Assembly (NCBI GenBank): GCA_009886115.1
Contig: VFJJ01000111.1
Span: 1-64,000, forward strand
Direction: 5' to 3'
DNA from: Actinomycetota bacterium
GTDB lineage: Bacteria > Actinomycetota > Acidimicrobiia > IMCC26256 > VFJJ01
Length of the DNA stretch: 64,000 nucleotides
The notes under the pieces were generated by a model. It searched no databases. It had not been told where the DNA came from and saw only the letters and a list, made by a program, of their open reading frames with translations. The translations under genes and the position numbers were made by a program. This document shows, in pieces, positions 1-64,000 of this stretch (positions are counted from its first letter, which is position 1; each line of letters opens with the position of its first letter).

Positions 1-2
1 CC

Positions 3-164
3 GATCTGGCCGACCGCCTCGACGTGTCGCGCCAGACGGTCAACGCCGTCGAGACCGGCCGCTACGACCCCAGCCTCCCCCTTGCCTTCAAGATCGCCGC
101 CGTCTTCGATCAGCCCATCGAGTCGTTGTTCTTCCCGACAGACGACGCAGACCCCCTGGCATAG
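3..164 (+). CDS. XRE-family HTH regulator, C-terminal part (cut by window edge)
   Basis: The window opens inside this gene; the last 53 codons are present and end at TAG. The translated piece starts DLADRLDVSRQTVNAVETGR, the recognition helix and following turn of a Cro/C1-type helix-turn-helix, followed by a helix with IAAVFDQPIESLF. This is the layout of the very short (65-75 residue) YozG-like XRE regulators that consist of little more than the HTH. It should bind DNA as a dimer. The targets cannot be told, because the upstream gene is outside the window. The stretch is too short and too early for the ORF track. Confidence 0.85.
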   Translation, partial: DLADRLDVSRQTVNAVETGRYDPSLPLAFKIAAVFDQPIESLFFPTDDADPLA

Positions 165-255
165 TCCGCTCGGACGTCGTCATACCACGACGGAACCACC
201 CGACAGAAGGACCCACCATGTTCGAGTACCAGGTTTCTCAGGTCGCCGACGGGGC

Positions 256-1014
256 TCAGGTGCTCTGGCGGGCCAGCCAGCCGATGAGCGTGGCGACGGC
301 TCGGGGATCGTGCCGCAGGCGGGGACCACCGGCCTGGACGATGCGCAGCTCGGCATGACCCGCCGCGGCGGCGGCGTACGCCCGGGCGTCGACGATGGGG
401 ACGACCTCGTCGTCGCTGCCGTGCACGATCAGCAACGACCGCGGGGCCAGGCGCGTGGCTGCCGCCAGCGGGTCGAGCGAGGCGATGGCGGCCGCCCAGG
501 CCACCGGATCGGGGGGGAAGGCCGGATCGCGGATGATGCCGATGTTGCGAGCGTGCACGAGGAAGGCCGCGGCATCGCCGACCCAGTGACGCAGCGTCGC
601 CGGCGAGCCCAGGATCGCCACGCCCCTGATGCGCTCGTCGTCGGCCGAGTGCACGACCGCCAGCGCCCCGCCCGTGCTGGCCCCGGCCATCCACACCCCC
701 GACACGTCGTCGCGGGCGGCGAGCATGTCGACGGCCGCGGCCACGTCGGCCCGCCAGCCGTCGATCGAGAAGTTGCCGCCCGAGACGCCCGTCCCCCGGA
801 AGTTGAACGTGAGCACGGCCCAGCCGGTCTCCCTCGTGAGACGCAGGCCCAGCTCCGGGTAGGTGATGCCGGCCGTGGCGGCCCCACGGGGCCCGCTCGG
901 AAACCCGTGGCACAGCACCAGCCCGGGCACCCGGGCGATTCCGGCCGGCCGGCTCAGGTGCGCATCGAGGCTGACGCCGTGGCTGTCGAGGGTGAACGCC
1001 AGGGTCTCGGTCAC
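256..1014 (-). CDS. alpha/beta-fold hydrolase
   Basis: This 252-residue protein has an alpha/beta-hydrolase fold. An HGFPSG oxyanion loop lies near residue 36, the nucleophile elbow GASTG has Ser113, the acid is in HGSDDEVVP (Asp201 or Asp202), and the His of LRHDP is near 235. The size and the FRGTGVSGG loop resemble the COG2945-type esterases with unknown natural substrates. The long ORF of the track reads through to 1575, but that extension is antisense to the divergent neighbour. I start at GTG 1014, where homology begins. An 8-bp duplication (ACCGAGTG twice) sits on the start and leaves a second, out-of-frame GTG just upstream. The gene has no operon partner. Confidence 0.85.
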   Translation of the reverse strand: MTETLAFTLDSHGVSLDAHLSRPAGIARVPGLVLCHGFPSGPRGAATAGITYPELGLRLTRETGWAVLTFNFRGTGVSGGNFSIDGWRADVAAAVDMLAARDDVSGVWMAGASTGGALAVVHSADDERIRGVAILGSPATLRHWVGDAAAFLVHARNIGIIRDPAFPPDPVAWAAAIASLDPLAAATRLAPRSLLIVHGSDDEVVPIVDARAYAAAAAGHAELRIVQAGGPRLRHDPRAVATLIGWLARQST

Positions 1015-1125
1015 TCGGTCACTCGGTCTCCGGGTCGGACGCCGGGATGCTCGGCGCGAAGGGCCCATGTCTCGGGGTCGCCGCGACCGTGCCGCGGGCC
1101 GAGGCGAGGACGTATCCTGCCGCCC

Positions 1126-1596
1126 GTGACCGACCCCGACGCAACCGACACCGAGATCACGGCCGTGCTGGCCCTGTGGCCGTCCGTGATCCACGCCCTC
1201 CAGGCCGGCGAGCAGGTGGCCGTCGTGCTCCCCGAACCGCCGCTCGAGCGGCGCTTCCGGCTCGTGGCCGATGCCGGCGCTGAACGGGCCGAGCTCCTCA
1301 AGGCCCCGTATCGGCGATGGGCCGGCGACCTCGACGTGACCCCGGGCTGGGCCGGCGTCGTCGGCTGGGCGACGATCGACGCCGCCGTGAGCGCCGAACC
1401 GCTCGCCGAGGCCTGCATCTGGCTCGCACCCTTCGTGGTCTCGACCGTCGGTGCAGCGGCCACCGTCGTCGGGCTCCGGGTCGATGCCCCCGACGGCCGT
1501 CCTGTGCTCTCCGACGTGGCCTTCGAGGCTCGACTCAAGAGCCTGATCGGCAAGCTCCCCGAGGGCAGCTGGCACCCCATCGACGACCAGGAGTGA
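1126..1596 (+). CDS. hypothetical protein, 156 aa
   Basis: I do not recognise this family. It is a soluble, acidic-to-neutral protein of 156 residues with no signal peptide. A mildly hydrophobic central segment (LAEACIWLAPFVVSTVGAAATVVGL) could be a buried beta-hairpin rather than a membrane helix. It starts at GTG 1126, 111 bp from the divergent hydrolase, and codon third positions are strongly GC as in neighbours. The upstream part of the 504-residue ORF is antisense noise. The stop codon lies inside the left arm of a large palindrome, so the last codons and the terminator share sequence. Confidence 0.65.
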   Translation: MTDPDATDTEITAVLALWPSVIHALQAGEQVAVVLPEPPLERRFRLVADAGAERAELLKAPYRRWAGDLDVTPGWAGVVGWATIDAAVSAEPLAEACIWLAPFVVSTVGAAATVVGLRVDAPDGRPVLSDVAFEARLKSLIGKLPEGSWHPIDDQE

Positions 1597-1635
1597 GTTG
1601 AGCCCCCTCTGGGGCGCTCAACTCACTCCTGGTCG
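1584..1635. terminator. 20-bp perfect inverted repeat overlapping a stop codon
   Basis: The two 20-bp arms (1584-1603 and 1616-1635) are exact reverse complements around a loop that can pair further (CCCC TCT GGGG). The left arm holds the last codons and the TGA of the upstream gene. There is no T-run, which is common for GC-rich actinobacterial terminators. Transcripts from either side would fold into a very stable hairpin. The terminator role is an inference from position. Confidence 0.6.
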
Positions 1636-1678
1636 AGCTGGGTCGGGCTGGGGTCGAGCTGGGGTCGGGCTGGGGTCG
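1632..1678. repeat. degenerate 11-12-bp tandem repeat (GTCGRGCTGGG units)
   Basis: Four consecutive units of the type GTCGAGCTGGG / GTCGGGCTGGGG follow the large palindrome. They alternate A and G at the fifth base. The stretch is non-coding and probably arose by slippage. Confidence 0.7.
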
Positions 1679-1686
1679 GAACGCGG

Positions 1687-1717
1687 AAGACCCCCAGGTA
1701 TCGGACCTGGGGGTCTT
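1687..1717. terminator. 13-bp perfect hairpin, likely bidirectional terminator
   Basis: AAGACCCCCAGGT and its exact reverse complement flank a 5-nt loop. The stem has A-rich and T-rich feet, so it can terminate both strands. It lies 3' of the rightward hypothetical gene and, on the other strand, 3' of the leftward small ORF and DUF-type gene. Confidence 0.7.
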
Positions 1718-1840
1718 CTCGAGAATCTTCAGCTGATGAGGATCGTCGAGCCGTTTGGGGTGAGAGGCGGGACCAGCTCCTCCCCGGATCGACAACGGCG
1801 CAGCGGTGAAACTCCGCCAGGCGGTCCAGCTGTACCCGAC

Positions 1841-1885
1841 CTAGTGGCCGTGCACCTCCAGGGTCCCGAGACGTTGATCATGCAT
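1841..1885 (-). CDS. possible 14-residue leader peptide / small ORF
   Basis: ATG at 1885 opens a 14-codon ORF, MHDQRLGTLEVHGH, ending at TAG. It is proposed only because it sits 10 nt after an exceptionally strong Shine-Dalgarno. A second ATG 4 nt downstream opens a competing 50-codon frame (to 1729). The choice of frame is therefore uncertain. Possible roles are a translated leader, a ribosome-parking site or a secreted or regulatory micropeptide; none can be told from sequence. It lies about 90 bp downstream of the leftward 153-residue gene and before a terminator hairpin. Confidence 0.35.
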   Translation of the reverse strand: MHDQRLGTLEVHGH

Positions 1886-1889
1886 CGTC

Positions 1890-1905
1890 GGACCACCTCC
1901 TTTCT
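1890..1905 (-). promoter_or_regulatory. full-length Shine-Dalgarno complementary to the whole 16S 3' tail
   Basis: On the minus strand the sequence is AGAAAGGAGGTGGTCC. The actinobacterial 16S rRNA tail is GGAUCACCUCCUUUCU, so all 16 positions can pair, one as a G-U wobble. Normal SDs in this window pair over 4-6 bases. Spacing from GGAGG to the ATG at 1885 is 10 nt. The similarity to 16S stops abruptly at both ends, so it is not an rRNA fragment. Confidence 0.7.
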
Positions 1906-1977
1906 CTGGTGCGTGTTTTCTAGCACGGCAACGCAGCGACGGGAAGGGGCTTTTTCGGGACGGGCTGAGCGTGCACC

Positions 1978-2439
1978 TCATTCGTGCGAGTCGGGCGGCT
2001 GGGGGAGATCGTCGGGATTGGCCGGCCCACCGACGGCACCGATCTCGCGCAGGTACGCGAGCTGCGCTTCGACGACGGAGTGCACCTGCTCGGGCGTGAA
2101 GGGCTCGGGGCGGCGGGCCGTGCGTTCGAGGATGAACTCGACGGTCTCGGTCCCTCCGACGACGACCGCCGCGGGAGGCGTGGGCGAGGAGCCGTTGGTC
2201 GAGGAACCCCGACGGGCGAAGTACTCGACCTGGAGCTCGATGATGGTGCGCACGTCCTCGTAGGAGAGCTGGGCCGTGACGGCCGAAGGGAGCCGTCGAG
2301 CGACCCAGGCGACGGCGTCATCGATGTCGAAGACCGCTGGAGGAGGAGCGACCGTCCACCGCCGTTGTTCACGCACCAGGACCACCGCGGCCACCGCCAG
2401 CACCAGCGCCAGGACGAGCACCACGATGATCACAGCCAC
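1978..2439 (-). CDS. membrane-anchored hypothetical protein, 153 aa
   Basis: An N-terminal hydrophobic helix (about residues 2-22, VIIVVLVLALVLAVAAVVLV) is followed by a basic REQRR, so the rest probably lies in the cytoplasm. The soluble part contains two related-looking helical segments, one around LSYEDVRTIIELQVEYF and one around FTPEQVHSVVEAQLAYL. That suggests an internal duplication separated by a Pro/Ala-rich linker and a short strand (VVVGGTETVEFIL). I recognise this as a common actinobacterial conserved hypothetical but know no function. ATG start 2439. Confidence 0.7.
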   Translation of the reverse strand: MAVIIVVLVLALVLAVAAVVLVREQRRWTVAPPPAVFDIDDAVAWVARRLPSAVTAQLSYEDVRTIIELQVEYFARRGSSTNGSSPTPPAAVVVGGTETVEFILERTARRPEPFTPEQVHSVVEAQLAYLREIGAVGGPANPDDLPQPPDSHE

Positions 2440-2502
2440 GGGAGGCGCTGGCCTCGACGGGTCGGGTGCTCGGGTGGCCGTGGCCTCGGATGCGCCGCCG
2501 GC

Positions 2503-3633
2503 TCAGATGCCGATGCGCTGGGCGAGCAGCTCGCGGTGGTACGTGGCGTCACCGAGGTAGGTCTCGGACGACTTGGCCCGCTTGAAGTACAGGTGCGCGT
2601 CGTGCTCCCAGGTGAAGCCGATGCCGCCGTGGATCTGGATGTTCTCGGCGGCGGCGTGGAAGTAGGCGTCGGAGACATAGGCCTTGGCCAGACAGGCGAC
2701 GGTCGGCATCTCGTCGTTGTCCTCGGCCGCGGCCCACGCCGCGTAGTACGCCGCCGACTTCGACGACTCGACCTCGAGCAGCATGTCGGCGCACTTGTGC
2801 TTGATCGCCTGGAACGAGCCGATCGGGCGGCCGAACTGCACCCGCACCTTGGCGTACTCCACCGACATGTCGAGCACCTTCTGGGCCCCGCCGACCATCT
2901 CGTTGGCCAGGCAGATCGCCGCCTGGTCGAGCGTCTTGGAGAGGGCCGCCCATCCGGAGCCGGCTTCGCCGAGAAGCTGGGCCGAGACGCCCGCGAAATC
3001 GAGCTGGGCGAGCTTGCGGGTCTGGTCCATCGTCTGCAGCGCAGTACGGGTGAGGCCGGGGGCGTCACCGGCGACGGTGAAGAACGACAGACCGTCGGTA
3101 CCGGTCGTGCCCGCCTGGCGGGCCACCACCACGAGCAGGTCGGCGGTGTGCCCGTCGATCACGTAGGTCTTGGTGCCGGTGAGCGTGACGACGTCGCCCG
3201 AGCCCGTGTACTCCATGGCGATGCCCGTGGCGTCCCACTTGCCCGCGGGCTCGGTGAAGGCCAGCGTGGCGATCTGCTCACCGCCGGCGATGGCAGGCAG
3301 GAGGGCCTGCTTTTGCGCTTCGGTCCCGGCGTTGAGGATGGCGTTGGCGCCGAGACAGACCGTCGAGAAGTACGGCGAGCACACGAGCACCCGTCCCATC
3401 TCCTCGAGGACGATACCGAGCTCGACGAACGTGAAGCCCTGGCCGCCGTAAGCCTCGGGGATGTGCAATCCCTGCAGGCCCATCTCCTGGCCCATCTGGC
3501 GCCACACCGCGGTGTCATAGCCGTCGGTCGTGTCCATGAGGCGCCGGACCTCGGCGGAGGGTGACTTCTCCTCCATGAACTTCCGCACGGTCTCGCGCAG
3601 TGCATCCTGCTCCTCGCTGAACGCGAAATTCAC
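2503..3633 (-). CDS. acyl-CoA dehydrogenase
   Basis: A flavin-dependent acyl-CoA dehydrogenase of 376 residues, the normal subunit length. N-terminal helices (MNFAFSEEQDALRETVRKF) are followed by the PEAYGGQGFTFVELGIVLEEMGR helix-loop, the FAD/substrate stretch LAFTEPAGKWD, and the C-terminal bundle ending in QIHGGIGFTWEHDAHLYFKRA, which packs on FAD. It should oxidise an acyl-CoA at the alpha-beta bond; chain length cannot be told. The track ORF begins at 3780, but GTG 3633 has a good GGAGGG SD and starts the family N-terminus. It stands alone, divergent from the MBL hydrolase. Confidence 0.93.
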   Translation of the reverse strand: MNFAFSEEQDALRETVRKFMEEKSPSAEVRRLMDTTDGYDTAVWRQMGQEMGLQGLHIPEAYGGQGFTFVELGIVLEEMGRVLVCSPYFSTVCLGANAILNAGTEAQKQALLPAIAGGEQIATLAFTEPAGKWDATGIAMEYTGSGDVVTLTGTKTYVIDGHTADLLVVVARQAGTTGTDGLSFFTVAGDAPGLTRTALQTMDQTRKLAQLDFAGVSAQLLGEAGSGWAALSKTLDQAAICLANEMVGGAQKVLDMSVEYAKVRVQFGRPIGSFQAIKHKCADMLLEVESSKSAAYYAAWAAAEDNDEMPTVACLAKAYVSDAYFHAAAENIQIHGGIGFTWEHDAHLYFKRAKSSETYLGDATYHRELLAQRIGI

Positions 3634-3763
3634 GGTTGTCCCTCCAGGGCACGGGCCGGGCGACGCAGCCGTCGGCATCCGAGCGGCACCGTAGCCCAGT
3701 CGTCGGGCTCGGAACATGTCCGGCGGGGCGGCCACCCGACGTTCGGCTCGGTAGCCTCGGGGC

Positions 3764-4387
3764 ATGAGCATCCTCGCCAATCGCCCGCCCCACTACGAGA
3801 CGGCCGACGTGCGCATCGACAAGCTCGACGTCGGCGGCTTCGAGAACAATGCCTACGTCGTGCGCTGCAAGGGAACGGGCGTCGGGGCGATCGTCGACGC
3901 AGCCAACGAGCACGAGCTGCTGCTCGAAGTGTGCCGCAGCGCCGGTGTCCGTCGAGTCCTCACCACCCACGGCCACTGGGACCACGTGCAGGCGGTGGTG
4001 CCGCTGCGAGATGCCGGCATCGACATCGCGATCGGTGCTGCCGACACCTTCTTGCTCGACACCTACGACACCACGATCGACGACGACGAGGTGATCACCG
4101 TGGGTCGGCTCCGGTTGCGCAGCATCCACAACCCGGGCCACACGCCGGGATCGACGAGCTTCCTGCTCGAGGGGCATCCGATCGTGTTCACCGGCGACAC
4201 GTTGTTCCCCGGAGGGCCGGGCACGACCCGGTTCGAGTACGGCGACTTCCCGCTCATCATCGAGTCGATCGACCGGCGCCTGTTCACCTTGCCCGAAGAG
4301 ACGCTCGTCATGCCCGGGCACGGGCTCGACACCACCATCGGCACCGAGCGCCCGCACGTCCAGGAGTGGGTCGATCGGGGCTGGTGA
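3764..4387 (+). CDS. MBL-fold metallo-hydrolase
   Basis: A metallo-beta-lactamase-fold enzyme of 207 residues with a full binuclear metal site. THGHWDH at 68-74 (HxHxDH), the His of HNPGHTPGS, the Asp of FTGDTLFPGG and the His of VMPGHG are all present. The short length and PGHTPGS motif place it with glyoxalase-II-like hydrolases rather than true beta-lactamases. It may hydrolyse a thioester or lactone; there is no signal peptide, so it acts in the cytoplasm. The next gene follows after 27 bp on the same strand, suggesting cotranscription. Confidence 0.9.
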   Translation: MSILANRPPHYETADVRIDKLDVGGFENNAYVVRCKGTGVGAIVDAANEHELLLEVCRSAGVRRVLTTHGHWDHVQAVVPLRDAGIDIAIGAADTFLLDTYDTTIDDDEVITVGRLRLRSIHNPGHTPGSTSFLLEGHPIVFTGDTLFPGGPGTTRFEYGDFPLIIESIDRRLFTLPEETLVMPGHGLDTTIGTERPHVQEWVDRGW

Positions 4388-4414
4388 GCCAGCCCGACGA
4401 TCCCTCGAACGCAC

Positions 4415-5233
4415 GTGGACGACACCCCCGCTTCCTTCGGCTCCGTGGCCCCGGACGGGCCCGAACCCGGTTGGTACAACGACCCGGCCGACCCGGCGCG
4501 CCTGCGGTGGTGGGACGGCCGCGCCTGGACCGGCGCCACCGCCGTTCGCGATCACGCGCCGTACGGCCCGTACGGTTCGCACGGTCAGCTCGGTTCGCGT
4601 GGCACGTACGGTCCGTTCGGCACCCGTTCGGCTCCGGAACGCAGCAGCGTCGAGGGCATGCGGTTGCTGGCCCGGCGAGCGCGCCTGGCCCTCGCCGTGG
4701 CGCCGGTGGGGTTCGCCGTGCAGTTCGCCGCGAGCGCGTCGCAGTTTCGCCGGATCGCCGACTCCTGGAACGACCTCGACACGCTCGACGCGTCGAGCTC
4801 GAGCACCGCCGCGTCGGCGGCGTCGCAGCTCGCCGGCGCGGTGATGATCGGCGTCTACGTCGTGTTCCTCATGTGGTTCTTCAACGCTGCCACGGGAGCG
4901 CAGGCGTTGCACATCCCGTCACGGCGCTCACCGGGATGGGCGATCGGCGGCTGGTTCATCCCGATCGTCAACTTGTGGTTTCCGTACCAATCGGCGAAAG
5001 GGCTGCTCCCACCGGGCGACCCGGGCCTGACCCTCGTCAAGCGTTGGTGGGCCTGGTGGATCGCCACCCAGATCATGGGCTTCGTCGTCATCGGCACCGC
5101 GTTCGGACCCCGCTGGCTCGTCGCCGTGGGAACCACCGTCGCGGTGGGCGTGGCGACCGTCGCCGCCTGGGCGGCCCGAGCGATGATCGACAGCGTGGTC
5201 GACGCCCACGCCCGCCTCGCCCGCGGCACCTGA
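4415..5233 (+). CDS. DUF2510-DUF4328 membrane protein
   Basis: The 272-residue protein starts at GTG 4415. Residues 16-40 are a DUF2510 motif (PGWYNDPADPARLRWWDGRAWT), a short Trp-rich module typical of actinobacterial membrane proteins. A Gly/Tyr/Arg-rich linker follows. The rest is a DUF4328-type membrane domain with about four to five hydrophobic helices, including the amphipathic GWFIPIVNLWFPYQSAKGL and WWAWWIATQIMGF. No enzymatic motif is visible. It ends 25 bp before a dispersed palindrome that separates it from the convergent MFS gene. Confidence 0.85.
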   Translation: MDDTPASFGSVAPDGPEPGWYNDPADPARLRWWDGRAWTGATAVRDHAPYGPYGSHGQLGSRGTYGPFGTRSAPERSSVEGMRLLARRARLALAVAPVGFAVQFAASASQFRRIADSWNDLDTLDASSSSTAASAASQLAGAVMIGVYVVFLMWFFNAATGAQALHIPSRRSPGWAIGGWFIPIVNLWFPYQSAKGLLPPGDPGLTLVKRWWAWWIATQIMGFVVIGTAFGPRWLVAVGTTVAVGVATVAAWAARAMIDSVVDAHARLARGT

Positions 5234-5258
5234 CCCGCCCGCACCCCCCACCTCCCCG

Positions 5259-5305
5259 AAATGTGCGCGGAAATGCTCATGGGGTGAGCGTTTCCGCGCA
5301 CATTT
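5259..5305. repeat. dispersed palindrome, copy 1 (convergent-junction element)
   Basis: Arms of 21 bp (5259-5279 and 5285-5305; core AAATGTGCGCGGAAA) pair with one mismatch around a 5-nt loop. The element matches copy 2 at 40268-40314. It lies between two convergent genes, and the minus-strand MFS gene ends inside it: its stop and last ten or so codons are repeat-derived. Probable function is bidirectional termination; the dispersal suggests a REP-like element. Confidence 0.85.
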
Positions 5306-6563
5306 GGGAGTGTCGGGGGGGCATCCCGAAGGTCATGAGCAGCGCGACGGCCTGGATGGCCGCTCCCGAGAGCGCCGTCGTCGTGTACGAGCCCGTGCGG
5401 TCGACGAGCCAGCCCGCCGCTGGGGGGCCGAGCAACGAGCCCACGGCCGAAGCGGTCCCGAGGAGCCCCGCCGCCGAGGCCATGCGCTCGGCACCGAAGT
5501 AGTCGCCGGCCACCGCTGGGAACAGCGTGGGGATCGAGCCGGCCGAGAACGCGAACACTGCGGCGAAGACCGCGAGCGGGCCCAGGGACTCGACCAGGGG
5601 CCACACCGCCAGGGTCAGGCCCATGAGCCCCAAGCTCAAGCGGTACATGGTGAACGCGCCGAAGCGATCGGCCGCGGTCCCCAGGCTGATCCGCCCGGCG
5701 ATCGACGCTGCACCCATCAGCGACACCAGGGCGGCGGCGTTCCCCGTGCTGATGTCGTGCTCCTTGGCATACGGGACGATGAACAGGAACGGGATGAAGT
5801 ACGGGGCCGCTGCGAAGAACGCCGTGCGGTACAGGACCCGAAAGGCCTTGTCGCGCCAGGGCGACGTCTCGTGCGAGCGTCGAGCCGTCGCGCGGCCAGC
5901 GCCGAGCATGAGCGCACCGATCACCAGGAGCGCGAAGTGCGACACGGCGAGGATCTGCAACGAGCCCCTCCAGCCGTGGCCGTCGACGAGGCGTTGCACG
6001 ATGGGCCCGCCCGCGAGGCTGGCGACGCCCGAGCCGGCGGTCGCGAACCCGATCGCCATACCCCGCTTGGCTGTGAAGCGCCTCGACACCACCGAGAGGG
6101 CCGGGAGGATCACGCAGCCCTGAGCGCAGCCCACGATGACCCCGAAGCTCAGGTACAGGTGCGCCATGGTGTCGGCCTGAGCCGAAATGACGAATCCGCC
6201 GGCGAGCAGCACCGCGCCGACCAGCACCACCGGCCGGGCACCGAAGCGCTCCGAGAGACGCCCGGTGATCGCCTGCGAACCCATGAAGAACCCGATGGCG
6301 ATCGACGAGATCCAGGCCACGGCGCCCGTGCCCACGGCGAACTCGGTCTTGATGGGGTTGAACAGCACGGTGAACGTGTACACGGTGCCGAAGACCGGGA
6401 GGTGCACGAGGAACGCGCCCAGGACCACGACCCAGGCCCGTCGCTCGTCTCGTCGAGCGCCAGAGGCGGTGGACGCCACCTCGGACGGGACTTCGGCGGA
6501 GGCGGCCTCTCCGGCTGCGGCGGCAACGATGGAGGTGGCCGCAGCCCGGGAGCGGGATCTCAC
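5277..6563 (-). CDS. MFS transporter
   Basis: A 428-residue major facilitator with about twelve membrane helices. It has the conserved loop SERFGARPVVL after helix 2 and its second-half counterpart TAADRFGAFTMYRL. The pattern is close to monocarboxylate/oxalate-formate-type carriers; the substrate is not inferable. I start at GTG 6563, just after the stop of the upstream esterase gene (8 bp), because the longer ORF is Arg-rich read-through. The natural C-terminus appears to end near MPPRH; the final HSQMCAETLTP is encoded by the dispersed palindrome. Likely cotranscribed with the esterase. Confidence 0.88.
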   Translation of the reverse strand: MRSRSRAAATSIVAAAAGEAASAEVPSEVASTASGARRDERRAWVVVLGAFLVHLPVFGTVYTFTVLFNPIKTEFAVGTGAVAWISSIAIGFFMGSQAITGRLSERFGARPVVLVGAVLLAGGFVISAQADTMAHLYLSFGVIVGCAQGCVILPALSVVSRRFTAKRGMAIGFATAGSGVASLAGGPIVQRLVDGHGWRGSLQILAVSHFALLVIGALMLGAGRATARRSHETSPWRDKAFRVLYRTAFFAAAPYFIPFLFIVPYAKEHDISTGNAAALVSLMGAASIAGRISLGTAADRFGAFTMYRLSLGLMGLTLAVWPLVESLGPLAVFAAVFAFSAGSIPTLFPAVAGDYFGAERMASAAGLLGTASAVGSLLGPPAAGWLVDRTGSYTTTALSGAAIQAVALLMTFGMPPRHSQMCAETLTP

Positions 6564-6570
6564 GCGGTGT

Positions 6571-7782
6571 TCACAGCGCCTGGTAGATCGCCTCGACCAG
6601 GCCGACGGTCCGAGGGTCGCCGTTCGCGCCGGGCTGACCGTCGTCGCCGGGAGCCGGGGCCGCAACGTTGCTCATGCGGTTCATGACATACCCGAAACCC
6701 AGCCCGGCCTCGGGATCTGCGAAGCCGAGCGAGCCGCCCGCTCCGGGATGGCCGAACGAACGGGGCCCGCAGCCCGGCGCCAGCATCGGCGGAAGCGTGA
6801 AGCCGAGGCCGTAGCACGAGTCGAAGATCGTGAGCACCCTGTCGGGGCCCGCCGCTTCGACCGTCGACGCTGCAGCCACCGTGGCCGCGCTCAGCAGGCG
6901 CGGGGTTCCGTCGGCGAGCGGGCCGACGCAGGCGGCGTAGAGCCGGGCCAAGGATCGGGCGTCGCCGGCCCCGGTGGACGAGGGCAGCTCGAGCCTCCGA
7001 TACTCCGGCTCGTTCCAGCGCTCGTCGTAGGTCTCCATGCCCTTGGGGGAGTTGATGACCCGGTGCATCAGCGTTCCCGGACCCATGAGCTGCGCGAGCA
7101 TCGGGAGCAGCTCGGCCGGGGGCGGATCGGGTGGGACGAGCGTCGCGCTGCGATGGTGCTCGGCATCGGGGAGGCCGATCCAGTACGAGAGCCCGAGCGG
7201 TCCGGCGATCTCCTCGGCGAAGAACCGGGCGGGACGGCGGCCGCTCACCCGTCTCACGAGCTCCCCGGTCAACCAGCCATAGGTCCGCATGTGGTAACCG
7301 TGGGCGCTGCCGGGCTCCCAGATCGGCCGTTGCCCAGCCAGACGCTCGACGATCGGGTCCCACGCCTGCATCTCGGCGAGACCGAGCTCGCCGTCGGAGT
7401 CGTCGACGTACGGAAGCCCGCAGCGGTGCGATAGTACGAAGCGGACGGGGATGTCGGCCTTGCCGTTGGCCGCGAACTCGGGCCAGTACCGCGCCACGGG
7501 CGCATCGGGGTCGAGCAGGCCCCGCTCGATGAGGAGGTTGGCGCAGATGGCGGTGACGCCCTTGGTCGACGAGAACGTCGTGACGATGGTGTCGTCGCGC
7601 CAAGGATCGCCCGAGCGCCGGTCGCGCACGCCGCCCCAGAGGTCGATCACGGGGCGCCCGTCGAGGACGAGGCACACCGCAGCGCCGACATCGCCATGGG
7701 CCGCGAAGTTCTCGACGAACGCCTCGCGCACCGCGCTGAACCGGCTGTCACACGTTCCGTCGACGTTCACACCGATGGCCAC
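6571..7782 (-). CDS. serine beta-lactamase-family esterase
   Basis: A class C beta-lactamase-fold hydrolase of 403 residues. The nucleophile motif SxxK is FSSTKG, the Tyr motif is in YHMRTYGWLTGEL, and the third motif is HPGAGGS in place of KTG, as in EstB/LipL-type esterases rather than true beta-lactamases. There is no signal peptide, supporting a cytoplasmic esterase or peptidase. Start GTG 7782 removes 194 residues of antisense extension. It sits 32 bp downstream of the debranching-type enzyme gene and 8 bp upstream of the MFS gene, so a three-gene transcript is likely. Confidence 0.88.
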   Translation of the reverse strand: MAIGVNVDGTCDSRFSAVREAFVENFAAHGDVGAAVCLVLDGRPVIDLWGGVRDRRSGDPWRDDTIVTTFSSTKGVTAICANLLIERGLLDPDAPVARYWPEFAANGKADIPVRFVLSHRCGLPYVDDSDGELGLAEMQAWDPIVERLAGQRPIWEPGSAHGYHMRTYGWLTGELVRRVSGRRPARFFAEEIAGPLGLSYWIGLPDAEHHRSATLVPPDPPPAELLPMLAQLMGPGTLMHRVINSPKGMETYDERWNEPEYRRLELPSSTGAGDARSLARLYAACVGPLADGTPRLLSAATVAAASTVEAAGPDRVLTIFDSCYGLGFTLPPMLAPGCGPRSFGHPGAGGSLGFADPEAGLGFGYVMNRMSNVAAPAPGDDGQPGANGDPRTVGLVEAIYQAL

Positions 7783-7814
7783 GTCCCGAGTCTGACCCCT
7801 CGGTGCCAGCCCCG

Positions 7815-9989
7815 CTACACCGGCGGATGTTCGACGGGCGCGGCGGCGCCGCCCTCGCGCTCGACCGTGGCCCGTCGAGGCTCGACCACGATCTCCAGGC
7901 TTTCGGGGCATTCGAGGATGCGCAGGTCGCGACCGTCGACCTCGATGGTCACGTGCCCGTCGAGCAGGGGGACGTGCGCCACCCGTACGGTGCCGATCCA
8001 GTCGGGGACGGCCGGGGCCAGGTGCAGCCGGGCGTTGCGGATGTCGGGCTCGAACCGCAACAGCGTGCGCAGGAGCAGGAGGGGCGCGGCGGCGGCCCAG
8101 GCCCGCGGCGAGCACGAGGCCGGGTAGGCGACGGGGAACGACATCTCGGAACGTGAGAAGCCGGCGTGCAGCTCGGGCATGCGATTGCCGAAGTGGGCAG
8201 CAGCCGCGAGCATCCCCGCGACGAGCGTGTGGGCTTCCTCGACGAAGCCGTAGCGCATGAGCCCGGCTGCGGCGATGGCACTGTCGTGGGGCCAGACCCC
8301 ACCCAGGTGGGCGCTCACCGGGTTGTAGCCGTGCACCGACTGCGCCAGGGTCCGAACGCCCCATCCGCCGAAGAGCTCCGGACCCAGCAGAGCCCGGGCG
8401 ACGGCCGGGGCCTTGTCGACGTCGACGATGCCGGTCCAGAGGCAGTGGCCCATGTTCGACGCCAACCCGTCGACGGGCCGCTTGTCGCCGTCGAGGGCCA
8501 TGGCGAAGTACCCGCGCTCGGGAAGCCAGAAGTCGGCGTTGAACGCTTCCTTGAGCGCCAGCCCCTGCTTGCGCAGCCGTTCGGCCAAGGCCCCGTCACC
8601 CGCTTCGGTGGCGCAGTGGGCCCGGGCCACGAGCGCTCCGTAGGTGTAGGCCTGAACCTCGCACAGGGCGATCGGGCCCCGGGCGATCTCGCCGTTCGCG
8701 AACCGGATGGCGCTGGGCGTGTCCTTCCAGCCCTGGTGCAGCGCGCCCCGGTCGGTTGCGCGCTGGTACTCGACGTAGCCGTCGTTGTCGCGATCACCGA
8801 ACTCGTCGATCCACCGCAGGGCCTTGTCGGCCGCGGGGAGCAGACCGTCGACGTCGAACCGGCGGGTCCCCCAGCGCGCCAGCTCGCCCAGCACCATCAC
8901 GAACAGCGGTGTGGAGTCGGCTGCGGCGTACGAGACCCGTCCTCCGGCGAGAGAGAGACCCGCGGTCTCGCCGAATCGGGTCTGGGCGAGGATCCGGCCG
9001 GGCTCCTCCTCGGTGAGCAGGTTCACCTCCCGCCCCTGGAAGCGGGCGAGCGTCTGCAGCGTGCCCAGCGCAAGGTCGGGATCGAACATCATCGTCATCC
9101 ACGACGTGAGCAGTGCATCGCGGGCCGAGAGGTGCATGAACCAGGGCGCGCCGGCGGCGAGCACGGCTCGCTCGGGGTACTCGGGGTCGACGATCCGGAG
9201 CGCGGCCAGGTCGACGGCCGACTGCTCGATCAGCGCCTGGAAGGTGTCGTGGCCCACAGACACCGCGGGGAGACGCCGCCTCCATTCCTCGAGCCGGGCT
9301 CGCGGCGTGGCCAGGTCGACGGGCTGGCCGCACCGGTACCGGGGCTCGATCGGCTCGCCGTCGATCACCGGGGTCACCTGGATGCACAGCGACCACTCGC
9401 CCCGTGCCGGGACGATCACCTCCCACGACGCGATGCGGCCGTCGAAACGGGGGGCCACGGAGAAGTCGATCCACACCTCGCGGCTGTGCGCGCCGCGCCG
9501 GAACTGGAACGCCATCCGTGCGTGGTCGGCGCGGAACGTGACCGCGGCCGCGCGGGCCGGGTCGACCCGGAGGTCGCGGGCGTCGAAGACCGGAGCGAAG
9601 TCGGCGTCGACCTCGAGCTCGACGTGGCTGAACGCGGGCTCCTCGCCGTAGTTGCGCAGCACCAGGTCGTCGCGCATGCCCCGTCCGACATGGCGCTCGC
9701 GCTGCACGACGACGTGAGCGTCGGGCGGGGGTGAGCCCGAGCCGACCATCGACGCCTGGTCGCGCAGCACGAACGTCGCGCTGAACGGATCCTCGCCGTG
9801 GACGGCCAGCGCCTCGGGGGCATGGCCGTTCACACCGAGCATCAGGTGCGACAGGAACCGGGTGTCGCGGAAGTAGAGACCCTCCGGCGAGTTGGCGTGC
9901 ATGTCGCCGCTGCGTGTGGAGATGGCGAACGCCGATCCCTCGACGAGCGTCACACGGCGGGCGGCTTCGAGGATCGGCGATTCCGGCAC
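7815..9989 (-). CDS. glycogen-debranching-type amylo-alpha-1,6-glucosidase
   Basis: A 724-residue protein. The first ~200 residues form a beta-rich N-terminal glycogen-debranching domain (SAFAISTRSGDMHANSPEGLYFRDTRFLS), and the rest is an (alpha/alpha)6 six-hairpin glycosidase. Motifs typical of the family include FMHLSARDALLTSWM, GALHQGWKDTPSAI and SAHLGGVWPHDSAIAAAGL, which hold the carboxylates around the -1 site. It probably trims alpha-1,6 branches or related alpha-glucosides in the cytoplasm. I start at GTG 9989; the huge ORF to 11672 is antisense to hyuA. It is divergent from hyuA across a 156-bp repeat-rich region. Confidence 0.88.
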   Translation of the reverse strand: MPESPILEAARRVTLVEGSAFAISTRSGDMHANSPEGLYFRDTRFLSHLMLGVNGHAPEALAVHGEDPFSATFVLRDQASMVGSGSPPPDAHVVVQRERHVGRGMRDDLVLRNYGEEPAFSHVELEVDADFAPVFDARDLRVDPARAAAVTFRADHARMAFQFRRGAHSREVWIDFSVAPRFDGRIASWEVIVPARGEWSLCIQVTPVIDGEPIEPRYRCGQPVDLATPRARLEEWRRRLPAVSVGHDTFQALIEQSAVDLAALRIVDPEYPERAVLAAGAPWFMHLSARDALLTSWMTMMFDPDLALGTLQTLARFQGREVNLLTEEEPGRILAQTRFGETAGLSLAGGRVSYAAADSTPLFVMVLGELARWGTRRFDVDGLLPAADKALRWIDEFGDRDNDGYVEYQRATDRGALHQGWKDTPSAIRFANGEIARGPIALCEVQAYTYGALVARAHCATEAGDGALAERLRKQGLALKEAFNADFWLPERGYFAMALDGDKRPVDGLASNMGHCLWTGIVDVDKAPAVARALLGPELFGGWGVRTLAQSVHGYNPVSAHLGGVWPHDSAIAAAGLMRYGFVEEAHTLVAGMLAAAAHFGNRMPELHAGFSRSEMSFPVAYPASCSPRAWAAAAPLLLLRTLLRFEPDIRNARLHLAPAVPDWIGTVRVAHVPLLDGHVTIEVDGRDLRILECPESLEIVVEPRRATVEREGGAAAPVEHPPV

Positions 9990-10008
9990 GCCTCGAACGC
10001 TAACGGGT

Positions 10009-10034
10009 GCGGGACCCGCGCATGGTCGCGACCC
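10009..10034. repeat. 26-bp double-palindrome repeat, copy 1
   Basis: The element consists of a small hairpin GCGGGACCCGC, a CAT spacer region and the perfect palindrome GGTCGCGACC. An identical 26-bp copy is at 23084-23109. Here it lies in the divergent promoter region before hyuA. Confidence 0.8.
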
Positions 10035-10087
10035 GATGGTGGCGGGGAGGCCCGGCCGATACGGTGCGGCTCTGGTCGGAACGCTCA

Positions 10088-10139
10088 CCCGGGCAACGAG
10101 CAACGAGCAACGGGGGATGGGGATGGGGATGGGGATGGC
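10088..10139. repeat. microsatellites upstream of hyuA (GAGCAAC and GGGGAT)
   Basis: A 7-bp GAGCAAC-like repeat (about 2.5 units) is followed directly by four GGGGAT units, ending a few bases before the hyuA start. The position over the leader makes phase variation by slippage conceivable; that is speculation. Confidence 0.7.
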
Positions 10140-10145
10140 ACCAGG

Positions 10146-12308
10146 GTGAACGCAGGCAACGGGGTGCCCCGACCGCGATCGGGCATCGGCGAGACACTGC
10201 ATCTCGGCGTCGACGTCGGTGGGACGTTCACCGATGTCGTCGTCGTCGACGTGGCGGCCGCGGCGGGACCTCTCGATGCCGTGCGGGGCAAGGTCCCCTC
10301 GACGCCCCGTGATCCGGCCGAGGGGGTCGTGGCCGCGTGTCGTCTGGCCGCCGAGACGATGGGGCTCGAGCTCCGCGGGCTCCTGGGGCGGCTGCGCCGG
10401 TTCGGGCTGGGCACGACGGTCGTCACCAACGTGCTCGCCACGCACACCGGACGCCGCCTCGGCCTCATCACCACCCGGGGCTTCGAGGACCTCGTGCCCC
10501 TCGCCCGGGGCAACCGGGTCAGCGTCGACGGATGGCTGGAGCCGCCGCCGGCGCTGGTGGAGCGCACGGCCATCATCGGCCTCGACGAGCGCACCGACCG
10601 GTCGGGACGAGTGTTGCGTCCGGTCGACGTCGACGACGCCCGGGCCGCGGCCGAGCGCCTGCTGTCGGGCAGCGGCGTCCAGGCTCTCGTGGTCTCGCTG
10701 CTGTGGTCGTTCCGCAACCCCGCCAACGAGATCGCCGTCCGAGACATCCTGGCCAAGGAGTTTCCCGACGTTCGGGTGGTCATCGGCTCCGAGGTGGCGC
10801 CGGTCATCCGGGAGTACGAGCGAACCCAGTTCGCGCTCCTCAACGCGTACTGCGGAGGCGCACTCGACTGGCTCGGTCCGCTCACAGAGAACCTCGCCGC
10901 GAACGGGCTGCGCGCCCCGCTGATGCTCACCCATTCCTCCGGTGGTGCGACGACCGTCGACGGGGCCCGTGCGGTCCCCATCGGGCTGGCCATGTCGGGC
11001 CCGGCCGCCGGAGCAGCTGCGGCGACCGCCCTCGTCAGGGCCCGGGGCGACCTCGACGTCGTCGCCTGCGATCTCGGCGGGACCTCGCTCGACGTGGCGC
11101 TCATCTCCGATGGCGAGGTGCTGCGCCGCACCCGGGGAAACGTCGTCGGCCACTGGACGTCGCTGTCGATGGTCGACGTCGACTCCGTCGGCTCGGGAGG
11201 AGGCTCGGTCGCCTACGCCGACGCGCTGGGTGCGATCAGGGTCGGGCCGCGCTCCGCGGGAGCCGATCCCGGCCCGGCGTGTTACGACCGTGGAGGGTCG
11301 GAGCCGACCCTCACCGACGCGTTGGTCACCCTCGGCTACATCCGCCCCGATCGCTTCCTCGATGGACGGATGCCGTTGCGAGCCGATCTCGCCGAGACCG
11401 CCTGCCGAACGCTCGGCGAGGCCGTGGGGCTCGACCCGTGGGAGACCGCCTGGGGGATCCGGGAGGTCGCGCTGGCGACCATGGCCCGCGCCGTCCGAGC
11501 CCGGATCGCTAGTCGGGGCTTGGTGGCATCGGATCTGACGTTGCTCGCGTACGGGGGCGGCGGCGGGCTCTTCGCCGCCGGTATCGCCGGCGAGGTGGGG
11601 ATCCGCCGGGTCGTGGTCCCGCTGCTGGCGTCGGTGTTCTCGGCGTACGGCGCGGCGACGGCTCCGCTGCATCGCGAGCGGTCCCAGTCGCTGGCGCTAC
11701 GCCTGCCTGCCGGCCCCGAGGAGCTGACCCCGACCGTGGCCGCCTTGCGCGACGCGGTCGGTGCCGACCTCGATGCCGACGGGGTCGCGCCGGGAGACCG
11801 CACGATCCGCCTCGAGGCCGACATCCGCTTCGAACGTCAAGGGGCGGAGCTCACGATCCCCATCCCGGGCGCGACCACGGTTCCGCCCGACGCCGCGCCG
11901 CTCGTGATCGACACCGACGATCTCATCGAGCGCTTCCGGGCCGAGTACGGACGCCGCTTCGGCGAGGGGGCACTGGCCACGGGGGTCATCGTCGAGCTGA
12001 TGACCCTCCGGGCCATCGGGACCACGATCCGAGACGAGGCCCCGGCCGTCGAACCACGCACCACCGCCGCTGCGTCCTCGCCCACGACCGAATCTCCGGC
12101 ACCCATCGGCATCCGAGCGATCCGGCTCGACCGGACCGGCCCTCCCGCGCCCGTACCCGAGCTGCGCACCGCCGACCTGGCGCCCGGGATGGCCGTCGCC
12201 GGTCCGACGGTGATCGACGCAGGCGACACGACGGTCTGGATTCCACCCGACGCCACGGCGTCCGTCGACCGCACCGGCTCCCTCGTGATCGAGCTGGGAG
12301 CTTCATGA
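10146..12308 (+). CDS. hyuA: hydantoinase/oxoprolinase subunit A (HyuA)
   Basis: A 720-residue ATP-dependent amidohydrolase subunit. The N-terminal ASKHA nucleotide-binding fold opens with HLGVDVGGTFTDVVVVD; LGTTVVTNVLATHTG and TTRGFEDLVPLARGNR follow. The second lobe has DLGGTSLDVALI and DVDSVGSGGGSVAY. Family members (N-methylhydantoinase, 5-oxoprolinase, acetophenone or acetone carboxylase) work as AB complexes that use ATP to open or carboxylate a substrate. GTG 10146 is chosen because the ATG just upstream runs into a stop. hyuB follows after 112 bp. Substrate is unknown; the nearby deaminase would allow a hydantoin. Confidence 0.92.
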   Translation: MNAGNGVPRPRSGIGETLHLGVDVGGTFTDVVVVDVAAAAGPLDAVRGKVPSTPRDPAEGVVAACRLAAETMGLELRGLLGRLRRFGLGTTVVTNVLATHTGRRLGLITTRGFEDLVPLARGNRVSVDGWLEPPPALVERTAIIGLDERTDRSGRVLRPVDVDDARAAAERLLSGSGVQALVVSLLWSFRNPANEIAVRDILAKEFPDVRVVIGSEVAPVIREYERTQFALLNAYCGGALDWLGPLTENLAANGLRAPLMLTHSSGGATTVDGARAVPIGLAMSGPAAGAAAATALVRARGDLDVVACDLGGTSLDVALISDGEVLRRTRGNVVGHWTSLSMVDVDSVGSGGGSVAYADALGAIRVGPRSAGADPGPACYDRGGSEPTLTDALVTLGYIRPDRFLDGRMPLRADLAETACRTLGEAVGLDPWETAWGIREVALATMARAVRARIASRGLVASDLTLLAYGGGGGLFAAGIAGEVGIRRVVVPLLASVFSAYGAATAPLHRERSQSLALRLPAGPEELTPTVAALRDAVGADLDADGVAPGDRTIRLEADIRFERQGAELTIPIPGATTVPPDAAPLVIDTDDLIERFRAEYGRRFGEGALATGVIVELMTLRAIGTTIRDEAPAVEPRTTAAASSPTTESPAPIGIRAIRLDRTGPPAPVPELRTADLAPGMAVAGPTVIDAGDTTVWIPPDATASVDRTGSLVIELGAS

Positions 12309-12420
12309 TCCCCCGCCGTGCGTTCACGGGTGCTCGGTCGGCCCGCCCGCGCGAGCCGACCCGACCGCGACGAGCGGCGGGCGCGGCGGGCTTCGCAGTC
12401 ACAACCAGGAGTTGTCAGCC

Positions 12421-14583
12421 ATGACCGATCGAGCCGACCCGATCCTCCTCGAGGTCATGCGCAGCCGGCTCCAGGCCGTGGTCGACGAGGGGGCGCTGGC
12501 CATCGAGCGGACGGCCGTCAGCCCGATCGTCGCCGAGGGCAAGGACTTCTCGACCAACATCCTCGACCCCGCCGCCGGGGTGCTCGTCGGCGGCGGCAAG
12601 GTCGAGTTCAAGTGGGCGGTGGCCCGCAACATCGTGCTGGCCACGATGTCGCGATACGGCGCCACGATCGCCCCCGGCGACGTCTTCGCCGGCAACGACC
12701 CGCATTGCGGCGGCGGGAACCATCCCCAGGACATCGAGGTGTGCCGACCCGTCTTCGTCGACGGCGAGCTCGTCGGCTGGATCGCCGCGTCGGCTCACCT
12801 CATCGACGTCGGCGGGATGCTGTTCGGCTCGTGGGCTCCCGATGCGACCGAGTGCTTCCAGGAGGCGGTGCGCCTCCCGCCGGTACGGCTCTTCGCCGGC
12901 GGGGTCGAGCAGCGTGACATCTGGGACCTGTTCCTCAACAACGTGCGGCTCCCCCGGCTCGTCGAGATGGACGTCCGGGGCCTGGTCGCCGGCTGCCACG
13001 TGTCGGCCGCCAAGCTCGAGGCGCTCGTCCGCTCGATGGGCCGCGACGAGTTCGTGGCGACGGCGGCGGCCATGTGCGACAACACCGAGCGGGTGCTCCG
13101 CAGCCGCATCGCCGCGCTGGCCGACGGGCACTATCACGTCGACGGCTGGGCCGAGTGGGGTCCCGAGCAGTATCTGCTCCCGTGCTCGTTGACGGTCGCC
13201 GGCGACGAGCTGCGATTCGACTTCACCGGCGCGCCGCCGCAGGTGCCGCACTTCATCAACTCCAAGCACTACATCATCTCGGGCCAGATCGTCTCCGACG
13301 TCCGCAACCTCATCGGTCAGGATCTTCCGTACTGCGATGGCTTGTTCCGTCCGATCGAGGTGATCTGCCCGCGGGGGACGATCGTCGACTCCACTCCCCC
13401 GGCACCGATCGCCTCGGCCCATCTCGACGTGGCCATGAACTGCACGGCACTGGCCACCCAGTGCATCCAGCTCGCGCTCGCCGCGAGCGACGACCCGGCG
13501 TTGCCGAGGCTGCTGTCGGGCCCGTCCGGCCAGGCGGCCTTGGCGAACCACTCGTGGTCGTACCGGACCGAGCACGGGGGGATCGACGGCTTCGTGCTCA
13601 GCGAGGCGTTTCAGCCGGGCTCGTCGGCTGGCGTCGACCACGACGGCACCGACCTGTTCGCCAACATCGTCGGCACGCAGAGCGTCCTCGATTTCGTCGA
13701 CATCGAGATCATCGAAGCCTGGTATCCCTTGGAGATCCTCGAGAAGCGGGCCGACCCCGGAACCCACGGCGCCGGCGAGTTCCGCTCGGGCTCGGGATGC
13801 CGCATGTCGTACCGGGTCCAGGACGGCTACCAGCTCGGCGGGGCCATGTTCGGGATGCGCGAGGTGATCCCGATCGGCGGCCTGGCCGGCGGGTACCCCG
13901 GGGCCCCGACCGAGTTCTCCATCCATCGTCGCGACGGCTCGACCGACGTCCTCTCCGCGCACGCCAGCGGCGCGACGCTCGAACCCGGAGAGGTCTTCGA
14001 GTTCCGAGCCGGCTCGGGCGGCGGCTGGGGCGACCCGTTGCATCGCCGCCCCGACCTGGTCGCTCGCGACGTGACCGTCAGCCGCATCACCGCCACCGAG
14101 GCGGCGTCGGTGTACGGCGTCGTCGTTGACGGCGGCCGCTCCACCAACGGTGACGGTGCCAGCGGCCGTCGCGGTGAGGGAGCCGTCGAGGTCGACGAGG
14201 CCGCCACGGTCGCGCTCCGGAACGTGATTCGACGGGAGCGCCTGGATCGTGCCGTACCCCCCGTGCGGATCCCAGCGCGTGCAGAATCGGCGACGGCCAC
14301 CGGCACCGTGCCGGCACCCCTGTATCACGGGGTCGTCCAGCAGGGGCGGCATGCGATCTCGCTGTCGTCGGGCGCCGTGCTCGCCACCGCCCCCGACCAC
14401 TGGACCGACGGCTGCGCGGTGCTCGAGGAGCCACGGTCGTCGGCGAGCGGCATCCCCTGGCTCCAACGGGTCTACCTCGACCCGGTCGATGCCACCGTGC
14501 TCTTCGTCGAAGCGGTCCCTGTCGAGCGCCCCCGGTCGTTCACGACCCTCCCGACCCGCTGGACCGACGCGGCGCCCCGGTGA
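12421..14583 (+). CDS. hyuB: hydantoinase/oxoprolinase subunit B (HyuB), long C-terminal extension
   Basis: The 720-residue partner of HyuA. DPILLEVMRSRLQAVVDEGALAIERTAVSPIVAEGKDFS is the family N-terminus, followed by NDPHCGGGNHPQDI and the conserved GSGGGWGDPLHR near residue 530. ATG 12421 has an AGGAG SD nine bases upstream, so the TTG at 12412 is not needed. Typical HyuB proteins stop near residue 550-590. Here about 150 further residues follow, including a compact part (residues ~610-720) with PLYHGVVQQGRHAISLSSGAVLA, which resembles a separate small acetophenone-carboxylase-type accessory domain. That comparison is tentative. Confidence 0.9.
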   Translation: MTDRADPILLEVMRSRLQAVVDEGALAIERTAVSPIVAEGKDFSTNILDPAAGVLVGGGKVEFKWAVARNIVLATMSRYGATIAPGDVFAGNDPHCGGGNHPQDIEVCRPVFVDGELVGWIAASAHLIDVGGMLFGSWAPDATECFQEAVRLPPVRLFAGGVEQRDIWDLFLNNVRLPRLVEMDVRGLVAGCHVSAAKLEALVRSMGRDEFVATAAAMCDNTERVLRSRIAALADGHYHVDGWAEWGPEQYLLPCSLTVAGDELRFDFTGAPPQVPHFINSKHYIISGQIVSDVRNLIGQDLPYCDGLFRPIEVICPRGTIVDSTPPAPIASAHLDVAMNCTALATQCIQLALAASDDPALPRLLSGPSGQAALANHSWSYRTEHGGIDGFVLSEAFQPGSSAGVDHDGTDLFANIVGTQSVLDFVDIEIIEAWYPLEILEKRADPGTHGAGEFRSGSGCRMSYRVQDGYQLGGAMFGMREVIPIGGLAGGYPGAPTEFSIHRRDGSTDVLSAHASGATLEPGEVFEFRAGSGGGWGDPLHRRPDLVARDVTVSRITATEAASVYGVVVDGGRSTNGDGASGRRGEGAVEVDEAATVALRNVIRRERLDRAVPPVRIPARAESATATGTVPAPLYHGVVQQGRHAISLSSGAVLATAPDHWTDGCAVLEEPRSSASGIPWLQRVYLDPVDATVLFVEAVPVERPRSFTTLPTRWTDAAPR

Positions 14584-14610
14584 ACGCTGCCCGCGGCGCT
14601 CTGCGCGATC

Positions 14611-14652
14611 AGCGACCAGCGACCAGCGACCAGCGACCAGCGACCAGCGACC
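14611..14652. repeat. AGCGACC heptanucleotide repeat, six units
   Basis: Six exact units fill the gap between hyuB and the next gene, ending 6 nt before its ATG and taking the place of a recognisable ribosome-binding site. A seven-base unit gives frame changes on slippage, but here the repeat is upstream of the start. Confidence 0.9.
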
Positions 14653-14658
14653 AATCAC

Positions 14659-15294
14659 ATGACCGTCGATCTCGACGAGCTCGCCGAACGAACCGTGACC
14701 ACCACCCACGCTCGTCCACCGACGATGGACTGGGTGCGGACTCGGGCCCGCCAGCGTCGTCGCCGCCATCTCGTCTGGCTCACCGTTGCCGTCACCCCGG
14801 TGCTGGTGCTGGCCGGGCTCGGCAGCTGGCTCACCCTCCACGACAACCCAGCCTCGGAGATCATCACCGTTGGAGATCCCGAAGGAGCTGGCGACTCGCT
14901 CGTGCCGACGACCAACCCGGTCGACGACTCGGTCAGCGAGCCAGTGACCGTGAGCTCAGCCACCATCGAGGCTTCAGCGCCCCAGCCGAGCGACCCCCCT
15001 GGCGAGCAGCCGACGGTAACTGCCCCTGGTTTCCCGCTGCAACGCCCTGGAGTGGGCATGTCTTGCCCGACCGCCGATGGCGACGGCCTCAGCACCTCCT
15101 CGGTCACCGTCGCCGCCGGCGGAACGCAGGTCCTGTTTGCAATCGTGCTCGGAGCTGACGTCAGCGCCACGAGACAGACGATCGAGCTCGACGCCGGTGG
15201 GCTGCGGATCAGCGGCTGGTCCGGGACAGCGCTCGTCGACCCCGTGACGCTGGAGCTCGTCGAGGTGACCGAGATCCCCCCTGGGGAGGCGTGA
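14659..15294 (+). CDS. single-pass membrane hypothetical protein
   Basis: A 211-residue protein. A short cytoplasmic part with RARQRRRRH precedes one membrane helix (about 38-57, LVWLTVAVTPVLVLAGLGSWL). A Ser/Thr/Pro-rich spacer (about 60-135) leads to an extracellular beta-rich domain ending in LVEVTEIPPGEA. No known domain is recognised; the architecture is like an anti-sigma or cell-wall anchored sensor without the zinc motif. It lacks an SD because a heptad repeat occupies the leader, so ATG 14659 could be leaderless or wrongly placed. Confidence 0.6.
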   Translation: MTVDLDELAERTVTTTHARPPTMDWVRTRARQRRRRHLVWLTVAVTPVLVLAGLGSWLTLHDNPASEIITVGDPEGAGDSLVPTTNPVDDSVSEPVTVSSATIEASAPQPSDPPGEQPTVTAPGFPLQRPGVGMSCPTADGDGLSTSSVTVAAGGTQVLFAIVLGADVSATRQTIELDAGGLRISGWSGTALVDPVTLELVEVTEIPPGEA

Positions 15295-15430
15295 TCCGAG
15301 ACGTCATGGACTCTCCGCCTGGTCCACACGGTCCACCTGTCCACCCGGTCCCCCCGGATCCTGTGCATCTCCAGCGTGATCCGATCGTCTTCCTTCGCAC
15401 GAACGGAGCACGGCTGGTACGTTCGCTCGG

Positions 15431-15883
15431 ATGACGGATGCCGAGTTCCTCGGAGCGGCAATCGAGCAGGCACGGATGGGACTCGCCGAGGGCGGGATCC
15501 CGATCGGCGCGGCTCTCGTGGTCGACGGGCAGGTCATCGGCGCCGGCCGCAACCGTCGGGTGCAGGACGGCAGCTCGATACACCACGGCGAGACCAACGC
15601 GCTCGAGCTCGCCGGTCGCCAGCCGGCCTCGGTCTACGCACGAGCGACGATGTACACGACCTTGTCGCCGTGCCACATGTGCGCCGGCGCCGTCTTGCTG
15701 TACGGCATCCCGCGGGTGGTCGTCGGCGAGAACCGCTCGTTCATGGGAGCCGAGGATCTTCTCCGCAGCCACGGCGTCGAGGTGCTCGTGCTCGACGAGC
15801 CGGAGTGCGTTCAGATGATGGAGGACTTCATGGCCGCCAACCCGTCGCTGTGGAACGAGGACATCGGACAACCCGATGCCTGA
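15431..15883 (+). CDS. Fcy1-like cytosine deaminase
   Basis: A zinc-dependent nucleobase deaminase of 150 residues. The catalytic HxE is H52-G-E54 (HGETNALE) and the zinc cysteines are C81 and C84 in TTLSPCHMCAGA. The stretch after them, YGIPRVVVGEN, and the C-terminal PSLWNEDIG follow the yeast cytosine deaminase (Fcy1) pattern closely, where the C-terminal Trp and Asp-containing segment caps the pyrimidine. It probably converts cytosine (or 5-methylcytosine) to uracil (thymine). It heads a same-strand group with two oxygenases and the nucleoside ABC transporter. ATG 15431. Confidence 0.9.
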   Translation: MTDAEFLGAAIEQARMGLAEGGIPIGAALVVDGQVIGAGRNRRVQDGSSIHHGETNALELAGRQPASVYARATMYTTLSPCHMCAGAVLLYGIPRVVVGENRSFMGAEDLLRSHGVEVLVLDEPECVQMMEDFMAANPSLWNEDIGQPDA

Positions 15884-15934
15884 GACCGGTCGTTCCACGT
15901 CACGCGGTGTTCACATCGACGTGATCCGCACGTC

Positions 15935-16975
15935 ATGAGCCCGACGGACGCTCGCGCCGTGGCCGCAGGATTGACCAACACCCATCCGGCCTTGCGATCG
16001 TTCTGGCATCCGGTCGCTCTCGAATCCGACGTCCCAGACGGCGCACCACTCGCCGTGCGGTTGTTGGGAGAGCGGTGGATGCTCGCGCGTCTCGGCTCCG
16101 AGCTCGTTGCGATGCGCGACCGTTGCCCACACCGGATGGCGCCGATCAGCGCCGGGAAGATCGTCGACGACACGATCGAATGCCCCTACCACGGATATCG
16201 ATTCGGCGCCGACGGCCGGGCGGTGCTCATCCCGGCGCTCGATTCCGCGGTGCCGATCCCGCCCAAGGCCTGCGTCGACACCGCGCACGTGACCACCCGC
16301 TTCGGAATGGTGTGGGTGTGCCTGGCCGACGTGCCGCTCGACGGGCTGCTCGACGACGCCGGCTACGTCGATCCGATCAACGACCTCTTCGTAGCCGGCC
16401 CGTACACGACCCGTGTGAGTGCCGGCACCCTCACCGACAACTTCCTCGACGCGGCCCACTTCCCGTTCCTCCACGCGGGCACCTTCGGAGCCAGTGACGA
16501 CGGCAAGCCCGTGCTCGTCGTCGAACGCCATGGTTGGCGCGTCTCCCAGACCGGCATGCAGAAGGTCGACGGCGCCCACCTCGAGGCCGCGGCGGCGACG
16601 AACGGCGTGTACACGGTCGCAGCGCCGTTCGTCGTCGAGCTTCGGCTCGACCGCCCGGGCGCTTCCGACTTCATCTGGTCGTTCGTCTGCCCCGCCGACG
16701 ACGACACCTCGGTGTGGTGGATGGTGCACGCCTACCCCCTGGGAGGCGACGCCGAGCAGATCGCGGGTGCGTGCGCGCTGCAGATCCAGGTGGGGGAGGA
16801 GGACCTCTGGCTCCTCGAGCAGATCGAGGACCCCACGTTGCCGCTCGACGTCCGCTCCGAGGTGCACACCAAGGCCGACGCGGGTTGTCTCGAATACCGC
16901 CGGATGATGATCGACCTCGCAGCGACATGGCCGGGCTCGACCCCGCCGGTCGCACGGATCCCGTGGGGGAGCTGA
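15935..16975 (+). CDS. Rieske non-heme iron oxygenase, alpha subunit
   Basis: 346 residues, the size of single-component Rieske oxygenases such as VanA and the methylxanthine N-demethylases. The Rieske cluster ligands are C64-P-H66 and C83-P-Y-H86; the mononuclear iron site is TDNFLDAAHFPFLH (D172, H175, H180 region). It needs a reductase, and none is encoded here. It likely hydroxylates or demethylates a small aromatic or heterocyclic compound. It follows the deaminase by 51 bp and overlaps the next gene (TGATG), so both oxygenases are cotranscribed. In this context an N- or O-demethylation of a modified nucleobase is a reasonable guess. Confidence 0.9.
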   Translation: MSPTDARAVAAGLTNTHPALRSFWHPVALESDVPDGAPLAVRLLGERWMLARLGSELVAMRDRCPHRMAPISAGKIVDDTIECPYHGYRFGADGRAVLIPALDSAVPIPPKACVDTAHVTTRFGMVWVCLADVPLDGLLDDAGYVDPINDLFVAGPYTTRVSAGTLTDNFLDAAHFPFLHAGTFGASDDGKPVLVVERHGWRVSQTGMQKVDGAHLEAAAATNGVYTVAAPFVVELRLDRPGASDFIWSFVCPADDDTSVWWMVHAYPLGGDAEQIAGACALQIQVGEEDLWLLEQIEDPTLPLDVRSEVHTKADAGCLEYRRMMIDLAATWPGSTPPVARIPWGS

Positions 16976-17958
16976 TGGCGACCATCCCGCTCATCGATCT
17001 CGCTCGCTGGTTCGACGGGACGCCCGCCGAGCGGCTGGCCCTTGCCGCAGATGTCGACGCCCACCTCCAACGGCTCGGGTTTCTCATCGTCGTCAACCAC
17101 CGACTGCCGCGGGCGGTGATCGACGAATGCCGCGATCAGGCACGGCAGTTCTTCCACCAGCCGGCCGAGGTGAAGGCCGAGGTGGCGATGGTCGCGGACG
17201 CGTACCGCGGCTGGATCGGCTCGGGGCTGGAGTCGAACGCCGCGACCTACGGCGTGCAGACCGCTCCCGATCTGAAGGAAGGGTACGCGTACGGGCCGAT
17301 CGAGGTGCCCGACGAGGCCGTCGTGTCGGCGAGCGGGTCCGACCCGTACGCGTTCCCACCCAACGTGTGGCCGGCCACGCCGCCCGGCTTCCAGGCCGCC
17401 GCCGAGAACTGGTTCCGCGCGGCCTGGGCCCTCAACGACGAGCTGCTCGACATCCTGAGCCTCGCGCTCGGCCTGCCCGAGCGGCATCTGCGCGGGTTGA
17501 GCTCCGAAGGGACCTCGCAGGTGTCGATCAACTGGTACGGGCCGCGTGGCGACGTCGAACCGCTTCCCGACCAGTACCGCGTCGGACCGCACACCGACTT
17601 CGGCATGCTCACCGTGCTCGACCGCGAGCCCGGCCTCGGTGGGTTGCAGGTGCTCGACGAGAACGACGTGTGGATCGACGCGCCGGTGGTTGCCGACGGT
17701 CTGACCATCAACACCGGTGACCTCATCCGACAGTGGAGCAACGACCGCTGGTGCTCGAACGAGCATCGGGTGCTTCCCCCGCCGGCCGAGGATCCGCGGG
17801 AGGAGCTCATCAGCTTGGTGTTCTTCGGCGAGCCCGATTGCGATGCCGTGGTCGAGGCGTTCCCGTCGTGTGTCTCGGCCGACAACCCGGCGAAGTACCC
17901 ACCGGTGCGCTCCCGCGACTACATCATCGCGAAGATGAACGCCCTCGCGGTCGGCTGA
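16975..17958 (+). CDS. 2-oxoglutarate/Fe(II)-dependent dioxygenase
   Basis: A 327-residue enzyme of the isopenicillin-N-synthase/2OG superfamily. The N-terminal IPLIDLARWFDG and FLIVVNHRLP match the DIOX_N domain. The iron triad is H206-T-D208 and H264 (GPHTDFGMLTVL, NEHRVLPP). ATG 16975 overlaps the Rieske stop by one base. Known relatives include gibberellin, flavonoid and thymine-7-hydroxylase types. With a cytosine deaminase and nucleoside transporter beside it, stepwise oxidation of a methylated pyrimidine is plausible but unproven. Confidence 0.9.
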   Translation: MATIPLIDLARWFDGTPAERLALAADVDAHLQRLGFLIVVNHRLPRAVIDECRDQARQFFHQPAEVKAEVAMVADAYRGWIGSGLESNAATYGVQTAPDLKEGYAYGPIEVPDEAVVSASGSDPYAFPPNVWPATPPGFQAAAENWFRAAWALNDELLDILSLALGLPERHLRGLSSEGTSQVSINWYGPRGDVEPLPDQYRVGPHTDFGMLTVLDREPGLGGLQVLDENDVWIDAPVVADGLTINTGDLIRQWSNDRWCSNEHRVLPPPAEDPREELISLVFFGEPDCDAVVEAFPSCVSADNPAKYPPVRSRDYIIAKMNALAVG

Positions 17959-17967
17959 AGACGGCCG

Positions 17968-18087
17968 ATGATCGACCCCGTCGTCTTGCGCTCGATGCCG
18001 AAGGTGCAGCTGCACTGCCACCTCGAAGGCTCGCTGCGGGCACCCACCCGATCACCCGAACCCACCATCCGAAATGGAGCACGATGA
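17968..18087 (+). pseudogene. remnant of adenosine/adenine deaminase (N-terminal stump)
   Basis: ATG 17968 opens MIDPVVLRSMPKVQLHCHLEGSLR, which is the conserved start of adenosine deaminases (PKVELHxHLEGxxR, carrying the first two zinc histidines). After SLR the homology stops. The reading frame continues for 15 unrelated residues and ends at a TGA that overlaps the ATG of the next gene. The missing ~300 residues indicate a deletion that fused the stump to the transporter operon. Its only possible current role is translational coupling to the lipoprotein gene. Confidence 0.8.
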
Positions 18088-19292
18088 GGACCCACATGCA
18101 CGCCACCGGAACGAAGCACTCCCGTCGTCGGTCACGCTCGGCGAAGCTCGCTGCCCTGCTCGTCGGTGTCGCGCTCGTCGCCGCCGCGTGTGGCGACGAC
18201 GATGCGGCGACGACCACCGACGACAGCGCTGCGGCCGAACAGAACGCGACGACCACCGTCGAGGCGAGCTCGCCGGCCGCGGCCGGTGACTTCAGCGACC
18301 TCAAGGTCGTGATGATCCTCGACGGGTCGATCGACGATGGTGGCTGGAACACCGCCCACAAGTTGGGCGGCGACGCGATCTCGGCGGCGTTCCCCGGCTC
18401 AACCGTCGAGTACGTCGTCGAGATCGCCCCGGGCCAGACCGCCACGAACGCCTTCGAGGACGCCGTGGCCGCCGACGCCGACGTCGTGATCGGCACGACC
18501 TTCTACCAGGACGACATGATGGATGTGGCCGCGGCCAACCCGGCCGTCACGTTCCTCACCTGGGCCGGTTTCGAGACGGCGCCGAACGTCGGCCACTTCG
18601 ACGGCGCTTCCGAAGACGGTCGGTATCTCGACGGCATGGTCGCCGGCAGCCTCACGGAGTCGAACGTGATCGGTTACGCGGCGGGTTTCCCGTACAACGA
18701 GGTGAACCGGGCGGTCAACGCGTTCACGCTCGGGGCCAAGGCGGTCAACCCCGACGTCGAGGTGCAACTCGTCTTCCTCAACACGTGGTTCGATCCGGCC
18801 GTCGAGCAGCAGGCGGCCGAGGCGCTCGTGAACGCCGGCGCGGACGTGCTCGCCCACGAGGTCGGGGCCCAGGTGTACGCCACGGTCGCGGCCCAGGCCG
18901 GCGGCTATGTGATCGGCTATACCAACGACTGGTCGCAGATCGAGCCCGAGGCGTGGGCATCGTCGTTCCTCTACAACTGGGGCCCGTACTACGTGAGCCA
19001 GGTGCAGGCCGTCGTCGACGGCACGTGGGAGCCGGCGATCACGTTCGGCGGCTTGAAAGACGGCTTCATCAGCTTCGCTCCGTACGGTCCGGCGGTGACG
19101 CCCGAGATCCTCGCGCTGGTCGAAGCCAAGAAGCAGGAGATCGCCGACGGCACGTTCGACATGTTCGCCGGTCCGATCACCTCCAACGCCGGCGTCGTCG
19201 TGGTCGCCGAGGGCGCCACGATCCCGTTCGAGACCCGCACCGAATGCTGCCAGTGGCTCGTCGACGGAGTTGTCGGCGAGATCCCCGGTTGA
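18084..19292 (+). CDS. BMP-family nucleoside-binding lipoprotein (ABC transporter)
   Basis: A 402-residue substrate-binding protein with a basic N-terminus, a hydrophobic signal (LAALLVGVALVAAACG) and lipobox LVAAAC, so it is a lipoprotein. A Thr/Ala-rich tether follows. The mature domain has the basic-membrane-protein (BMP/PnrA) pattern: DGSIDDGGWNTAHKLG, TFLTWAGFETAPNVGHF, DGRYLDGMVAGSLTE and TNDWSQIEPEAW. Family members bind purine nucleosides or related ligands. ATG 18084 overlaps the TGA of the adenosine deaminase stump; an in-frame ATG at 18096 is an alternative. It starts a four-gene transporter operon. Confidence 0.92.
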   Translation: MRTHMHATGTKHSRRRSRSAKLAALLVGVALVAAACGDDDAATTTDDSAAAEQNATTTVEASSPAAAGDFSDLKVVMILDGSIDDGGWNTAHKLGGDAISAAFPGSTVEYVVEIAPGQTATNAFEDAVAADADVVIGTTFYQDDMMDVAAANPAVTFLTWAGFETAPNVGHFDGASEDGRYLDGMVAGSLTESNVIGYAAGFPYNEVNRAVNAFTLGAKAVNPDVEVQLVFLNTWFDPAVEQQAAEALVNAGADVLAHEVGAQVYATVAAQAGGYVIGYTNDWSQIEPEAWASSFLYNWGPYYVSQVQAVVDGTWEPAITFGGLKDGFISFAPYGPAVTPEILALVEAKKQEIADGTFDMFAGPITSNAGVVVVAEGATIPFETRTECCQWLVDGVVGEIPG

Positions 19293-19295
19293 TCC

Positions 19296-20912
19296 ATGGA
19301 CGCCACGGGCGTCAAGGGGGATGACACCCGAGCGGTCTCGCTTCAGGTCAGGGATCTCAGCAAGTCGTTCTACGGCGTGGCCGCCGTAGACGAGGTCAGC
19401 TTCGACCTCGTCTCCGGCGAGATCCACGGCTTGCTCGGCGAGAACGGGGCCGGTAAGTCGACACTGTGCTCGATGCTGGCCGGGCTCTACCGGCCCGATT
19501 CGGGACGGATGCTGCTCGACGGGCAGACGGTGCACCTGCGCTCGCCCGAAGACGCGGCCACGCTGGGAATCGGCATGGTGTACCAGCACTTCCGGCTGGT
19601 CGAGCGTTTCACGGTCGCCGAGAACATCGTGCTCGGCCGCGGCATCGGGGTGGGACGCCAGGCGCGGCGCGACGTCGAGCGGCGCGTCCACGAGCTGGGC
19701 GAGGAGTACGGACTCGCCGTCGATGCGTCGAGAGCGGTCTGGCAGCTCTCGGTCGGTGAGCGCCAACGCGTCGAGATCCTCAAGCAGCTGTTCCGCGGCG
19801 CCAGGGTTCTGATCCTCGACGAGCCGACCGCGGTGTTGGCACCGCACGAATCTGATCGCCTGTTCGAGGCGGTACGGCGGATGGCCGACGCCGGGCACGC
19901 GGTGGTGCTCGTTTCGCACAAGATGCAGGAGATCCTCGGCCACACCGACCGGGTGACCGTCCTGCGGCGCGGGCGCAACGTCGGGTCGGGCGAGACCGCA
20001 GCGCAGACCCATGCGGCGCTGGCGGCGATGATGTTCGGAAGTGAGCTCGCCGGTGTGGGTTCAGACGTGGAGCACTCCTCGCGTTCACCCGGCCCGACCG
20101 TGTTGAAGGTGAGCGATCTCCGTGTCACCGGCGACCACGGACGCGCTGCAGTAGACGGAGTGTCGTTCGAGGTTCGCCGGTTCCAGATCGTGGGCGTCGC
20201 TGGCGTCGCTGGCAACGGCCAGCGCGAGCTCCACGAGGCGCTCGCCGGGTTGCGTTCGGGGGTGACCGGATCGATCGAGATCGACGGCCATGACCTGTCT
20301 GGCGCCGGCCCCAAAGCACGCCACCGGGCCGGGTTGGCGTACGTACCGGAGGACCGGCTCGGCACCGGCCTCGCTGCAGGGTTGACGATCGAGCACAACA
20401 TGGTGCTCCGATCGTTCGACAGGGCTCCGCACTCCGCGGCCGGCCGGTTGAAGGCCCGCGCCATCCGCGAAACCTCCGGGCGGCTGGTACAGGAGTTCGA
20501 CGTGCGAGGCGCGCGCGATGGGATGCCTGTGAGCTTCATGTCGGGTGGCAACCTGCAAAAGGCGATCCTGGCACGCGAGCTGACCGAGGACCACGAGGTG
20601 CTCGTGGCCGCCTCGCCGACGCGGGGCCTCGACATGTCAGCCGCGGAGACCGTCCGTGGGCACGTGCGGCGTGAGCGGAGTACCGGCCGCGGCGTGCTCC
20701 TGTTCTCCGAGGACCTTGCCGAGGTGCTCGAGCTCTCGGACGTGGTGCTCGTGATGTTCAAGGGTCTCATCGTGGGCCGCTTCGAGCGCGACGACGTCGA
20801 TGTCGAGCACGTCGGCCTCCTGATGACCGGCGCTTCGGTGACCGGCGACGAGGTTCACCGGGGACACGAGGACAACCAGTCAGGTATCAGGCATCGGAAG
20901 GTGAGCCTGTGA
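19296..20912 (+). CDS. ABC transporter ATPase, two nucleotide-binding domains (nucleoside type)
   Basis: 538 residues with two fused ABC domains as in ribose/nucleoside importers (RbsA, NupO/YufO). The first has Walker A GENGAGKS, Q-loop YQHFRLVERFTV, signature LSVGERQRVEIL and Walker B VLILDEPTAV. The second is the degenerate half: Walker A is replaced by VAGVAGNGQREL, the signature is MSGGNLQKAILA and Walker B is LVAASPTRGLD. Only one site should be fully competent, normal for this class. It lies 3 bp after the lipoprotein gene and overlaps the permease by 4 bp. Confidence 0.92.
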   Translation: MDATGVKGDDTRAVSLQVRDLSKSFYGVAAVDEVSFDLVSGEIHGLLGENGAGKSTLCSMLAGLYRPDSGRMLLDGQTVHLRSPEDAATLGIGMVYQHFRLVERFTVAENIVLGRGIGVGRQARRDVERRVHELGEEYGLAVDASRAVWQLSVGERQRVEILKQLFRGARVLILDEPTAVLAPHESDRLFEAVRRMADAGHAVVLVSHKMQEILGHTDRVTVLRRGRNVGSGETAAQTHAALAAMMFGSELAGVGSDVEHSSRSPGPTVLKVSDLRVTGDHGRAAVDGVSFEVRRFQIVGVAGVAGNGQRELHEALAGLRSGVTGSIEIDGHDLSGAGPKARHRAGLAYVPEDRLGTGLAAGLTIEHNMVLRSFDRAPHSAAGRLKARAIRETSGRLVQEFDVRGARDGMPVSFMSGGNLQKAILARELTEDHEVLVAASPTRGLDMSAAETVRGHVRRERSTGRGVLLFSEDLAEVLELSDVVLVMFKGLIVGRFERDDVDVEHVGLLMTGASVTGDEVHRGHEDNQSGIRHRKVSL

Positions 20913-22078
20913 TCGGCAGGGTCATCGTCACTCCGAGAGCCAAGCCGTCGCCCCTCGTGCGCGCCGGCGTTCCGCTGCTCTCATTGCTCGTCGCCCTGGC
21001 ATCCGGAGCAGTGATCCTCGTGCTCACCGGCGCCGACCCGATCGAGGTCTACCGGACGATGTTCGACGCCAGCCTCAACGGCACCGCACCGATCGAGCGC
21101 ACCCTCACCTACGCGACGCCGTTGATCCTCACCGGCCTTGCCGCCGCGATCGCCTTCCGCATGCGGGTGTACAACATCGGCGCCGAAGGGCAGTTGTTCA
21201 TCGGAGCGATCGCAGCGAGCGGGCTGGCGCTGAAGCTGCCGAGCACCACGCCGAAGTTCGTCATGGTCGCGGTGATGCTGCTCGGTGGAGCGGTGGCCGG
21301 TGCGCTCTGGGCCGGGTTCGCAGCCCTTCCGAAGGCGTTCTTCGGTACCGACGAGATCGTCACCACGCTGATGCTGAACTTCGTGGCGCTGGCGTTCATG
21401 AACTACCTGATCTTCGGGTCGTACTCCTTTTGGCGTGACCCGAGCCGCCCGGTTCCGCAGGGCAATGCGATCCCCGACTCGGCGGTGTTGCCGACGATCT
21501 CCGGGCGGTTGCACGTCGGCTTCCTCATCGCGGTCGCTCTGGCCGTGTCGGTGTGGCTCCTCGTACGGGGCACGACGTTCGGGTTCCGGCTTCGAACCAT
21601 CGGCGACTCGCCACGGGCCGCCCGCTACGCCGGGATCGGCGTGCCGGTGGCAACCATCGCGGTGTTCGCGATCTCGGGCGCGCTCGCCGGCGTCGCAGGC
21701 GCCATCGAGGTCTCCGGCGTCACGAATCGTCTCGACCCCAAGGCGCTCGCGATCGAGCTCGGATACACCGGAATCGTGATCGCGACCGTCGCCAGGATGC
21801 ACCCCCTCGGCGTGTTGCCTGTCGCCGTGCTGCTCGCCGCCGTGGCGACGTCGGGCAGCAGCATGCAAGCGATCGGCGTGCAGTCGGAGGTCGTGGTACT
21901 GCTCCAGGGCCTGATCTTCTTGTCGGTGACCGCGGGCGAGTTCTTCGTCACCAATCGTCTCGGTCTCCGCCCGGTGCCTCGGGGCGGACCGTCGGAGCCG
22001 GTTGAGGCTCTCGCCGACGCGGGCGACGTTCCTGATGCTGCCGATTCCCTGCGGGCCTCGGTAGGAGGTGCGTTGTGA
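20909..22078 (+). CDS. ABC transporter permease (nucleoside type) 1
   Basis: A 389-residue BPD_transp_2-type permease with about nine membrane helices. The family motif RVYNIGAEGQLFIGAI follows the second or third helix, and AGAIEVSG with LGYTGIVIATVARM forms the later cytoplasmic signature. GTG 20909 overlaps the ATPase stop (GTGA), showing translational coupling. The protein pairs with the following permease to form the membrane channel for the BMP-bound ligand. Confidence 0.92.
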   Translation: MIGRVIVTPRAKPSPLVRAGVPLLSLLVALASGAVILVLTGADPIEVYRTMFDASLNGTAPIERTLTYATPLILTGLAAAIAFRMRVYNIGAEGQLFIGAIAASGLALKLPSTTPKFVMVAVMLLGGAVAGALWAGFAALPKAFFGTDEIVTTLMLNFVALAFMNYLIFGSYSFWRDPSRPVPQGNAIPDSAVLPTISGRLHVGFLIAVALAVSVWLLVRGTTFGFRLRTIGDSPRAARYAGIGVPVATIAVFAISGALAGVAGAIEVSGVTNRLDPKALAIELGYTGIVIATVARMHPLGVLPVAVLLAAVATSGSSMQAIGVQSEVVVLLQGLIFLSVTAGEFFVTNRLGLRPVPRGGPSEPVEALADAGDVPDAADSLRASVGGAL

Positions 22079-23022
22079 ACGACTCCGTGCTGGTGCTGTC
22101 GATCGCGAGCGCGGTGGTGGCGGGCACGCCGATCCTGTTGGCCGCGCTCGGCGAGATCATCACCGAACGAGCTGGCGTGATGAACCTCGGCGTCGAAGGG
22201 ATGATGCTCGTCGGTGCCGTGGCGGCGTTCTGGTGCGGGACGCACACCGGGAGCCTCCCGCTCGCGCTGATCGTCGGCGGGCTGGCCGCGGCGGCCCTCT
22301 CGCTCGTGCATGCCGTGCTTGCGATCACCCTGCGGGTCAACCAGACCGTGTCGGGCCTGTCTCTCGTGATCGTGGGGAGCGGGCTGTCGGCGTTCCTTGG
22401 CAATCAAGGCGATTCGCCGCTCCTCGAGGCCCCCAACGGCGTCGATGTCGGCCCACTGTTCCCCGAGGCTTTCGCCGACATACCGATCGCTGGCCCGATC
22501 GTGTTCGGCCACGACGTCGTCGTCTATCTCACACTGATTCTCGTCGGGCTGACCGGCTGGGTGCTCTACCGCACCTCGGCCGGGCTCTCGCTCCGAGCGG
22601 TCGGCGAGGATCCCGCCGCAGCCGACGCGGCCGGCTTGGGCGTGGTGCGCATCCGCTACCTGGCCACGGTGATCGGCGGGTTCGGCGCAGGATTGGGCGG
22701 CGCCTACCTCGTCCTCGCGGTGCTCGGCACCTGGCAGACGGGCATGACCGCCGGAGCTGGATGGATCGCCGTGGCGCTCGTCATCCTCGCCGGTTGGCGC
22801 CCGTGGCTCGCGTTGATCGGCGCGTATGCCTTCGGCGCCCTCCGGGGCTTGGGCTTCACGCTTCAGATAGCCCGCGTCGACATCCCGAGCGACTTCCTGG
22901 CGATGATCCCCTTCGTCGCGGCGTACCTCGTCGTCGTGCTCGTGAGCGCCAGCCCCGCCAGGTCCCGGCGAGTCGCGGCGCCCGCCGCATTGGGAGAGCC
23001 CTACAACCGCGAGCACCGCTAG
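22075..23022 (+). CDS. ABC transporter permease (nucleoside type) 2
   Basis: The second permease, 315 residues. It starts at GTG 22075, overlapping the previous stop by 4 bp. It shares the family motif GVMNLGVEGMMLVGAVAAF and LRAVGEDPAAADAAGL, with eight to nine helices, and is shorter than its partner. Together with the BMP lipoprotein and two-domain ATPase this makes a complete importer. It is the last gene of the operon; the following 148 bp hold a repeat and the suf promoter. Confidence 0.92.
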   Translation: MNDSVLVLSIASAVVAGTPILLAALGEIITERAGVMNLGVEGMMLVGAVAAFWCGTHTGSLPLALIVGGLAAAALSLVHAVLAITLRVNQTVSGLSLVIVGSGLSAFLGNQGDSPLLEAPNGVDVGPLFPEAFADIPIAGPIVFGHDVVVYLTLILVGLTGWVLYRTSAGLSLRAVGEDPAAADAAGLGVVRIRYLATVIGGFGAGLGGAYLVLAVLGTWQTGMTAGAGWIAVALVILAGWRPWLALIGAYAFGALRGLGFTLQIARVDIPSDFLAMIPFVAAYLVVVLVSASPARSRRVAAPAALGEPYNREHR

Positions 23023-23083
23023 ATCCCACTCGATCCGCGTGGCCGGAGCTCACGTCACCAACCACGAGCGCCTTCGCACGGGC

Positions 23084-23109
23084 GCGGGACCCGCGCATGG
23101 TCGCGACCC
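23084..23109. repeat. 26-bp double-palindrome repeat, copy 2
   Basis: Identical to 10009-10034: GCGGGACCCGC hairpin plus the perfect palindrome GGTCGCGACC. Its last base is the first base of the proposed -35 box of the sufC promoter. Confidence 0.8.
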
Positions 23110-23142
23110 TGACCATGATTTCCCCTACGGGCATAGTGGTAT
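23109..23142 (+). promoter_or_regulatory. sufC promoter with palindromic operator (site A)
   Basis: A -35 (CTGACC, 23109-23114) and -10 (CATAGT, 23132-23137) are spaced by exactly 17 bp, 34 bp before the sufC ATG. The spacer and -10 are covered by an imperfect palindrome starting ATTTCCCCTAC and ending GTAG-like TAGTGGTA. The same half-site occurs in the sufB promoter (39556-39614). A repressor bound here would block RNA polymerase; an Rrf2/SufR-type Fe-S sensor is the obvious candidate but is not encoded in the window. Confidence 0.65.
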
Positions 23143-23170
23143 TTGTCGAGGATCGATCTAGACTCCGATC

Positions 23171-23964
<794 letters not shown>

Positions 23965-23968
<4 letters not shown>

Positions 23969-25209
23969 CCCCCGTTCCTGCGCACGCCGATCTCACGCAC
24001 CTGAAGGCCGACTTCCCGATCCTCGACCGCATCTCGCACAGCAAGCGGCTGGTGTACCTCGACTCGGCGGCCACGGCCCAGAAGCCGACCGCGGTGATCG
24101 AGGCCATGAACCGGTACTACCGCGAATACAACGCCAGCGTGCATCGCGGCGTCTACGAGATGGCCGAGGAGGCCACGGCGGCGATGGAAGGGGCCCGGGC
24201 CCGCATCGCGCGATTCATCGGTGCCGCCGAGGCCCGGGAATGCATCTTCACCCGCAACGCCACCGAGGCCGTCAACCTGGTCGCCCACGCCTGGGGACGG
24301 TCGACGCTGAGCGCTGGCGACGCCGTGGTGCTCACGCAGATGGAGCACCACGCCAACATCGTGCCGTGGCACATGCTGGCCGCCGAGCGGGGCATCGAGA
24401 TCCGCTGGATCCCCGTGTCGTCAGAGGGTGTGCTCGACATCTCGGGCCTCGACCGATTGCTCGACGGCGCCCGGCTGCTCGGCGTCACGGCCATGTCGAA
24501 CGTGCTCGGCACGATCGTCGACGTGCGCCCGCTGGCCGACGCCGCCCACGCCGCCGGCGCGCTCGTGCTCGTCGACGGTGCCCAGTCGGTCCCCCACCTC
24601 CCCACCGACGTGCAGGCCATGGGCGCCGACTTCTTCGTCTTCTCGGGCCACAAGATGCTCGGCCCCACCGGTATCGGCGTCCTGTGGGCACGCGCCGAGC
24701 TGCTCGAGGCCATGCCGCCCTTCCTCGGCGGCGGCTCGATGATCACCGACGTACGTCTCGACGGGTTCACGCCCATGGAGATCCCCTGGAAGTTCGAGGC
24801 CGGCACGCCCGCCATCGCCGAGGCCATCGGGCTCGGCGCTGCCGTCGAGTACCTCGAGGCCGTGGGGATGGAGTCGGTACGAGCGCACGAGGTGGCACTC
24901 ACCCGGTACGCCCTCGCGATGCTCGCCGATCGCTTCGGTGACCGTCTCGAGATCTTCGGACCCACCGACGCCCTGGCCCGCGGCAGCGTGCTGAGCTTCC
25001 AGCTCGGCGGCATCCACGCCCACGACATCTCTCAGGTCCTCGACCAGGAAGGTGTCTGCGTGCGGGCCGGGCACCATTGTGCCAAGCCCCTCATGCGCAT
25101 CCTCGGCGTGCCGGCCACGGCTCGAGCGTCGTTCTACGTGTACAACGATGAGGCCGACGTCGACGCGCTCGCCGACGCCCTCGAGGCCGCCGAGAAGTTC
25201 TTCGGCTGA
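23965..25209 (+). CDS. sufS: SufS cysteine desulfurase
   Basis: A 414-residue PLP-dependent group II cysteine desulfurase that supplies sulfur for Fe-S assembly. Motifs in order: YLDSAATAQKP, ARIARFIGA with FTRNATEAVNLVA, the PLP His in EHHANIVPW, VDGAQSVPHLP, the Schiff-base Lys in FSGHKMLGPTG, and the catalytic Cys in VRAGHHCAKPLM. ATG 23965 overlaps the sufC stop. Its sulfur acceptor should be the downstream SufU. Confidence 0.95.
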
Positions 25210-25225
25210 CGACCGTCCCGTCCCG

Positions 25226-25261
25226 TCACCGGAGCCACAGCCCTTCACCGGAGCCACAGCC
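25226..25261 (+). repeat. 17-bp direct repeat containing the sufU ribosome-binding site
   Basis: TCACCGGAGCCACAGCC occurs twice (25226-25242 and 25245-25261), and the second copy ends directly at the sufU ATG. Each carries a GGAG that can act as SD; only the second is well spaced (8 nt). The duplicate may be a second ribosome-loading site. Confidence 0.75.
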
Positions 25262-25741
25262 ATGAGCGGACTCGAAGACCTGTACCGAGAGATCATCCTC
25301 GACCACTACCGCGCCCCCCGCAACCGGGGTGAGCTGCCGGTTCCCCCGGCCCACAAGACCGAGGGCTTCAACCCGCTCTGTGGCGACGAGGTCGTGCTGT
25401 ACGTCGAGCTCGACGACGACGGCGCCGTGCGCGACATCCGCACTGCGGGGCACGGCTGTTCGATCAGCCAGGCCTCGACCTCGATGATGAGCGCCGCGGT
25501 CAAGGGCAAGAGCCGCGCCGAGGTCGACACGACGATCAGGGCGTTCAAAGCCCTGATGTCGATCCACGAGGCCCGGCTGGTCCCCGAGGGATCCTCCGGC
25601 GACAGCGACACCGATGAGGGCTCAGCAGCCGAGGTGAACCTCGGCGATCTCGAAGCGCTGCAGGGCGTGGTCAAGTTCCCGGTGCGCATCAAGTGCGCCA
25701 CCCTGGCCTGGAACACGTTGCAGCAGGCTCTCGCTCCGTAG
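25262..25741 (+). CDS. sufU: SufU zinc-dependent sulfur transferase
   Basis: 159 residues, longer than IscU, with the three conserved cysteines and Asp of SufU: NPLCGDE, AGHGCSIS and IKCATLAW. The insertion before the third Cys (about 100-135, including the acidic GSSGDSDTDEG) is the SufU-specific region. SufU accepts persulfide from SufS and passes it to SufBCD. ATG 25262 follows the second copy of a duplicated SD. The ORF in the track begins earlier, inside sufS. Confidence 0.93.
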   Translation: MSGLEDLYREIILDHYRAPRNRGELPVPPAHKTEGFNPLCGDEVVLYVELDDDGAVRDIRTAGHGCSISQASTSMMSAAVKGKSRAEVDTTIRAFKALMSIHEARLVPEGSSGDSDTDEGSAAEVNLGDLEALQGVVKFPVRIKCATLAWNTLQQALAP

Positions 25742-25779
25742 CCCCTGCGTTCTCCCGGGCCGGCGGGCCCTGCTCCTGG

Positions 25780-27489
25780 TCACGTGGGGGCGACGAGGCT
25801 CAGGTACGACTCGAAGTCGATCGCGGGACGGGCGGCGCTCCAGAGGAAGCCCTGGGCCTGCTCGAGACCGTGGTGCACCAAGCGCTCACGTTGGCTCTCG
25901 CGCTCGACGCCCTCGGCCACGACGCGGAGATCCAGCGATCGGGCCAGGGCGATGATACCGACGACGATGGCCTCGGCGACATGGTCGCGGTCGATGGCGC
26001 TCACGAAGGCCCGGTCGATCTTGACGGCATCGATGGGGAGCTCGCGGAGGTACCCCAGCGACGAGTACCCGACACCGAAATCGTCGACAGCGATGTGCAC
26101 GCCGAGCTCTCGGAGCCGCGTCGCGACCCCCAGGCAGGCCTCGATGCCGGGCATCAGGGCCGTCTCGGTGATCTCCAGGCACACCGCCGATCCGTCGACC
26201 TGCTCGCGCTCGAGCGCCTCGCGCGTCAACTCGACGAGCTGCGGATCGCTCAGGTCCCGGGCCGAGATGTTCACATGGAGCACGAAACCGGGCCCGACCA
26301 CTCCACGCCGAAACCACTCACCGAGCTGGCGGATCGACTCGACGAGGACCCAGGTGGTGATGACCGACGTCGCTCCCGCCTGTTCGGCCAGGGGCACGAA
26401 CGTCGCCGGCCCCAGCAGGCCCAGCTCGGGATGTTGCCAGCGCACCAACGCCTCGGCCCCTTCGACGGTCTGCCGATCGAGGTCGATGACGGGTTGATAG
26501 TGCAGGACCAGCTCGTCGGCCATCACCGCCGAACGGAGCTCGTTGCGGAGGCGGGACTGCTCGACGACCTCGATGCGCACGGTGTCGTCGAAGAGCTGCG
26601 CAGCGCCCTCGCCACGCAGCCGGGCGCGCTGGCCGGCCGCCGACGCTTCGCGCAGCATCGTCTCAGCCGACTGCGGCCCGCCGACATGCCAGACGACGCC
26701 TGCGTGGGCCGTGAACGCGAGGTTGCGGCCGGCGACGGGGTAGGGCTCGTCGAGGACCTGGAGGAGGCGCTGGGCCGCCTCGAGCGCATCGTGCGGGGTG
26801 AGCGTGGCGTGCACCAGAGCCACGAACGACGCCCCCGCGAGCCGCGCGACGACCCCGCGGCTCCCATGGAACTGGGCCAGGCGCTGCGCCGCCTGGGCCA
26901 ACACCGCGTCGCCGGCGTCATGCCCGACGAGCTCGTTCACCGACCGGAAGTCGTCGATGGCGACGACCACGACCGCGAAGGGGGAGCCGGCCACCGTGGA
27001 GGCGTCGATCGCAATCTCGAGCTCGCGCCGGAAGGCCGTCCGGGTGGCGACACCCGTCGCCGTGTCGAGCTCGCTGCGACTCCGGGGCCCCTGCACCAAC
27101 GAGGTCAGGTCGGTGATCTCGACCACCATGGCCCGGTGCAACTCGCTGGGCCTCACGGTCATGAGGGCCGGGACCGTTTCAGCCACCGCATCGACCAGGC
27201 GCCCGTAGACACGCTGGATCCGACCCGTCGAGTGCACCCGGTTGAGGGTCCGGAGGATGGGCGCGATGTCCTCAGGGTGCACGATCGAGGTGAAGCGACT
27301 GGTGGCGGCGCCGGGGGCCCGGCCTACGAGCGTCACCAACGCCTCGTTGACGGCGAGGCACCAGGCGTCAGCGCTCACGAGCGCGGCCGGTAGCGCAGAG
27401 GCCAGCACCTCCCGAGCCCCGCTGCGTCCCGGCACGTCCCCTGATTCCCGCCCACCGCCGAAGCGGCCAGCGACCCGATCCTTGAGCAC
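25780..27489 (-). CDS. degenerate GGDEF-EAL protein (c-di-GMP phosphodiesterase)
   Basis: 569 residues, starting at GTG 27489. An N-terminal PAS-like region (about 28-130) is followed by a GGDEF domain (about 140-300) whose active motif reads AGASF, so it should not make c-di-GMP. The EAL domain (about 315-560) looks active: AEALVRW, HVNISARDL, EITETALM, VDDFGVGYSSLGYLRELPIDAVKIDR and VAEGVE are all intact. No membrane helix is present. It may hydrolyse c-di-GMP under control of the degenerate GGDEF or PAS. It lies upstream of, and on the opposite strand to, sufU and is transcribed after the GTPase block. Confidence 0.93.
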   Translation of the reverse strand: MLKDRVAGRFGGGRESGDVPGRSGAREVLASALPAALVSADAWCLAVNEALVTLVGRAPGAATSRFTSIVHPEDIAPILRTLNRVHSTGRIQRVYGRLVDAVAETVPALMTVRPSELHRAMVVEITDLTSLVQGPRSRSELDTATGVATRTAFRRELEIAIDASTVAGSPFAVVVVAIDDFRSVNELVGHDAGDAVLAQAAQRLAQFHGSRGVVARLAGASFVALVHATLTPHDALEAAQRLLQVLDEPYPVAGRNLAFTAHAGVVWHVGGPQSAETMLREASAAGQRARLRGEGAAQLFDDTVRIEVVEQSRLRNELRSAVMADELVLHYQPVIDLDRQTVEGAEALVRWQHPELGLLGPATFVPLAEQAGATSVITTWVLVESIRQLGEWFRRGVVGPGFVLHVNISARDLSDPQLVELTREALEREQVDGSAVCLEITETALMPGIEACLGVATRLRELGVHIAVDDFGVGYSSLGYLRELPIDAVKIDRAFVSAIDRDHVAEAIVVGIIALARSLDLRVVAEGVERESQRERLVHHGLEQAQGFLWSAARPAIDFESYLSLVAPT

Positions 27490-27660
27490 CCGTTCCCACC
27501 CCGTAGCGCGAGCCCCGACAACGACATCATCCCGGTGCCGACGACCGGCGGATAGAGGAGTTTACGGGTTTCTTGAGGCTTGAATTCCCTCTGCCCGATT
27601 TGTCCCCCAGAGGGCTGCCTCACCGGGTCGAGAGCCTCGGGCCCGGGCCGACCGGGACAC

Positions 27661-27687
27661 CCATCGGCTCCATCGGCCCCATCGGTT
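27661..27687. repeat. 9-bp tandem repeat (CCATCGGYY, three units) at a gene 3' end
   Basis: Three units directly follow, on the minus strand, the TAG of the GTPase gene (stop at 27689-27691). Together with similar repeats at other gene ends in the window they suggest slippage-prone 3' ends. Confidence 0.75.
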
Positions 27688-27688
27688 C

Positions 27689-28336
27689 CTAGGCGGCGTC
27701 GACGATCGCCAGCACCGACTCCAAGAACGTGACCAGGACCTGGCGCACCGAGGCCCGGTCGCGGGCATCGACGAGCAGCAGCCGGTCCCGGTCGGCCAAG
27801 CCGAGCTGCTCGTGTGCGTGACGGCGGTCGCGGTCGGCGTCGGTCCACTTGTTGAGCGCGATCACGTGCGGTGCCGGACCGAGGCTGCGGAAGTACTCGA
27901 GGATCCGAGCCGCAGACCCGAAGCCCTCGGTCGTGGAGGCGTCGACCAGCAGGATGAACCCCAGCATCCCGCGGCTGGCGATCTCCCACATGTAGTCGAA
28001 GCGCTCCTGACCGGGGGTGCCGAACAGGTACAGCAACACGTCGTCGTCGACGGCGATGCGCCCGAAGTCGATCCCCACGGTGGTCGTTCGCTTGGGTCTG
28101 GTGGTCTCGCCCGAGATCTCGGCATCGGTGTCGACCGGCCTCACGGTCGAGATCGTCTGCACGAAGGTGGTCTTGCCCGCACCGACCGGGCCGGCCACGA
28201 CGACCTTGTGCGACTGGAGGGGCTGCGGCTCGAACGAGGGACGACGGGTTCGCTCGACCATGCCGGCCCGAGCCAGCTCGCGTACCCGTCGGACCGACGC
28301 CGCTCCACCACCCAGGGACACCGGACGGGGCGCCAT
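27689..28336 (-). CDS. Ras/MglA-like small GTPase (CvnD type)
   Basis: A 215-residue GTPase of the COG2229 family. P-loop GPVGAGKTTF is near residue 50; switch I contains TTTVGIDFGRI; the switch II motif is LFGTPGQERFDYMW, with the Gly for Asp change characteristic of this family; the base-recognition motif is ALNKWTD. A basic 45-residue N-terminal extension precedes the fold. In Streptomyces conservons such GTPases act with roadblock proteins and a kinase. The start codon overlaps the stop of the roadblock gene (TGATG), so I use ATG 28336 rather than GTG 28339. Confidence 0.9.
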   Translation of the reverse strand: MAPRPVSLGGGAASVRRVRELARAGMVERTRRPSFEPQPLQSHKVVVAGPVGAGKTTFVQTISTVRPVDTDAEISGETTRPKRTTTVGIDFGRIAVDDDVLLYLFGTPGQERFDYMWEIASRGMLGFILLVDASTTEGFGSAARILEYFRSLGPAPHVIALNKWTDADRDRRHAHEQLGLADRDRLLLVDARDRASVRQVLVTFLESVLAIVDAA

Positions 28337-28704
28337 CACTGCAACAGCTCGGCGAGGGTCTCGGACACGACCTGGGCCTCGAGGAAGACCAGTCCGAGGT
28401 TGGCGTGGACCGTGGTCGCCACGGCCAGCGTGGCCCCGACACCCGCCAGGTCGTAGACCGCGAGGCAGCCGGCATCCCCGCGGATGACCGTCTCCAGGAC
28501 CGGCCCGACGCCCACCGTGCTGGCCACGCGATGGCTCAGGCCGGCGACGGTGGCCGCCAGCGCCGCCATCCTCGGCACCTCGACATCGGGCAGGGCGGCG
28601 ACGATGGGCAACCCGTCACTCGCGGCCAGGACGGCTCCGTGGGCGTCGCCGGTGGCCTCGATGAACTCGTGGATCGCGTCCTCGAGCTCGGATTGGCGAC
28701 TCAC
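28336..28704 (-). CDS. roadblock/LC7-domain protein
   Basis: 122 residues forming a single roadblock/LC7 domain: an N-terminal helix (LEDAIHEFIEATG), the strand-turn AVLAASDGLPIVAALP, a central helix with MAALAATVAGLSHRVA and the C-terminal strands with LAVATTVHANLGLVFLE. In MglB and CvnB, domains of this kind act as GTPase-activating or scaffold partners of the adjacent Ras-like GTPase, with which this gene is translationally coupled. Start GTG 28704; the alternative frame ORFs are shadows. Confidence 0.9.
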   Translation of the reverse strand: MSRQSELEDAIHEFIEATGDAHGAVLAASDGLPIVAALPDVEVPRMAALAATVAGLSHRVASTVGVGPVLETVIRGDAGCLAVYDLAGVGATLAVATTVHANLGLVFLEAQVVSETLAELLQ

Positions 28705-28749
28705 GTGCCGGCCATCCGAAGCGTCTCAGCGGTCGGGCAACTCGCCATC

Positions 28750-30675
28750 TCACAGGTCCTTGACGGCCGAGAGCATGCGCAGCAGGACGTTGCGGTCGAT
28801 CCTGGGCAGATCGTCGTTGCGCCCACGACGGCTCGGAGCGGCGTCGGACGACGAGCCCACCGATGCCAGCGACGCTCGCCTCGGCAGATCTGCGGCGGTG
28901 CGCTCGTAGTGCTCGTCACCGAGGGCGTCATCGAGGTCCTCGTACAGGTGGGCGTAGCGATCGGTGTAGCTCGACGGTCGCAACGCCGGCACGTTCGACA
29001 CGCCGCGTCGGTCGTCGCTCGGCCCCTGTTGGGCGATCGGCGCGCGCTCCCACTGGCTCCCCAGACGATCCGAGAGGCCCTCGCGCCGCGCCGAGAGGCT
29101 GTCTCGCCGCGGAAGCACCGGCGGCTCCTCGGCGAAGACCGGCCCGGCCGAGGGCTCGGACAGCGGAACAGGAGCGACGGGGCCCCCCGGAACGGCACCG
29201 TCGTGACGGGCGTCGTCCGAGCCCTCGGCAGTCTCGTCGAAGCTCGCCCACCGATCCGACCACGAGCTCGCCGCGCGTGGCGCAATCGCGGGATCGTCGC
29301 CGCCCACCTCGTGCGACGATGCGATCGGGACCGTCTCGACACCCTCGTCGTCGGCGAACGAGGCCGACCCCCGGTGGTCGATTCCCTCGTCGTCGCCCGG
29401 CAGCTGGCCGTCAGCGAATCGGCCGTCGTTGCGCTGGGCGTCGGGGACGACGTTCGTCGCTTCCCATCGCGCGAGCCACAACGCTCCGATCGGATCTCCG
29501 ACATGCTCCCGGGGACCGTCGAAACCGCTGTTCACAGTGGGCTGCATCGACCCGTGACCGTCGCCACCGGGGTCGGCGATGAAGACCGGCGCCGGGGGGG
29601 TGGGAACCTCGGCCGAGGGTGTCGGGTTGGCCGTCGCCTCCGAGCCGGCGAACGACGGCTCCCGGGGAAGCTTGAGCAAGGCCGCACCCGGCGATCGACT
29701 CTGCGAATCCGATGCGGGCGACGCGGCGCTGCCGAGCTCGGTGTCGGCGAGCGCGTCGTGAAGGGCCTGGGCGATGGCATCGGCCGCCCGAGGCTCGGCC
29801 TCGAGCAGATCCGGCTCGAACACGGCGGGCTCGGCGCCGACAACCGCAGCGGAGACCGCAGCGGAAGCCACCTCGGCCACAACCGGCTCGGGGGCCGGTG
29901 CGAGCGGTTCGCTCGGCGACTCCGCGAGGGGCTCCAGCGGATGGGCAAGCGTCGTGAGCGCCCGGGGCGCTGCATCGACGAACTCGACGAACTCGACGAA
30001 CTCGACCAGGCCGCGCTCGACGAGCTCGCGAAGCGCCTGTGACGTCTCGAACTCCCCGCGCCCGATGGACGCCGCGATCTCCCTCGGGTCATGCGCGCCG
30101 TCGACCGCCGCGATGACCTGCCAGAGCCCGGAGGTGATGGTGATCTCGGTCAGGGCGCCCGGAAGGTGACGTACGAGCCGAGCCACACGCCCGTCGAGGG
30201 GAACGACGGCCCGGAGCGCCTGCCATTCGGCGACCCGGCCGAGGGCCGTCACGAACAGCGGCTCGACCGCGAGGGCGGCGATCCGGCCGACAGCGGGTTG
30301 GCCGTCGGGAACGAACTCGAACTCGCCGCTCTTCCAGAGCAGGATCTGATGCAGCGTGTCGGCGACCCGTTCCTCGATGAACGACACGAGGCGCTCGCGC
30401 TCGATCGCACCGCGCTCGACGAGAGCCTCGCCCCACGACTCGCTCGTCGTGACCGCGTCGGCGAGCGCGTCGGCGTCGACGAGGCCCGCGCGAACCAACG
30501 CCTGGGTCGACTCGTCGGGATCGACCGCCGCATAGGTGACCGCACCGGCGTCGCACCACACGACCGCGTCTTCACCCGGCCCGCTGATCCGGAGCGCGCC
30601 ACTCTTCGAAGAGAACGTCAGCAACTGCAGGATGTCCTGCAGGGTGAAGCTCTCGAGACTGCCTCGCAAGCTCAT
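28750..30675 (-). CDS. DUF4388 signalling protein
   Basis: 641 residues. Residues 1-120 are a DUF4388 (PatA-like) domain beginning SLRGSLESFTLQDILQLLTFSSKSGALRI. A helical region follows (120-225), with a winged-helix-like piece near ITITSGLWQVIAAVDG. The rest is a long acidic, low-complexity region (about 230-600), and a short conserved tail LPRIDRNVLLRMLSAVKDL closes the protein. A 9-bp tandem repeat encodes EFVEFVEFV. DUF4388 proteins accompany roadblock/GTPase and response-regulator systems. It lies between the two roadblock genes on the same strand, so a shared complex is likely. Confidence 0.85.
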   Translation of the reverse strand: MSLRGSLESFTLQDILQLLTFSSKSGALRISGPGEDAVVWCDAGAVTYAAVDPDESTQALVRAGLVDADALADAVTTSESWGEALVERGAIERERLVSFIEERVADTLHQILLWKSGEFEFVPDGQPAVGRIAALAVEPLFVTALGRVAEWQALRAVVPLDGRVARLVRHLPGALTEITITSGLWQVIAAVDGAHDPREIAASIGRGEFETSQALRELVERGLVEFVEFVEFVDAAPRALTTLAHPLEPLAESPSEPLAPAPEPVVAEVASAAVSAAVVGAEPAVFEPDLLEAEPRAADAIAQALHDALADTELGSAASPASDSQSRSPGAALLKLPREPSFAGSEATANPTPSAEVPTPPAPVFIADPGGDGHGSMQPTVNSGFDGPREHVGDPIGALWLARWEATNVVPDAQRNDGRFADGQLPGDDEGIDHRGSASFADDEGVETVPIASSHEVGGDDPAIAPRAASSWSDRWASFDETAEGSDDARHDGAVPGGPVAPVPLSEPSAGPVFAEEPPVLPRRDSLSARREGLSDRLGSQWERAPIAQQGPSDDRRGVSNVPALRPSSYTDRYAHLYEDLDDALGDEHYERTAADLPRRASLASVGSSSDAAPSRRGRNDDLPRIDRNVLLRMLSAVKDL

Positions 30676-30742
30676 CGAGCGTCCCTCCTCGATCGTGATC
30701 GGCCCATCGCCACTACCCCAGCCCTGTTCATCGCTGCCTCCC

Positions 30743-31516
30743 TCAACCGCTCCCGCATTCCTGGACCAGCCGGGCGAATCGCTGTGCCGCCCGCCGGCAT
30801 TCGAGATGAATCAGCCCCAGATTCCGGCACGAACGAGCGGCGACGGCCAAGACGGTCTGGCTGCCCGCTTCGTACACCACGAAACACCCGTCGCCGCAGC
30901 GCACGAGGGTCTCCCGATACACACCGAGGCCGGTCGACTCGACGGCCCGGGCGCTCAAGCTGGCAACGCTCGCCGTCATCGCCGAGATGCGCTCCACGTT
31001 CGCGTCGGACAGGGTCGCCGCCATCGGGAGCCCGTCACGAGTCGCCAGGAGCGCGCCGACGATGTCGGGAACAGATGCCGAGAGCTCCCCGAGATGGCGT
31101 TCGAGGCGGACTCTGGTCGCAGCGACAGTCGGATCCTTGTCGAGCTCCCGAGCCCAGGTCGGGGACTCGGACCCCAGCCACAGGTCGTCCACTGCGAAGG
31201 GTCTCCGCGTTCCAGACGAGCGCGCCCCGGCAGCCGTCGTCTCGAAGCGATCGTCGACGCGAACGGCTGGCGGAAGCGGGGGCAGCGGAGGGAGCGGGGT
31301 GAGCAGCTGCTCGAGCCTCCGGACGCCGGGCGCATCGTCGGTCGGGGCGGTCACCGAGGCTCCGAACAGCGAGGGTTCGAGCACCGAGCCGGCGAACGCC
31401 GAGTCGGTCTCAGCAGGCGACGACCGCCGCCGCCCGAACCGGGGTCGGCGCGTCGACGCTGGCGCGGGGGCAGTTCGGCTCCCATGGGGTCCGAAGGTGT
31501 TCGATGCGCTGCTCAT
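30743..31516 (-). CDS. roadblock/LC7-domain protein with long N-terminal region
   Basis: 257 residues. The first ~135 are disordered, Pro/Arg-rich (PLPPLPPLPPAV) and without motifs. The C-terminal ~115 residues are a roadblock domain: VRLERHLGELSASVPDIVGALLATRDGLPMAATLS, a helix MTASVASLSARAVEST, and final strands with VLAVAARSCRNLGLIHLECRRAA. It is the first gene of the leftward signalling block. The two roadblock domains share the same core and could heterodimerise. Confidence 0.85.
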   Translation of the reverse strand: MSSASNTFGPHGSRTAPAPASTRRPRFGRRRSSPAETDSAFAGSVLEPSLFGASVTAPTDDAPGVRRLEQLLTPLPPLPPLPPAVRVDDRFETTAAGARSSGTRRPFAVDDLWLGSESPTWARELDKDPTVAATRVRLERHLGELSASVPDIVGALLATRDGLPMAATLSDANVERISAMTASVASLSARAVESTGLGVYRETLVRCGDGCFVVYEAGSQTVLAVAARSCRNLGLIHLECRRAAQRFARLVQECGSG

Positions 31517-31699
31517 CGCTGCCTCATCGGCTGCCAGTTCTCATCGACGCCAGCGGCGGCGCCGTCCTCGCGCCCCGGCCGGATGGTCTGGGCCCCGAAA
31601 CCTCATCGGCGCGCTCCCAGAGGCCACTTGAGGGGAGCGGGTACCGCGATCGGGACGAAGGGTGCCACGACGACCTCAACCTGTGTACGCTCAGACGAC

Positions 31700-32752
31700 A
31701 TGTCGCACTTTTGCCACATCAACATCACGCGCCCCACCGCCATCACCGCCGTGGCGGTGATGCTCCTGGCCCCGATCCCGGTGCTGGCCAGCGTCGACGG
31801 CTCGGCGGGGGCATCAGGCCCGGCGGTCGTCGGGTTCGCCGCTGACACCACGCCGAGCCACCGCGCTGTCGATGACGGTTCGACGGGCGGCGAGGGTCGC
31901 GTCCTCGACGAAGCCGATGTCGCTCCGGTCCCTCCGATGCTGGCCGAGCTGGGCGCCGCTTTCGCGCTCGGCTTCTCGTTCTCGAGCCCCACGCCCGCCG
32001 CCGTCCCGCTCGACCTCCAGATGCGGCTCAGCTATCCGGGACACGAGCTCGCACCCGGGATGAGCGAGCCGGCCGTGTCGATGCTCCAGCGCCGCCTGGC
32101 TGAGCTCGACTTCGACCCTGGCGCCATCGACGGCCTGTTCAGCGAGCCGACGACCTTCGCGGTCACCTCGTTCCAGAAGTTCACCGGTCGAGCCGTCACC
32201 GGGGTCGTCGACGAGGAGACGTGGCTGGCCCTGGCCGATCCGCTCGGCGTGGCCCCGATGGTCACCGGTGCCGCCGACACCCGGATCGAGGTCGATCTCG
32301 ATCGCCAGGTGCTCGTCGTGTGGCGTGAAGACCGGGTGGCGCTCATCACCCGGATCACCAGCGGCAGCTCTGCCACACCCACGCCCCCCGGATCGTTCAC
32401 CGTGACACGGCGCATCACCGGTTGGCGGGTCAGTCGGCTCGGCCGCTTGTACAACCCGCTGTACTTCAACGACGGGATCGCCTTCCACGGGTATCTGTCG
32501 TTGCCCACCCATCCGGCATCGCACGGTTGCGTGCGCCTGCCGATGTACATCGCCGAGTACTTCCCGTCGCTCGTCGAGAACGGCGCCGAGGTCTACGTGG
32601 TCGACCGCGAGCATCCCGGAGTCGCCCGGGTGCCGAAGCCGGAGCCCGTGCCGGTGCCGTCGGTGCCGTCGGTGCCGTCGGTGCCGTCGGAGCCGTCGGA
32701 GCCGTCGGTCGAGGAGGCCGTTCCCCTCTCAGGGACGATTGCGGGCGCGTAG
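31700..32752 (+). CDS. L,D-transpeptidase with peptidoglycan-binding domain
   Basis: 350 residues. The N-terminal hydrophobic stretch (ITAVAVMLLAPIPVLA) is a secretion signal. A PG-binding-1 domain (about 108-170; PAVSMLQRRLAELDFDPGAIDGLF) is followed by a YkuD catalytic domain with HGYLSLPTHPASHGCVRL, holding His263, His275 and nucleophile Cys277. It should make 3-3 crosslinks in peptidoglycan. The C-terminus carries a PSVPSVPSEPSEP repeat. The 738-residue track ORF is trimmed to ATG 31700, where the signal starts. Its 3' end overlaps the metal permease gene by 24 bp. Confidence 0.9.
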   Translation: MSHFCHINITRPTAITAVAVMLLAPIPVLASVDGSAGASGPAVVGFAADTTPSHRAVDDGSTGGEGRVLDEADVAPVPPMLAELGAAFALGFSFSSPTPAAVPLDLQMRLSYPGHELAPGMSEPAVSMLQRRLAELDFDPGAIDGLFSEPTTFAVTSFQKFTGRAVTGVVDEETWLALADPLGVAPMVTGAADTRIEVDLDRQVLVVWREDRVALITRITSGSSATPTPPGSFTVTRRITGWRVSRLGRLYNPLYFNDGIAFHGYLSLPTHPASHGCVRLPMYIAEYFPSLVENGAEVYVVDREHPGVARVPKPEPVPVPSVPSVPSVPSEPSEPSVEEAVPLSGTIAGA

Positions 32753-33577
32753 CTCCGCCGCCCGGGCGATCACCTCGCGAACGATCAGTGCCACGAAGAA
32801 CTGAGCGACGGCGATCCCTGAGATGGTCGCCGAGGCGGCCGTCCCCGCGTGGTAGCTGACGAGCAGGCCGACGTAGACGGCGAGGATCCCGACGCCGACG
32901 GCGGTGCCCATGATCGCCGGGAGGCGCCGGGCGACCAAGGTGGCCGTGGCCGGGGGGGCCACGATCAGGCCCAGCACCAGCATGGTCCCCACGGCCTGGA
33001 ACGACGCCACCACGACCAGCGCGATGAGGCCGAGCATCACGAGGTGGGCCAGGGTGGGCCGCATCCCGAGCGTCCGGGCCTTGGCTTCGTTGAACGACAG
33101 GACGAGAAACGGCCGGTAGAGCACGACCACGAGCGCGATCGTGACGGCCGCGGTCACCGCCAGCGTCCGCACGTCGCCGGTGTCGACGGCGAGGATGTCG
33201 CCGAACAAGAACGCCGTGAGGTCGCCGGTGTAGCTGCGCGAGCGCGAGATGATGATCACGCCGAGCGCGAGCATCCCGACGAACAGCAGGCCGATCGCCG
33301 TGTCGTCGCTCACCCGGCTCCGGGTGTGCACGAGGTTCACCCCGGCGACCATCACGATGGCGCCGAGCGCCGCACCCAGGCTGAGGTCGAAGCCCCACAG
33401 GAAGGCCAACGCCACCCCGGGCAGGACGCCGTGGGCAAGAGCGTCTCCCATGAAGCTCAGCCCTCGCACCACCACCCACGTGCCGACCAGCGCCGAGGCC
33501 GCCACCGTGAGCAGGCCCGCCAGGAGGGCCCGCTGCATGAACTCCAGCTGGAACGGATCGAGCAGGTTCGAGCTCAT
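32729..33577 (-). CDS. Zn/Mn ABC transporter permease (ABC-3 family)
   Basis: A 282-residue permease of the ZnuB/MntB/AztB family with about eight to nine hydrophobic helices. Family features include WVVVRGLSFMGDALAHGVLPGVALAF and FNEAKARTLGMRP with LVLGLIVAPPATATL. It overlaps the substrate-binding gene by 4 bp (ATGA) and the convergent transpeptidase by 24 bp. With the divergent ATPase gene it completes a metal importer. Confidence 0.92.
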   Translation of the reverse strand: MSSNLLDPFQLEFMQRALLAGLLTVAASALVGTWVVVRGLSFMGDALAHGVLPGVALAFLWGFDLSLGAALGAIVMVAGVNLVHTRSRVSDDTAIGLLFVGMLALGVIIISRSRSYTGDLTAFLFGDILAVDTGDVRTLAVTAAVTIALVVVLYRPFLVLSFNEAKARTLGMRPTLAHLVMLGLIALVVVASFQAVGTMLVLGLIVAPPATATLVARRLPAIMGTAVGVGILAVYVGLLVSYHAGTAASATISGIAVAQFFVALIVREVIARAAELRARNRP

Positions 33578-34545
33578 GGTCGTGTGAGCGCCGCGACGAT
33601 CAGCTCGGCGTTGGCGCGTACGAGCCCCAGGTACGTCGCCGCGCTCGACGGTGGCTCACCCAGCGCGTCCGAGTACAGCTCGACGATCTCGACGTCCCGG
33701 CCGACCTCGTCGGCGACCGTCGCGGCCAGTTCCGTCGAGCCCAGGCTCTCGCCGAAGATCGCCCGCACGCCCCGGTCTTCGATGACCTCGACCAGATCGG
33801 CGAGCGACCCGGCGTTGGCCGAGGCGAGCGTCGAGCCCCCGGGGATCACCACGCCCACGATCTCGAAGCCGTAGCGCTGGGCCAGAGCGCCGAACGCCGC
33901 GTGCGTCGTGACGAGCAGCCGCTCGGCGCTCGGGATCGACGCATACAGCGCGCTCACCTCGCGATGCACCGTGTCGAGCTCCGCGGAGTACGCCTGGGCC
34001 CGGGCTCGGTACCCGTCGGCTCGGTCGGGGTCGATGACGGCCAGCTTGTCGGCGATCGTCGTCACCGCCTGGTGCATCAGCAGCGGGTCCTGCCAGAAGT
34101 GCGGGTCGCCGACCCCGTCGATCGAGACCAGCCCGGTGAGCGCGTCGCCGGCGAGCACCACCTCCGTGCCCTCGCTCTCGAGCTGGCCGATGACGTCGTC
34201 GAGGCTCTCCTCCAAGCCCAGGCCGTTGGCGATCACGAGGTCGGCGCCACGCAGGCGCTCGCCCTCGGACGCCGAGAGCTGGAAGTCGTGGGGATCGACA
34301 CCGGCCGGGATCAAGATCTCCACCCGGCCGGCGTCTCCGACGATGTTTGCGGTCACGTCCCCGAGGATCGACGTGGTCGCCACGATCACCGGCGCGGGCC
34401 CGACGGCGCCGGAGCTGTCCTGGGTGCCTTGGTCACCCGGGGCGCCCTGATCGTCGCCGGCGCAGCCGACGACGAGGGTCACGGCCACCAGGCAGAGGGC
34501 GAATCCGGCCCGGACCGTCATACGCGGCACCCTCGTCGACGTCAT
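33574..34545 (-). CDS. Zn/Mn-binding lipoprotein of metal ABC transporter
   Basis: A 323-residue cluster A-I binding protein. Signal plus lipobox: ALCLVAVTLVVGCAG. Likely metal ligands are the His of GVDPHDFQ, of GDPHFWQDP and of TTHAAFG, and the Asp of ELYSDALG, the three-His/one-acid set of ZnuA/AztC/MntC-type proteins. It lacks the His-rich loop of ZnuA, so Zn versus Mn is open. ATG 34545 is preferred to the track start (34629), which would put an unlikely 28-residue extension ahead of the signal. Confidence 0.9.
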   Translation of the reverse strand: MTSTRVPRMTVRAGFALCLVAVTLVVGCAGDDQGAPGDQGTQDSSGAVGPAPVIVATTSILGDVTANIVGDAGRVEILIPAGVDPHDFQLSASEGERLRGADLVIANGLGLEESLDDVIGQLESEGTEVVLAGDALTGLVSIDGVGDPHFWQDPLLMHQAVTTIADKLAVIDPDRADGYRARAQAYSAELDTVHREVSALYASIPSAERLLVTTHAAFGALAQRYGFEIVGVVIPGGSTLASANAGSLADLVEVIEDRGVRAIFGESLGSTELAATVADEVGRDVEIVELYSDALGEPPSSAATYLGLVRANAELIVAALTRP

Positions 34546-34566
34546 TCGAACCCCTGCCTTCCCAAG

Positions 34567-34598
34567 AATGAGAATCAATCTCGAAATGAATCGTATTC
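34567..34598. promoter_or_regulatory. candidate Zur/Fur-type operator between divergent metal-transport genes
   Basis: Two A/T-rich dyads stand out in the GC-rich background: GAGAATCAATCTC (34570-34582) and GAATCGTATTC (34588-34598). They lie midway between the divergent lipoprotein and ATPase starts, 22 bp from the former. The A/T-rich TGARAATCA-type look is like Fur-superfamily boxes. Zur control of both transcripts is inferred; no regulator gene is in the window. Confidence 0.5.
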
Positions 34599-34638
34599 CC
34601 TTCGTCGTCCTGAGACAACCCTGGGCCAAGATGGGTGC

Positions 34639-35463
34639 ATGGCAACGCAGGCGGCCGTCGAGGCCACCACGGTCACCTTGAACTACGGCTCATCCACCGC
34701 GTTGGCCTGCTCCGACTTCACCATCCCCGAGGGGCGGGTGACGGCCATCATCGGCCCCAACGGCTCGGGCAAGTCGACGATGCTCAACGCCATCGCCGGT
34801 CTCATGGAGCCGACGAGCGGACGCCTCGTGCTCTGGGGCTCGCCCCCGGCCGGGCAGCGAGCGCGGATCGCCTACGTGTTGCAATCGACGAAGGTCAACG
34901 AGCTCATGCCGGTGACGGTGAAAGAGATCGTGATGATGGGCCGGTACGCCCAGCGGGGCTGGCTCTCGCGCCTCACTCGCGACGATCGGGTCGTCGTGGC
35001 CGAAGCCATGGCCCGCCTGGAGATCGAGGATCTGGCAGCTCGGCATCTCAACGAGCTCTCCGGGGGGCAGCGGCAGCGGGTCTTCGTGGCCCAGGGCCTT
35101 GCCCAACAGGCCGATCTCCTCCTCCTCGACGAGCCCGTGACCGGCCTCGATGTCGTCTCGCACGGCCGGATCCTCGACATCGTTCGCGAGGAGGCGCACC
35201 AGCGCGGGGTCACCGTCGTGATGACCACGCACGATCTGGGTGAGGCGGCCGCGGCCGACCATCTCCTCCTGCTCTCGGGTCGGGTCGTCGCGTCCGGCTC
35301 GGCCGAGCACGTGATCACCCCCGCGCATCTCAGCGAGGCCTACGGTGCCCGACTCGTGCGCTTGAGCGACGGCAGCCTGCTGCTCGACGACGCCTCCCAC
35401 CACCACGCGCCCTCGGCGTCGACGTCGCACCTCACCGGCCACGACCACACCCACGAGCACTGA
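34639..35463 (+). CDS. Zn/Mn ABC transporter ATPase with His-rich tail
   Basis: 274 residues. Walker A GPNGSGKST, Q-loop VLQSTKVNELMPVTVKEIV, signature LSGGQRQRVFVAQ, Walker B LLLLDEPVTGLD and switch His TTHDLG. The last ~20 residues contain many His (ASHHHAPS, then TGHDHTHEH), a likely metal-sensing or metal-binding tail. It is divergent from the lipoprotein-permease pair and completes the transporter. ATG 34639; the upstream part of the track ORF is antisense to the lipoprotein gene. Confidence 0.92.
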   Translation: MATQAAVEATTVTLNYGSSTALACSDFTIPEGRVTAIIGPNGSGKSTMLNAIAGLMEPTSGRLVLWGSPPAGQRARIAYVLQSTKVNELMPVTVKEIVMMGRYAQRGWLSRLTRDDRVVVAEAMARLEIEDLAARHLNELSGGQRQRVFVAQGLAQQADLLLLDEPVTGLDVVSHGRILDIVREEAHQRGVTVVMTTHDLGEAAAADHLLLLSGRVVASGSAEHVITPAHLSEAYGARLVRLSDGSLLLDDASHHHAPSASTSHLTGHDHTHEH

Positions 35464-35517
35464 CCCCCGGCCGGGGCTCACTCGCCCCGCGTCCGCCATG
35501 GGTTCGTCGCGGCCGAG

Positions 35518-36351
35518 TCAGAAGCCGGGGTCGGCGAAGGGGTCGGGAGGGGCGACGAAGGCTTGGGTCGACGAGAGGCCGTGGCGACGGGCGATCTGCT
35601 CGTAGCCGGTCTGCTCGAGCTCAGCGGCGAGCTCGGGTCCACCCGACTCGACGATCTGGCCGGCGATGAAGACGTGCACCCGGTCGGGGCGCAGCTCGAA
35701 GAGCAAGCGGTTGTAGTGCGTGATCACCAGCACGCCCAAGGGCTCGCGGCCCGCGGCGGCCCCGGCGTCGCCCGGGTGCGTGAGCGATTCCACCCGCTGG
35801 GAGACCTGGCGCAGCGCGTCGACGTCGAGACCGGAATCGAGCTCGTCGAGGATGGCGATCTTGGGTGCCAGCACCGCCAGCTGGATGGTCTCGAGACGCT
35901 TCTTCTCGCCGCCCGACAGGCCGACGTTGAGCGGGCGATCGAGCAGGGCCGTCGCCAGCCCCAGCCGATCGGCTTCGAGCCGGACCACCTCAGCGATGCC
36001 GGCTCCCGAGCCCGTCGCGCGGCGACCGGTCGCGGCGAGTGCCTCCGACAGGAACTCCACGAACCCGATGCCCGGGATCTCGACCGGGTACTGGAGCCCG
36101 ACGAAGAGCCCGGCTGCGGCGCGCTCGTGCGTGGGCAGGGCGAGCAGGTCGGTGCCGTCGAGCGTGACGGTGCCGGCGGTGACCGTGTAGCCGGGGCGAC
36201 CCATCAGCACGTGCTGGAGCGTCGACTTCCCCGAACCGTTGGGGCCCATGATCGCCTCGACGCGTCCCGACGCGACCTCGAGGTCGACGCCCTTCAGGAT
36301 CGGGTGACCGTCGACCTCGGCGTGGAGGCCCTCGATCTTCAACAGGCTCAT
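35518..36351 (-). CDS. sufC: SufC-type Fe-S assembly ATPase (copy 2)
   Basis: 277 residues: Walker A GPNGSGKST, FVGLQYPVEIPGIGF, signature LSGGEKKRLETI, Walker B IAILDELDSGLD, switch LVITHYNRL. Compared with copy 1 it has a short insertion after the Walker B helix (LTHPGDAGAAAGREP) and a different C-terminus. It overlaps the Rieske gene by 4 bp and ends the sufB-sufD-ferredoxin-sufC operon. Being with SufB and SufD, it is the likely partner in the SufBCD scaffold; copy 1 may be a paralogue or alternative subunit. Confidence 0.93.
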   Translation of the reverse strand: MSLLKIEGLHAEVDGHPILKGVDLEVASGRVEAIMGPNGSGKSTLQHVLMGRPGYTVTAGTVTLDGTDLLALPTHERAAAGLFVGLQYPVEIPGIGFVEFLSEALAATGRRATGSGAGIAEVVRLEADRLGLATALLDRPLNVGLSGGEKKRLETIQLAVLAPKIAILDELDSGLDVDALRQVSQRVESLTHPGDAGAAAGREPLGVLVITHYNRLLFELRPDRVHVFIAGQIVESGGPELAAELEQTGYEQIARRHGLSSTQAFVAPPDPFADPGF

Positions 36352-36740
36352 GGGGCCGCCTCCTCGGTGTCGAGATCGACCACCACGGTGTCACCGTCGA
36401 GGCGCACCCGGTAGACGGGCACCGCCGTCGTGGCCGGCAGGGTCTGCGGCTCCCCGCTCAGCAACGAGAACGTGGAACCGTGCTTGGGGCATTCGATCTC
36501 GCATTCGTCCTCCCACACCGCGCCCTCCGACAGCGAGTAGTCGGCGTGCGAGCACTCGTCGCCGATGGCGTGCCAGTCATCGCCGATGTGCACGATGCAG
36601 ATGCGGTGACGACGCCCGGCGCCGTCGACCACGTCGAAGCGCCGGGCCGAACCGGCAGCCACCTCGCCCGTCGAGCACACCGCGAACGACGATGCCGATG
36701 GCGATGGCGATGCCGATGAGGATGGCGATGGCGCGGCCAT
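36348..36740 (-). CDS. Rieske-type ferredoxin of the suf operon
   Basis: A 130-residue small Rieske protein of the non-heme oxygenase ferredoxin type often found in actinobacterial suf operons. Cluster ligands: CSH (in IGDECSHADYSL) and CPKH (in EIECPKHGSTF). The first ~18 residues are a Pro/Ser stretch encoded by a GAT-rich hexanucleotide microsatellite and are not part of the fold. ATG 36740 overlaps the sufD stop (TGATG). It may deliver electrons for Fe-S assembly. Confidence 0.9.
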   Translation of the reverse strand: MAAPSPSSSASPSPSASSFAVCSTGEVAAGSARRFDVVDGAGRRHRICIVHIGDDWHAIGDECSHADYSLSEGAVWEDECEIECPKHGSTFSLLSGEPQTLPATTAVPVYRVRLDGDTVVVDLDTEEAAP

Positions 36741-38038
36741 CAGGCCCTCCCCCCGAACTTGGCCGTGACGGCCGTCCGCAGAGGCTCGGCCAGCGACGCG
36801 AGGGGGAGCCGGGCCAGCACGTCCTCGAAGAACCCGAACACGATCAGCCGCTCGGCGTCGGCCGGGGCGATCCCCCGCGACTGGAGGTAGTAGAGCTGAT
36901 CCTCGTCGATGGGGCCGATCGCCGAGGCGTGCGAGCACTTCACGTCGTTGGCCTCGATCACCAGGTTCGGGATCGATTCCGCGCCACAGGGGGGCGGCGC
37001 CAACACCAGGTTGCGGTTGGTCTGGTTGGCCCGGGCCTTCTTGGCGTTCACGCGCATGTGGACGATCCCCGAGTACACCGACTTGGCCTGCTCGTCGACG
37101 GCGCCCTTGAACAGGAGATCGCTCGAGGTGTATGGCGCCTGATGGTCTTGCAGGGTGCGGAAGTCGAGCGTCTGGCTGCCGGTCCCGAAGTACACGGCGA
37201 GCAGATCGCTCGAAGCGCCCTGGCCGACGAGCACCGACTCCGAGCGCAACCGGGCGTAGTCGCCGCCGAGGGCCACGGCCGACGAGCGCAACGTCGCGTC
37301 ACGGCCGATCGTCGATCGCTGCAGGGCCACCTGCCAGGTACCGGGGCCGTGGGCCTGGAGCGCGACGTGGCTGAGCATCGCCCCGTCGCCGATCACGAAC
37401 TCGGTCACGGCGTCGGCGAGATGCACGATGCCGCTGGGCGATGCGTGGTACTCGGCGACCGTCGCCTGAGCCCGCTCGCCGAGGATCACGAGGGTGCGGG
37501 GGAACGACACCAGGCCGTCGCCCTCGCACCAGTGCGCCACCACGATGGGGCGCTCGACGACCACGCCCGCCGGCACGTGCACGTACGCCGCACCCGAGAG
37601 GAACCCGTCGTTGAGCTCGGTGAACCAGTCGGCCGACGATGATGCGGCAGTCCCGAGGCTCTCGCGCACGGGTCCGTCGGCCACCTCGAGGACGTCTCCC
37701 ACTGCGACACCCCGGGCAACGAGCTCGTCGTCGAGCTCGAGGTGCACCACCCGACCGTTGCGGACGACGATGAGGCCGGCCCGGTCGGGGATCGCCGCCG
37801 CTACCGCGGCCGCCGCGGGTGGGATGCCGGCCTCGCCGATGCCGTCGATCCACGCCGGCGTGAACCGGTCGAGGGCGAGCGACTCGATCCGGGAGTAGCG
37901 CCAGATCTCCTCGGACGAGGTGGGGGCCGTACCCGCGGCGAACCGCTCGACCGCGGCGATCCGACGCTCGGCGAGCCATGCCGGACCGTCGAGCCGGCGC
38001 GCCACGTCGGCGCCGAACGACAAGGTGGTGGTGCTCAT
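36740..38038 (-). CDS. sufD: SufD, Fe-S cluster assembly scaffold subunit
   Basis: A 432-residue beta-helix scaffold protein. It begins with a variable helical part containing EEIWRYSRIESLALDRF, then the repetitive beta-helix (AAYVHVPAGVVVERPIVVAHW, SSDLLFKGAVDEQAKSVYSGI). The C-terminal segment carries NDVKCSHASAIGPIDEDQLYYLQSRGI, including the Cys and His positions that bind iron at the SufB-SufD interface. ATG 38038 has a GAGGGG SD. It is separated from sufB by a tandem repeat and overlaps the ferredoxin gene by one base. Confidence 0.95.
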   Translation of the reverse strand: MSTTTLSFGADVARRLDGPAWLAERRIAAVERFAAGTAPTSSEEIWRYSRIESLALDRFTPAWIDGIGEAGIPPAAAAVAAAIPDRAGLIVVRNGRVVHLELDDELVARGVAVGDVLEVADGPVRESLGTAASSSADWFTELNDGFLSGAAYVHVPAGVVVERPIVVAHWCEGDGLVSFPRTLVILGERAQATVAEYHASPSGIVHLADAVTEFVIGDGAMLSHVALQAHGPGTWQVALQRSTIGRDATLRSSAVALGGDYARLRSESVLVGQGASSDLLAVYFGTGSQTLDFRTLQDHQAPYTSSDLLFKGAVDEQAKSVYSGIVHMRVNAKKARANQTNRNLVLAPPPCGAESIPNLVIEANDVKCSHASAIGPIDEDQLYYLQSRGIAPADAERLIVFGFFEDVLARLPLASLAEPLRTAVTAKFGGRA

Positions 38039-38095
38039 GTTCCCCTCAGTGTGCGCGTGCTGCGACGGCGGAGACCCGACCGGCAGATGCCTTGA

Positions 38096-38131
38096 GCCGA
38101 CGGTGTCGTATCAGCCGACGGTGTCGTATCA
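38096..38131. repeat. 18-bp tandem repeat duplicating the sufB stop codon
   Basis: Two exact 18-bp units (GCCGACGGTGTCGTATCA) plus a partial third. On the minus strand the sufB stop TGA is in the first complete unit encountered, and the next unit repeats it in the same frame. The repeat fills much of the gap to sufD. Confidence 0.9.
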
Positions 38132-39526
38132 GCCGACAGAGCCTTCCATCTCCAGCTCGATCAACCGCGACAGCTCCACGGCGTACTCCATGGGCAGCGT
38201 CTTGGTGACCGGCTCGATGAACCCGTTGACGATCATGGCGACGGCCGCCTGCTCCGACAGCCCTCGACTCATCAGGTAGAAGAGCTGATCCTCGCCCACC
38301 TTCGACACCGAGGCCTCGTGCCCGACGTTGGCGTCGTGCTCGTTGATCTCCATGTAGGGGTACGTGTCGGACCGGCTGTGGTCGTCGAGGATGAGCGCGT
38401 CGCAGGTGACGCGGCTCTTGGCGTGGTGGGCGCCGGGCTCGACCCGGACGAGCCCGCGGTAGGTGGTGCGGCCGCCATCCTTGCTGATCGACTTGGAGTT
38501 GATGAGCGAGGTCGTCTCGGGGGCGGCGTGCACCATCTTGGCCCCGGCGTCCTGGTGCATCCCGGCGCCGGCGTAGGCGATCGAGAGCACCTCGCCGTGA
38601 GCCTTGGGTCCCATGAGCCACACGGCCGGGTACTTCATGGTGAGCTTGGAGCCGATGTTGCCGTCGATCCACTCGACGGTGGCCTCGGCGTCGGCTCGGG
38701 CCCGCTTGGTGACCAGGTTGTACACGTTCGGCGACCAGTTCTGGATGGTCGTGTAGCGGATGCGAGATCCTGGCAATGCCACCAGCTCGACGACCGCTGA
38801 ATGCAAGGCATCGGTCGTCCAGACCGGAGCCGAGCACCCTTCCACGTAGTGCACCGACGAGCCCTCGTCAGCGATGATGAGCGTCCGTTCGAACTGGCCG
38901 GCGTTCTCGGAGTTGATCCGGAAATATGCCTGCAATGGCATGTCGACGTGCACGCCCGGGGGCACATAGATGAACGACCCCCCCGACCACACGGCCGAGT
39001 TGAGGGCGGCGAACTTGTTGTCTCCAGGCGGGATGAGCGTACCCATGTACTTCTGCACGAGCTCCGGATGGTCGCGCACCGCGGAATCCATATCGGTGAA
39101 AAGAATCCCGAGACTCTCGAGATCTTCACGATTCCGGTGGTACACCACTTCGCTTTCGTACTGTGCAGTGACACCGGCGAGGAACTTGCGTTCTGCTTCG
39201 GGGATCCCGAGCTTCTCGTAGGTGTTCTTCACGTTGTCTGGGAGCATGTCCCAGTTGTTGACCTGGCCGTCGGTGGGCTTGATGTAGTAGTAGATGTCCT
39301 GGAAGTCGATGTCGGGCATGTTCTGCGCGAACCACGACAGCATGGGCTTGCGCTCGAAGGTCTTGAGCGACCGGAGCCGGAACTTCAGCATCCAGTCGGG
39401 CTCGCCCTTCATCTCCGACATCTCGCGCACGACCGCTTCGGAGAGCCCCTTCTTGGGCTTGAAGACGTAATTCTCCTCGTCGTGCCAACCGAGCTGGTAG
39501 CGGCCGAGGTCGATCGCCTGGGTCAT
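38129..39526 (-). CDS. sufB: SufB, Fe-S cluster assembly scaffold
   Basis: A 465-residue scaffold. Recognisable blocks: [35 protein letters not shown], the beta-helix core with [23 protein letters not shown] and [23 protein letters not shown] (conserved Cys), and [19 protein letters not shown] near the C-terminus. It builds the nascent cluster with SufC and SufD. ATG 39526 has an AGGAG SD. Codon use is less extreme in the middle (AT-richer stretch near 39060-39180) than in neighbours. First gene of its operon, behind two copies of the shared suf operator. Confidence 0.96.
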
Positions 39527-39555
39527 GACGATGCTCCTGTGCTGGCGGACGGGAT

Positions 39556-39614
39556 TTCCACTACGCAGATAGTAACAACTCCATCGGCCGATTCCCACTA
39601 CGCCGGTAGGGGAA
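39556..39614 (-). promoter_or_regulatory. sufB promoter with two palindromic operators (sites B1 and B2)
   Basis: Site B1 (39592-39614) is a near-perfect palindrome, half-sites TTCCCMCTAC facing each other across 4 bp. Site B2 (39556-39575) has the left half TTCCACTAC and a weaker right half ATAGTAAC. A -10 TACTAT lies on the minus strand at 39574-39569 inside B2, 17 bp from a poor -35 inside B1. The left half matches the sufC site A base for base (ATTTCCCCTAC). One regulator probably controls both suf transcripts. Confidence 0.65.
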
Positions 39615-39708
39615 ATCCCGGAGCCCCCGAGAACGGACATGCCGGCTCTCGGCCCGCCCACCTGCGGGTATCCACCAACACCGCCGGCGACCGGCGTACT
39701 CTGCCGAC

Positions 39709-40296
39709 ATGCTCACCGAGAGGCGGCGACGGGTGCTCGAGGCCGTATCGCCTCGGCGCGGCGTCGCCCGCCGCCACGAGGCTCCGCCCTGGCACGAGCT
39801 CGTCGCCCCGCCCGACGCTGCTCCGCGCCGGCCCGGCCAACCGCTCGATGTCAAGCTGATCGGTCCGCCGTCAGACCCGTCCGACCGGTCCCGCCGGGCG
39901 AGCGGTCTCATCAGCGTGTATCGAGCCGAGGGCCACGAGGGTGCGACGGCCGCGGTCAGCGACTCGTTGCCCCGATTGGCGCCGACACCCGAGATACCGA
40001 AGCCGCTCCCGGCGAGCGTCCGGAACCTCGAGCGCTCCGTGGTGGCGTTGGGGATGCGCACCGAGGCCCTGGCCGTCAGCCTCGACCGGCTCGACGGTTA
40101 CCTCTCGAAGCTGCTCACCGACGTGATGGAAACCCGGAATCGACTGCGGGCCACCGCCACCTCGGCCGTGGTGAGCGAAGCCGAGCACCGCCTCCGCCGC
40201 CTCCACGGCCAGCTCCAGCGGGTCGACAACCATCTGCGCACCACGGATCTCGCCGACCCACACTCCGAAATGTGCGCGGAAATACTCACTGGGTGA
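39709..40296 (+). CDS. hypothetical protein, 195 aa
   Basis: I do not recognise this protein. The first ~90 residues are basic and Pro-rich, without predicted fold. Residues ~98-185 form one long helix or coiled coil ([57 protein letters not shown]). The final [11 protein letters not shown] and the stop codon come from the dispersed palindrome that follows. It is divergent from sufB and convergent with the UPF0182 gene. Third-codon GC supports coding; the start is uncertain. Confidence 0.6.
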
Positions 40297-40314
40297 GCGA
40301 TTCCGCGCACATTT
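40268..40314. repeat. dispersed palindrome, copy 2 (convergent-junction element)
   Basis: Arms 40268-40288 and 40294-40314 (core AAATGTGCGCGGAA) pair with three mismatches around a 5-nt loop. Same size, orientation and relation to a gene 3' end as copy 1 at 5259-5305. Here it closes the rightward hypothetical gene opposite the leftward UPF0182 gene. Confidence 0.85.
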
Positions 40315-40333
40315 GGGGTGGGGTCGCAGTCTC

Positions 40334-43300
40334 CTAGGCGCTGATCGTCGACGACGCCGTGGGCTGCGAGCTCGTGGTGGCTCCGCTGGTCGTGGTCGTT
40401 GCACCAGAGCGTGTGGTCGTGCTCGCCGAGCGCGTCGACGACGTGGCCGTCGACGACGTGGCCGATGTGCTCGTGGTGGCTCCGCTGGTCGTCGATGGCG
40501 TCGACGATGCCCCGCCGGAGCGGTTGAGCGCGTCGTTGACGTACGTCCTGGCGAGCTCGATCTGCTGCTGGTACGTGCCGAGATCGCCACCATCGAGTGC
40601 CGTCTGGGCAGCAGCGAAGGCGCCGTCGGCCAAGCGCAACAGCTCCTCCACGGTCTCGTCGCCCGTCGTGACCGGAGGCGGCGGCGGTGAACCGGGCGTC
40701 GGCGGGGGTGCGGGAGGACCGGGCGGCGCCGGGGCGGGCGGCGTCCCGTCAACCACAGGCACGTCGCACGTCTCGATCGAGGCGAACTCGGGGAAGCTCT
40801 TGAGCGCCTCGCACAGCGACGACTTCATCACTGCCCCGTCCTTGTAGAACACGGCAACGAATCGAAGGCCGGGGAACTGGGTCTGGCCTTCCGCCTTGAG
40901 GTACACGGGCCGGATGTACAGGATCGAATTCCCGACCGGCACGAGCTGGAGGTTACCCAACTCGACCGAGGAGCCGTTCCCTGCTTGGTTGAGCAAGGTC
41001 AACGTCTCGGAGATCGCTTCGGTGGTCAGGATCTCGTTGCTGGCCTGGGCGGGGCCGAAAACGCGCGGCGTCGCTGGCATCGTATAGGCGCTGATCTCGC
41101 CGTAGCGCTCAGGATCGGAGCGCGCCACCAAGAACGAGACCAGGTTCTGGATACCCCCGTCCTGAGAGACAGGAACAAGCGGCTGCATGATCACATACTG
41201 CTCATCCGGCTCCCCCGGGAGGCGCGTCAGCAGGTAGTACGGGTCCATCCGGTCGGCGGTATTGCTCTCGATCGAGATCGCCTGGCCACCGGCCGTCACC
41301 TCGGTCAGGGGAACGACCCCGCCACCTCCAACACTCCCGCGGAGCGGACCGGTGTCGGGGTCCTGCGCAATAGACCACTGGTCGGAACGGTTGTAGAAGC
41401 CTGCCGGGTCGGTGACGTGGTACGAGGCGAAGATCCCCGACTGCACGCGGAACAGGTCCTCAGGATAACGGAGGTGCTCATTGAGCCCGGCCGGCATCGA
41501 CTCCGGAGAGGTGAACAGGTCGGGGAAGGCATCACGCCAGGCCCGAATCACGGGGTCGCTCTCGTCTACCAAGTAGAACCGCATCGAGCCGTCGTACGAG
41601 TCGACGGTGATCTTCACCGAGTTGCGAACGTAGTTGAACCGTTGGCTGAGCCCGCTGCCGCTCGGCAATCCTCCTGGCACGACAGCCTGGGCGTACGGAT
41701 AGCTCTCAGTGGTCGTATAAGCATCGAGGACCCACACCACCCGGCCGCTCTCGATGATGACGGGGTAGGGGTCGGCGTCGAGCTCGAGGAAGGGTGCCAG
41801 ATCGCGTACCCGGTCGCGGATGTCTCGCTTGATGAGGATACGCGATTCGTCATCGAGGTCGCCCGACAGGAACAATCGGGCATCGAGGAACCGCAAAGCG
41901 AACGCTGTCCGCCGGAAGATGCTCGAGAGCTCGATCCCTCCGCTCCCGGCGTAAGCCGCGGACCCCGTGGCGGTGTCGAGCCCAGGGTCGAACTCGGGGA
42001 GCGCGGTGTTGACCACCGCGTAGTCGTCGAGACGTTCGCCGTAGTACAGGCCCTTCTGATCGAGGGTGATCTCCGGGACCGAGCTGGTCGGAGGCAGATC
42101 CTTGACGAGGAACTCCGGGAGACCACCGTCAGTGACTGCGTTCGCCGGGGCCAGCGCCACGCCTTGACCGTGCGTGTAGACGAGGTGCCTGTTGACCCAC
42201 GACTGGCTCGGAAGCCGATCGAGGTTGATCTCACGCGCAGCGAGGACGGTCTGGGTCAGCTTGCCGTTGATGACGTATCGGTCGACGTCGAGCTGGGAGA
42301 ACCGGTAGAACGCCTTGACCTGCTGGAGGTTCTGCCAGGTGGCGCCCACGAACTCGGGGTCCCAGAGGCGAGCGTTCTGAAGCGTGACGGAGTTCTCGTC
42401 GATGTCTGACGCGGTGAGATCGGCCGAGTAAGGGAACGGTTGCACGTCGATGTCGGCGATGTCGTACGCCGCGCGCGTCGCGTCGATGTTGTAGGCGATG
42501 TACTCGGCCTCACGAGCCTGTTCGCTGGGCTCGACCTTGAAGCGTTGGTAGAGCTGGGGGTAGACGGTGCCGACGGCCAACGAGACGAAGGCCCACAGGC
42601 CGACCGCGATCACGGGTAGAGCGAAGCCGCGCAGGCGGATGTTGACCAGGAACAAGATCACCGCGGCGATCGATATGACGATCAGCAGGCGCAGCGCCGG
42701 GAGCTGCGCGTTCACGTCGGTGGCGGTGGCCCCGTGCACCGCGCCCCGCGTCGAGGTGGTGAGGGCGAAGCGCTCCAGGTAGTACCCCCAGGCCCGCACC
42801 AGCGCGACGAGGGCGAGCAGCACCGACAGATGCACCTTCACCTGGGGGCTGACCCGTTGGAAGGGGCCCTGCACCCGGATGCCGCCGTTCAGGTAGTGAG
42901 CGACGGCCGTCACGATGAGGATGATGATCAGCGACGCGAAGGTCCAGTCGAACACGACCCGATAGAACGGCAGCTTGAAGACGTAGAAGCCGATGTCGCG
43001 GCCGAACTGCGGGTCGTTGACGCCGAAGTCGCCGCCGTGGCGAAAGAGCAGCCACTTCTCCCAGTGCCCGGTGACGCCCACGCCGGCGATGATCGCGAAC
43101 AGCGCCGACAGACCCAGCCGGAGCCGCCCGGCGTACGGTCCGATGAAGCGCCGGTACCGCTCGGTCACGTCTTCCTGGGCGGTGGGGAGGAACCTCGGTG
43201 CGATCCGATCGGCGATCACGAGGTTGCCGAACAACACAACGAAGAACGCGATCATGAAGATCGCAGCGGGAACGAGTCGGGCCTCGATCGACTGCCGCCA

Positions 43301-43468
43301 CACCGAGGTGAGCCCGACCTCGTCGAACCAGAGATAGTCGGTCCAGAAGCCGGCGATGCCCCGCAAGCTCAACAGCAGCACGATCAGGACGACGACGGCG
43401 ACGACGATCGCCACCCGCGACCTGGTGAAGCGCGGCTGACCCCGTTCGCGTGAGCTCGGTACCCTCAT
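40334..43468 (-). CDS. UPF0182 family membrane protein
   Basis: A 1044-residue protein of the COG1615/UPF0182 family, widespread in Actinobacteria and cyanobacteria and of unknown function. About seven N-terminal membrane helices (residues 18-310) contain the diagnostic YLWFDEVGLTSVWRQ and FGRDIGFYVFKLPFYRVVFDW. A large extracytoplasmic domain follows, with VYTHGQGVALAPANAV. The last ~80 residues are a Ser/Thr/Ala-rich repeat tail that looks disordered and exposed. Single gene, ATG 43468. Confidence 0.95.
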   Translation of the reverse strand: MRVPSSRERGQPRFTRSRVAIVVAVVVLIVLLLSLRGIAGFWTDYLWFDEVGLTSVWRQSIEARLVPAAIFMIAFFVVLFGNLVIADRIAPRFLPTAQEDVTERYRRFIGPYAGRLRLGLSALFAIIAGVGVTGHWEKWLLFRHGGDFGVNDPQFGRDIGFYVFKLPFYRVVFDWTFASLIIILIVTAVAHYLNGGIRVQGPFQRVSPQVKVHLSVLLALVALVRAWGYYLERFALTTSTRGAVHGATATDVNAQLPALRLLIVISIAAVILFLVNIRLRGFALPVIAVGLWAFVSLAVGTVYPQLYQRFKVEPSEQAREAEYIAYNIDATRAAYDIADIDVQPFPYSADLTASDIDENSVTLQNARLWDPEFVGATWQNLQQVKAFYRFSQLDVDRYVINGKLTQTVLAAREINLDRLPSQSWVNRHLVYTHGQGVALAPANAVTDGGLPEFLVKDLPPTSSVPEITLDQKGLYYGERLDDYAVVNTALPEFDPGLDTATGSAAYAGSGGIELSSIFRRTAFALRFLDARLFLSGDLDDESRILIKRDIRDRVRDLAPFLELDADPYPVIIESGRVVWVLDAYTTTESYPYAQAVVPGGLPSGSGLSQRFNYVRNSVKITVDSYDGSMRFYLVDESDPVIRAWRDAFPDLFTSPESMPAGLNEHLRYPEDLFRVQSGIFASYHVTDPAGFYNRSDQWSIAQDPDTGPLRGSVGGGGVVPLTEVTAGGQAISIESNTADRMDPYYLLTRLPGEPDEQYVIMQPLVPVSQDGGIQNLVSFLVARSDPERYGEISAYTMPATPRVFGPAQASNEILTTEAISETLTLLNQAGNGSSVELGNLQLVPVGNSILYIRPVYLKAEGQTQFPGLRFVAVFYKDGAVMKSSLCEALKSFPEFASIETCDVPVVDGTPPAPAPPGPPAPPPTPGSPPPPPVTTGDETVEELLRLADGAFAAAQTALDGGDLGTYQQQIELARTYVNDALNRSGGASSTPSTTSGATTSTSATSSTATSSTRSASTTTRSGATTTTSGATTSSQPTASSTISA

Positions 43469-43541
43469 CGAGCACCCATCGTAGAGCGCGATCGGGCGCG
43501 ATCCCGAGGCGGCGTCGGAGCGGCCCCCATCACCGCGACGA

Positions 43542-45794
43542 TCACGTCATCGACGCGCGACGGGATCCCACCCTGCGGGACACCTCGTCCGAGGAGCTCG
43601 CCGACCGGGCACCGACCACGAAGCACCGACATCCGGGGTGTGCCGGCGGAAAGGCCTGCCCGGTCGGGAACGGGCATCCCTTGGCGGTGGGCTCGAGCGC
43701 GTTGTCCTCGGCATCGGGGCAGGCGGCCGTCGGATCGACGACCCAGCGCAGCGCGGCGCCCTCGGGGACGGCGTCGTAGCCGCCACGGGCCCATGCGGCG
43801 ACGACCACATCGCGAGACGCGGCGTCGACGCGCTGGGTCTTGAGCTCCCGGTAGTGCGCGCCCAGCCGCTCGCCCACCTGCGACCAGTCGCCGGTGGTGG
43901 GCGCCAGCGCATCCGCGAGGCGCTCACGCAGCGGCAGCACCAGCTCGGACGCGAACGCTGCGGTGAGCTCTCGAGCGACGGCATGGGCATCGACGATCTG
44001 CGAGGCTTCCCCCCCGACCGTGGCGACCCCGGCGCTGTAGGCGTCCTGCACGATGTCGAGGGCCGCCGCCTGGAAGATCCCGAGATGGCGATCGAGCTCG
44101 GGAAGCAGCGTCAGCGCCGGACCGTGCTTCGACCGCCGCAACGCGTGCAACAACTCGTTCTGCTCATCCTGCAGCGAGCGCTTCACCCGCCGAACGAGCC
44201 CGATCACGAGCGGCTCGAGCGCCTCATCGCGCCGGGCCACGAGGACGGCGTCGAACGCGACGTCGACCGTGGTCGGACCGGCGTCGACCGGTGCCTCGGC
44301 GTCCAGGTCGATGGTCACCTCGACCGCCCCGTCGACCGACTGGGGAGCACTGCCGGCGGGCACCGGGGTCTGGTGGCCATCGGAGCTGGTCTGGACCCTG
44401 CTCTCGCGCAACCGCGAGAACAACACGTCGACGGGGTCGGGGATGGTCTCGACCTCGGAGTCGGCAGCCGCCTCGGCTGGCGGCGGCCCACCGGCGTCGA
44501 CCTCGACCTCGACCTCGACGTCGACCTCGACGTCGACCTCGACACCATCGTCCTGTCCCTCGAGCGACGCCGCGTCTTCCAGGGCCACCGCTTGCAGGGC
44601 CACCGCTTCCTGGGCCGTCGGCTCACTCGCCTGCGCGCCCACCTCGACGGACGCCACCTCGACCGGCGTCGGCGCCGCGACCTCGGGCTCGACCCCCGGG
44701 GCTGCTGCGAGCAGCGCCACGAGCGGGGCCAAGGGCTCGGGCTCGACCCCGGCGGCGAGCGCTGCGGCCCGGAGCTGGCCGTCGAAGGCCCTGGTGGGCG
44801 TCGGAGGATCGTCGGCCGCGACCACGGCGATCGGCTGCGTGTCCTCCAGGCCGACGGAACGGACCGGCGTTGTGGGGATCGGGGCCACGTGTCCCATCGC
44901 TGACGAACGGGAGTCGCCGGTGAGTGCCTCTGTCGCCTCGTCGAGGGTCAGCCGGACGATGCGGTAGGCATCGAGCAGCCGATCGCGTCCGGCTCGGAGC
45001 TCGTCGATACGGGCCGTGGCCGCGGCCTTGCGGCGAGCCAGGTCGGTGAGCATCCGCTCCCGGACGGCCTGCGCCTCGACGACCATCTCGCGGCCGGTCG
45101 TTCGAGCGCTCTCGATCTCCAGGACCGACCGCCGCTCGGCTTCGGCCATGAGCTCGCTCGTCCTGAGCTCGGCATCGGTGCGCACCCGTTCGGCGTGGTC
45201 GTCGGCGTCTCGTCGTTCTCGCCGCGCGTACTGGTCGGCCTCGTCCACGATCGCCTGGGCGCGGGCATCGGCCTCGGCGACGGTGTGCTCGAAGGTCGCC
45301 TCGGCCTCGGCCTTCAGGCCCGTGGCGCTCCGTTCGGCCTCGTCACGGATCTCGGCGGCGGCCCCCTCGGCCTGCGCGGTCTTGCGCTCGAGCACGGTGC
45401 GAGCGTCTTCGCGCAGACGCCGAGCCTCGTCCTGCGCCTCACGGACCAGCGCGCTGGCCCGCTCCTCGGCATTGCGCCTGATGTCGTCGGCGGCTTCCTG
45501 CGCCGCACGGAGCACCCGGGTGGTCTCGTCCCCGAGAGCCTGGAGGAGCTGCTCACCCGAGAGGGCAACCCGACCCGCGGCACCCCCGCCTTCGAGCGCA
45601 GCGATCTGGTCCCGGAGCTGGGGCTCGAGCCGTCGAGCCGCCACCAGCTCGGCTCCGACGACCCGGAGCCAATCGCGCACTTCCTGCTCGTCGAGTCCCT
45701 TGCGCGCCGTCGAGAACGAACGGCCGACGATGTCGTCGACCGAGATCTGCCCGGGCGACATCCCGTCTCGGTCAAGCCGGATGTTGGCAGGCAT
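43542..45794 (-). CDS. DivIVA-like coiled-coil protein with MuF-like C-terminal motif
   Basis: 750 residues. Residues ~15-50 (ISVDDIVGRSFSTARKGLDEQEVRDWLRVVGAEL) are a DivIVA-type N-terminal motif. An Ala/Glu/Arg coiled coil (50-320) follows, then an acidic linker with a VEVDVEV repeat (about 330-520) and a helical region (570-680). The end is WVVDPTAACPDAEDN, then PPAHPGCRC (719-724), the Cys/His pattern of phage Mu gpF/SPP1 gp7-type (MuF) domains. DivIVA proteins mark poles or septa; a MuF tail on one is unexpected. ATG 45794 has AAGGGG as SD; the longer ORF is not needed. Confidence 0.8.
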   Translation of the reverse strand: MPANIRLDRDGMSPGQISVDDIVGRSFSTARKGLDEQEVRDWLRVVGAELVAARRLEPQLRDQIAALEGGGAAGRVALSGEQLLQALGDETTRVLRAAQEAADDIRRNAEERASALVREAQDEARRLREDARTVLERKTAQAEGAAAEIRDEAERSATGLKAEAEATFEHTVAEADARAQAIVDEADQYARRERRDADDHAERVRTDAELRTSELMAEAERRSVLEIESARTTGREMVVEAQAVRERMLTDLARRKAAATARIDELRAGRDRLLDAYRIVRLTLDEATEALTGDSRSSAMGHVAPIPTTPVRSVGLEDTQPIAVVAADDPPTPTRAFDGQLRAAALAAGVEPEPLAPLVALLAAAPGVEPEVAAPTPVEVASVEVGAQASEPTAQEAVALQAVALEDAASLEGQDDGVEVDVEVDVEVEVEVDAGGPPPAEAAADSEVETIPDPVDVLFSRLRESRVQTSSDGHQTPVPAGSAPQSVDGAVEVTIDLDAEAPVDAGPTTVDVAFDAVLVARRDEALEPLVIGLVRRVKRSLQDEQNELLHALRRSKHGPALTLLPELDRHLGIFQAAALDIVQDAYSAGVATVGGEASQIVDAHAVARELTAAFASELVLPLRERLADALAPTTGDWSQVGERLGAHYRELKTQRVDAASRDVVVAAWARGGYDAVPEGAALRWVVDPTAACPDAEDNALEPTAKGCPFPTGQAFPPAHPGCRCFVVGARSASSSDEVSRRVGSRRASMT

Positions 45795-45956
45795 GGCGAT
45801 TCCCCTTGCGGAGTGTGCCGCGGCACGTGCCCCAGCAGGGGCGCGCGTCCGCGGAACCGAGTTCGGTCCCCATCCTCCGCCTTGGCCCAGACTCATGGTA
45901 CGACGATCGACCGGGGGAATGGCGGACACTTCGCCGATCTCGGCGTCAGCCCGTCA

Positions 45957-47231
45957 TCACCCCCTGAGGATGCCTGCGCACAACTCCTCGGCCTCGGTCA
46001 GCGATGGTAGGCCCGTCGTGTCACCGCCGACGCTCCGGATGACCTCGATCGCTTCGGGAAGGGTGGCCACACCGTAGACGGGCATGTCGCCGGCCTGCTT
46101 CTCGGCCTCGGCCACCTCGCCGAGCGGGACGAGCATGGCGACGGCGCCGGCGCGTCGGGCGGCGACGGCCTTCTGCTTGACGCCGCCAACGTCCTGGATC
46201 TCGCAGTTGATGCCGATGGCCCCGGTGACAGCCACCGTCTGGCCACCGGTGAGCTCGCCCTCGGTGAGCTCGTCGATGAGGCCCAGCGTGAACGCCAAAC
46301 CCGCCGACGGGCCCCCCACCCTGCCGGTGTCGATCGAGATCGTGTACGGAACGTCGATGTCGAAGTCGCGGGTCTGCGGGGCGATCCCGATGATGGCCCG
46401 CCTGACGCCGGTCTCCTCGTCCACGACCTCCCGCAAGGCCACCGACTCGGTGAGCGTCTCGGGCTCGTCCGCATCGGCAATGAAGCGCTCGAACGTGATG
46501 TCCACGACGTCGCCGGGCTGGCGGCCGGCCAGGATCGGCCCGATGTCGGAGTCGATGGCGACGGGCTGCCCGTCGATAGCCACAATCGTGTCCCCCAATG
46601 CCAGCACGGTTGCCGACGGCGCCTCGGGATCGAGATCGACGATGGTCACCCCCGTTCCCTTGAAGCCGAATTCGCGCCCGAGGTACGCCAAGGCCACGAC
46701 CTCGGCCTTGAGCTTCGAGTCGTCGATCTGGAGACGCCCCTGCTCGCGGATCTCCCGGCGCGACTGCCCCCCGGTGAAGCGCTCTTCGGGGACGATGTCG
46801 ACGGTGTCGTCGAGCTTGGCCCGGAGCCACTGGATGCGCCGGAGCCGATCGCTCGAGATCGAGACCGTCAGGTACAAGAATTCGCCCTGGGGCTCGAACG
46901 ACGGCGTCCCTTCGATCGACAGGTGAGGGTTGACCGGCTCGGCCCGGCGGGGCGACACGGCCACGTACTTCGTGGGCAACAGCGCCAGGATCACCAACGC
47001 CAACACCATGGCGACGCCGCTGATCGCCATCACCCGACGCCGGAGATTCCGACGGCGCTCGGCCGGGCTCGGCGTGGGGGCGAAGGCGGGGAACGGCCAC
47101 GGGGACGCGGCTCCGGCCGCTCCGCGGCCGTTCGCACTGTCGTCGATCGTGTCGGTACCGACGGTGTCGCTGGCCGTACCCGTGTTCGACCCGTCGTGGG
47201 CCGCGCCGGTCTCACTCGCGATCTCGGTCAT
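45957..47231 (-). CDS. membrane-anchored PDZ/Lon-like serine protease (YlbL type)
   Basis: 424 residues. A disordered N-terminus (1-60) precedes a membrane helix at about 67-86 (VMAISGVAMVLALVILALL). A PDZ domain is near 165-260, and the C-terminal Lon-type S16 protease domain has the Ser-Lys dyad: Ser309 in GRVGGPSAGLAF and Lys352 in VGGVKQKAVAA. Such proteases act on the outer face of the membrane in quality control. ATG 47231 is the start; the ORF extension to 47399 overlaps the divergent small gene. The C-terminus includes a hydrophilic tail ending ELCAGILRG. Confidence 0.93.
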   Translation of the reverse strand: MTEIASETGAAHDGSNTGTASDTVGTDTIDDSANGRGAAGAASPWPFPAFAPTPSPAERRRNLRRRVMAISGVAMVLALVILALLPTKYVAVSPRRAEPVNPHLSIEGTPSFEPQGEFLYLTVSISSDRLRRIQWLRAKLDDTVDIVPEERFTGGQSRREIREQGRLQIDDSKLKAEVVALAYLGREFGFKGTGVTIVDLDPEAPSATVLALGDTIVAIDGQPVAIDSDIGPILAGRQPGDVVDITFERFIADADEPETLTESVALREVVDEETGVRRAIIGIAPQTRDFDIDVPYTISIDTGRVGGPSAGLAFTLGLIDELTEGELTGGQTVAVTGAIGINCEIQDVGGVKQKAVAARRAGAVAMLVPLGEVAEAEKQAGDMPVYGVATLPEAIEVIRSVGGDTTGLPSLTEAEELCAGILRG

Positions 47232-47294
47232 CGCTCGCAGTCTCCCAGATCGCCACGAGGCCCCCGGACGCGGGGCGGCAGGTATCGTCCCGTT

Positions 47295-47537
47295 GTGGCC
47301 CGAAGGATCAGGCAGGAGACGACCCGGCGGTACGCCACGGTCGGCAGTTGGCGTGGATGGGGCGGATGGCGCTTCAACCGACGCATGCCCCGGCTCCACC
47401 TCCTCCCCTGGCCCATCGCGCTCACGCTCCTCGTGGTGCTCACCATCGTCCTGGGGCGCATTCTCGGCAGCGTGGCCATCGAGGTGTTCCGGTACATCGG
47501 CGACTTCGCATCGAAGGCCCTGTCGGGATCGAGATGA
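47295..47537 (+). CDS. small single-pass membrane protein, 80 aa
   Basis: A basic N-terminal half (MARRIRQETTRRYATVGSWRGWGGWRFNRRMP, many Arg and Trp) is followed by one membrane helix (about 41-62, PWPIALTLLVVLTIVLGRIL). It has no recognised family. It is divergent from the protease by 63 bp and overlaps the HEAT gene by 4 bp (ATGA), so the two are translationally coupled and may form a membrane-tethered pair. GTG 47295. Confidence 0.65.
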   Translation: MARRIRQETTRRYATVGSWRGWGGWRFNRRMPRLHLLPWPIALTLLVVLTIVLGRILGSVAIEVFRYIGDFASKALSGSR

Positions 47538-48271
47538 CCGCGCCCGAGCGCCACCGCGCCATCGACCGGGCCGCCACGATCGCGGCCCTCGGCCACGCCG
47601 GCGCCCAGACCCCAGGTGCCAGCCCCATCGACGACCCGGCCGACAGATCCGCCGACGCCGAGTTGGCGCGGGCGCTCACCGACGACCCCGACGAGCGGGT
47701 CCGGGCCGTCGCCCTCGGAGCGCTCGTGCGCCGGGACGGGAACCGCCAGGGCACGGCGCCCCGACCGGCGACGACGGAGCTGTGGATGCATGCGATCGCC
47801 GACTCGTCGGCCCGGGTGCGCCGCATCGCAGCCGAGGTGGTTCCGGCTGGAGGGTTCCCGGCAGCTCCCCTGCTCGCGCTCCTCGACGATCCCGATGCCC
47901 TGGTGGCCGAGGCGGCCGCCTTCGCCCTCGGTGAGCTCGGCGACGACGCCGTCGAAGCTGGAGCCGTCGGGGCCCTGGCACAGGTGGCTGCTGCGCCTGG
48001 GCACCCCGATCCGCTGGTGCGCGAGGCGGCGATCGCTGCGCTGGGTTCGCTCGGCCATCCTGACGGTCTCGACGCCATCCTGGCGGGGTGTCGCGACCGC
48101 CCAGCGGTCCGGCGCCGCGCGGTGCTGGCGTTGGCGCCGTTCGAGGGCAGCGCAGTCGACGAGGCCATCGAGCGGGCTTCCGTCGACAAGGACTGGCAGG
48201 TCAGGCAGGTGGCAGCCGACCTTCGCGGGGCGACGGGCGGCGGTTCTCGGGCGGAACCACCTGGCGGTTGA
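47534..48271 (+). CDS. HEAT-repeat protein
   Basis: 245 residues made of about six HEAT repeats, e.g. DDPDERVRAVALGALVRRDG, DSSARVRRIAAEVVPAG, DDPDALVAEAAAFALGELGDDA and HPDPLVREAAIAALGSLGH. The pattern is the same as in PBS-lyase HEAT-like proteins. It should be a soluble protein-binding solenoid. Coupled to the small membrane protein upstream, it may be recruited to the membrane. It converges on mreB with 10 bp between stops. Confidence 0.85.
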   Translation: MTAPERHRAIDRAATIAALGHAGAQTPGASPIDDPADRSADAELARALTDDPDERVRAVALGALVRRDGNRQGTAPRPATTELWMHAIADSSARVRRIAAEVVPAGGFPAAPLLALLDDPDALVAEAAAFALGELGDDAVEAGAVGALAQVAAAPGHPDPLVREAAIAALGSLGHPDGLDAILAGCRDRPAVRRRAVLALAPFEGSAVDEAIERASVDKDWQVRQVAADLRGATGGGSRAEPPGG

Positions 48272-48281
48272 GCCGAGGTCG

Positions 48282-49319
48282 TCAGCCCGACGAACGTCCA
48301 CCCGAGCCGTGCCGGGGGGGCTGGCTCCCCATGAACATCGACCGCAGCGTGTCGAACGATTCGAGGCACCGGCCCGCGCCGCGCACCACGGTCTCGAGCG
48401 GCGATGCGACGTAGTGGACCGGGAGGTTGGTGTCGCGGGCGATCCGTTCGTCGATGCCCCGGAGCATGGCCCCGCCGCCGACGAGGTTGACGCCGTGGAA
48501 GATGAGGTCTTGCGCCAACTCCGGCGGGGCTTGGGCGAGGCACCGGACCACGGCGTCGCACATGGCGTTGACCGGCTCCTGGATGGCCTCGCGGACCTCG
48601 TCGGGGCGGAGCACGATCGTCTTCGGGAGACCGCTCGTGAGGTCGCGCCCTCGCACCTCGGCCCGATAGTCGTCGGCCACCGGATAGGCCGAGCCGATCG
48701 CCAGCTTCACGTCCTCAGCCGTGCGCTCACCGATCGCGACCCCGTGTTGGCGACGGACCCAGGTCTGGATGGCGGCGTCGATGTCGAACGAACCGACCCG
48801 CACGGCCTCCAGCGCGACGACCCCGCCCAACGAGATGACAGCCACCTCGGTGGTGCCCCCGCCGATGTCGACCACCATGTTCCCGATCGGCTCGTGGATC
48901 GGCAGCTCAGCCCCGATGGCCGCGGCCATCGGTTGCTCGATGAGATAGGTGGCGGCTGCGCCCGCGCTGCGCGCGGCCTCGAGGACGGCGCGCTGCTCGA
49001 CAGCGGTGATCGCCGACGGGACGCAGATGAGGATCCGGGCCCGGTTGAGCCGGCTCACGTTGGCCCGCTGCAACAGCAGCCGGATCATGCGCTGGGTGAT
49101 GTTGTAGTCGGTGATCGCGCCCTTGCGCAGAGGACGCACGGCCACGATGTAGCCCGGCGTGCGCCCGATCATCTGCCAGGCCTCGTGGCCCATCGCCAGC
49201 ACTTCCTGCGAACGGCTGTTGAGCGCAATGACCGTGGGCTCGTTGAGGATGATGCCCTCACCGCGCGCGTAGATCAGGGTGTTCGCGGTACCGAGGTCAA
49301 TCGCCAGATCACGGGGCAT
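48282..49319 (-). CDS. mreB: MreB-like rod shape-determining actin
   Basis: A 345-residue bacterial actin. Phosphate-1 LAIDLGTANTLIY, PSAITAVEQRAVLEAA, phosphate-2 MVVDIGGGTTEVAVISLGG and the adenosine motif VNLVGGGAMLRGIDERI are all intact. It should polymerise on the membrane and direct cell-wall synthesis. mreC/mreD are not next to it, unlike classical mre operons. Many coccoid or polar-growing actinobacteria lack MreB, so its presence says something about the host's shape. ATG 49319; moaE lies 47 bp upstream on the same strand. Confidence 0.95.
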   Translation of the reverse strand: MPRDLAIDLGTANTLIYARGEGIILNEPTVIALNSRSQEVLAMGHEAWQMIGRTPGYIVAVRPLRKGAITDYNITQRMIRLLLQRANVSRLNRARILICVPSAITAVEQRAVLEAARSAGAAATYLIEQPMAAAIGAELPIHEPIGNMVVDIGGGTTEVAVISLGGVVALEAVRVGSFDIDAAIQTWVRRQHGVAIGERTAEDVKLAIGSAYPVADDYRAEVRGRDLTSGLPKTIVLRPDEVREAIQEPVNAMCDAVVRCLAQAPPELAQDLIFHGVNLVGGGAMLRGIDERIARDTNLPVHYVASPLETVVRGAGRCLESFDTLRSMFMGSQPPRHGSGGRSSG

Positions 49320-49366
49320 CGGCGCTCAGGCTAGGCCCGGGGAGCGAACACACAGCGACCTGGCGG

Positions 49367-49897
49367 TCATGGCACCAACGGAGAGGGCACGGGAGCGACA
49401 GGCCGCGCGTCGACACCCCAGTCGGAACCCCCGGCCCAATGCTCGCGCTTCCAGATGGGCACGGTGTCCTTCAGCGTGTCGATGCAGAAGCGGGCCGCGT
49501 CGAACGCCGGACCCCGGTGCGCCGTCGAGACGACCACGGCCACAGCGACGTCACTCAGGTCGAGGGGGCCGACGCGGTGCAACAGCGCCAGACGCTCGAT
49601 CGACGGCCACAGCAGCCTCGCTTGGCGTGCGATCGCCCGCATGCGCTCGACCGCCGCGCTCTCGTACGACTCGTAGGTGAGACCCGTCACGTCGGTGCGC
49701 CCGTCGGCATGGTCACGCACCACGCCGAGGAAGTTGACCACCGCGCCGCTGCCCGTCGTGGTGACCCAGGCGATCGCGTCTTCGACCGGCAGGGGGTCGG
49801 CGGTCAGCGCAACCCAGTCGAAGCCTTCGAGCGGTGCCCTGAGCGCGGCGCGCCCATCACTGCCCTCCGATCGATGGCCTGCCGACATGCTGGTCAT
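49367..49897 (-). CDS. moaE: molybdopterin synthase catalytic subunit MoaE
   Basis: 176 residues. Features of MoaE: AVVNFLGVVRDHADGRTDVTGLTYESYE, LLHRVGPLDLSDVAVAVVVSTAHR, and the active-site Lys in DTLKDTVPIWKREHWAGG. It transfers sulfur from MoaD to make molybdopterin. MoaD is not in the window. The longer ORF in the track runs antisense to the HtrA gene, so I start at ATG 49897; an upstream in-frame ATG at 49939 is possible. Confidence 0.93.
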   Translation of the reverse strand: MTSMSAGHRSEGSDGRAALRAPLEGFDWVALTADPLPVEDAIAWVTTTGSGAVVNFLGVVRDHADGRTDVTGLTYESYESAAVERMRAIARQARLLWPSIERLALLHRVGPLDLSDVAVAVVVSTAHRGPAFDAARFCIDTLKDTVPIWKREHWAGGSDWGVDARPVAPVPSPLVP

Positions 49898-50081
49898 GGG
49901 TCCGAGAATACGTCGCGCAGCCGGGCGCGGCGATGCCATCGGCAGATTCCGACATCTCCACCGAGCCGCGAACACCAGACGCGAACGCGTCGGTACACTC
50001 GCCGGTCGAGCCCGTCGGTACGGATTGGGCCGGCTGCGAACGACGAGACCAGGGCCGAGATGCCGGTGACGAACCCTGACC

Positions 50082-51431
50082 ATGGGTGAAGACGACGAGA
50101 GCTTCCGGCCTCCTCCCACGCCGGCCGAACGCACGTGGATCCATCCATCAGAGCTCCATGCGCTCGGAGGCGCCACCGCGGGCGAGCCCCGCGCCGGGAC
50201 GGATGCGCGACAGACCTGGGCTCCGTCGTTCCTGGTACCGACGCACCAGCGCTTCTCGGGACTGAGTCGGATCACGATCCAGGTCCGGTCGGCGTCGCGA
50301 GCCGCCACCATCCCGGTCCTGGCGGGAGTCGTCGGTGCCGCGGTCGCGCTGGGCGCGGCCGCCGGCCTCGGTGCCTTCGACCGCCGCAGTGCGACTCCCG
50401 TCGTCGGCGCAGCCGACACCGCCGCCCCTTCCGCACCGGGCTCGCTCGACATCGCGGGCTCGGCGTCGTTCGCGACGGCGCCCGACGTCGCCCAGCTCGT
50501 GGCCGACGCGGCGCCGGCCGTCCTCCGGGTCGAGGTGCCCACACTCGACGGCGGTCGGGTCGGCTCCGGGGTCACGATCGATGATCACGGGACCGTGCTC
50601 ACCAGCCACGACCTCGTCGCCGGGACGACCCAGGTCGAGGTCGTCGACTCACTCGGAAGGGTCCACGTCGCCCGGGTCGTCGGTTCCGACCCCGACAGCG
50701 GTCTCGCCGTACTCCACGTCGACGCCGACGACCTCGTCCCCGCCCGTCTCGCCGATCACGGGCCCGAGCAGGTGGGGAGCACAGCCATCGTCGTGGGCGC
50801 GCCGACCGGGCTCGAGTCGGCCGCGACGGTCGCCGTCGGGGTCATCTCGGGGTTGGGCAAGGTCGTGCCCCTCGCCGACGATCGCTGGCTCTACGGCATG
50901 GTGCAGGTCGACACCAGGGTTCCCCTCACCGCCACCGGAGGAGCGGTGCTCGACCTGCATGGCGCGGTCGTGGCCGTGAGCGTGGGTCCGCCCACCGGCG
51001 CCGCTGCGACCCTGCTGGGTATCGACCCCAACACCGGCGGGCTCGCTGTGCCCATCGACGTCGCCCGGGCGGTGGCGGCCCAGATCCATGCTCAGGGCTC
51101 GGTACGGTACGCCTGGCTGGGGATCGCGGGCGGAGATCTCGACTCCGCAACCTCGCTCCGGCTCGGGGTCGGCGGGGGCGCGGTCGTCACCCGTGTCGAG
51201 GCCGACGGTCCGGCAGACGCGGCCGGGGTCGTCGAAGGCGACGTCATCACGGCCGTCGACGGCATGGCCATCTCGGGCATGGTGGTTCTCATGACCGAGG
51301 TTCGCGCCTCGCCCGTGGGCTCCACCGTCGACCTCACCATCGTGCGCTCCAACCCGTCCAACGCCGCTCCGGGCCAGCTACCAGCCGTGGTCAAGCTCCC
51401 GGTGCTGCTCGTGGCCCGCCCGGAGTCGTGA
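50082..51431 (+). CDS. HtrA-like membrane protein with PDZ domain, protease triad lost
   Basis: 449 residues. The N-terminal ERTWIHPSEL motif is known from membrane-anchored actinobacterial (acidimicrobial) proteins. A membrane helix is near 72-92. A trypsin-like domain (130-320) and a PDZ domain (340-430; PADAAGVVEGDVITAVDG) follow. Alignment by eye shows the catalytic His in LTNNHV replaced by Asp (LTSHDLV), the Asp of DxDLAV by Gly (DSGLAV), and the Ser of GNSGG by Thr (TATGG). It is therefore probably a pseudoprotease acting as a binding scaffold. ATG 50082; 3' end overlaps the epimerase by 41 bp. Confidence 0.88.
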   Translation: MGEDDESFRPPPTPAERTWIHPSELHALGGATAGEPRAGTDARQTWAPSFLVPTHQRFSGLSRITIQVRSASRAATIPVLAGVVGAAVALGAAAGLGAFDRRSATPVVGAADTAAPSAPGSLDIAGSASFATAPDVAQLVADAAPAVLRVEVPTLDGGRVGSGVTIDDHGTVLTSHDLVAGTTQVEVVDSLGRVHVARVVGSDPDSGLAVLHVDADDLVPARLADHGPEQVGSTAIVVGAPTGLESAATVAVGVISGLGKVVPLADDRWLYGMVQVDTRVPLTATGGAVLDLHGAVVAVSVGPPTGAAATLLGIDPNTGGLAVPIDVARAVAAQIHAQGSVRYAWLGIAGGDLDSATSLRLGVGGGAVVTRVEADGPADAAGVVEGDVITAVDGMAISGMVVLMTEVRASPVGSTVDLTIVRSNPSNAAPGQLPAVVKLPVLLVARPES

Positions 51432-52491
51432 GCGACGACACCTCCGCCGCCCGGAGCGTGAGCCGCCGGCCTCGACCCGCTCGACGACCGAGGCCGGCGA
51501 GCGCCACGGCGGCCACCACACCAGCCACGACGACGGGGCGACGGTGGCTCGGGCGGGGCCCGGCCGTTTCGAGGCACGCCCGCAGCGCCGATTCGTTGTC
51601 GTGTTGGGGCGACCACCCGGTGGCCCGCAGGCGGTCGGTGGCAACCACGCAGGCGCTGGCGAGGAACGGGGTCATCCCCGGCGGGACGCTCGACGCTCCC
51701 ATCGCCCACATCCGCGTCAGGACCCGCCGCGCCACGTCGGGGCGCAGCGCGACGCGCCGAGTTGGCTCACCCACCACGGCGCGCACGGCCTCGGCGCTCA
51801 GCCACCCGTCGGCAGCCACGTTGTAGGTCCCCGGGAGGTTGCGATCGACCGCGTGGGCGATGGCCGCGGCCGCATCCTCGACGTGGAGGAACTGCACCGG
51901 CGGCGGCGAGCTCACCCCGATCGGGGCCCGTCCCAGAGCATGGGCCGCCACCACGGGCGAGGTCGAGTGGCCGAGAACGAAGGCCAGTCGCAAGACGGTG
52001 CCCACCCGGTCGAGACCTTCGAGGCGCCACTCGCGGAGCTGGCGTTCGTTCTCGGCCTTGTGCACTCCCAGGGCGAAGCCGGGATTCGGACGCAGCGAGG
52101 CGTCCTCGGTGAGCGGGACGGGGTTGTCGGCCCAGGCCCCGTAGACGGCCACGCTCGACGTGAGCACCACCGTGCGCACTCCGGCCGCGGCTGCCGCGTC
52201 GAGGAGGCGACGGGTGCCGTCGAGGTTCACCCGGGCCAGGACCGCGTCGTCGAGGTCGGGATCGAACAGGCCCGCCAGATGCACCAGGACCTCGACACCT
52301 TCCAGGAGCTCGGCCAGGTCGGTCGTGACCACGTCGACGCAGCGGAAGTCGAGCCACCGGGGTCGGAACCGGGGCTCGCCGGTGTCGATGCCGACCACGC
52401 GCGCCGTGCGGCCGTCAGCCTCCAGGTGCCGGAGGTAGGCCTGCCCGATGGTTCCCGAGACCCCGCTGATCGCAATCGTCGACACCCCCAT
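51391..52491 (-). CDS. NAD-dependent epimerase/dehydratase family protein
   Basis: A 366-residue extended short-chain dehydrogenase. Rossmann motif ISGVSGTIGQAYL near the N-terminus, VEVLVHLAGL, the LTSSVAVYGA strand with the catalytic Ser, and GVHKAENE in place of YxxxK, with His for the Tyr. A C-terminal extension (310-366) has a hydrophobic helix VVVAGVVAAVALAGL and a basic tail, unusual for this family. Substrate unknown. ATG 52491 is divergent from the metalloprotease by 11 bp. Confidence 0.87.
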   Translation of the reverse strand: MGVSTIAISGVSGTIGQAYLRHLEADGRTARVVGIDTGEPRFRPRWLDFRCVDVVTTDLAELLEGVEVLVHLAGLFDPDLDDAVLARVNLDGTRRLLDAAAAAGVRTVVLTSSVAVYGAWADNPVPLTEDASLRPNPGFALGVHKAENERQLREWRLEGLDRVGTVLRLAFVLGHSTSPVVAAHALGRAPIGVSSPPPVQFLHVEDAAAAIAHAVDRNLPGTYNVAADGWLSAEAVRAVVGEPTRRVALRPDVARRVLTRMWAMGASSVPPGMTPFLASACVVATDRLRATGWSPQHDNESALRACLETAGPRPSHRRPVVVAGVVAAVALAGLGRRAGRGRRLTLRAAEVSSLTTPGGPRAAPGA

Positions 52492-52502
52492 ACACTGACC
52501 GA

Positions 52503-53993
52503 GTGGACGACCGCGCTCAAGACTCGGGAGACGACGACGATCCCCGACCGACATGGCCGTTCCCCTTCGGCTTCGGCATGTTCGACCCCGCCACCTTCGA
52601 CCCCGCCACCTTCGACCCCGCCACCTTCGACCCGGCCACCTTCGACTGGTCGAAGCTCGATCTCTCGGGCCTCGACCTGTCGACGCTCGACCTGTCCAAC
52701 TTCGATCTCTCGCAGTTGGGGCTCTCAGGCGTCGACGTCGCCGCGATGCTGCGCCAGCTCAGCTCCGAGGGTCCGGTGAACTGGGGCATGGCCCGCCAGG
52801 TCGCGGCGATGATCTCCACCGAGGACCCCACGGCCGACGGACCGCTCGCCATGTTCCTCGTGCCCCCCGCAGCCCAGGGGGTGTCGACGCCGACCCCGAC
52901 GCCCCCCCGCCCCATCTCCAGCGCCGAGATCTCCGAGTTCGCCGACCTGGTTCGAGCGGCCGAGGTGCTCGTCGGTCAGGCGATCGACCTGACCGGCCCG
53001 GCGAACCAGGCCCAGCTGGTCACGCGGGCCCAGTGGGCCGACCAGATCCTCGACGGACTGCATCCCGTGGTCGAGGGCCTGGCCCAGCTCCTCCAGGCCG
53101 GCGGATCGCCGGTTGACGATCCGTCCCGGCTCGAGCAGCACCTCGCCGATTCGGCGGCAGGCCCCGCCGACGACCTCGATCCGCTCTCGTTGATCAGCGG
53201 CCTGATGCCGGTCCTCGTCCCGATGCTCGTCGGGGTCCAAGCCGGCTTCATGGCCGGGCACCTGGCCCGGATCGCCCTCACACGACACGACCTGCCCCTG
53301 CCCCTCGCGGGCCAGCCGATGGTGCTCCTCGTGGCCGAGAACGTGGACGACTTCGAGCGGGCCTGGTCACTCGACCGACGCGACTTCCGGTTCGCGCTGG
53401 CGCTGCACGAGATCTCGCACGCCTACCTTCGGGCGATCCCCTGGCTCCATGAGCGCATCGTCGAGCTCGCCGTCGAGTACGTCACGGGATATCGAATCGA
53501 CCCGGAGATCCTCGAGGGCCGCTTGGGCACGATCGACCCGGCCGACCCCGCCACCTTCGAGCATGTGCTCGGCGATCCCGGCGCGCTCCTCGGCGCGATG
53601 CACACGCCCGCCCAGGAAGAGACCCGGCGCCGCCTCCAGACCCTGGTCTCGGTCCTCGAAGGTGTCGCCGACCACGTCGTCGAGACCGTCGGCACGCCGA
53701 TGATCCCGACCCTGGGCATCATTCAGGAGGCCCGACGGCGCCACCGGGTCGTCCAGGGCGAGGCCGAACGGTTCATCGCCAAGCTCCTCGGCATGGAGAT
53801 GCGCCGTGAGCACTACGACCGGGGCCGGGCGTTCTGCGCGGGGGTCGTGGAGCGGGGCGGAACGGCTGCGTTGACGCGCGTCTGGGAACGACCCGAGCAC
53901 CTCCCGACGCCCAACGAGCTCGAGGCCCCCGGGCTGTGGCTGGCCCGGCTCGAGATCATGGACCAGGATGATCGCGACGGGACCGGTCCCTGA
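52503..53993 (+). CDS. DUF2342 zinc-dependent metalloprotease (F420-associated family)
   Basis: 496 residues. The first ~75 residues are repeats: FDPAT four times, encoded by an exact 15-bp repeat, then DLSGLDLSTLDLSNFDLSQLGLS, a five-residue repeat. The main body is the actinobacterial DUF2342/coenzyme-F420-biosynthesis-associated family, with the zinc motif LALHEISHAYL and later VLEGVADHVVETVG. The family is a zincin by fold. GTG 52503. Its 3' end overlaps the convergent MFS gene by 38 bp. Confidence 0.9.
   Translation: MDDRAQDSGDDDDPRPTWPFPFGFGMFDPATFDPATFDPATFDPATFDWSKLDLSGLDLSTLDLSNFDLSQLGLSGVDVAAMLRQLSSEGPVNWGMARQVAAMISTEDPTADGPLAMFLVPPAAQGVSTPTPTPPRPISSAEISEFADLVRAAEVLVGQAIDLTGPANQAQLVTRAQWADQILDGLHPVVEGLAQLLQAGGSPVDDPSRLEQHLADSAAGPADDLDPLSLISGLMPVLVPMLVGVQAGFMAGHLARIALTRHDLPLPLAGQPMVLLVAENVDDFERAWSLDRRDFRFALALHEISHAYLRAIPWLHERIVELAVEYVTGYRIDPEILEGRLGTIDPADPATFEHVLGDPGALLGAMHTPAQEETRRRLQTLVSVLEGVADHVVETVGTPMIPTLGIIQEARRRHRVVQGEAERFIAKLLGMEMRREHYDRGRAFCAGVVERGGTAALTRVWERPEHLPTPNELEAPGLWLARLEIMDQDDRDGTGP
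52577..52648 (+). repeat. in-gene 15-bp repeat (FDPAT) in the DUF2342 gene
   Basis: TTCGACCCCGCCACC occurs four times in a row (last copy with one change), encoding FDPAT repeats followed by FDWSK. The unit keeps frame, so copy number can vary without loss of function. Confidence 0.85.
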
Positions 53994-55395
53994 TCGGGGC
54001 CGACACCCCACGCGGTCGGCGACGGCGACGGTCACCCGCGGCCCCCTGAGTCCGACGGACACGCTGGACATTCTGACCACCTTGGACGCCCTGGACGCCT
54101 TGGAGACCCTGGAGACCCAGACCATCCTGGTCGCGCTGGTCACGGCCGAGGAGGGCTCGACGGCGACCCGGGGCTCGCTTGTCGAGTGAGACCCGGCGGG
54201 TCGGATCGTCAGAGCCACTCGCCTGGTTGGCCGTAGCCCGGGTTCCACCGATGTACGAGAGGCCACCGAAACCCAGCCCCAGGGTCAAGAGCAAGAACCC
54301 CGTCCGCCCCCCGAAGTTGCCGACCACCGCGCCGAGGCCACCGAGCACCCAGACCAGCTGGAACCGGGTCTCGAAGCGGGCGAAGGCCCGACCGCGGGCC
54401 GCGTCGTGAGCATCGCGTTGAATCAGGCTGTCGAAGGCCAGCTTGCCCGCCGAGGCCCCGAGCGCCACGGCGAACGCGACGGCCAGGGTGGCCAGGCGCC
54501 CGAAGCCCCGGGCTGAGAACAGGCAGACCACGGCTGGCAGCAGCAGCGAGCCGACGAGGATCGACTCCTCGCGGATCCGCCGGCGCAGCCCCGGCGCCAC
54601 CATGGCGCCCACGAAACCCCCGAGACCCGAGAACCCGAGCACCAGCCCGAAGAACCACGCCGGCTCGCCCGCGGCCTTGAGCGAGAACGCCAGCAGGAAC
54701 GTGAGGAACCCGATGGCTCCGCGAAGGACCCCCATGCCCGACACGGCCAGACGAACGCTCGCGGTCTGGAGCTCCGCCCGCTCGAGGTCGGTCTCGTCGG
54801 GCGCCACCGAGCGGGCCCGGTCGAGCTGGAGCGCCGCCACCGCACCCACGAGGAAGACCACCGCGCCCAGGCGCAGCACCCAGGCTGCGCCCACGAGCTT
54901 CAGGACCAATGCCGCCGGCAGGAGCCCGAGCGTCCCTCCGAGCACGCCGATCAGGGCCAGACGGGCATTGGCCTTGACCAGATCGTCAGGGCCGTCCACG
55001 ACCGACGGGACCAGCGCGCTCTTGGTGATCGAGTACGACTTCTGCATCACCAGCGCCCCGAAGGCCAGCGGGAACAGGAAGACGCTGTCGACCTGCCCGG
55101 CCATCAGGATGCACATCAGTGCCCTTCCGAGGAAGGTGCCGAAGACCATGGCCTTGCGTCCGCCTCGCGAGCGATCGAGGAACGGCCCGATGATCGGAGC
55201 GATGACGGCGAAGGGCGCCATCGTGAACAGCAGGTACAAGATCGTGCGTCCACGGGCCGCGTCGACCGAGGCCGTGAAGAACAGCGATCCGGCCAGGGCC
55301 GCGGTGATGAACGCGTCGCCGGCCGCGGAGACGGCATGGGTGGCCGCCATCCGAGCGAACGGCGTCGTCTGCTGCGGTATCCCCTGGCGGCTCAT
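53956..55395 (-). CDS. MFS transporter with collagen-like tail
   Basis: 479 residues. About twelve membrane helices (20-400), with the loop-2 motif GPFLDRSRGGRKAMVFG and a cytoplasmic loop after helix 6. The pattern is that of COG2211/enterobactin-exporter-like MFS proteins. The last ~75 residues are basic and include GLQGLQGVQGVQGGQNVQ, a tripeptide repeat from 9-bp tandem units. ATG 55395. It converges with the metalloprotease and overlaps it by 38 bp. Confidence 0.87.
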   Translation of the reverse strand: MSRQGIPQQTTPFARMAATHAVSAAGDAFITAALAGSLFFTASVDAARGRTILYLLFTMAPFAVIAPIIGPFLDRSRGGRKAMVFGTFLGRALMCILMAGQVDSVFLFPLAFGALVMQKSYSITKSALVPSVVDGPDDLVKANARLALIGVLGGTLGLLPAALVLKLVGAAWVLRLGAVVFLVGAVAALQLDRARSVAPDETDLERAELQTASVRLAVSGMGVLRGAIGFLTFLLAFSLKAAGEPAWFFGLVLGFSGLGGFVGAMVAPGLRRRIREESILVGSLLLPAVVCLFSARGFGRLATLAVAFAVALGASAGKLAFDSLIQRDAHDAARGRAFARFETRFQLVWVLGGLGAVVGNFGGRTGFLLLTLGLGFGGLSYIGGTRATANQASGSDDPTRRVSLDKRAPGRRRALLGRDQRDQDGLGLQGLQGVQGVQGGQNVQRVRRTQGAAGDRRRRRPRGVSAPIRDRSRRDHPGP

Positions 55396-55565
55396 GTATC
55401 CCTGTCTTCGCTCGCCTGGTCTTCGCTCGCCTGCTGCTCGGCCGGGGGCCGTCCTGACGCGAGCGGCCCCATGCTAGGTGCCATCGGGACACGACGAGCG
55501 AGGTCCGTAGACTGCGCGATGCCCTGGCCGACGACCAGGCCCACAACGACCGAGGAGCACATCCC

Positions 55566-56030
55566 ATGGCAGTTGCAGTAGGCGACACGGCACCCGACTT
55601 CGAGTTGCCGGCCACGACCGGCGACAAGATCACGCTCTCGAGCTACCGCGGCTCGAGCAACGTCGCCCTGGTCTTTTACCCCTTCACCTTCACCGGCGTG
55701 TGTGCCGGCGAGCTCTGCGAGCTCCGCGACGACCTCGCCCGCTACGAGGCAGCCGGCGTACAGGTGCTGGCGATCTCGTGCGACACGAAGTTCGCCCAGG
55801 CCCTGTGGGCCAAGGATCAGGGCTACACCTTCCCCGTGCTCTCCGACTTCTGGCCCCACGGCGAAGTCGCCCGCGCCTACGGCGTGTTCAACGACACGGT
55901 CGGCTGCGCCATGCGGGGCACGTTCATCATCGACAAGGCCGGCGTCGTCGTCGACGCTTTCCAGACCGACACGCTGGGACAAGCCCGCGAGAAGGCCCTC
56001 TACGACTCGGCGCTGGCCAAGCTGGCCTGA
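55566..56030 (+). CDS. AhpE-like peroxiredoxin
   Basis: A 154-residue thioredoxin-fold peroxidase. Peroxidatic Cys is in FYPFTFTGVCAGELC, with a second Cys four residues on, unlike the M. tuberculosis one-Cys AhpE; a resolving role for it or for the Cys in DTVGCAMRGTF is possible. APDFELPATTGD and FPVLSDFWPHG match the family. It detoxifies peroxides in the cytoplasm. SD GAGGAG precedes ATG 55566; divergent from the MFS gene. Confidence 0.92.
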   Translation: MAVAVGDTAPDFELPATTGDKITLSSYRGSSNVALVFYPFTFTGVCAGELCELRDDLARYEAAGVQVLAISCDTKFAQALWAKDQGYTFPVLSDFWPHGEVARAYGVFNDTVGCAMRGTFIIDKAGVVVDAFQTDTLGQAREKALYDSALAKLA

Positions 56031-56107
56031 GCACCGGTCGTTCCATCTGTACCCGTCGGACCACGGGAGCCGCCGCGCTGCCGATCAGGCAGCCCGGCGC
56101 CCCGTGC

Positions 56108-56138
56108 GTCTCCGATTCAGTCTCCGATTCAGTCTCCG
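56108..56138. repeat. 12-bp tandem repeat duplicating a stop codon
   Basis: GTCTCCGATTCA is repeated twice exactly plus seven bases. On the minus strand the TGA of the 87-residue gene lies in the unit 56120-56131, and the next unit repeats TGA in the same frame. Confidence 0.9.
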
Positions 56139-56392
56139 GGACCGTCGCCCATGTCCCAGTCGAGGACGAGCAGCTCGCGCTCGGCATCGCGCGCGACCCG
56201 TTCCTTGTTCCGTCGGAACTGGGGATCGTGCGGCGGGAGGAGCTGCAGCCTGGCGTCGACCCGCACGCGGAACTCGTCGACCACCGACGAATCACCGAGC
56301 ACCCTGATCACTTCCCAGTGCGGCGCGACCGGCCCCAGGTAGACGATCTTCACGTGCCCTCGCGGCGGCTGGTCATCGAACAGCACGGTCAT
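56129..56392 (-). CDS. hypothetical protein, 87 aa
   Basis: A small soluble protein, MTVLFDDQPPRGHVKIVYLGPVAPHWEVIRVLGDS, with a central basic helix (DPQFRRNKERVARDAEREL) and an acidic C-terminus (LDWDMGDGPGD). No known family. ATG 56392 has GAGG upstream and is preferred to the track start at 56509. Its stop is within a 12-bp tandem repeat. Confidence 0.65.
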   Translation of the reverse strand: MTVLFDDQPPRGHVKIVYLGPVAPHWEVIRVLGDSSVVDEFRVRVDARLQLLPPHDPQFRRNKERVARDAERELLVLDWDMGDGPGD

Positions 56393-56696
56393 GGAGGTCC
56401 TCTCGACAGGCGGCGGCGAACAGCCGGCCTCTGAGCCTATCGAGAGCACCGTCGACGACCCCGGCCCACCTCTGGTCTCGATCAAAGTCACGCTGCGCGC
56501 GAACATCACGACTCTGCGTCAACAGCTCGCCATTCTTTACCCTGAGGCTACGGCTCGTTGACCTCCACGAAACCCGGAGCACCAGAGAATGCGGGAACGG
56601 CGGGGCCCTTTGGAACGTTTCATCCATGAGGGTGTGCATCTCCCACCACCCCGCGATCGAAGATCGTCGGGGCTTCAGGCGAACCGGAGTGACCAC
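56393..56696. other. 304-bp divergent intergenic region, no gene
   Basis: This lies between the leftward 87-residue gene and the rightward WhiB gene. An ORF on the plus strand runs in from 56589, but its first 36 codons have no WhiB homology. I see no clear palindrome. GGAACGTTTCATCC near 56615 has the GGAAC look of an extracytoplasmic sigma -35 box; no matching -10 is convincing. Confidence 0.5.
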
Positions 56697-56969
56697 GTGG
56701 ACCGTATCGACGTCGTTGACCAACCGACCACCGACTACGACTGGATGCAAGCCGCGACGTGCCGGGGACGGTCGCCGTCGGAGTTCTTCCCGTCTGACGG
56801 GGTCGGCGTCGAGCGGGCCCGCCGCATGTGTGCCGATTGCCCGGTGCGGCCCGAGTGCCTCGAGTACGCCTTGTCCCACCGCATCGATCACGGCGTCTGG
56901 GGCGGATGCTCCGAGCGCGAGCGCCGACGGATCCTCCGTCGCCGCCGTGCCCAGCTCCAACCCGCCTGA
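56697..56969 (+). CDS. WhiB-family Fe-S transcriptional regulator 1
   Basis: 90 residues with the four WhiB cysteines: ATCRG, then CADC and C after CPVRPE (CADCPVRPECLEYAL), which hold a [4Fe-4S] cluster. The turn VWGGCSERERRRILRRRRAQ follows, with G(V/I)WGG for sigma-factor contact and a basic DNA-binding tail. An additional Cys in WGGC is unusual. Start GTG 56697 has GGAG SD nine bases upstream; the track ORF starts earlier at 56589. NO/O2 or redox sensing is typical. Confidence 0.92.
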   Translation: MDRIDVVDQPTTDYDWMQAATCRGRSPSEFFPSDGVGVERARRMCADCPVRPECLEYALSHRIDHGVWGGCSERERRRILRRRRAQLQPA

Positions 56970-57111
56970 TCCCGAGTCACCCCAGCTGATCAGGGGCCCG
57001 CGCTGGCAACCCGAGTCCACCCTGGCTGATCCGGGGCCCGCGCTTTCGTGGTGTGACCGCCCGCACCCGATGGGCCCGGTGGGGAGAACCTCGACCCGAT
57101 CTGGTCGATGC

Positions 57112-57702
57112 TCAGTTCAAGACGTCGTTGATGGCGTCGGCGAGCTCCTGGAGCCATTCCGGGTCGGAGCCCAGGCCCGGGATCGTCGTGCTCGTCACGT
57201 CGACAACAACGGTGCCGTCGCCCACGTTGACGTCCTCGCCCGCGCTGTCGCCCTCGGCGGGGGCACGTGTCGCGGTGATGCCAGCGATGACCGCCGCTCG
57301 CGACGCGGTCGTCCCCGAGCCCGGCGTGGCCGGAGCGCCCCCGCCACGGGTGCCTGCGATACCCGCTGCGAGGATCACCACCGATGCAGCCACCGACGCC
57401 CAGCGCAGGCGGGCCGGGGAGGCGACGGCCGCTCGATCCTGAGCAGTCGGCGACGACGACGGGCGATCGGAGGCCACGTCGTCGACGACCCGGAGCCAGA
57501 ACGCCGGGGTCCCGCTGCGCATCGGGAGCGTCCGCACCCGCTGACGGACCCGGGCCAACTCGTCGAGCTCGGATCGGCACTCGGCGTGGTCCGCGAGATG
57601 GGCTTCGAGAGCCTGCGCCTCGGTCTCGTCGAGCTCGCCATCGAGCAAGGCGCTGATGAGCTCGTCCCACGGACAGGGTGTGCTGGTCGTCTGGTCGATC
57701 AT
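57112..57702 (-). CDS. anti-sigma factor (ZAS-like, single pass)
   Basis: 196 residues. The N-terminal cytoplasmic domain has CPWDELISALLDGELDETEAQALEAHLADHAEC, corresponding to the zinc-binding HxxxCxxC anti-sigma motif; here the first Cys is a His (HLADHAEC). A membrane helix lies near 115-133 (LRWASVAASVVILAAGIAG) and an extracellular Ala/Thr-rich domain closes the protein. ATG 57702 overlaps the stop of the sigma gene by 4 bp, the standard sigma/anti-sigma arrangement. Confidence 0.88.
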   Translation of the reverse strand: MIDQTTSTPCPWDELISALLDGELDETEAQALEAHLADHAECRSELDELARVRQRVRTLPMRSGTPAFWLRVVDDVASDRPSSSPTAQDRAAVASPARLRWASVAASVVILAAGIAGTRGGGAPATPGSGTTASRAAVIAGITATRAPAEGDSAGEDVNVGDGTVVVDVTSTTIPGLGSDPEWLQELADAINDVLN

Positions 57703-58217
57703 CTCGGCATCCCTGTGAGAGCAGCCCGCAGGATCTTGCGGCCACGATGGATGCGCGATCGCACGGTGCCGACGGGTATCCCGAGCGCGATGGCGATGTC
57801 CTCGTACGAGAGACCGGCCACGTCGCACAGCACCACGGCGGTGCGGAACTCGTCGGGCAGCCCGGCCACGGCCAACTCCAGATCGCGAGGGAGCATGGTG
57901 GAGGCCTCGTCGGCCGCTGGTGCCGGCGTCATCACGCGATCGGGGTCGTCGGGGAGGAACCCGACAGGCCGTCGACGGCGACGACGCACGTCATCGAGGA
58001 ACACGTTGGTGCAAATACGGGCCAGCCACGCCTCGAAGTTCCCCGGCTGGTAACCCGCGAGTCCTCTGCGGACCCGCAGAAGGGTGTCTTGCACGAGATC
58101 CTGCGCATCGTCGTCGTTCCCCGTCAGTCGGTACGCCACGGTGTACAGGAAGCGCCCGTGCGTACGGGCCACGTCCTCCCAGGTGGGGATGGCGTCGGTC
58201 ACTGGTGGCAACGACAT
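57699..58217 (-). CDS. ECF RNA polymerase sigma factor
   Basis: A 172-residue group IV sigma factor. Region 2: TWEDVARTHGRFLYTVAYRLTGNDDDAQDLVQDTLLRVRRGL, with the AQDLVQD helix 2.2 for core binding. Region 4: LPDEFRTAVVLCDVAGLSYEDIAIALGIPVGTVRSRIHRGRKIL, the HTH that reads -35. ATG 58217 starts region 2 at the normal distance; a GTG at 58289 would add 24 residues without homology. It is controlled by the overlapping anti-sigma gene. Confidence 0.93.
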   Translation of the reverse strand: MSLPPVTDAIPTWEDVARTHGRFLYTVAYRLTGNDDDAQDLVQDTLLRVRRGLAGYQPGNFEAWLARICTNVFLDDVRRRRRRPVGFLPDDPDRVMTPAPAADEASTMLPRDLELAVAGLPDEFRTAVVLCDVAGLSYEDIAIALGIPVGTVRSRIHRGRKILRAALTGMPR

Positions 58218-58298
58218 CTCGGCGACGATCGGTTCCCGGTGGGCGAGGCGAATCTCTCGGACGGTCGGCGGGGGTCGTTCAGCCCCCACCAGTGACCG

Positions 58299-58514
58299 TC
58301 ACGACTTGGCGTCGTCCTTGGAGTCCTTGGAGTCCTTCTTCTCCTTGGAGTCCTTGGCATCCTCGTCGGCCTTGGCGCCCTCGCTCAGGCCCGACTTGAA
58401 CTCCTTCTGGGCCTGGCCCAGCGATCGGGCGAGCTTGGGCAGCTTCGCGCTACCGAACAGGAGCAGGACGACCGCCAGGATGATGAGCAGCTCGGGAGCA
58501 CCGAGACCAGCCAT
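58299..58514 (-). CDS. tatA: TatA, twin-arginine translocase pore subunit
   Basis: 71 residues: a short N-terminal membrane helix (GAPELLIILAVVLLLFGS), hinge FGSAKLPKLARSLGQA and amphipathic helix QKEFKSGL, as in TatA/E. The C-terminus is a Lys/Asp-rich tail (DSKEKKDSKDSKDDAK) from 9-bp tandem units. ATG 58514 has AAAGGG as SD. tatB/tatC are not adjacent; it lies just upstream of the ECF sigma gene. Confidence 0.93.
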   Translation of the reverse strand: MAGLGAPELLIILAVVLLLFGSAKLPKLARSLGQAQKEFKSGLSEGAKADEDAKDSKEKKDSKDSKDDAKS

Positions 58515-58603
58515 GAGGGTCCCTTTCGAAGACGATGGGATCAGCGTAGTGCCGGCCCGACCCACTCTCTCATCGGCCAGCTGAAGCGAGAGTGAAGGAC
58601 CGG

Positions 58604-59611
58604 TCAGCTTCCGATGCGCCTGCGGGCCTCGGCCAGCGGCTCAAGATCGTCGAGCGCCGTGACCGAGAAGGGGACCGGCCCAGGGCAGGCGATCAGCGTC
58701 GACACGCCCAGGGCCTCCCACTGCACGAGCTGCTCGGCCACCTCCTCGACCGTGCCCACGAGCCGTCCGCCGCCGCGCCAGTCGTCGACCGAGAGCCCGT
58801 CGAGCATTCCGTTGGGCGCCGTGGCCTGCATGCGGCGCCACCGCGCCTCGAGATCGGCCCGGTCCTCCCCGACCACGGTGTAGAGCCCCAGGGTCAACGT
58901 GACCGTCGCCGGGTCGCGCTCAACGGCATCGCACGCTCGGTGCAGTACATCGAGCCGACCCCGATAGGCCTCCGGGGTCCAGGCCCAGACCGTGTTCCAA
59001 CCGTCGGCGACCTCGGCGACGAGGCGCAGGAGCCGATCGCCCTTGCCACCGACGTGGATGGGTGGGCCCGGCGCTTGCGTGGGCCCCGGCAGCAGGCGGG
59101 CACCGTCGAGACGGTGGTAGCGGCCGTCGGCGCTCACCGGATGCCCGTCGGACGCGAAGAGCGCATGGAGGATCTCGACCGCCTCTCGCAGCCGGGCCAG
59201 CCGGACCCCGGGCGGCGGCATCTCCATCCCGATGGCCCGGTACTCGGGCTCGTGGTACCCGGCGCCCATGCCGACCTCGAGCCGTCCTCCGCTCAGACGG
59301 TCGATCGTGGCCAAGGCCCCGGCCAACACGCCGATCGGCCGGAGGGCCTCGCAGATGACGAGCGTCCCGAGACGCGGTCCGGTCAGCTCGCGAGCCAACG
59401 CACCGAGGGCGGTGAGCACCTCGAAGGGCGTGTACTCAGCGGCCCCCCCGCCGTATTTCTCGATGTCCCAGATCAGGTGGTCGGACAGCCACAGCGATCC
59501 GTAGCCGAGCTCCGCGGCCCGGCGAGCGTGCGCGACGACGGTCTCCCAGCGCAAGGGGTCGTCGCCGGGAACCGAGAATCCGTACTGCGGCAGGGCCAGC
59601 CCGAGCTCCAT
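58604..59611 (-). CDS. LLM-class F420-dependent oxidoreductase
   Basis: 335 residues, TIM-barrel luciferase-like family. N-terminal LGLALPQYGFSV, SLWLSDHLIW, GGRLEVGMGAGYHEPEYRA and PPIHVGGKGDRLLRLVAEVADGWN are conserved. F420 or FMN as cofactor is likely. The substrate is unknown. ATG 59611 is divergent from the formimidoyltransferase-like gene, with just 18 bp between starts, so their promoters must overlap. Confidence 0.92.
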   Translation of the reverse strand: MELGLALPQYGFSVPGDDPLRWETVVAHARRAAELGYGSLWLSDHLIWDIEKYGGGAAEYTPFEVLTALGALARELTGPRLGTLVICEALRPIGVLAGALATIDRLSGGRLEVGMGAGYHEPEYRAIGMEMPPPGVRLARLREAVEILHALFASDGHPVSADGRYHRLDGARLLPGPTQAPGPPIHVGGKGDRLLRLVAEVADGWNTVWAWTPEAYRGRLDVLHRACDAVERDPATVTLTLGLYTVVGEDRADLEARWRRMQATAPNGMLDGLSVDDWRGGGRLVGTVEEVAEQLVQWEALGVSTLIACPGPVPFSVTALDDLEPLAEARRRIGS

Positions 59612-59629
59612 GCGGCCAGACTACGAGGC

Positions 59630-60625
59630 GTGCTCGAATGCGTCGCCAACATCTCCGAAGGGCGCGACCCGATCGTGCTCGACGCCCTCGGCGCCGCCGT
59701 CGCCGATGTGCTGCTCGACGTGCACACCGACGTCGATCACCATCGCTCGGTGTTCACGATGGCCGGCGCCGACGCGGAGATCGTCGAAGCGGCCATGGCG
59801 CTGTGCCTGCGGGCGCTCGAGCTGATCGACCTGCGCGCGCACGCCGGTGTGCATCCACGCCTCGGCGCCGTCGACGTGGTCCCGTTCGTGGCGCTCGAGA
59901 ACGACGGGCGTCCTGCTCGTTCGCCCCACGCCCAGGAACGGGCGATCGCCGCGGCTCGCCGATTCTGCGAACGAATCGGCGCGGAAGCGGGAATTCCGGC
60001 GTTCCTCTACGACCTGGCCGACCCGCTCGGCCGCAGCCTGCCCAGCATTCGCCGCGACGCATTCACCACGACCACCAGGACCACCACGACGAGCACGACC
60101 ACCACGACCAGCACGGCCCGCGAGCCCGACGCCGGCCCGTCCCGGCCCCATCCCACCTTCGGCGCCGTGGCCGTCGGAGCCCGCCCGCCGCTCGTGGCCG
60201 TCAACTGCGTGCTCGCCGGCTCACTCGCCGCCGATGCAGCCGCTGGTGCCGCCACCGGGGCCGGACCGCTCGACATCGCCCGCGCGATCGCCCGCGCGCT
60301 TCGTGAGCGCGACGGTGGGCTCCCGGGCGTGCGGGCCCTGGGCGTGGCGCTGGCGTCACTCGACCGGGCCCAGGTGTCGATGAACCTGGTCGATCTCGAC
60401 GCCACGGGATTGGAGGCCGCCTACGCCGCCGTGGAGTCACGCGCCCGGGCGCTCGGCACCTCGGTGGAGGACGTGGAGCTCGTGGGCCTGGTCCCCCGCG
60501 AGGCCTGGTTGGCCACGACGCTCGCATTCAGGGCCCGCTGGTTTCCGAGCGCCGAACCGACGATCGAAGCCGCCGTCGCATCGCAACTGTCAGCGTGGAG
60601 GGCCGGATACGGCCCGTCACGCTGA
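59630..60625 (+). CDS. glutamate formimidoyltransferase-like protein
   Basis: 331 residues. LECVANISEGRD at the N-terminus and the catalytic HAGVHPRLGAVDVVPF (His in HPRxGAxD) place it in the FTCD N-domain family (formiminoglutamate to tetrahydrofolate transfer, histidine degradation). The C-domain includes FGAVAVGARPPLVAVNCVLAG and VRALGVALA. Between them, where the folate-loop normally sits, is a Thr-rich stretch (FTTTTRTTTTSTTTTTST). GTG 59630; a close GAGG upstream is poorly spaced. The stop lies in the right arm of a 16-bp palindrome. Confidence 0.88.
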   Translation: MLECVANISEGRDPIVLDALGAAVADVLLDVHTDVDHHRSVFTMAGADAEIVEAAMALCLRALELIDLRAHAGVHPRLGAVDVVPFVALENDGRPARSPHAQERAIAAARRFCERIGAEAGIPAFLYDLADPLGRSLPSIRRDAFTTTTRTTTTSTTTTTSTAREPDAGPSRPHPTFGAVAVGARPPLVAVNCVLAGSLAADAAAGAATGAGPLDIARAIARALRERDGGLPGVRALGVALASLDRAQVSMNLVDLDATGLEAAYAAVESRARALGTSVEDVELVGLVPREAWLATTLAFRARWFPSAEPTIEAAVASQLSAWRAGYGPSR

Positions 60626-60633
60626 CAGTTGCG
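60582..60633. terminator. 16-bp perfect inverted repeat spanning a gene end
   Basis: CGCAACTGTCAGCGTG (60582-60597) pairs exactly with 60618-60633. The inner part (GGGCCGGATACGGCCC) forms a second stem. The formimidoyltransferase stop lies in the right arm and the last 15 codons are in the element. It separates the gene from the convergent whiB gene, whose stop is 12 bp further. Confidence 0.7.
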
Positions 60634-60644
60634 GAAGGATGGCC

Positions 60645-60920
60645 TCAGGCGGAGACGGCGCGTCCGGCGAGAGCCCGCTGACGGCGGATCCGGCGGCGCT
60701 CGCGCTCGGACAGCCCACCCCAGATCCCGAACTTCTCACCGTTGACGAGCGCGTACTCGAGGCAGTGGTCGCGAACCTCGCAGCCGGCGCACACGGCCTT
60801 GGCCTCTCGGGTCGACGCGCCGCGCTCGGGGAAGAAGAAGTCGGGGTCGACGCCGAGGCAGTTGGCGCGGGACTGCCACGTGCGACCGTTCGTATCGAGC
60901 TCGAAGATGAAGGGTTGCAT
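60645..60920 (-). CDS. WhiB-family Fe-S transcriptional regulator 2
   Basis: 91 residues. Four cysteines: SRANCLGVDPDFFFP, then CAGC and C in CAGCEVRDHCLEYAL; turn FGIWGGLSERERRRIRRQRA. The FFPERGASTREAK segment places it near WhiB1/WhiB2-type proteins. It should bind a [4Fe-4S] cluster and act with the principal sigma factor. ATG 60920, not the track start at 61001, which has no homology. Confidence 0.94.
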   Translation of the reverse strand: MQPFIFELDTNGRTWQSRANCLGVDPDFFFPERGASTREAKAVCAGCEVRDHCLEYALVNGEKFGIWGGLSERERRRIRRQRALAGRAVSA

Positions 60921-60976
60921 CGGCTGCTCCGAGTTCTGCCCGAGCCCCGAGGTCGACTCGGGGCAGCTGGCAGGGG

Positions 60977-61025
60977 TGGAATTCCTCCAGTGGAATTCCA
61001 TTCGTGTGATTTAACACGAAGTCAA
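60977..61025 (-). promoter_or_regulatory. whiB promoter region with dyad and paired GGAATTCC sites
   Basis: Upstream of the ATG at 60920 a -35-like TTGACT (minus, 61025-61020) borders the dyad TCGTGT-N6-ACACGA (61002-61019). It matches 8 of 10 positions of the actinobacterial Crp consensus (TGTGA-N6-TCACA). The palindrome GTGGAATTCC occurs twice, 14 bp apart (60977-60999), a helical turn and a half further. A mycobacterial parallel is known: Crp regulates whiB1 in M. tuberculosis. Function here is inferred. Confidence 0.5.
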
Positions 61026-61096
61026 GCACCGAGTGCAAGGCGAAACTTCAGCCACGATGCTCACACCTGCACCAGCCGTTGCCAGGACGACCGCGC

Positions 61097-63106
61097 TCAG
61101 GCGCTGCGGGCCCGTCTGGTCCGGTGCTCGACGAAGTCGACGAGCACGTACTCACCGAGGTTCTCGGGGTTGGTGAAGAACGCCCGTCCGCTGTTGATCC
61201 GCGTCATGCGCTCGACGAACGACCGCAGGTAGTTGTTGGGATCGAGCATGAAGACGTTGATGCGGATGTCCTCGCGCGTGCAGCGCAGGACTTCCTTCAA
61301 CGTCTCCTCGATGGTGCGCGGCTCGGGCGGGTAGTTGAAGTACGGCTGGCCGTTCTCGAGGTGGGCGGTGGGCTCGCCGTCGGTGATCATGATGATCTGC
61401 TTGGTGCCGTGCTGGTGCGAGAGCATCTTGCGCCCGAGCATGAGGGCGTGCTGCATGTTGGTGCCGTAGCCGTAGTCCCACGAGACCTCAGGCAGCTTCA
61501 CCGGGTCGAACTCGCGAGCGAGGATCGAGAAGCCGACCATCCCGAGGTAGTCGCGGGGGTACTGGCTCGTGATGAGCGAGTGCAGCGCCATGGCGACCTT
61601 CTTGGCCGGCAGGAAGTTGTCGCGCATGGGCATCGACATCGACAGGTCGAGCAGGAGGACGGTGGCCGCACGCGTGAGGTTCTCGGTCTGGTCGATCTCG
61701 AAGTCGTCAGGCGTGAGCCGGACCGGCGTACCCCGAACCCCTTCACCGGCTTGGCGGCGCAGGGCGTTGCGGATCGTCTGCTCGACGTTGAGCCGGAAGG
61801 GATCGCCGAACTCGTAGGCCTTGGTCTCGTACGAGCGCTCGTGCCCCACGCCATTGCGCTCGAGCTCGTGACGGCCGAGCCGGTCCTTGGTGAGGTTCTT
61901 GAACAGATCGCCGAGCGCCTTGCGGCCGATCTTGCGCAGCGCCCGCGGCGTGAGCTCGTAGCGACCCTCCTTCTGGTCGATGAGCCCCGCCTCCTCCATC
62001 ATCTTGGCCAGCTGGCGCAAGCGATCGAGGGAGTTGGCGGCGTCGTCGCCGAGGAGCTCGCGGGCCCGGTCGATGTCGACCTCGGCCAGCGCCTGGGGCT
62101 GGGTGGCCTGGCGCATCATCTGCTCGAGCGCGTCGAGATCGCCGAGGTTGTCGAGCAGGCCAGGCATCTGGGCCATCGACAACGGGTCGTCGCCCTGGAA
62201 GTTCATGCGCTTGTTCCACGGCATGTCGGGGAACGCCTGCTGCAGGTTGCGGCTCAGCTCGTCCATCTGCCACTGGAGGTCCATGTCCTCGAGCAGGGAG
62301 TTGGCGAGCTCCTGGAGCTGCCTGCGCTGCTCGGGTGACATCGACGCCATGAGCTGCTGCATGGCGGCCATCGACCGGGCCATGCTCTCGAGGAGCTCGT
62401 CGAGCGTCTGCGGGTTGTCGGGGAAGAAGTCGCCGTACTTGTCCATGAACTCGGCGAAGTTCGGCTCCTGGCCCTGGGCGCGCTGCTCGAGCATCGAGTT
62501 GAGGTCGGCGAGCATGTCCTTCATGCGCTGCATCTGCTCGGGCGACATGTTCGACAGACTTTCCTGCATCTGGTTGAACGTGCTCTGCAGGAGCTGCTCG
62601 CGCAGCTTCTGCATCATCTCCTCGAAGCGCTGACGGGCCGCGTCGTCCATCCAGTCGTACTGCTGGAGGTCCTTGACCTTGCCGGCGAGGTCGGGAGGGA
62701 GCTGGTCGAGCTGCTCGCGGCGTTGCTGGGCCAGCTGGTCGATGATGTCCTGGCGTCGTTGGTCGCCGCTGTCTCGGGCCTCCTGCTCGCGCCGCTCGAT
62801 CCCTTGGCGTTCCTGGTCGACGATCTCGTCGAGGCTCTCGGCGATCTCTTGGTAGACGCCGCCGAGGTCGTAGCGGTCGAGCTGCTCCTGGCGGCGCTGC
62901 TTGAGCCGCTCCATGAGCTCGCGCATGCCCATGACCCGCTCGTCGTTCTGATCGCGAAACCCTTGCTGCATCAGGCGCCGCAGCGCGGCGTGGAGGTCGC
63001 CGTGCTCGACGAGATCGTCGGCCATCTGGTCGAGCACGGTGTCGGCGTCGAGGTCGAAGCCCGTCTGCGAGCCGTCCCAGCGGGAGTAGCGATATCCACG
63101 CACCAT
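61097..63106 (-). CDS. VWA-domain protein with long Gln/Met-rich helical region
   Basis: 669 residues. The first ~380 residues are helical and rich in Gln, Met and charged residues (e.g. QQRREQLDQLPPDLAGKVKDLQQYDWMDD). Then comes a von Willebrand A domain with the metal-ion-dependent adhesion site DLSMSM (LLLDLSMSMPMRDNF), TLVMITD-type ITDGEPTAH and a C-terminal FFTNPENLGEYVLVDFV. It resembles the CoxE/YeaD2-type or magnesium-chelatase-partner VWA proteins; none of their AAA partners is in the window. ATG 63106. Confidence 0.87.
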   Translation of the reverse strand: MVRGYRYSRWDGSQTGFDLDADTVLDQMADDLVEHGDLHAALRRLMQQGFRDQNDERVMGMRELMERLKQRRQEQLDRYDLGGVYQEIAESLDEIVDQERQGIERREQEARDSGDQRRQDIIDQLAQQRREQLDQLPPDLAGKVKDLQQYDWMDDAARQRFEEMMQKLREQLLQSTFNQMQESLSNMSPEQMQRMKDMLADLNSMLEQRAQGQEPNFAEFMDKYGDFFPDNPQTLDELLESMARSMAAMQQLMASMSPEQRRQLQELANSLLEDMDLQWQMDELSRNLQQAFPDMPWNKRMNFQGDDPLSMAQMPGLLDNLGDLDALEQMMRQATQPQALAEVDIDRARELLGDDAANSLDRLRQLAKMMEEAGLIDQKEGRYELTPRALRKIGRKALGDLFKNLTKDRLGRHELERNGVGHERSYETKAYEFGDPFRLNVEQTIRNALRRQAGEGVRGTPVRLTPDDFEIDQTENLTRAATVLLLDLSMSMPMRDNFLPAKKVAMALHSLITSQYPRDYLGMVGFSILAREFDPVKLPEVSWDYGYGTNMQHALMLGRKMLSHQHGTKQIIMITDGEPTAHLENGQPYFNYPPEPRTIEETLKEVLRCTREDIRINVFMLDPNNYLRSFVERMTRINSGRAFFTNPENLGEYVLVDFVEHRTRRARSA

Positions 63107-63195
63107 CCCACGACTGTACCGGTCCTCGCCGCTCGGCTCCGGGCGAGGACGAAGCCTCGCAGGGATATGAGCCCGGCGGGGGGTACGGTCACCCG

Positions 63196-64000
63196 ATGGG
63201 CCTGCCGAGCGATGTCATCTGGGGTGTCGGTGCGTCGTCGGTCGGGATCGAAGGAGCGCACCCGGCCGCCGACTGGTGGCGCTGGGAACGCGACGGACGG
63301 GCGCCTCCCTCGGGCGAGGGCGCCGGGCTCGCCGTCGACTTCGACGCCGACTTCCGCATGCTCGCCGCGCACGGCTTCACCGCCGTGCGGCTGGTGCTCG
63401 AATGGGCCCGACTCGAGCCCGAAGGCGGACGACACGACGCCGAGGCCGTCGAGCGGTACCGGACGATGATCGAGGTGGCCCGCAGCCACGGCCTCCAGGT
63501 GTGGCTGGGCCTGCACCACTACTCGACCCCGGGCTGGTTCGTGGAGGCCGGATCGTGGGCCGACGACGGCATCAGAGGGCGAGCCTGGCCGCGCCACGTG
63601 GGCTTCTGCGCCGAGGCGTTCGGAGACCTCGCCGCGGGCTGGTTCCCCATCTTCGAACCCGCCGGCTACGCGGCGGCCGCGCATCTCCACGGAGCCCTCC
63701 CGCCGGGTCGAAACGACCCCGAACGCTTCGCCCGAACGGTACGGGGACTGCACCTCGCGGCCCGCGACGCCTACCTGGAGCTGCGCGGCGGGCCCCCGGT
63801 GGTGAGCGCCCACGACCTCCAGCTCGTCAGGGCCGGCGACGATTCCCCCGAGGCCCGGAACCGGGCCCGCACCATCGAACGCATCCAATGGCACAGCTGG
63901 ATCGGCGCGTTGCGCGACGGCGTGCTCGCCGTTCCCGGGCTGGGCGAGGTCGAGGTCGCCTCGCTGGCCGGCGCATGCGACATCGTGGGATTCACCTTCC
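63196..64000 (+). CDS. GH1-family beta-glucosidase-like protein, 5' part (cut by window edge)
   Basis: 268 codons are present before the window ends, so the ORF track omits it. DVIWGVGASSVGIEG is the GH1 N-terminal pattern (FxWGxAxSxxQxEG), followed by the TIM barrel start (AVRLVLEWARLEP), GLQVWLGLHHYSTPGWF (HH before the active site) and the acid/base region FPIFEPAGYA. Here the usual NEP reads FEP: the acid/base Glu is kept, the substrate-contact Asn is not. The nucleophile would be beyond the window. ATG 63196. Confidence 0.85.
   Translation, partial: MGLPSDVIWGVGASSVGIEGAHPAADWWRWERDGRAPPSGEGAGLAVDFDADFRMLAAHGFTAVRLVLEWARLEPEGGRHDAEAVERYRTMIEVARSHGLQVWLGLHHYSTPGWFVEAGSWADDGIRGRAWPRHVGFCAEAFGDLAAGWFPIFEPAGYAAAAHLHGALPPGRNDPERFARTVRGLHLAARDAYLELRGGPPVVSAHDLQLVRAGDDSPEARNRARTIERIQWHSWIGALRDGVLAVPGLGEVEVASLAGACDIVGFTF

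Follow-up and report, generated by a model that had tools for sequence, protein, structure and literature searches.

We analysed a window of 64,000 nucleotides (the whole stretch, part of contig C97) from a genome of 5.45 Mb, assembled in 224 contigs and 95.6% complete. A 47-bp palindrome, with 22-nt arms and a 3-nt loop, is present at 5259-5305 and again at 40268-40314, the two copies that the earlier note had described. Four matches to the arms were observed in the window versus 0.47 expected from shuffles; within the window the arms were found only as pairs, and an uptake sequence was rejected on this ground. Integron attC sites were likewise set aside, judged by the sequence only. The solo palindromes in the window number four and were assigned to three of the genome's nuclease-gene palindrome families. 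The palindromes and the genes around them are:

1584..1635, no strand: solo palindrome of a third family (CGACCAGGAGTGAGTTGAG...), like the pair of the C61 nuclease gene, arms compared by eye
4415..5233, + strand: DUF4328 gene, ending 25 nt ahead of the 5259-5305 palindrome
5259..5305, no strand: class A solo palindrome (47 bp; arms of 22 nt, loop of 3 nt)
5277..6665, - strand: MFS transporter gene (PF07690), stop within the 5259-5305 palindrome
39709..40296, + strand: hypothetical ORF, stop within the 40268-40314 palindrome, start uncertain
40268..40314, no strand: solo palindrome, class A, the window's other copy (RNA fold z -8.7)
40334..43468, - strand: UPF0182 gene (PF03699), ending 19 nt from the 40268-40314 palindrome
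58592..60625, + strand: formiminotransferase-domain ORF (PF07837, PF02971), stop within the 60582-60633 palindrome
60582..60633, no strand: solo palindrome of the C131 family (AACTGTCAGCGTG...CACGCTGACAGTT), which flanks a nuclease gene on contig C131
60645..61001, - strand: whiB-type gene (PF02467), converging on the 60582-60633 palindrome

Both class A copies lie between convergent genes, as had been proposed, with the DUF4328 and MFS genes around the first and the hypothetical ORF and the UPF0182 gene around the second. The frames ending inside the element were also recovered from the sequence, the MFS protein terminating in HSQMCAETLTP and the hypothetical ORF, which is without a Pfam match, in an 11-residue end. 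The start codon of the MFS gene is uncertain, codon usage favouring 5277-6428. C-rich and G-rich flanks lengthen the predicted hairpin of 5259-5305 to 5244-5320, and the hairpin exhibits an RNA fold of -61 kcal/mol with a z of -10.3. Separately, an ORF at 82-1596 (+), without a Pfam match and backed by codon usage only in its last part, terminates within the 1584-1635 palindrome.

Copies of the class A palindrome and its variants were counted over the whole genome, a check that the earlier note had proposed. The perfect 9-nt core was present in 25 copies, with 0 for the reversed-pattern control, and the 25 copies obtained from a pattern with a free centre of 6-36 nt all have the same 19-nt centre. 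A genome-wide pattern search allowing up to 3 mismatches gave 32 copies, and a covariance model, the E-values of which are rough, gave at least 75 places, mostly less than 50 nt from a stop codon. After a search of 623 kb of flanking sequence, 78 copies were listed, the last few of them weak. The copies fall into three sequence classes of equal length, A (AAATGTGCGCGGAAATGCTCAC), B (AAATTTGTGCAGAAATCGTCGCC) and C (GTTCTGTGTGCAGAAATCGTCGC), plus hybrids. Both arms change together between the classes, with a covariation score of 0.273 compared to 0.144 for shuffled and 0.06-0.12 for slid alignments; the rows comprise both strands of every copy, and the counts are therefore inflated. No Rfam family reached its gathering score for the palindrome. 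The class A core was found 0 times in 40 relatives of the same order, the closest rank at which the search for relatives had any to offer, and the combined class A/B pattern 0 times in GTDB r220 contigs.

The outer 7 nt of the class A/B/C copies are of interchangeable types (AAATTTG, AAATGTG, GTTCTGTG and ATCTGTG), and hybrids carrying one each of two types occur. Contigs C18, C21, C31, C93, C124, C129 and C151 start about 100 nt or less from a copy, as if the assembly breaks at hairpins. Short tandem repeats with units rich in C or G adjoin the element at three loci (L044, L096 and L081).

With gene calls made by our own codon-usage caller, 35 copies lie at convergent, 30 at tandem and 3 at divergent junctions, and 10 at contig edges. 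The junctions free of copies were 63 convergent, 286 tandem and 100 divergent, a distribution that differs from that of the copy-bearing junctions (chi-square p 5e-13), and for 66 of 76 copies a stop codon is no more than 50 nt away, compared to 21% for random intergenic placement. The dispersed extragenic copies are hence biased to gene 3' ends, a bias also found in REP/RAYT systems. The earlier note had suggested an element that writes the same C-terminal tag onto unrelated genes. This reading was rejected, as only 4 gene ends among the 78 copies stop inside the element, three of them at one and the same position, namely in locus L037 and the two window copies. Since class A closes one frame of three on each strand and class B closes none, the shared tag is a by-product that arises incidentally when a gene enters a class A copy in the closed frame. 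REP palindromes are also known to supply stop codons (PMC3733652).

On contig C178 (locus L114), two copies about 1 kb apart enclose a single ORF. G090, a genome from another order of the class, has a homologous ORF between two copies of a distinct palindrome having the same core, TGCAGAA-N19-TTCTGCA. Both ORFs match AbiEi_4 in the N-terminal part and MTES_1575/DUF559 in the C-terminal part, some of the matches being below the curated cut-off. PF04480 alone recovers only 2 of the 7 nuclease genes of the genome, and a protein search was therefore needed. It gave matches at 8 places, 7 of which are intact two-domain genes; the eighth (L174) lacks both the nuclease part and a palindrome pair. All 7 intact AbiEi-DUF559 genes are flanked on both sides by their own family of palindromes of about 45-55 bp:

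C178 nuclease gene: class B-like palindrome pair
C70 nuclease gene: palindrome pair GAGCTGGCAGCGC
C74 nuclease gene: palindrome pair GTGGTCGTGGAATCGATC
C196 nuclease gene: palindrome pair GTTCTTTGTGGCCAGG
C131 nuclease gene: palindrome pair CAACTGTCAGCGTGG
C61 nuclease gene: palindrome pair CGACCAAGAGTGAGT
C76 nuclease gene: palindrome pair TTCTTCGCGATTTCG

Considering the class B-like pair beside it, the C178 gene is the best candidate partner of class A. The C131 family occupies 36 places, including the 2 beside its gene (control 0), and the copies examined are at 9 convergent, 5 tandem and 0 divergent junctions. For 4 of the 7 families, no solo copy was found within the 623 kb examined. Some nuclease genes (L189, L190, L192, L198 and L204) have an array of 2-3 palindromes on one side. 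On contig C52, a putative enoyl-CoA hydratase-like gene (L296, 1501-2578), with no nuclease match, lies between two C131-family copies.

The nuclease protein has about 300 residues and combines an AbiEi-type DNA-binding region with a C-terminal EDxHD (DUF559/Vsr-like) nuclease domain. The structure of a relative (L212) was modelled with a 29-sequence alignment to a mean pLDDT of 89.5. In Foldseek, the model matched the AbiEi antitoxin 6y8q (target TM 0.65), the AbiEi-like fold spanning about the first 200 residues, and the homing endonuclease I-Bth0305I 3r3p (target TM 0.77). A profile search gave 3hrl (3e-7), 3r3p (7e-5) and, weakly, Vsr. The active-site residues are conserved as D in 52/52, E in 52/52, the second D in 42/52 and H in 49/52 sequences. 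The protein thus presents the EDxHD-type fold and active-site residues of homing endonucleases together with the AbiEi-type DNA-binding domain of the type IV toxin-antitoxin AbiE, and PADLOC models call all eight proteins AbiEi. A DUF559 gene has been placed in the EDxHD homing endonuclease family (PMC9403480). Inverted repeats are bound by AbiEi proteins (PMC7319586).

The comparison of occupied and empty sites, also suggested beforehand, was possible at one orthologous junction between a putative response-regulator gene and a putative cystathionine gamma-synthase-like gene, both read from the sequences; across species it is empty, carries a solo palindrome or carries the palindrome-gene-palindrome unit. 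In the one family surveyed, the junction is empty (44-66 nt) in G252, G123, G084 and G117, contains a solo or decayed palindrome in G255, G256 and G257, and a solo palindrome from another family in G223. The full element, of 1.05-1.07 kb, is present in G090, G207, G068 and G203; further full elements were found in G108 and, split over two contigs, in G258. Full, empty and solo states occur together in one genus (g64), and full, solo and relic states in another (g131). The palindromes of occupied junctions differ between sites and match within each pair, and no second gene was found between the palindromes in the loci read. The nuclease reading frame often runs a few bases into the palindrome downstream of it before stopping, which is the effect behind the shared tag of the window. 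No target-site duplication was discernible at the g64 junction, where the alignment is loose. The presence and absence at this junction is compatible with homing conversion of a cut site. In the full elements read, the palindromes on both sides are whole; the disruption of the target by insertion that is characteristic of homing was not seen.

Using the protein alignment, matches were obtained in 68 of 119 genomes sampled from the class, many of the genomes compared being metagenome assemblies. With about 350 nt taken on each side of the gene and a common repeat scoring 30 bits or more required, flanking pairs were present at 7/7 loci in the genome itself, 23/28 in the class sample and 26/35 named GTDB loci, compared to 0/19, 1/80 and 1/99 for cross-paired flanks. 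After removal of duplicates, 46 of 60 unique loci in other genomes have pairs and 14 have none at this threshold; distant-flank controls gave 3/52 (1.1-1.5 kb away) and 2/52 (far versus near upstream). The extracted palindrome units have a median length of 51 (quartiles 47-55), and the loci with related genes belong mostly to Acidimicrobiia and other Actinomycetota. Protein identity and palindrome similarity are correlated (Mantel r 0.349; null maximum 0.145, 0/2000 permutations), the signal being confined to protein pairs of more than 40% identity, below which the palindromes are mostly unrelated. The co-variation shows joint descent and turnover, and is by itself no proof of recognition. G005 (L154-L160) has 7 palindromes with CGTTTTGGGTGCAGAA arms, which fall into two subtypes and lie mostly between convergent genes.

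The nuclease genes and the palindromes are associated, their pairing is gene-specific, solo copies of some families are dispersed, and one site is occupied or empty depending on the genome. We consider it likely that a selfish mobile element of two parts is at work, similar to a REPtron, with the palindromes as its DNA part and a homing-type nuclease replacing the RAYT transposase. The full element would be the palindrome-gene-palindrome unit of about 1.05 kb. The protein would bind its own palindrome, where the nuclease domain would cut, and repair from a palindrome-gene-palindrome copy would carry the gene into solo palindromes, while recombination between the two palindromes would leave a solo palindrome behind. 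Several points count against this reading. With both palindromes left whole, the donor should be cut by its own nuclease too, which sets the element apart from classical homing genes; 14 of the 60 loci have no pair at the threshold, four families have no solo copy in the 623 kb examined, and no target-site duplication was discernible. The least certain step is the passage of solo palindromes to palindrome-free sites, for which we can only guess at hairpin copying by the same enzyme. The copies at 5259-5305 and 40268-40314 would be solo copies of the family to which the C178 gene is assigned as candidate partner. Of the mobile or homing 3'-end element that the earlier note had envisaged, mobility and the 3'-end bias are supported, and homing is perhaps involved.

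The same note had raised a terminator cassette, and the strong hairpins on both strands, placed just after stop codons and often between convergent genes, would suit bidirectional terminators or mRNA 3'-end protectors that belong to the host and have spread through recombination, the nuclease genes being uninvolved neighbours. Yet a terminator needs neither a fixed length nor a family-specific sequence, the flanks read show G-rich sequence instead of a T-run after the stem, and neither gene-specific pairs around one gene family nor empty sites are predicted. We therefore regard this explanation as unlikely, and a side role of the palindromes as terminators as possible. Autoregulation of AbiEi proteins through inverted-repeat binding (PMC7319586, PMC3985639) would fit palindromes that are operators only, the upstream copy serving to repress the gene and the dispersed copies being regulatory sites; however, the copies are at gene 3' ends, only 3/68 at divergent promoters, the other copy of the pair sits behind the gene, and the nuclease active site is conserved, which makes this account improbable.

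Equally improbable, in our opinion, is an ordinary insertion sequence with palindromic ends whose miniature derivatives the palindromes would be; the nuclease gene would then be cargo or use old palindromes as landing sites. Many insertion sequences target palindromes, the solo palindromes resemble very short MITEs, and their route to new sites lacks explanation, but in the loci read a single gene, the nuclease, lies between the palindromes, and the pairing is gene-specific. Classical REP elements, which a RAYT (HUH, Y1) transposase mobilises, are likewise extragenic palindromes in dispersed positions, and their partner gene lies between two of them (PMC2817692); the earlier note had proposed a search for such a transposase. 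No Y1_Tnp (PF01797) match was found in the 95.6%-complete genome, whereas five control genomes match, and GTAG or GTGG was present in the first 6 nt of only 1/54 palindromes in a crude test; this origin is hardly credible.

The two-part element that we favour resembles several known systems in part. Like the REP/REPIN-RAYT REPtrons (PMC2817692, PMC3733652), it has dispersed extragenic palindromes, mostly behind genes, and a partner gene between two palindromes; partner and palindrome co-vary, and the ends can supply stop codons. Unlike in REPtrons, whose partner is a HUH Y1 transposase, the partner here is an AbiEi-type domain with an EDxHD nuclease, and the palindromes are symmetric, of about 45-55 bp and without a GT(A/G)G head. 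The C-terminal fold and active-site residues are those of EDxHD homing endonucleases such as I-Bth0305I (PMC9403480, citing Taylor et al. 2011). In contrast to that type, the gene is free-standing between two intact palindromes, includes an AbiEi-type DNA-binding region, is outside introns and inteins in the loci read and is accompanied by many solo palindromes. The fold of about the first 200 residues is shared with type IV toxin-antitoxin AbiEi antitoxins (PMC7319586, PMC3985639), from which the present proteins differ by the nuclease domain, the palindromes closely bordering the gene and, in the loci read, no toxin gene between them. No paper linking DUF559/AbiEi genes to palindromes was found in the open-access library searched; subscription papers were mostly outside the search, and an earlier description is possible.

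On balance, we are inclined to see here a novel type of mobile element that occurs widely across the class, in which a homing-type EDxHD nuclease with an AbiEi-type DNA-binding domain recognises, moves through and disperses its own palindrome of about 50 bp. If so, it would be convergent with REP/RAYT, yet made from unrelated parts, and many genes labelled as AbiEi antitoxins would be mobility genes of the element. The gene family with AbiEi-domain and DUF559, common in the class (68 of 119 genomes), would likewise be a mobile-element nuclease more than an antitoxin. This reading would account for the origin of dispersed palindromes despite the lack of a RAYT match in the genome. Di Nocera et al. 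(PMC3733652) did not settle the enzyme behind the CGTC REPs, and that question keeps the general issue live, nothing here equating CGTC REPs with these palindromes. The idea lends itself to direct tests by comparing genes, palindromes and empty sites.
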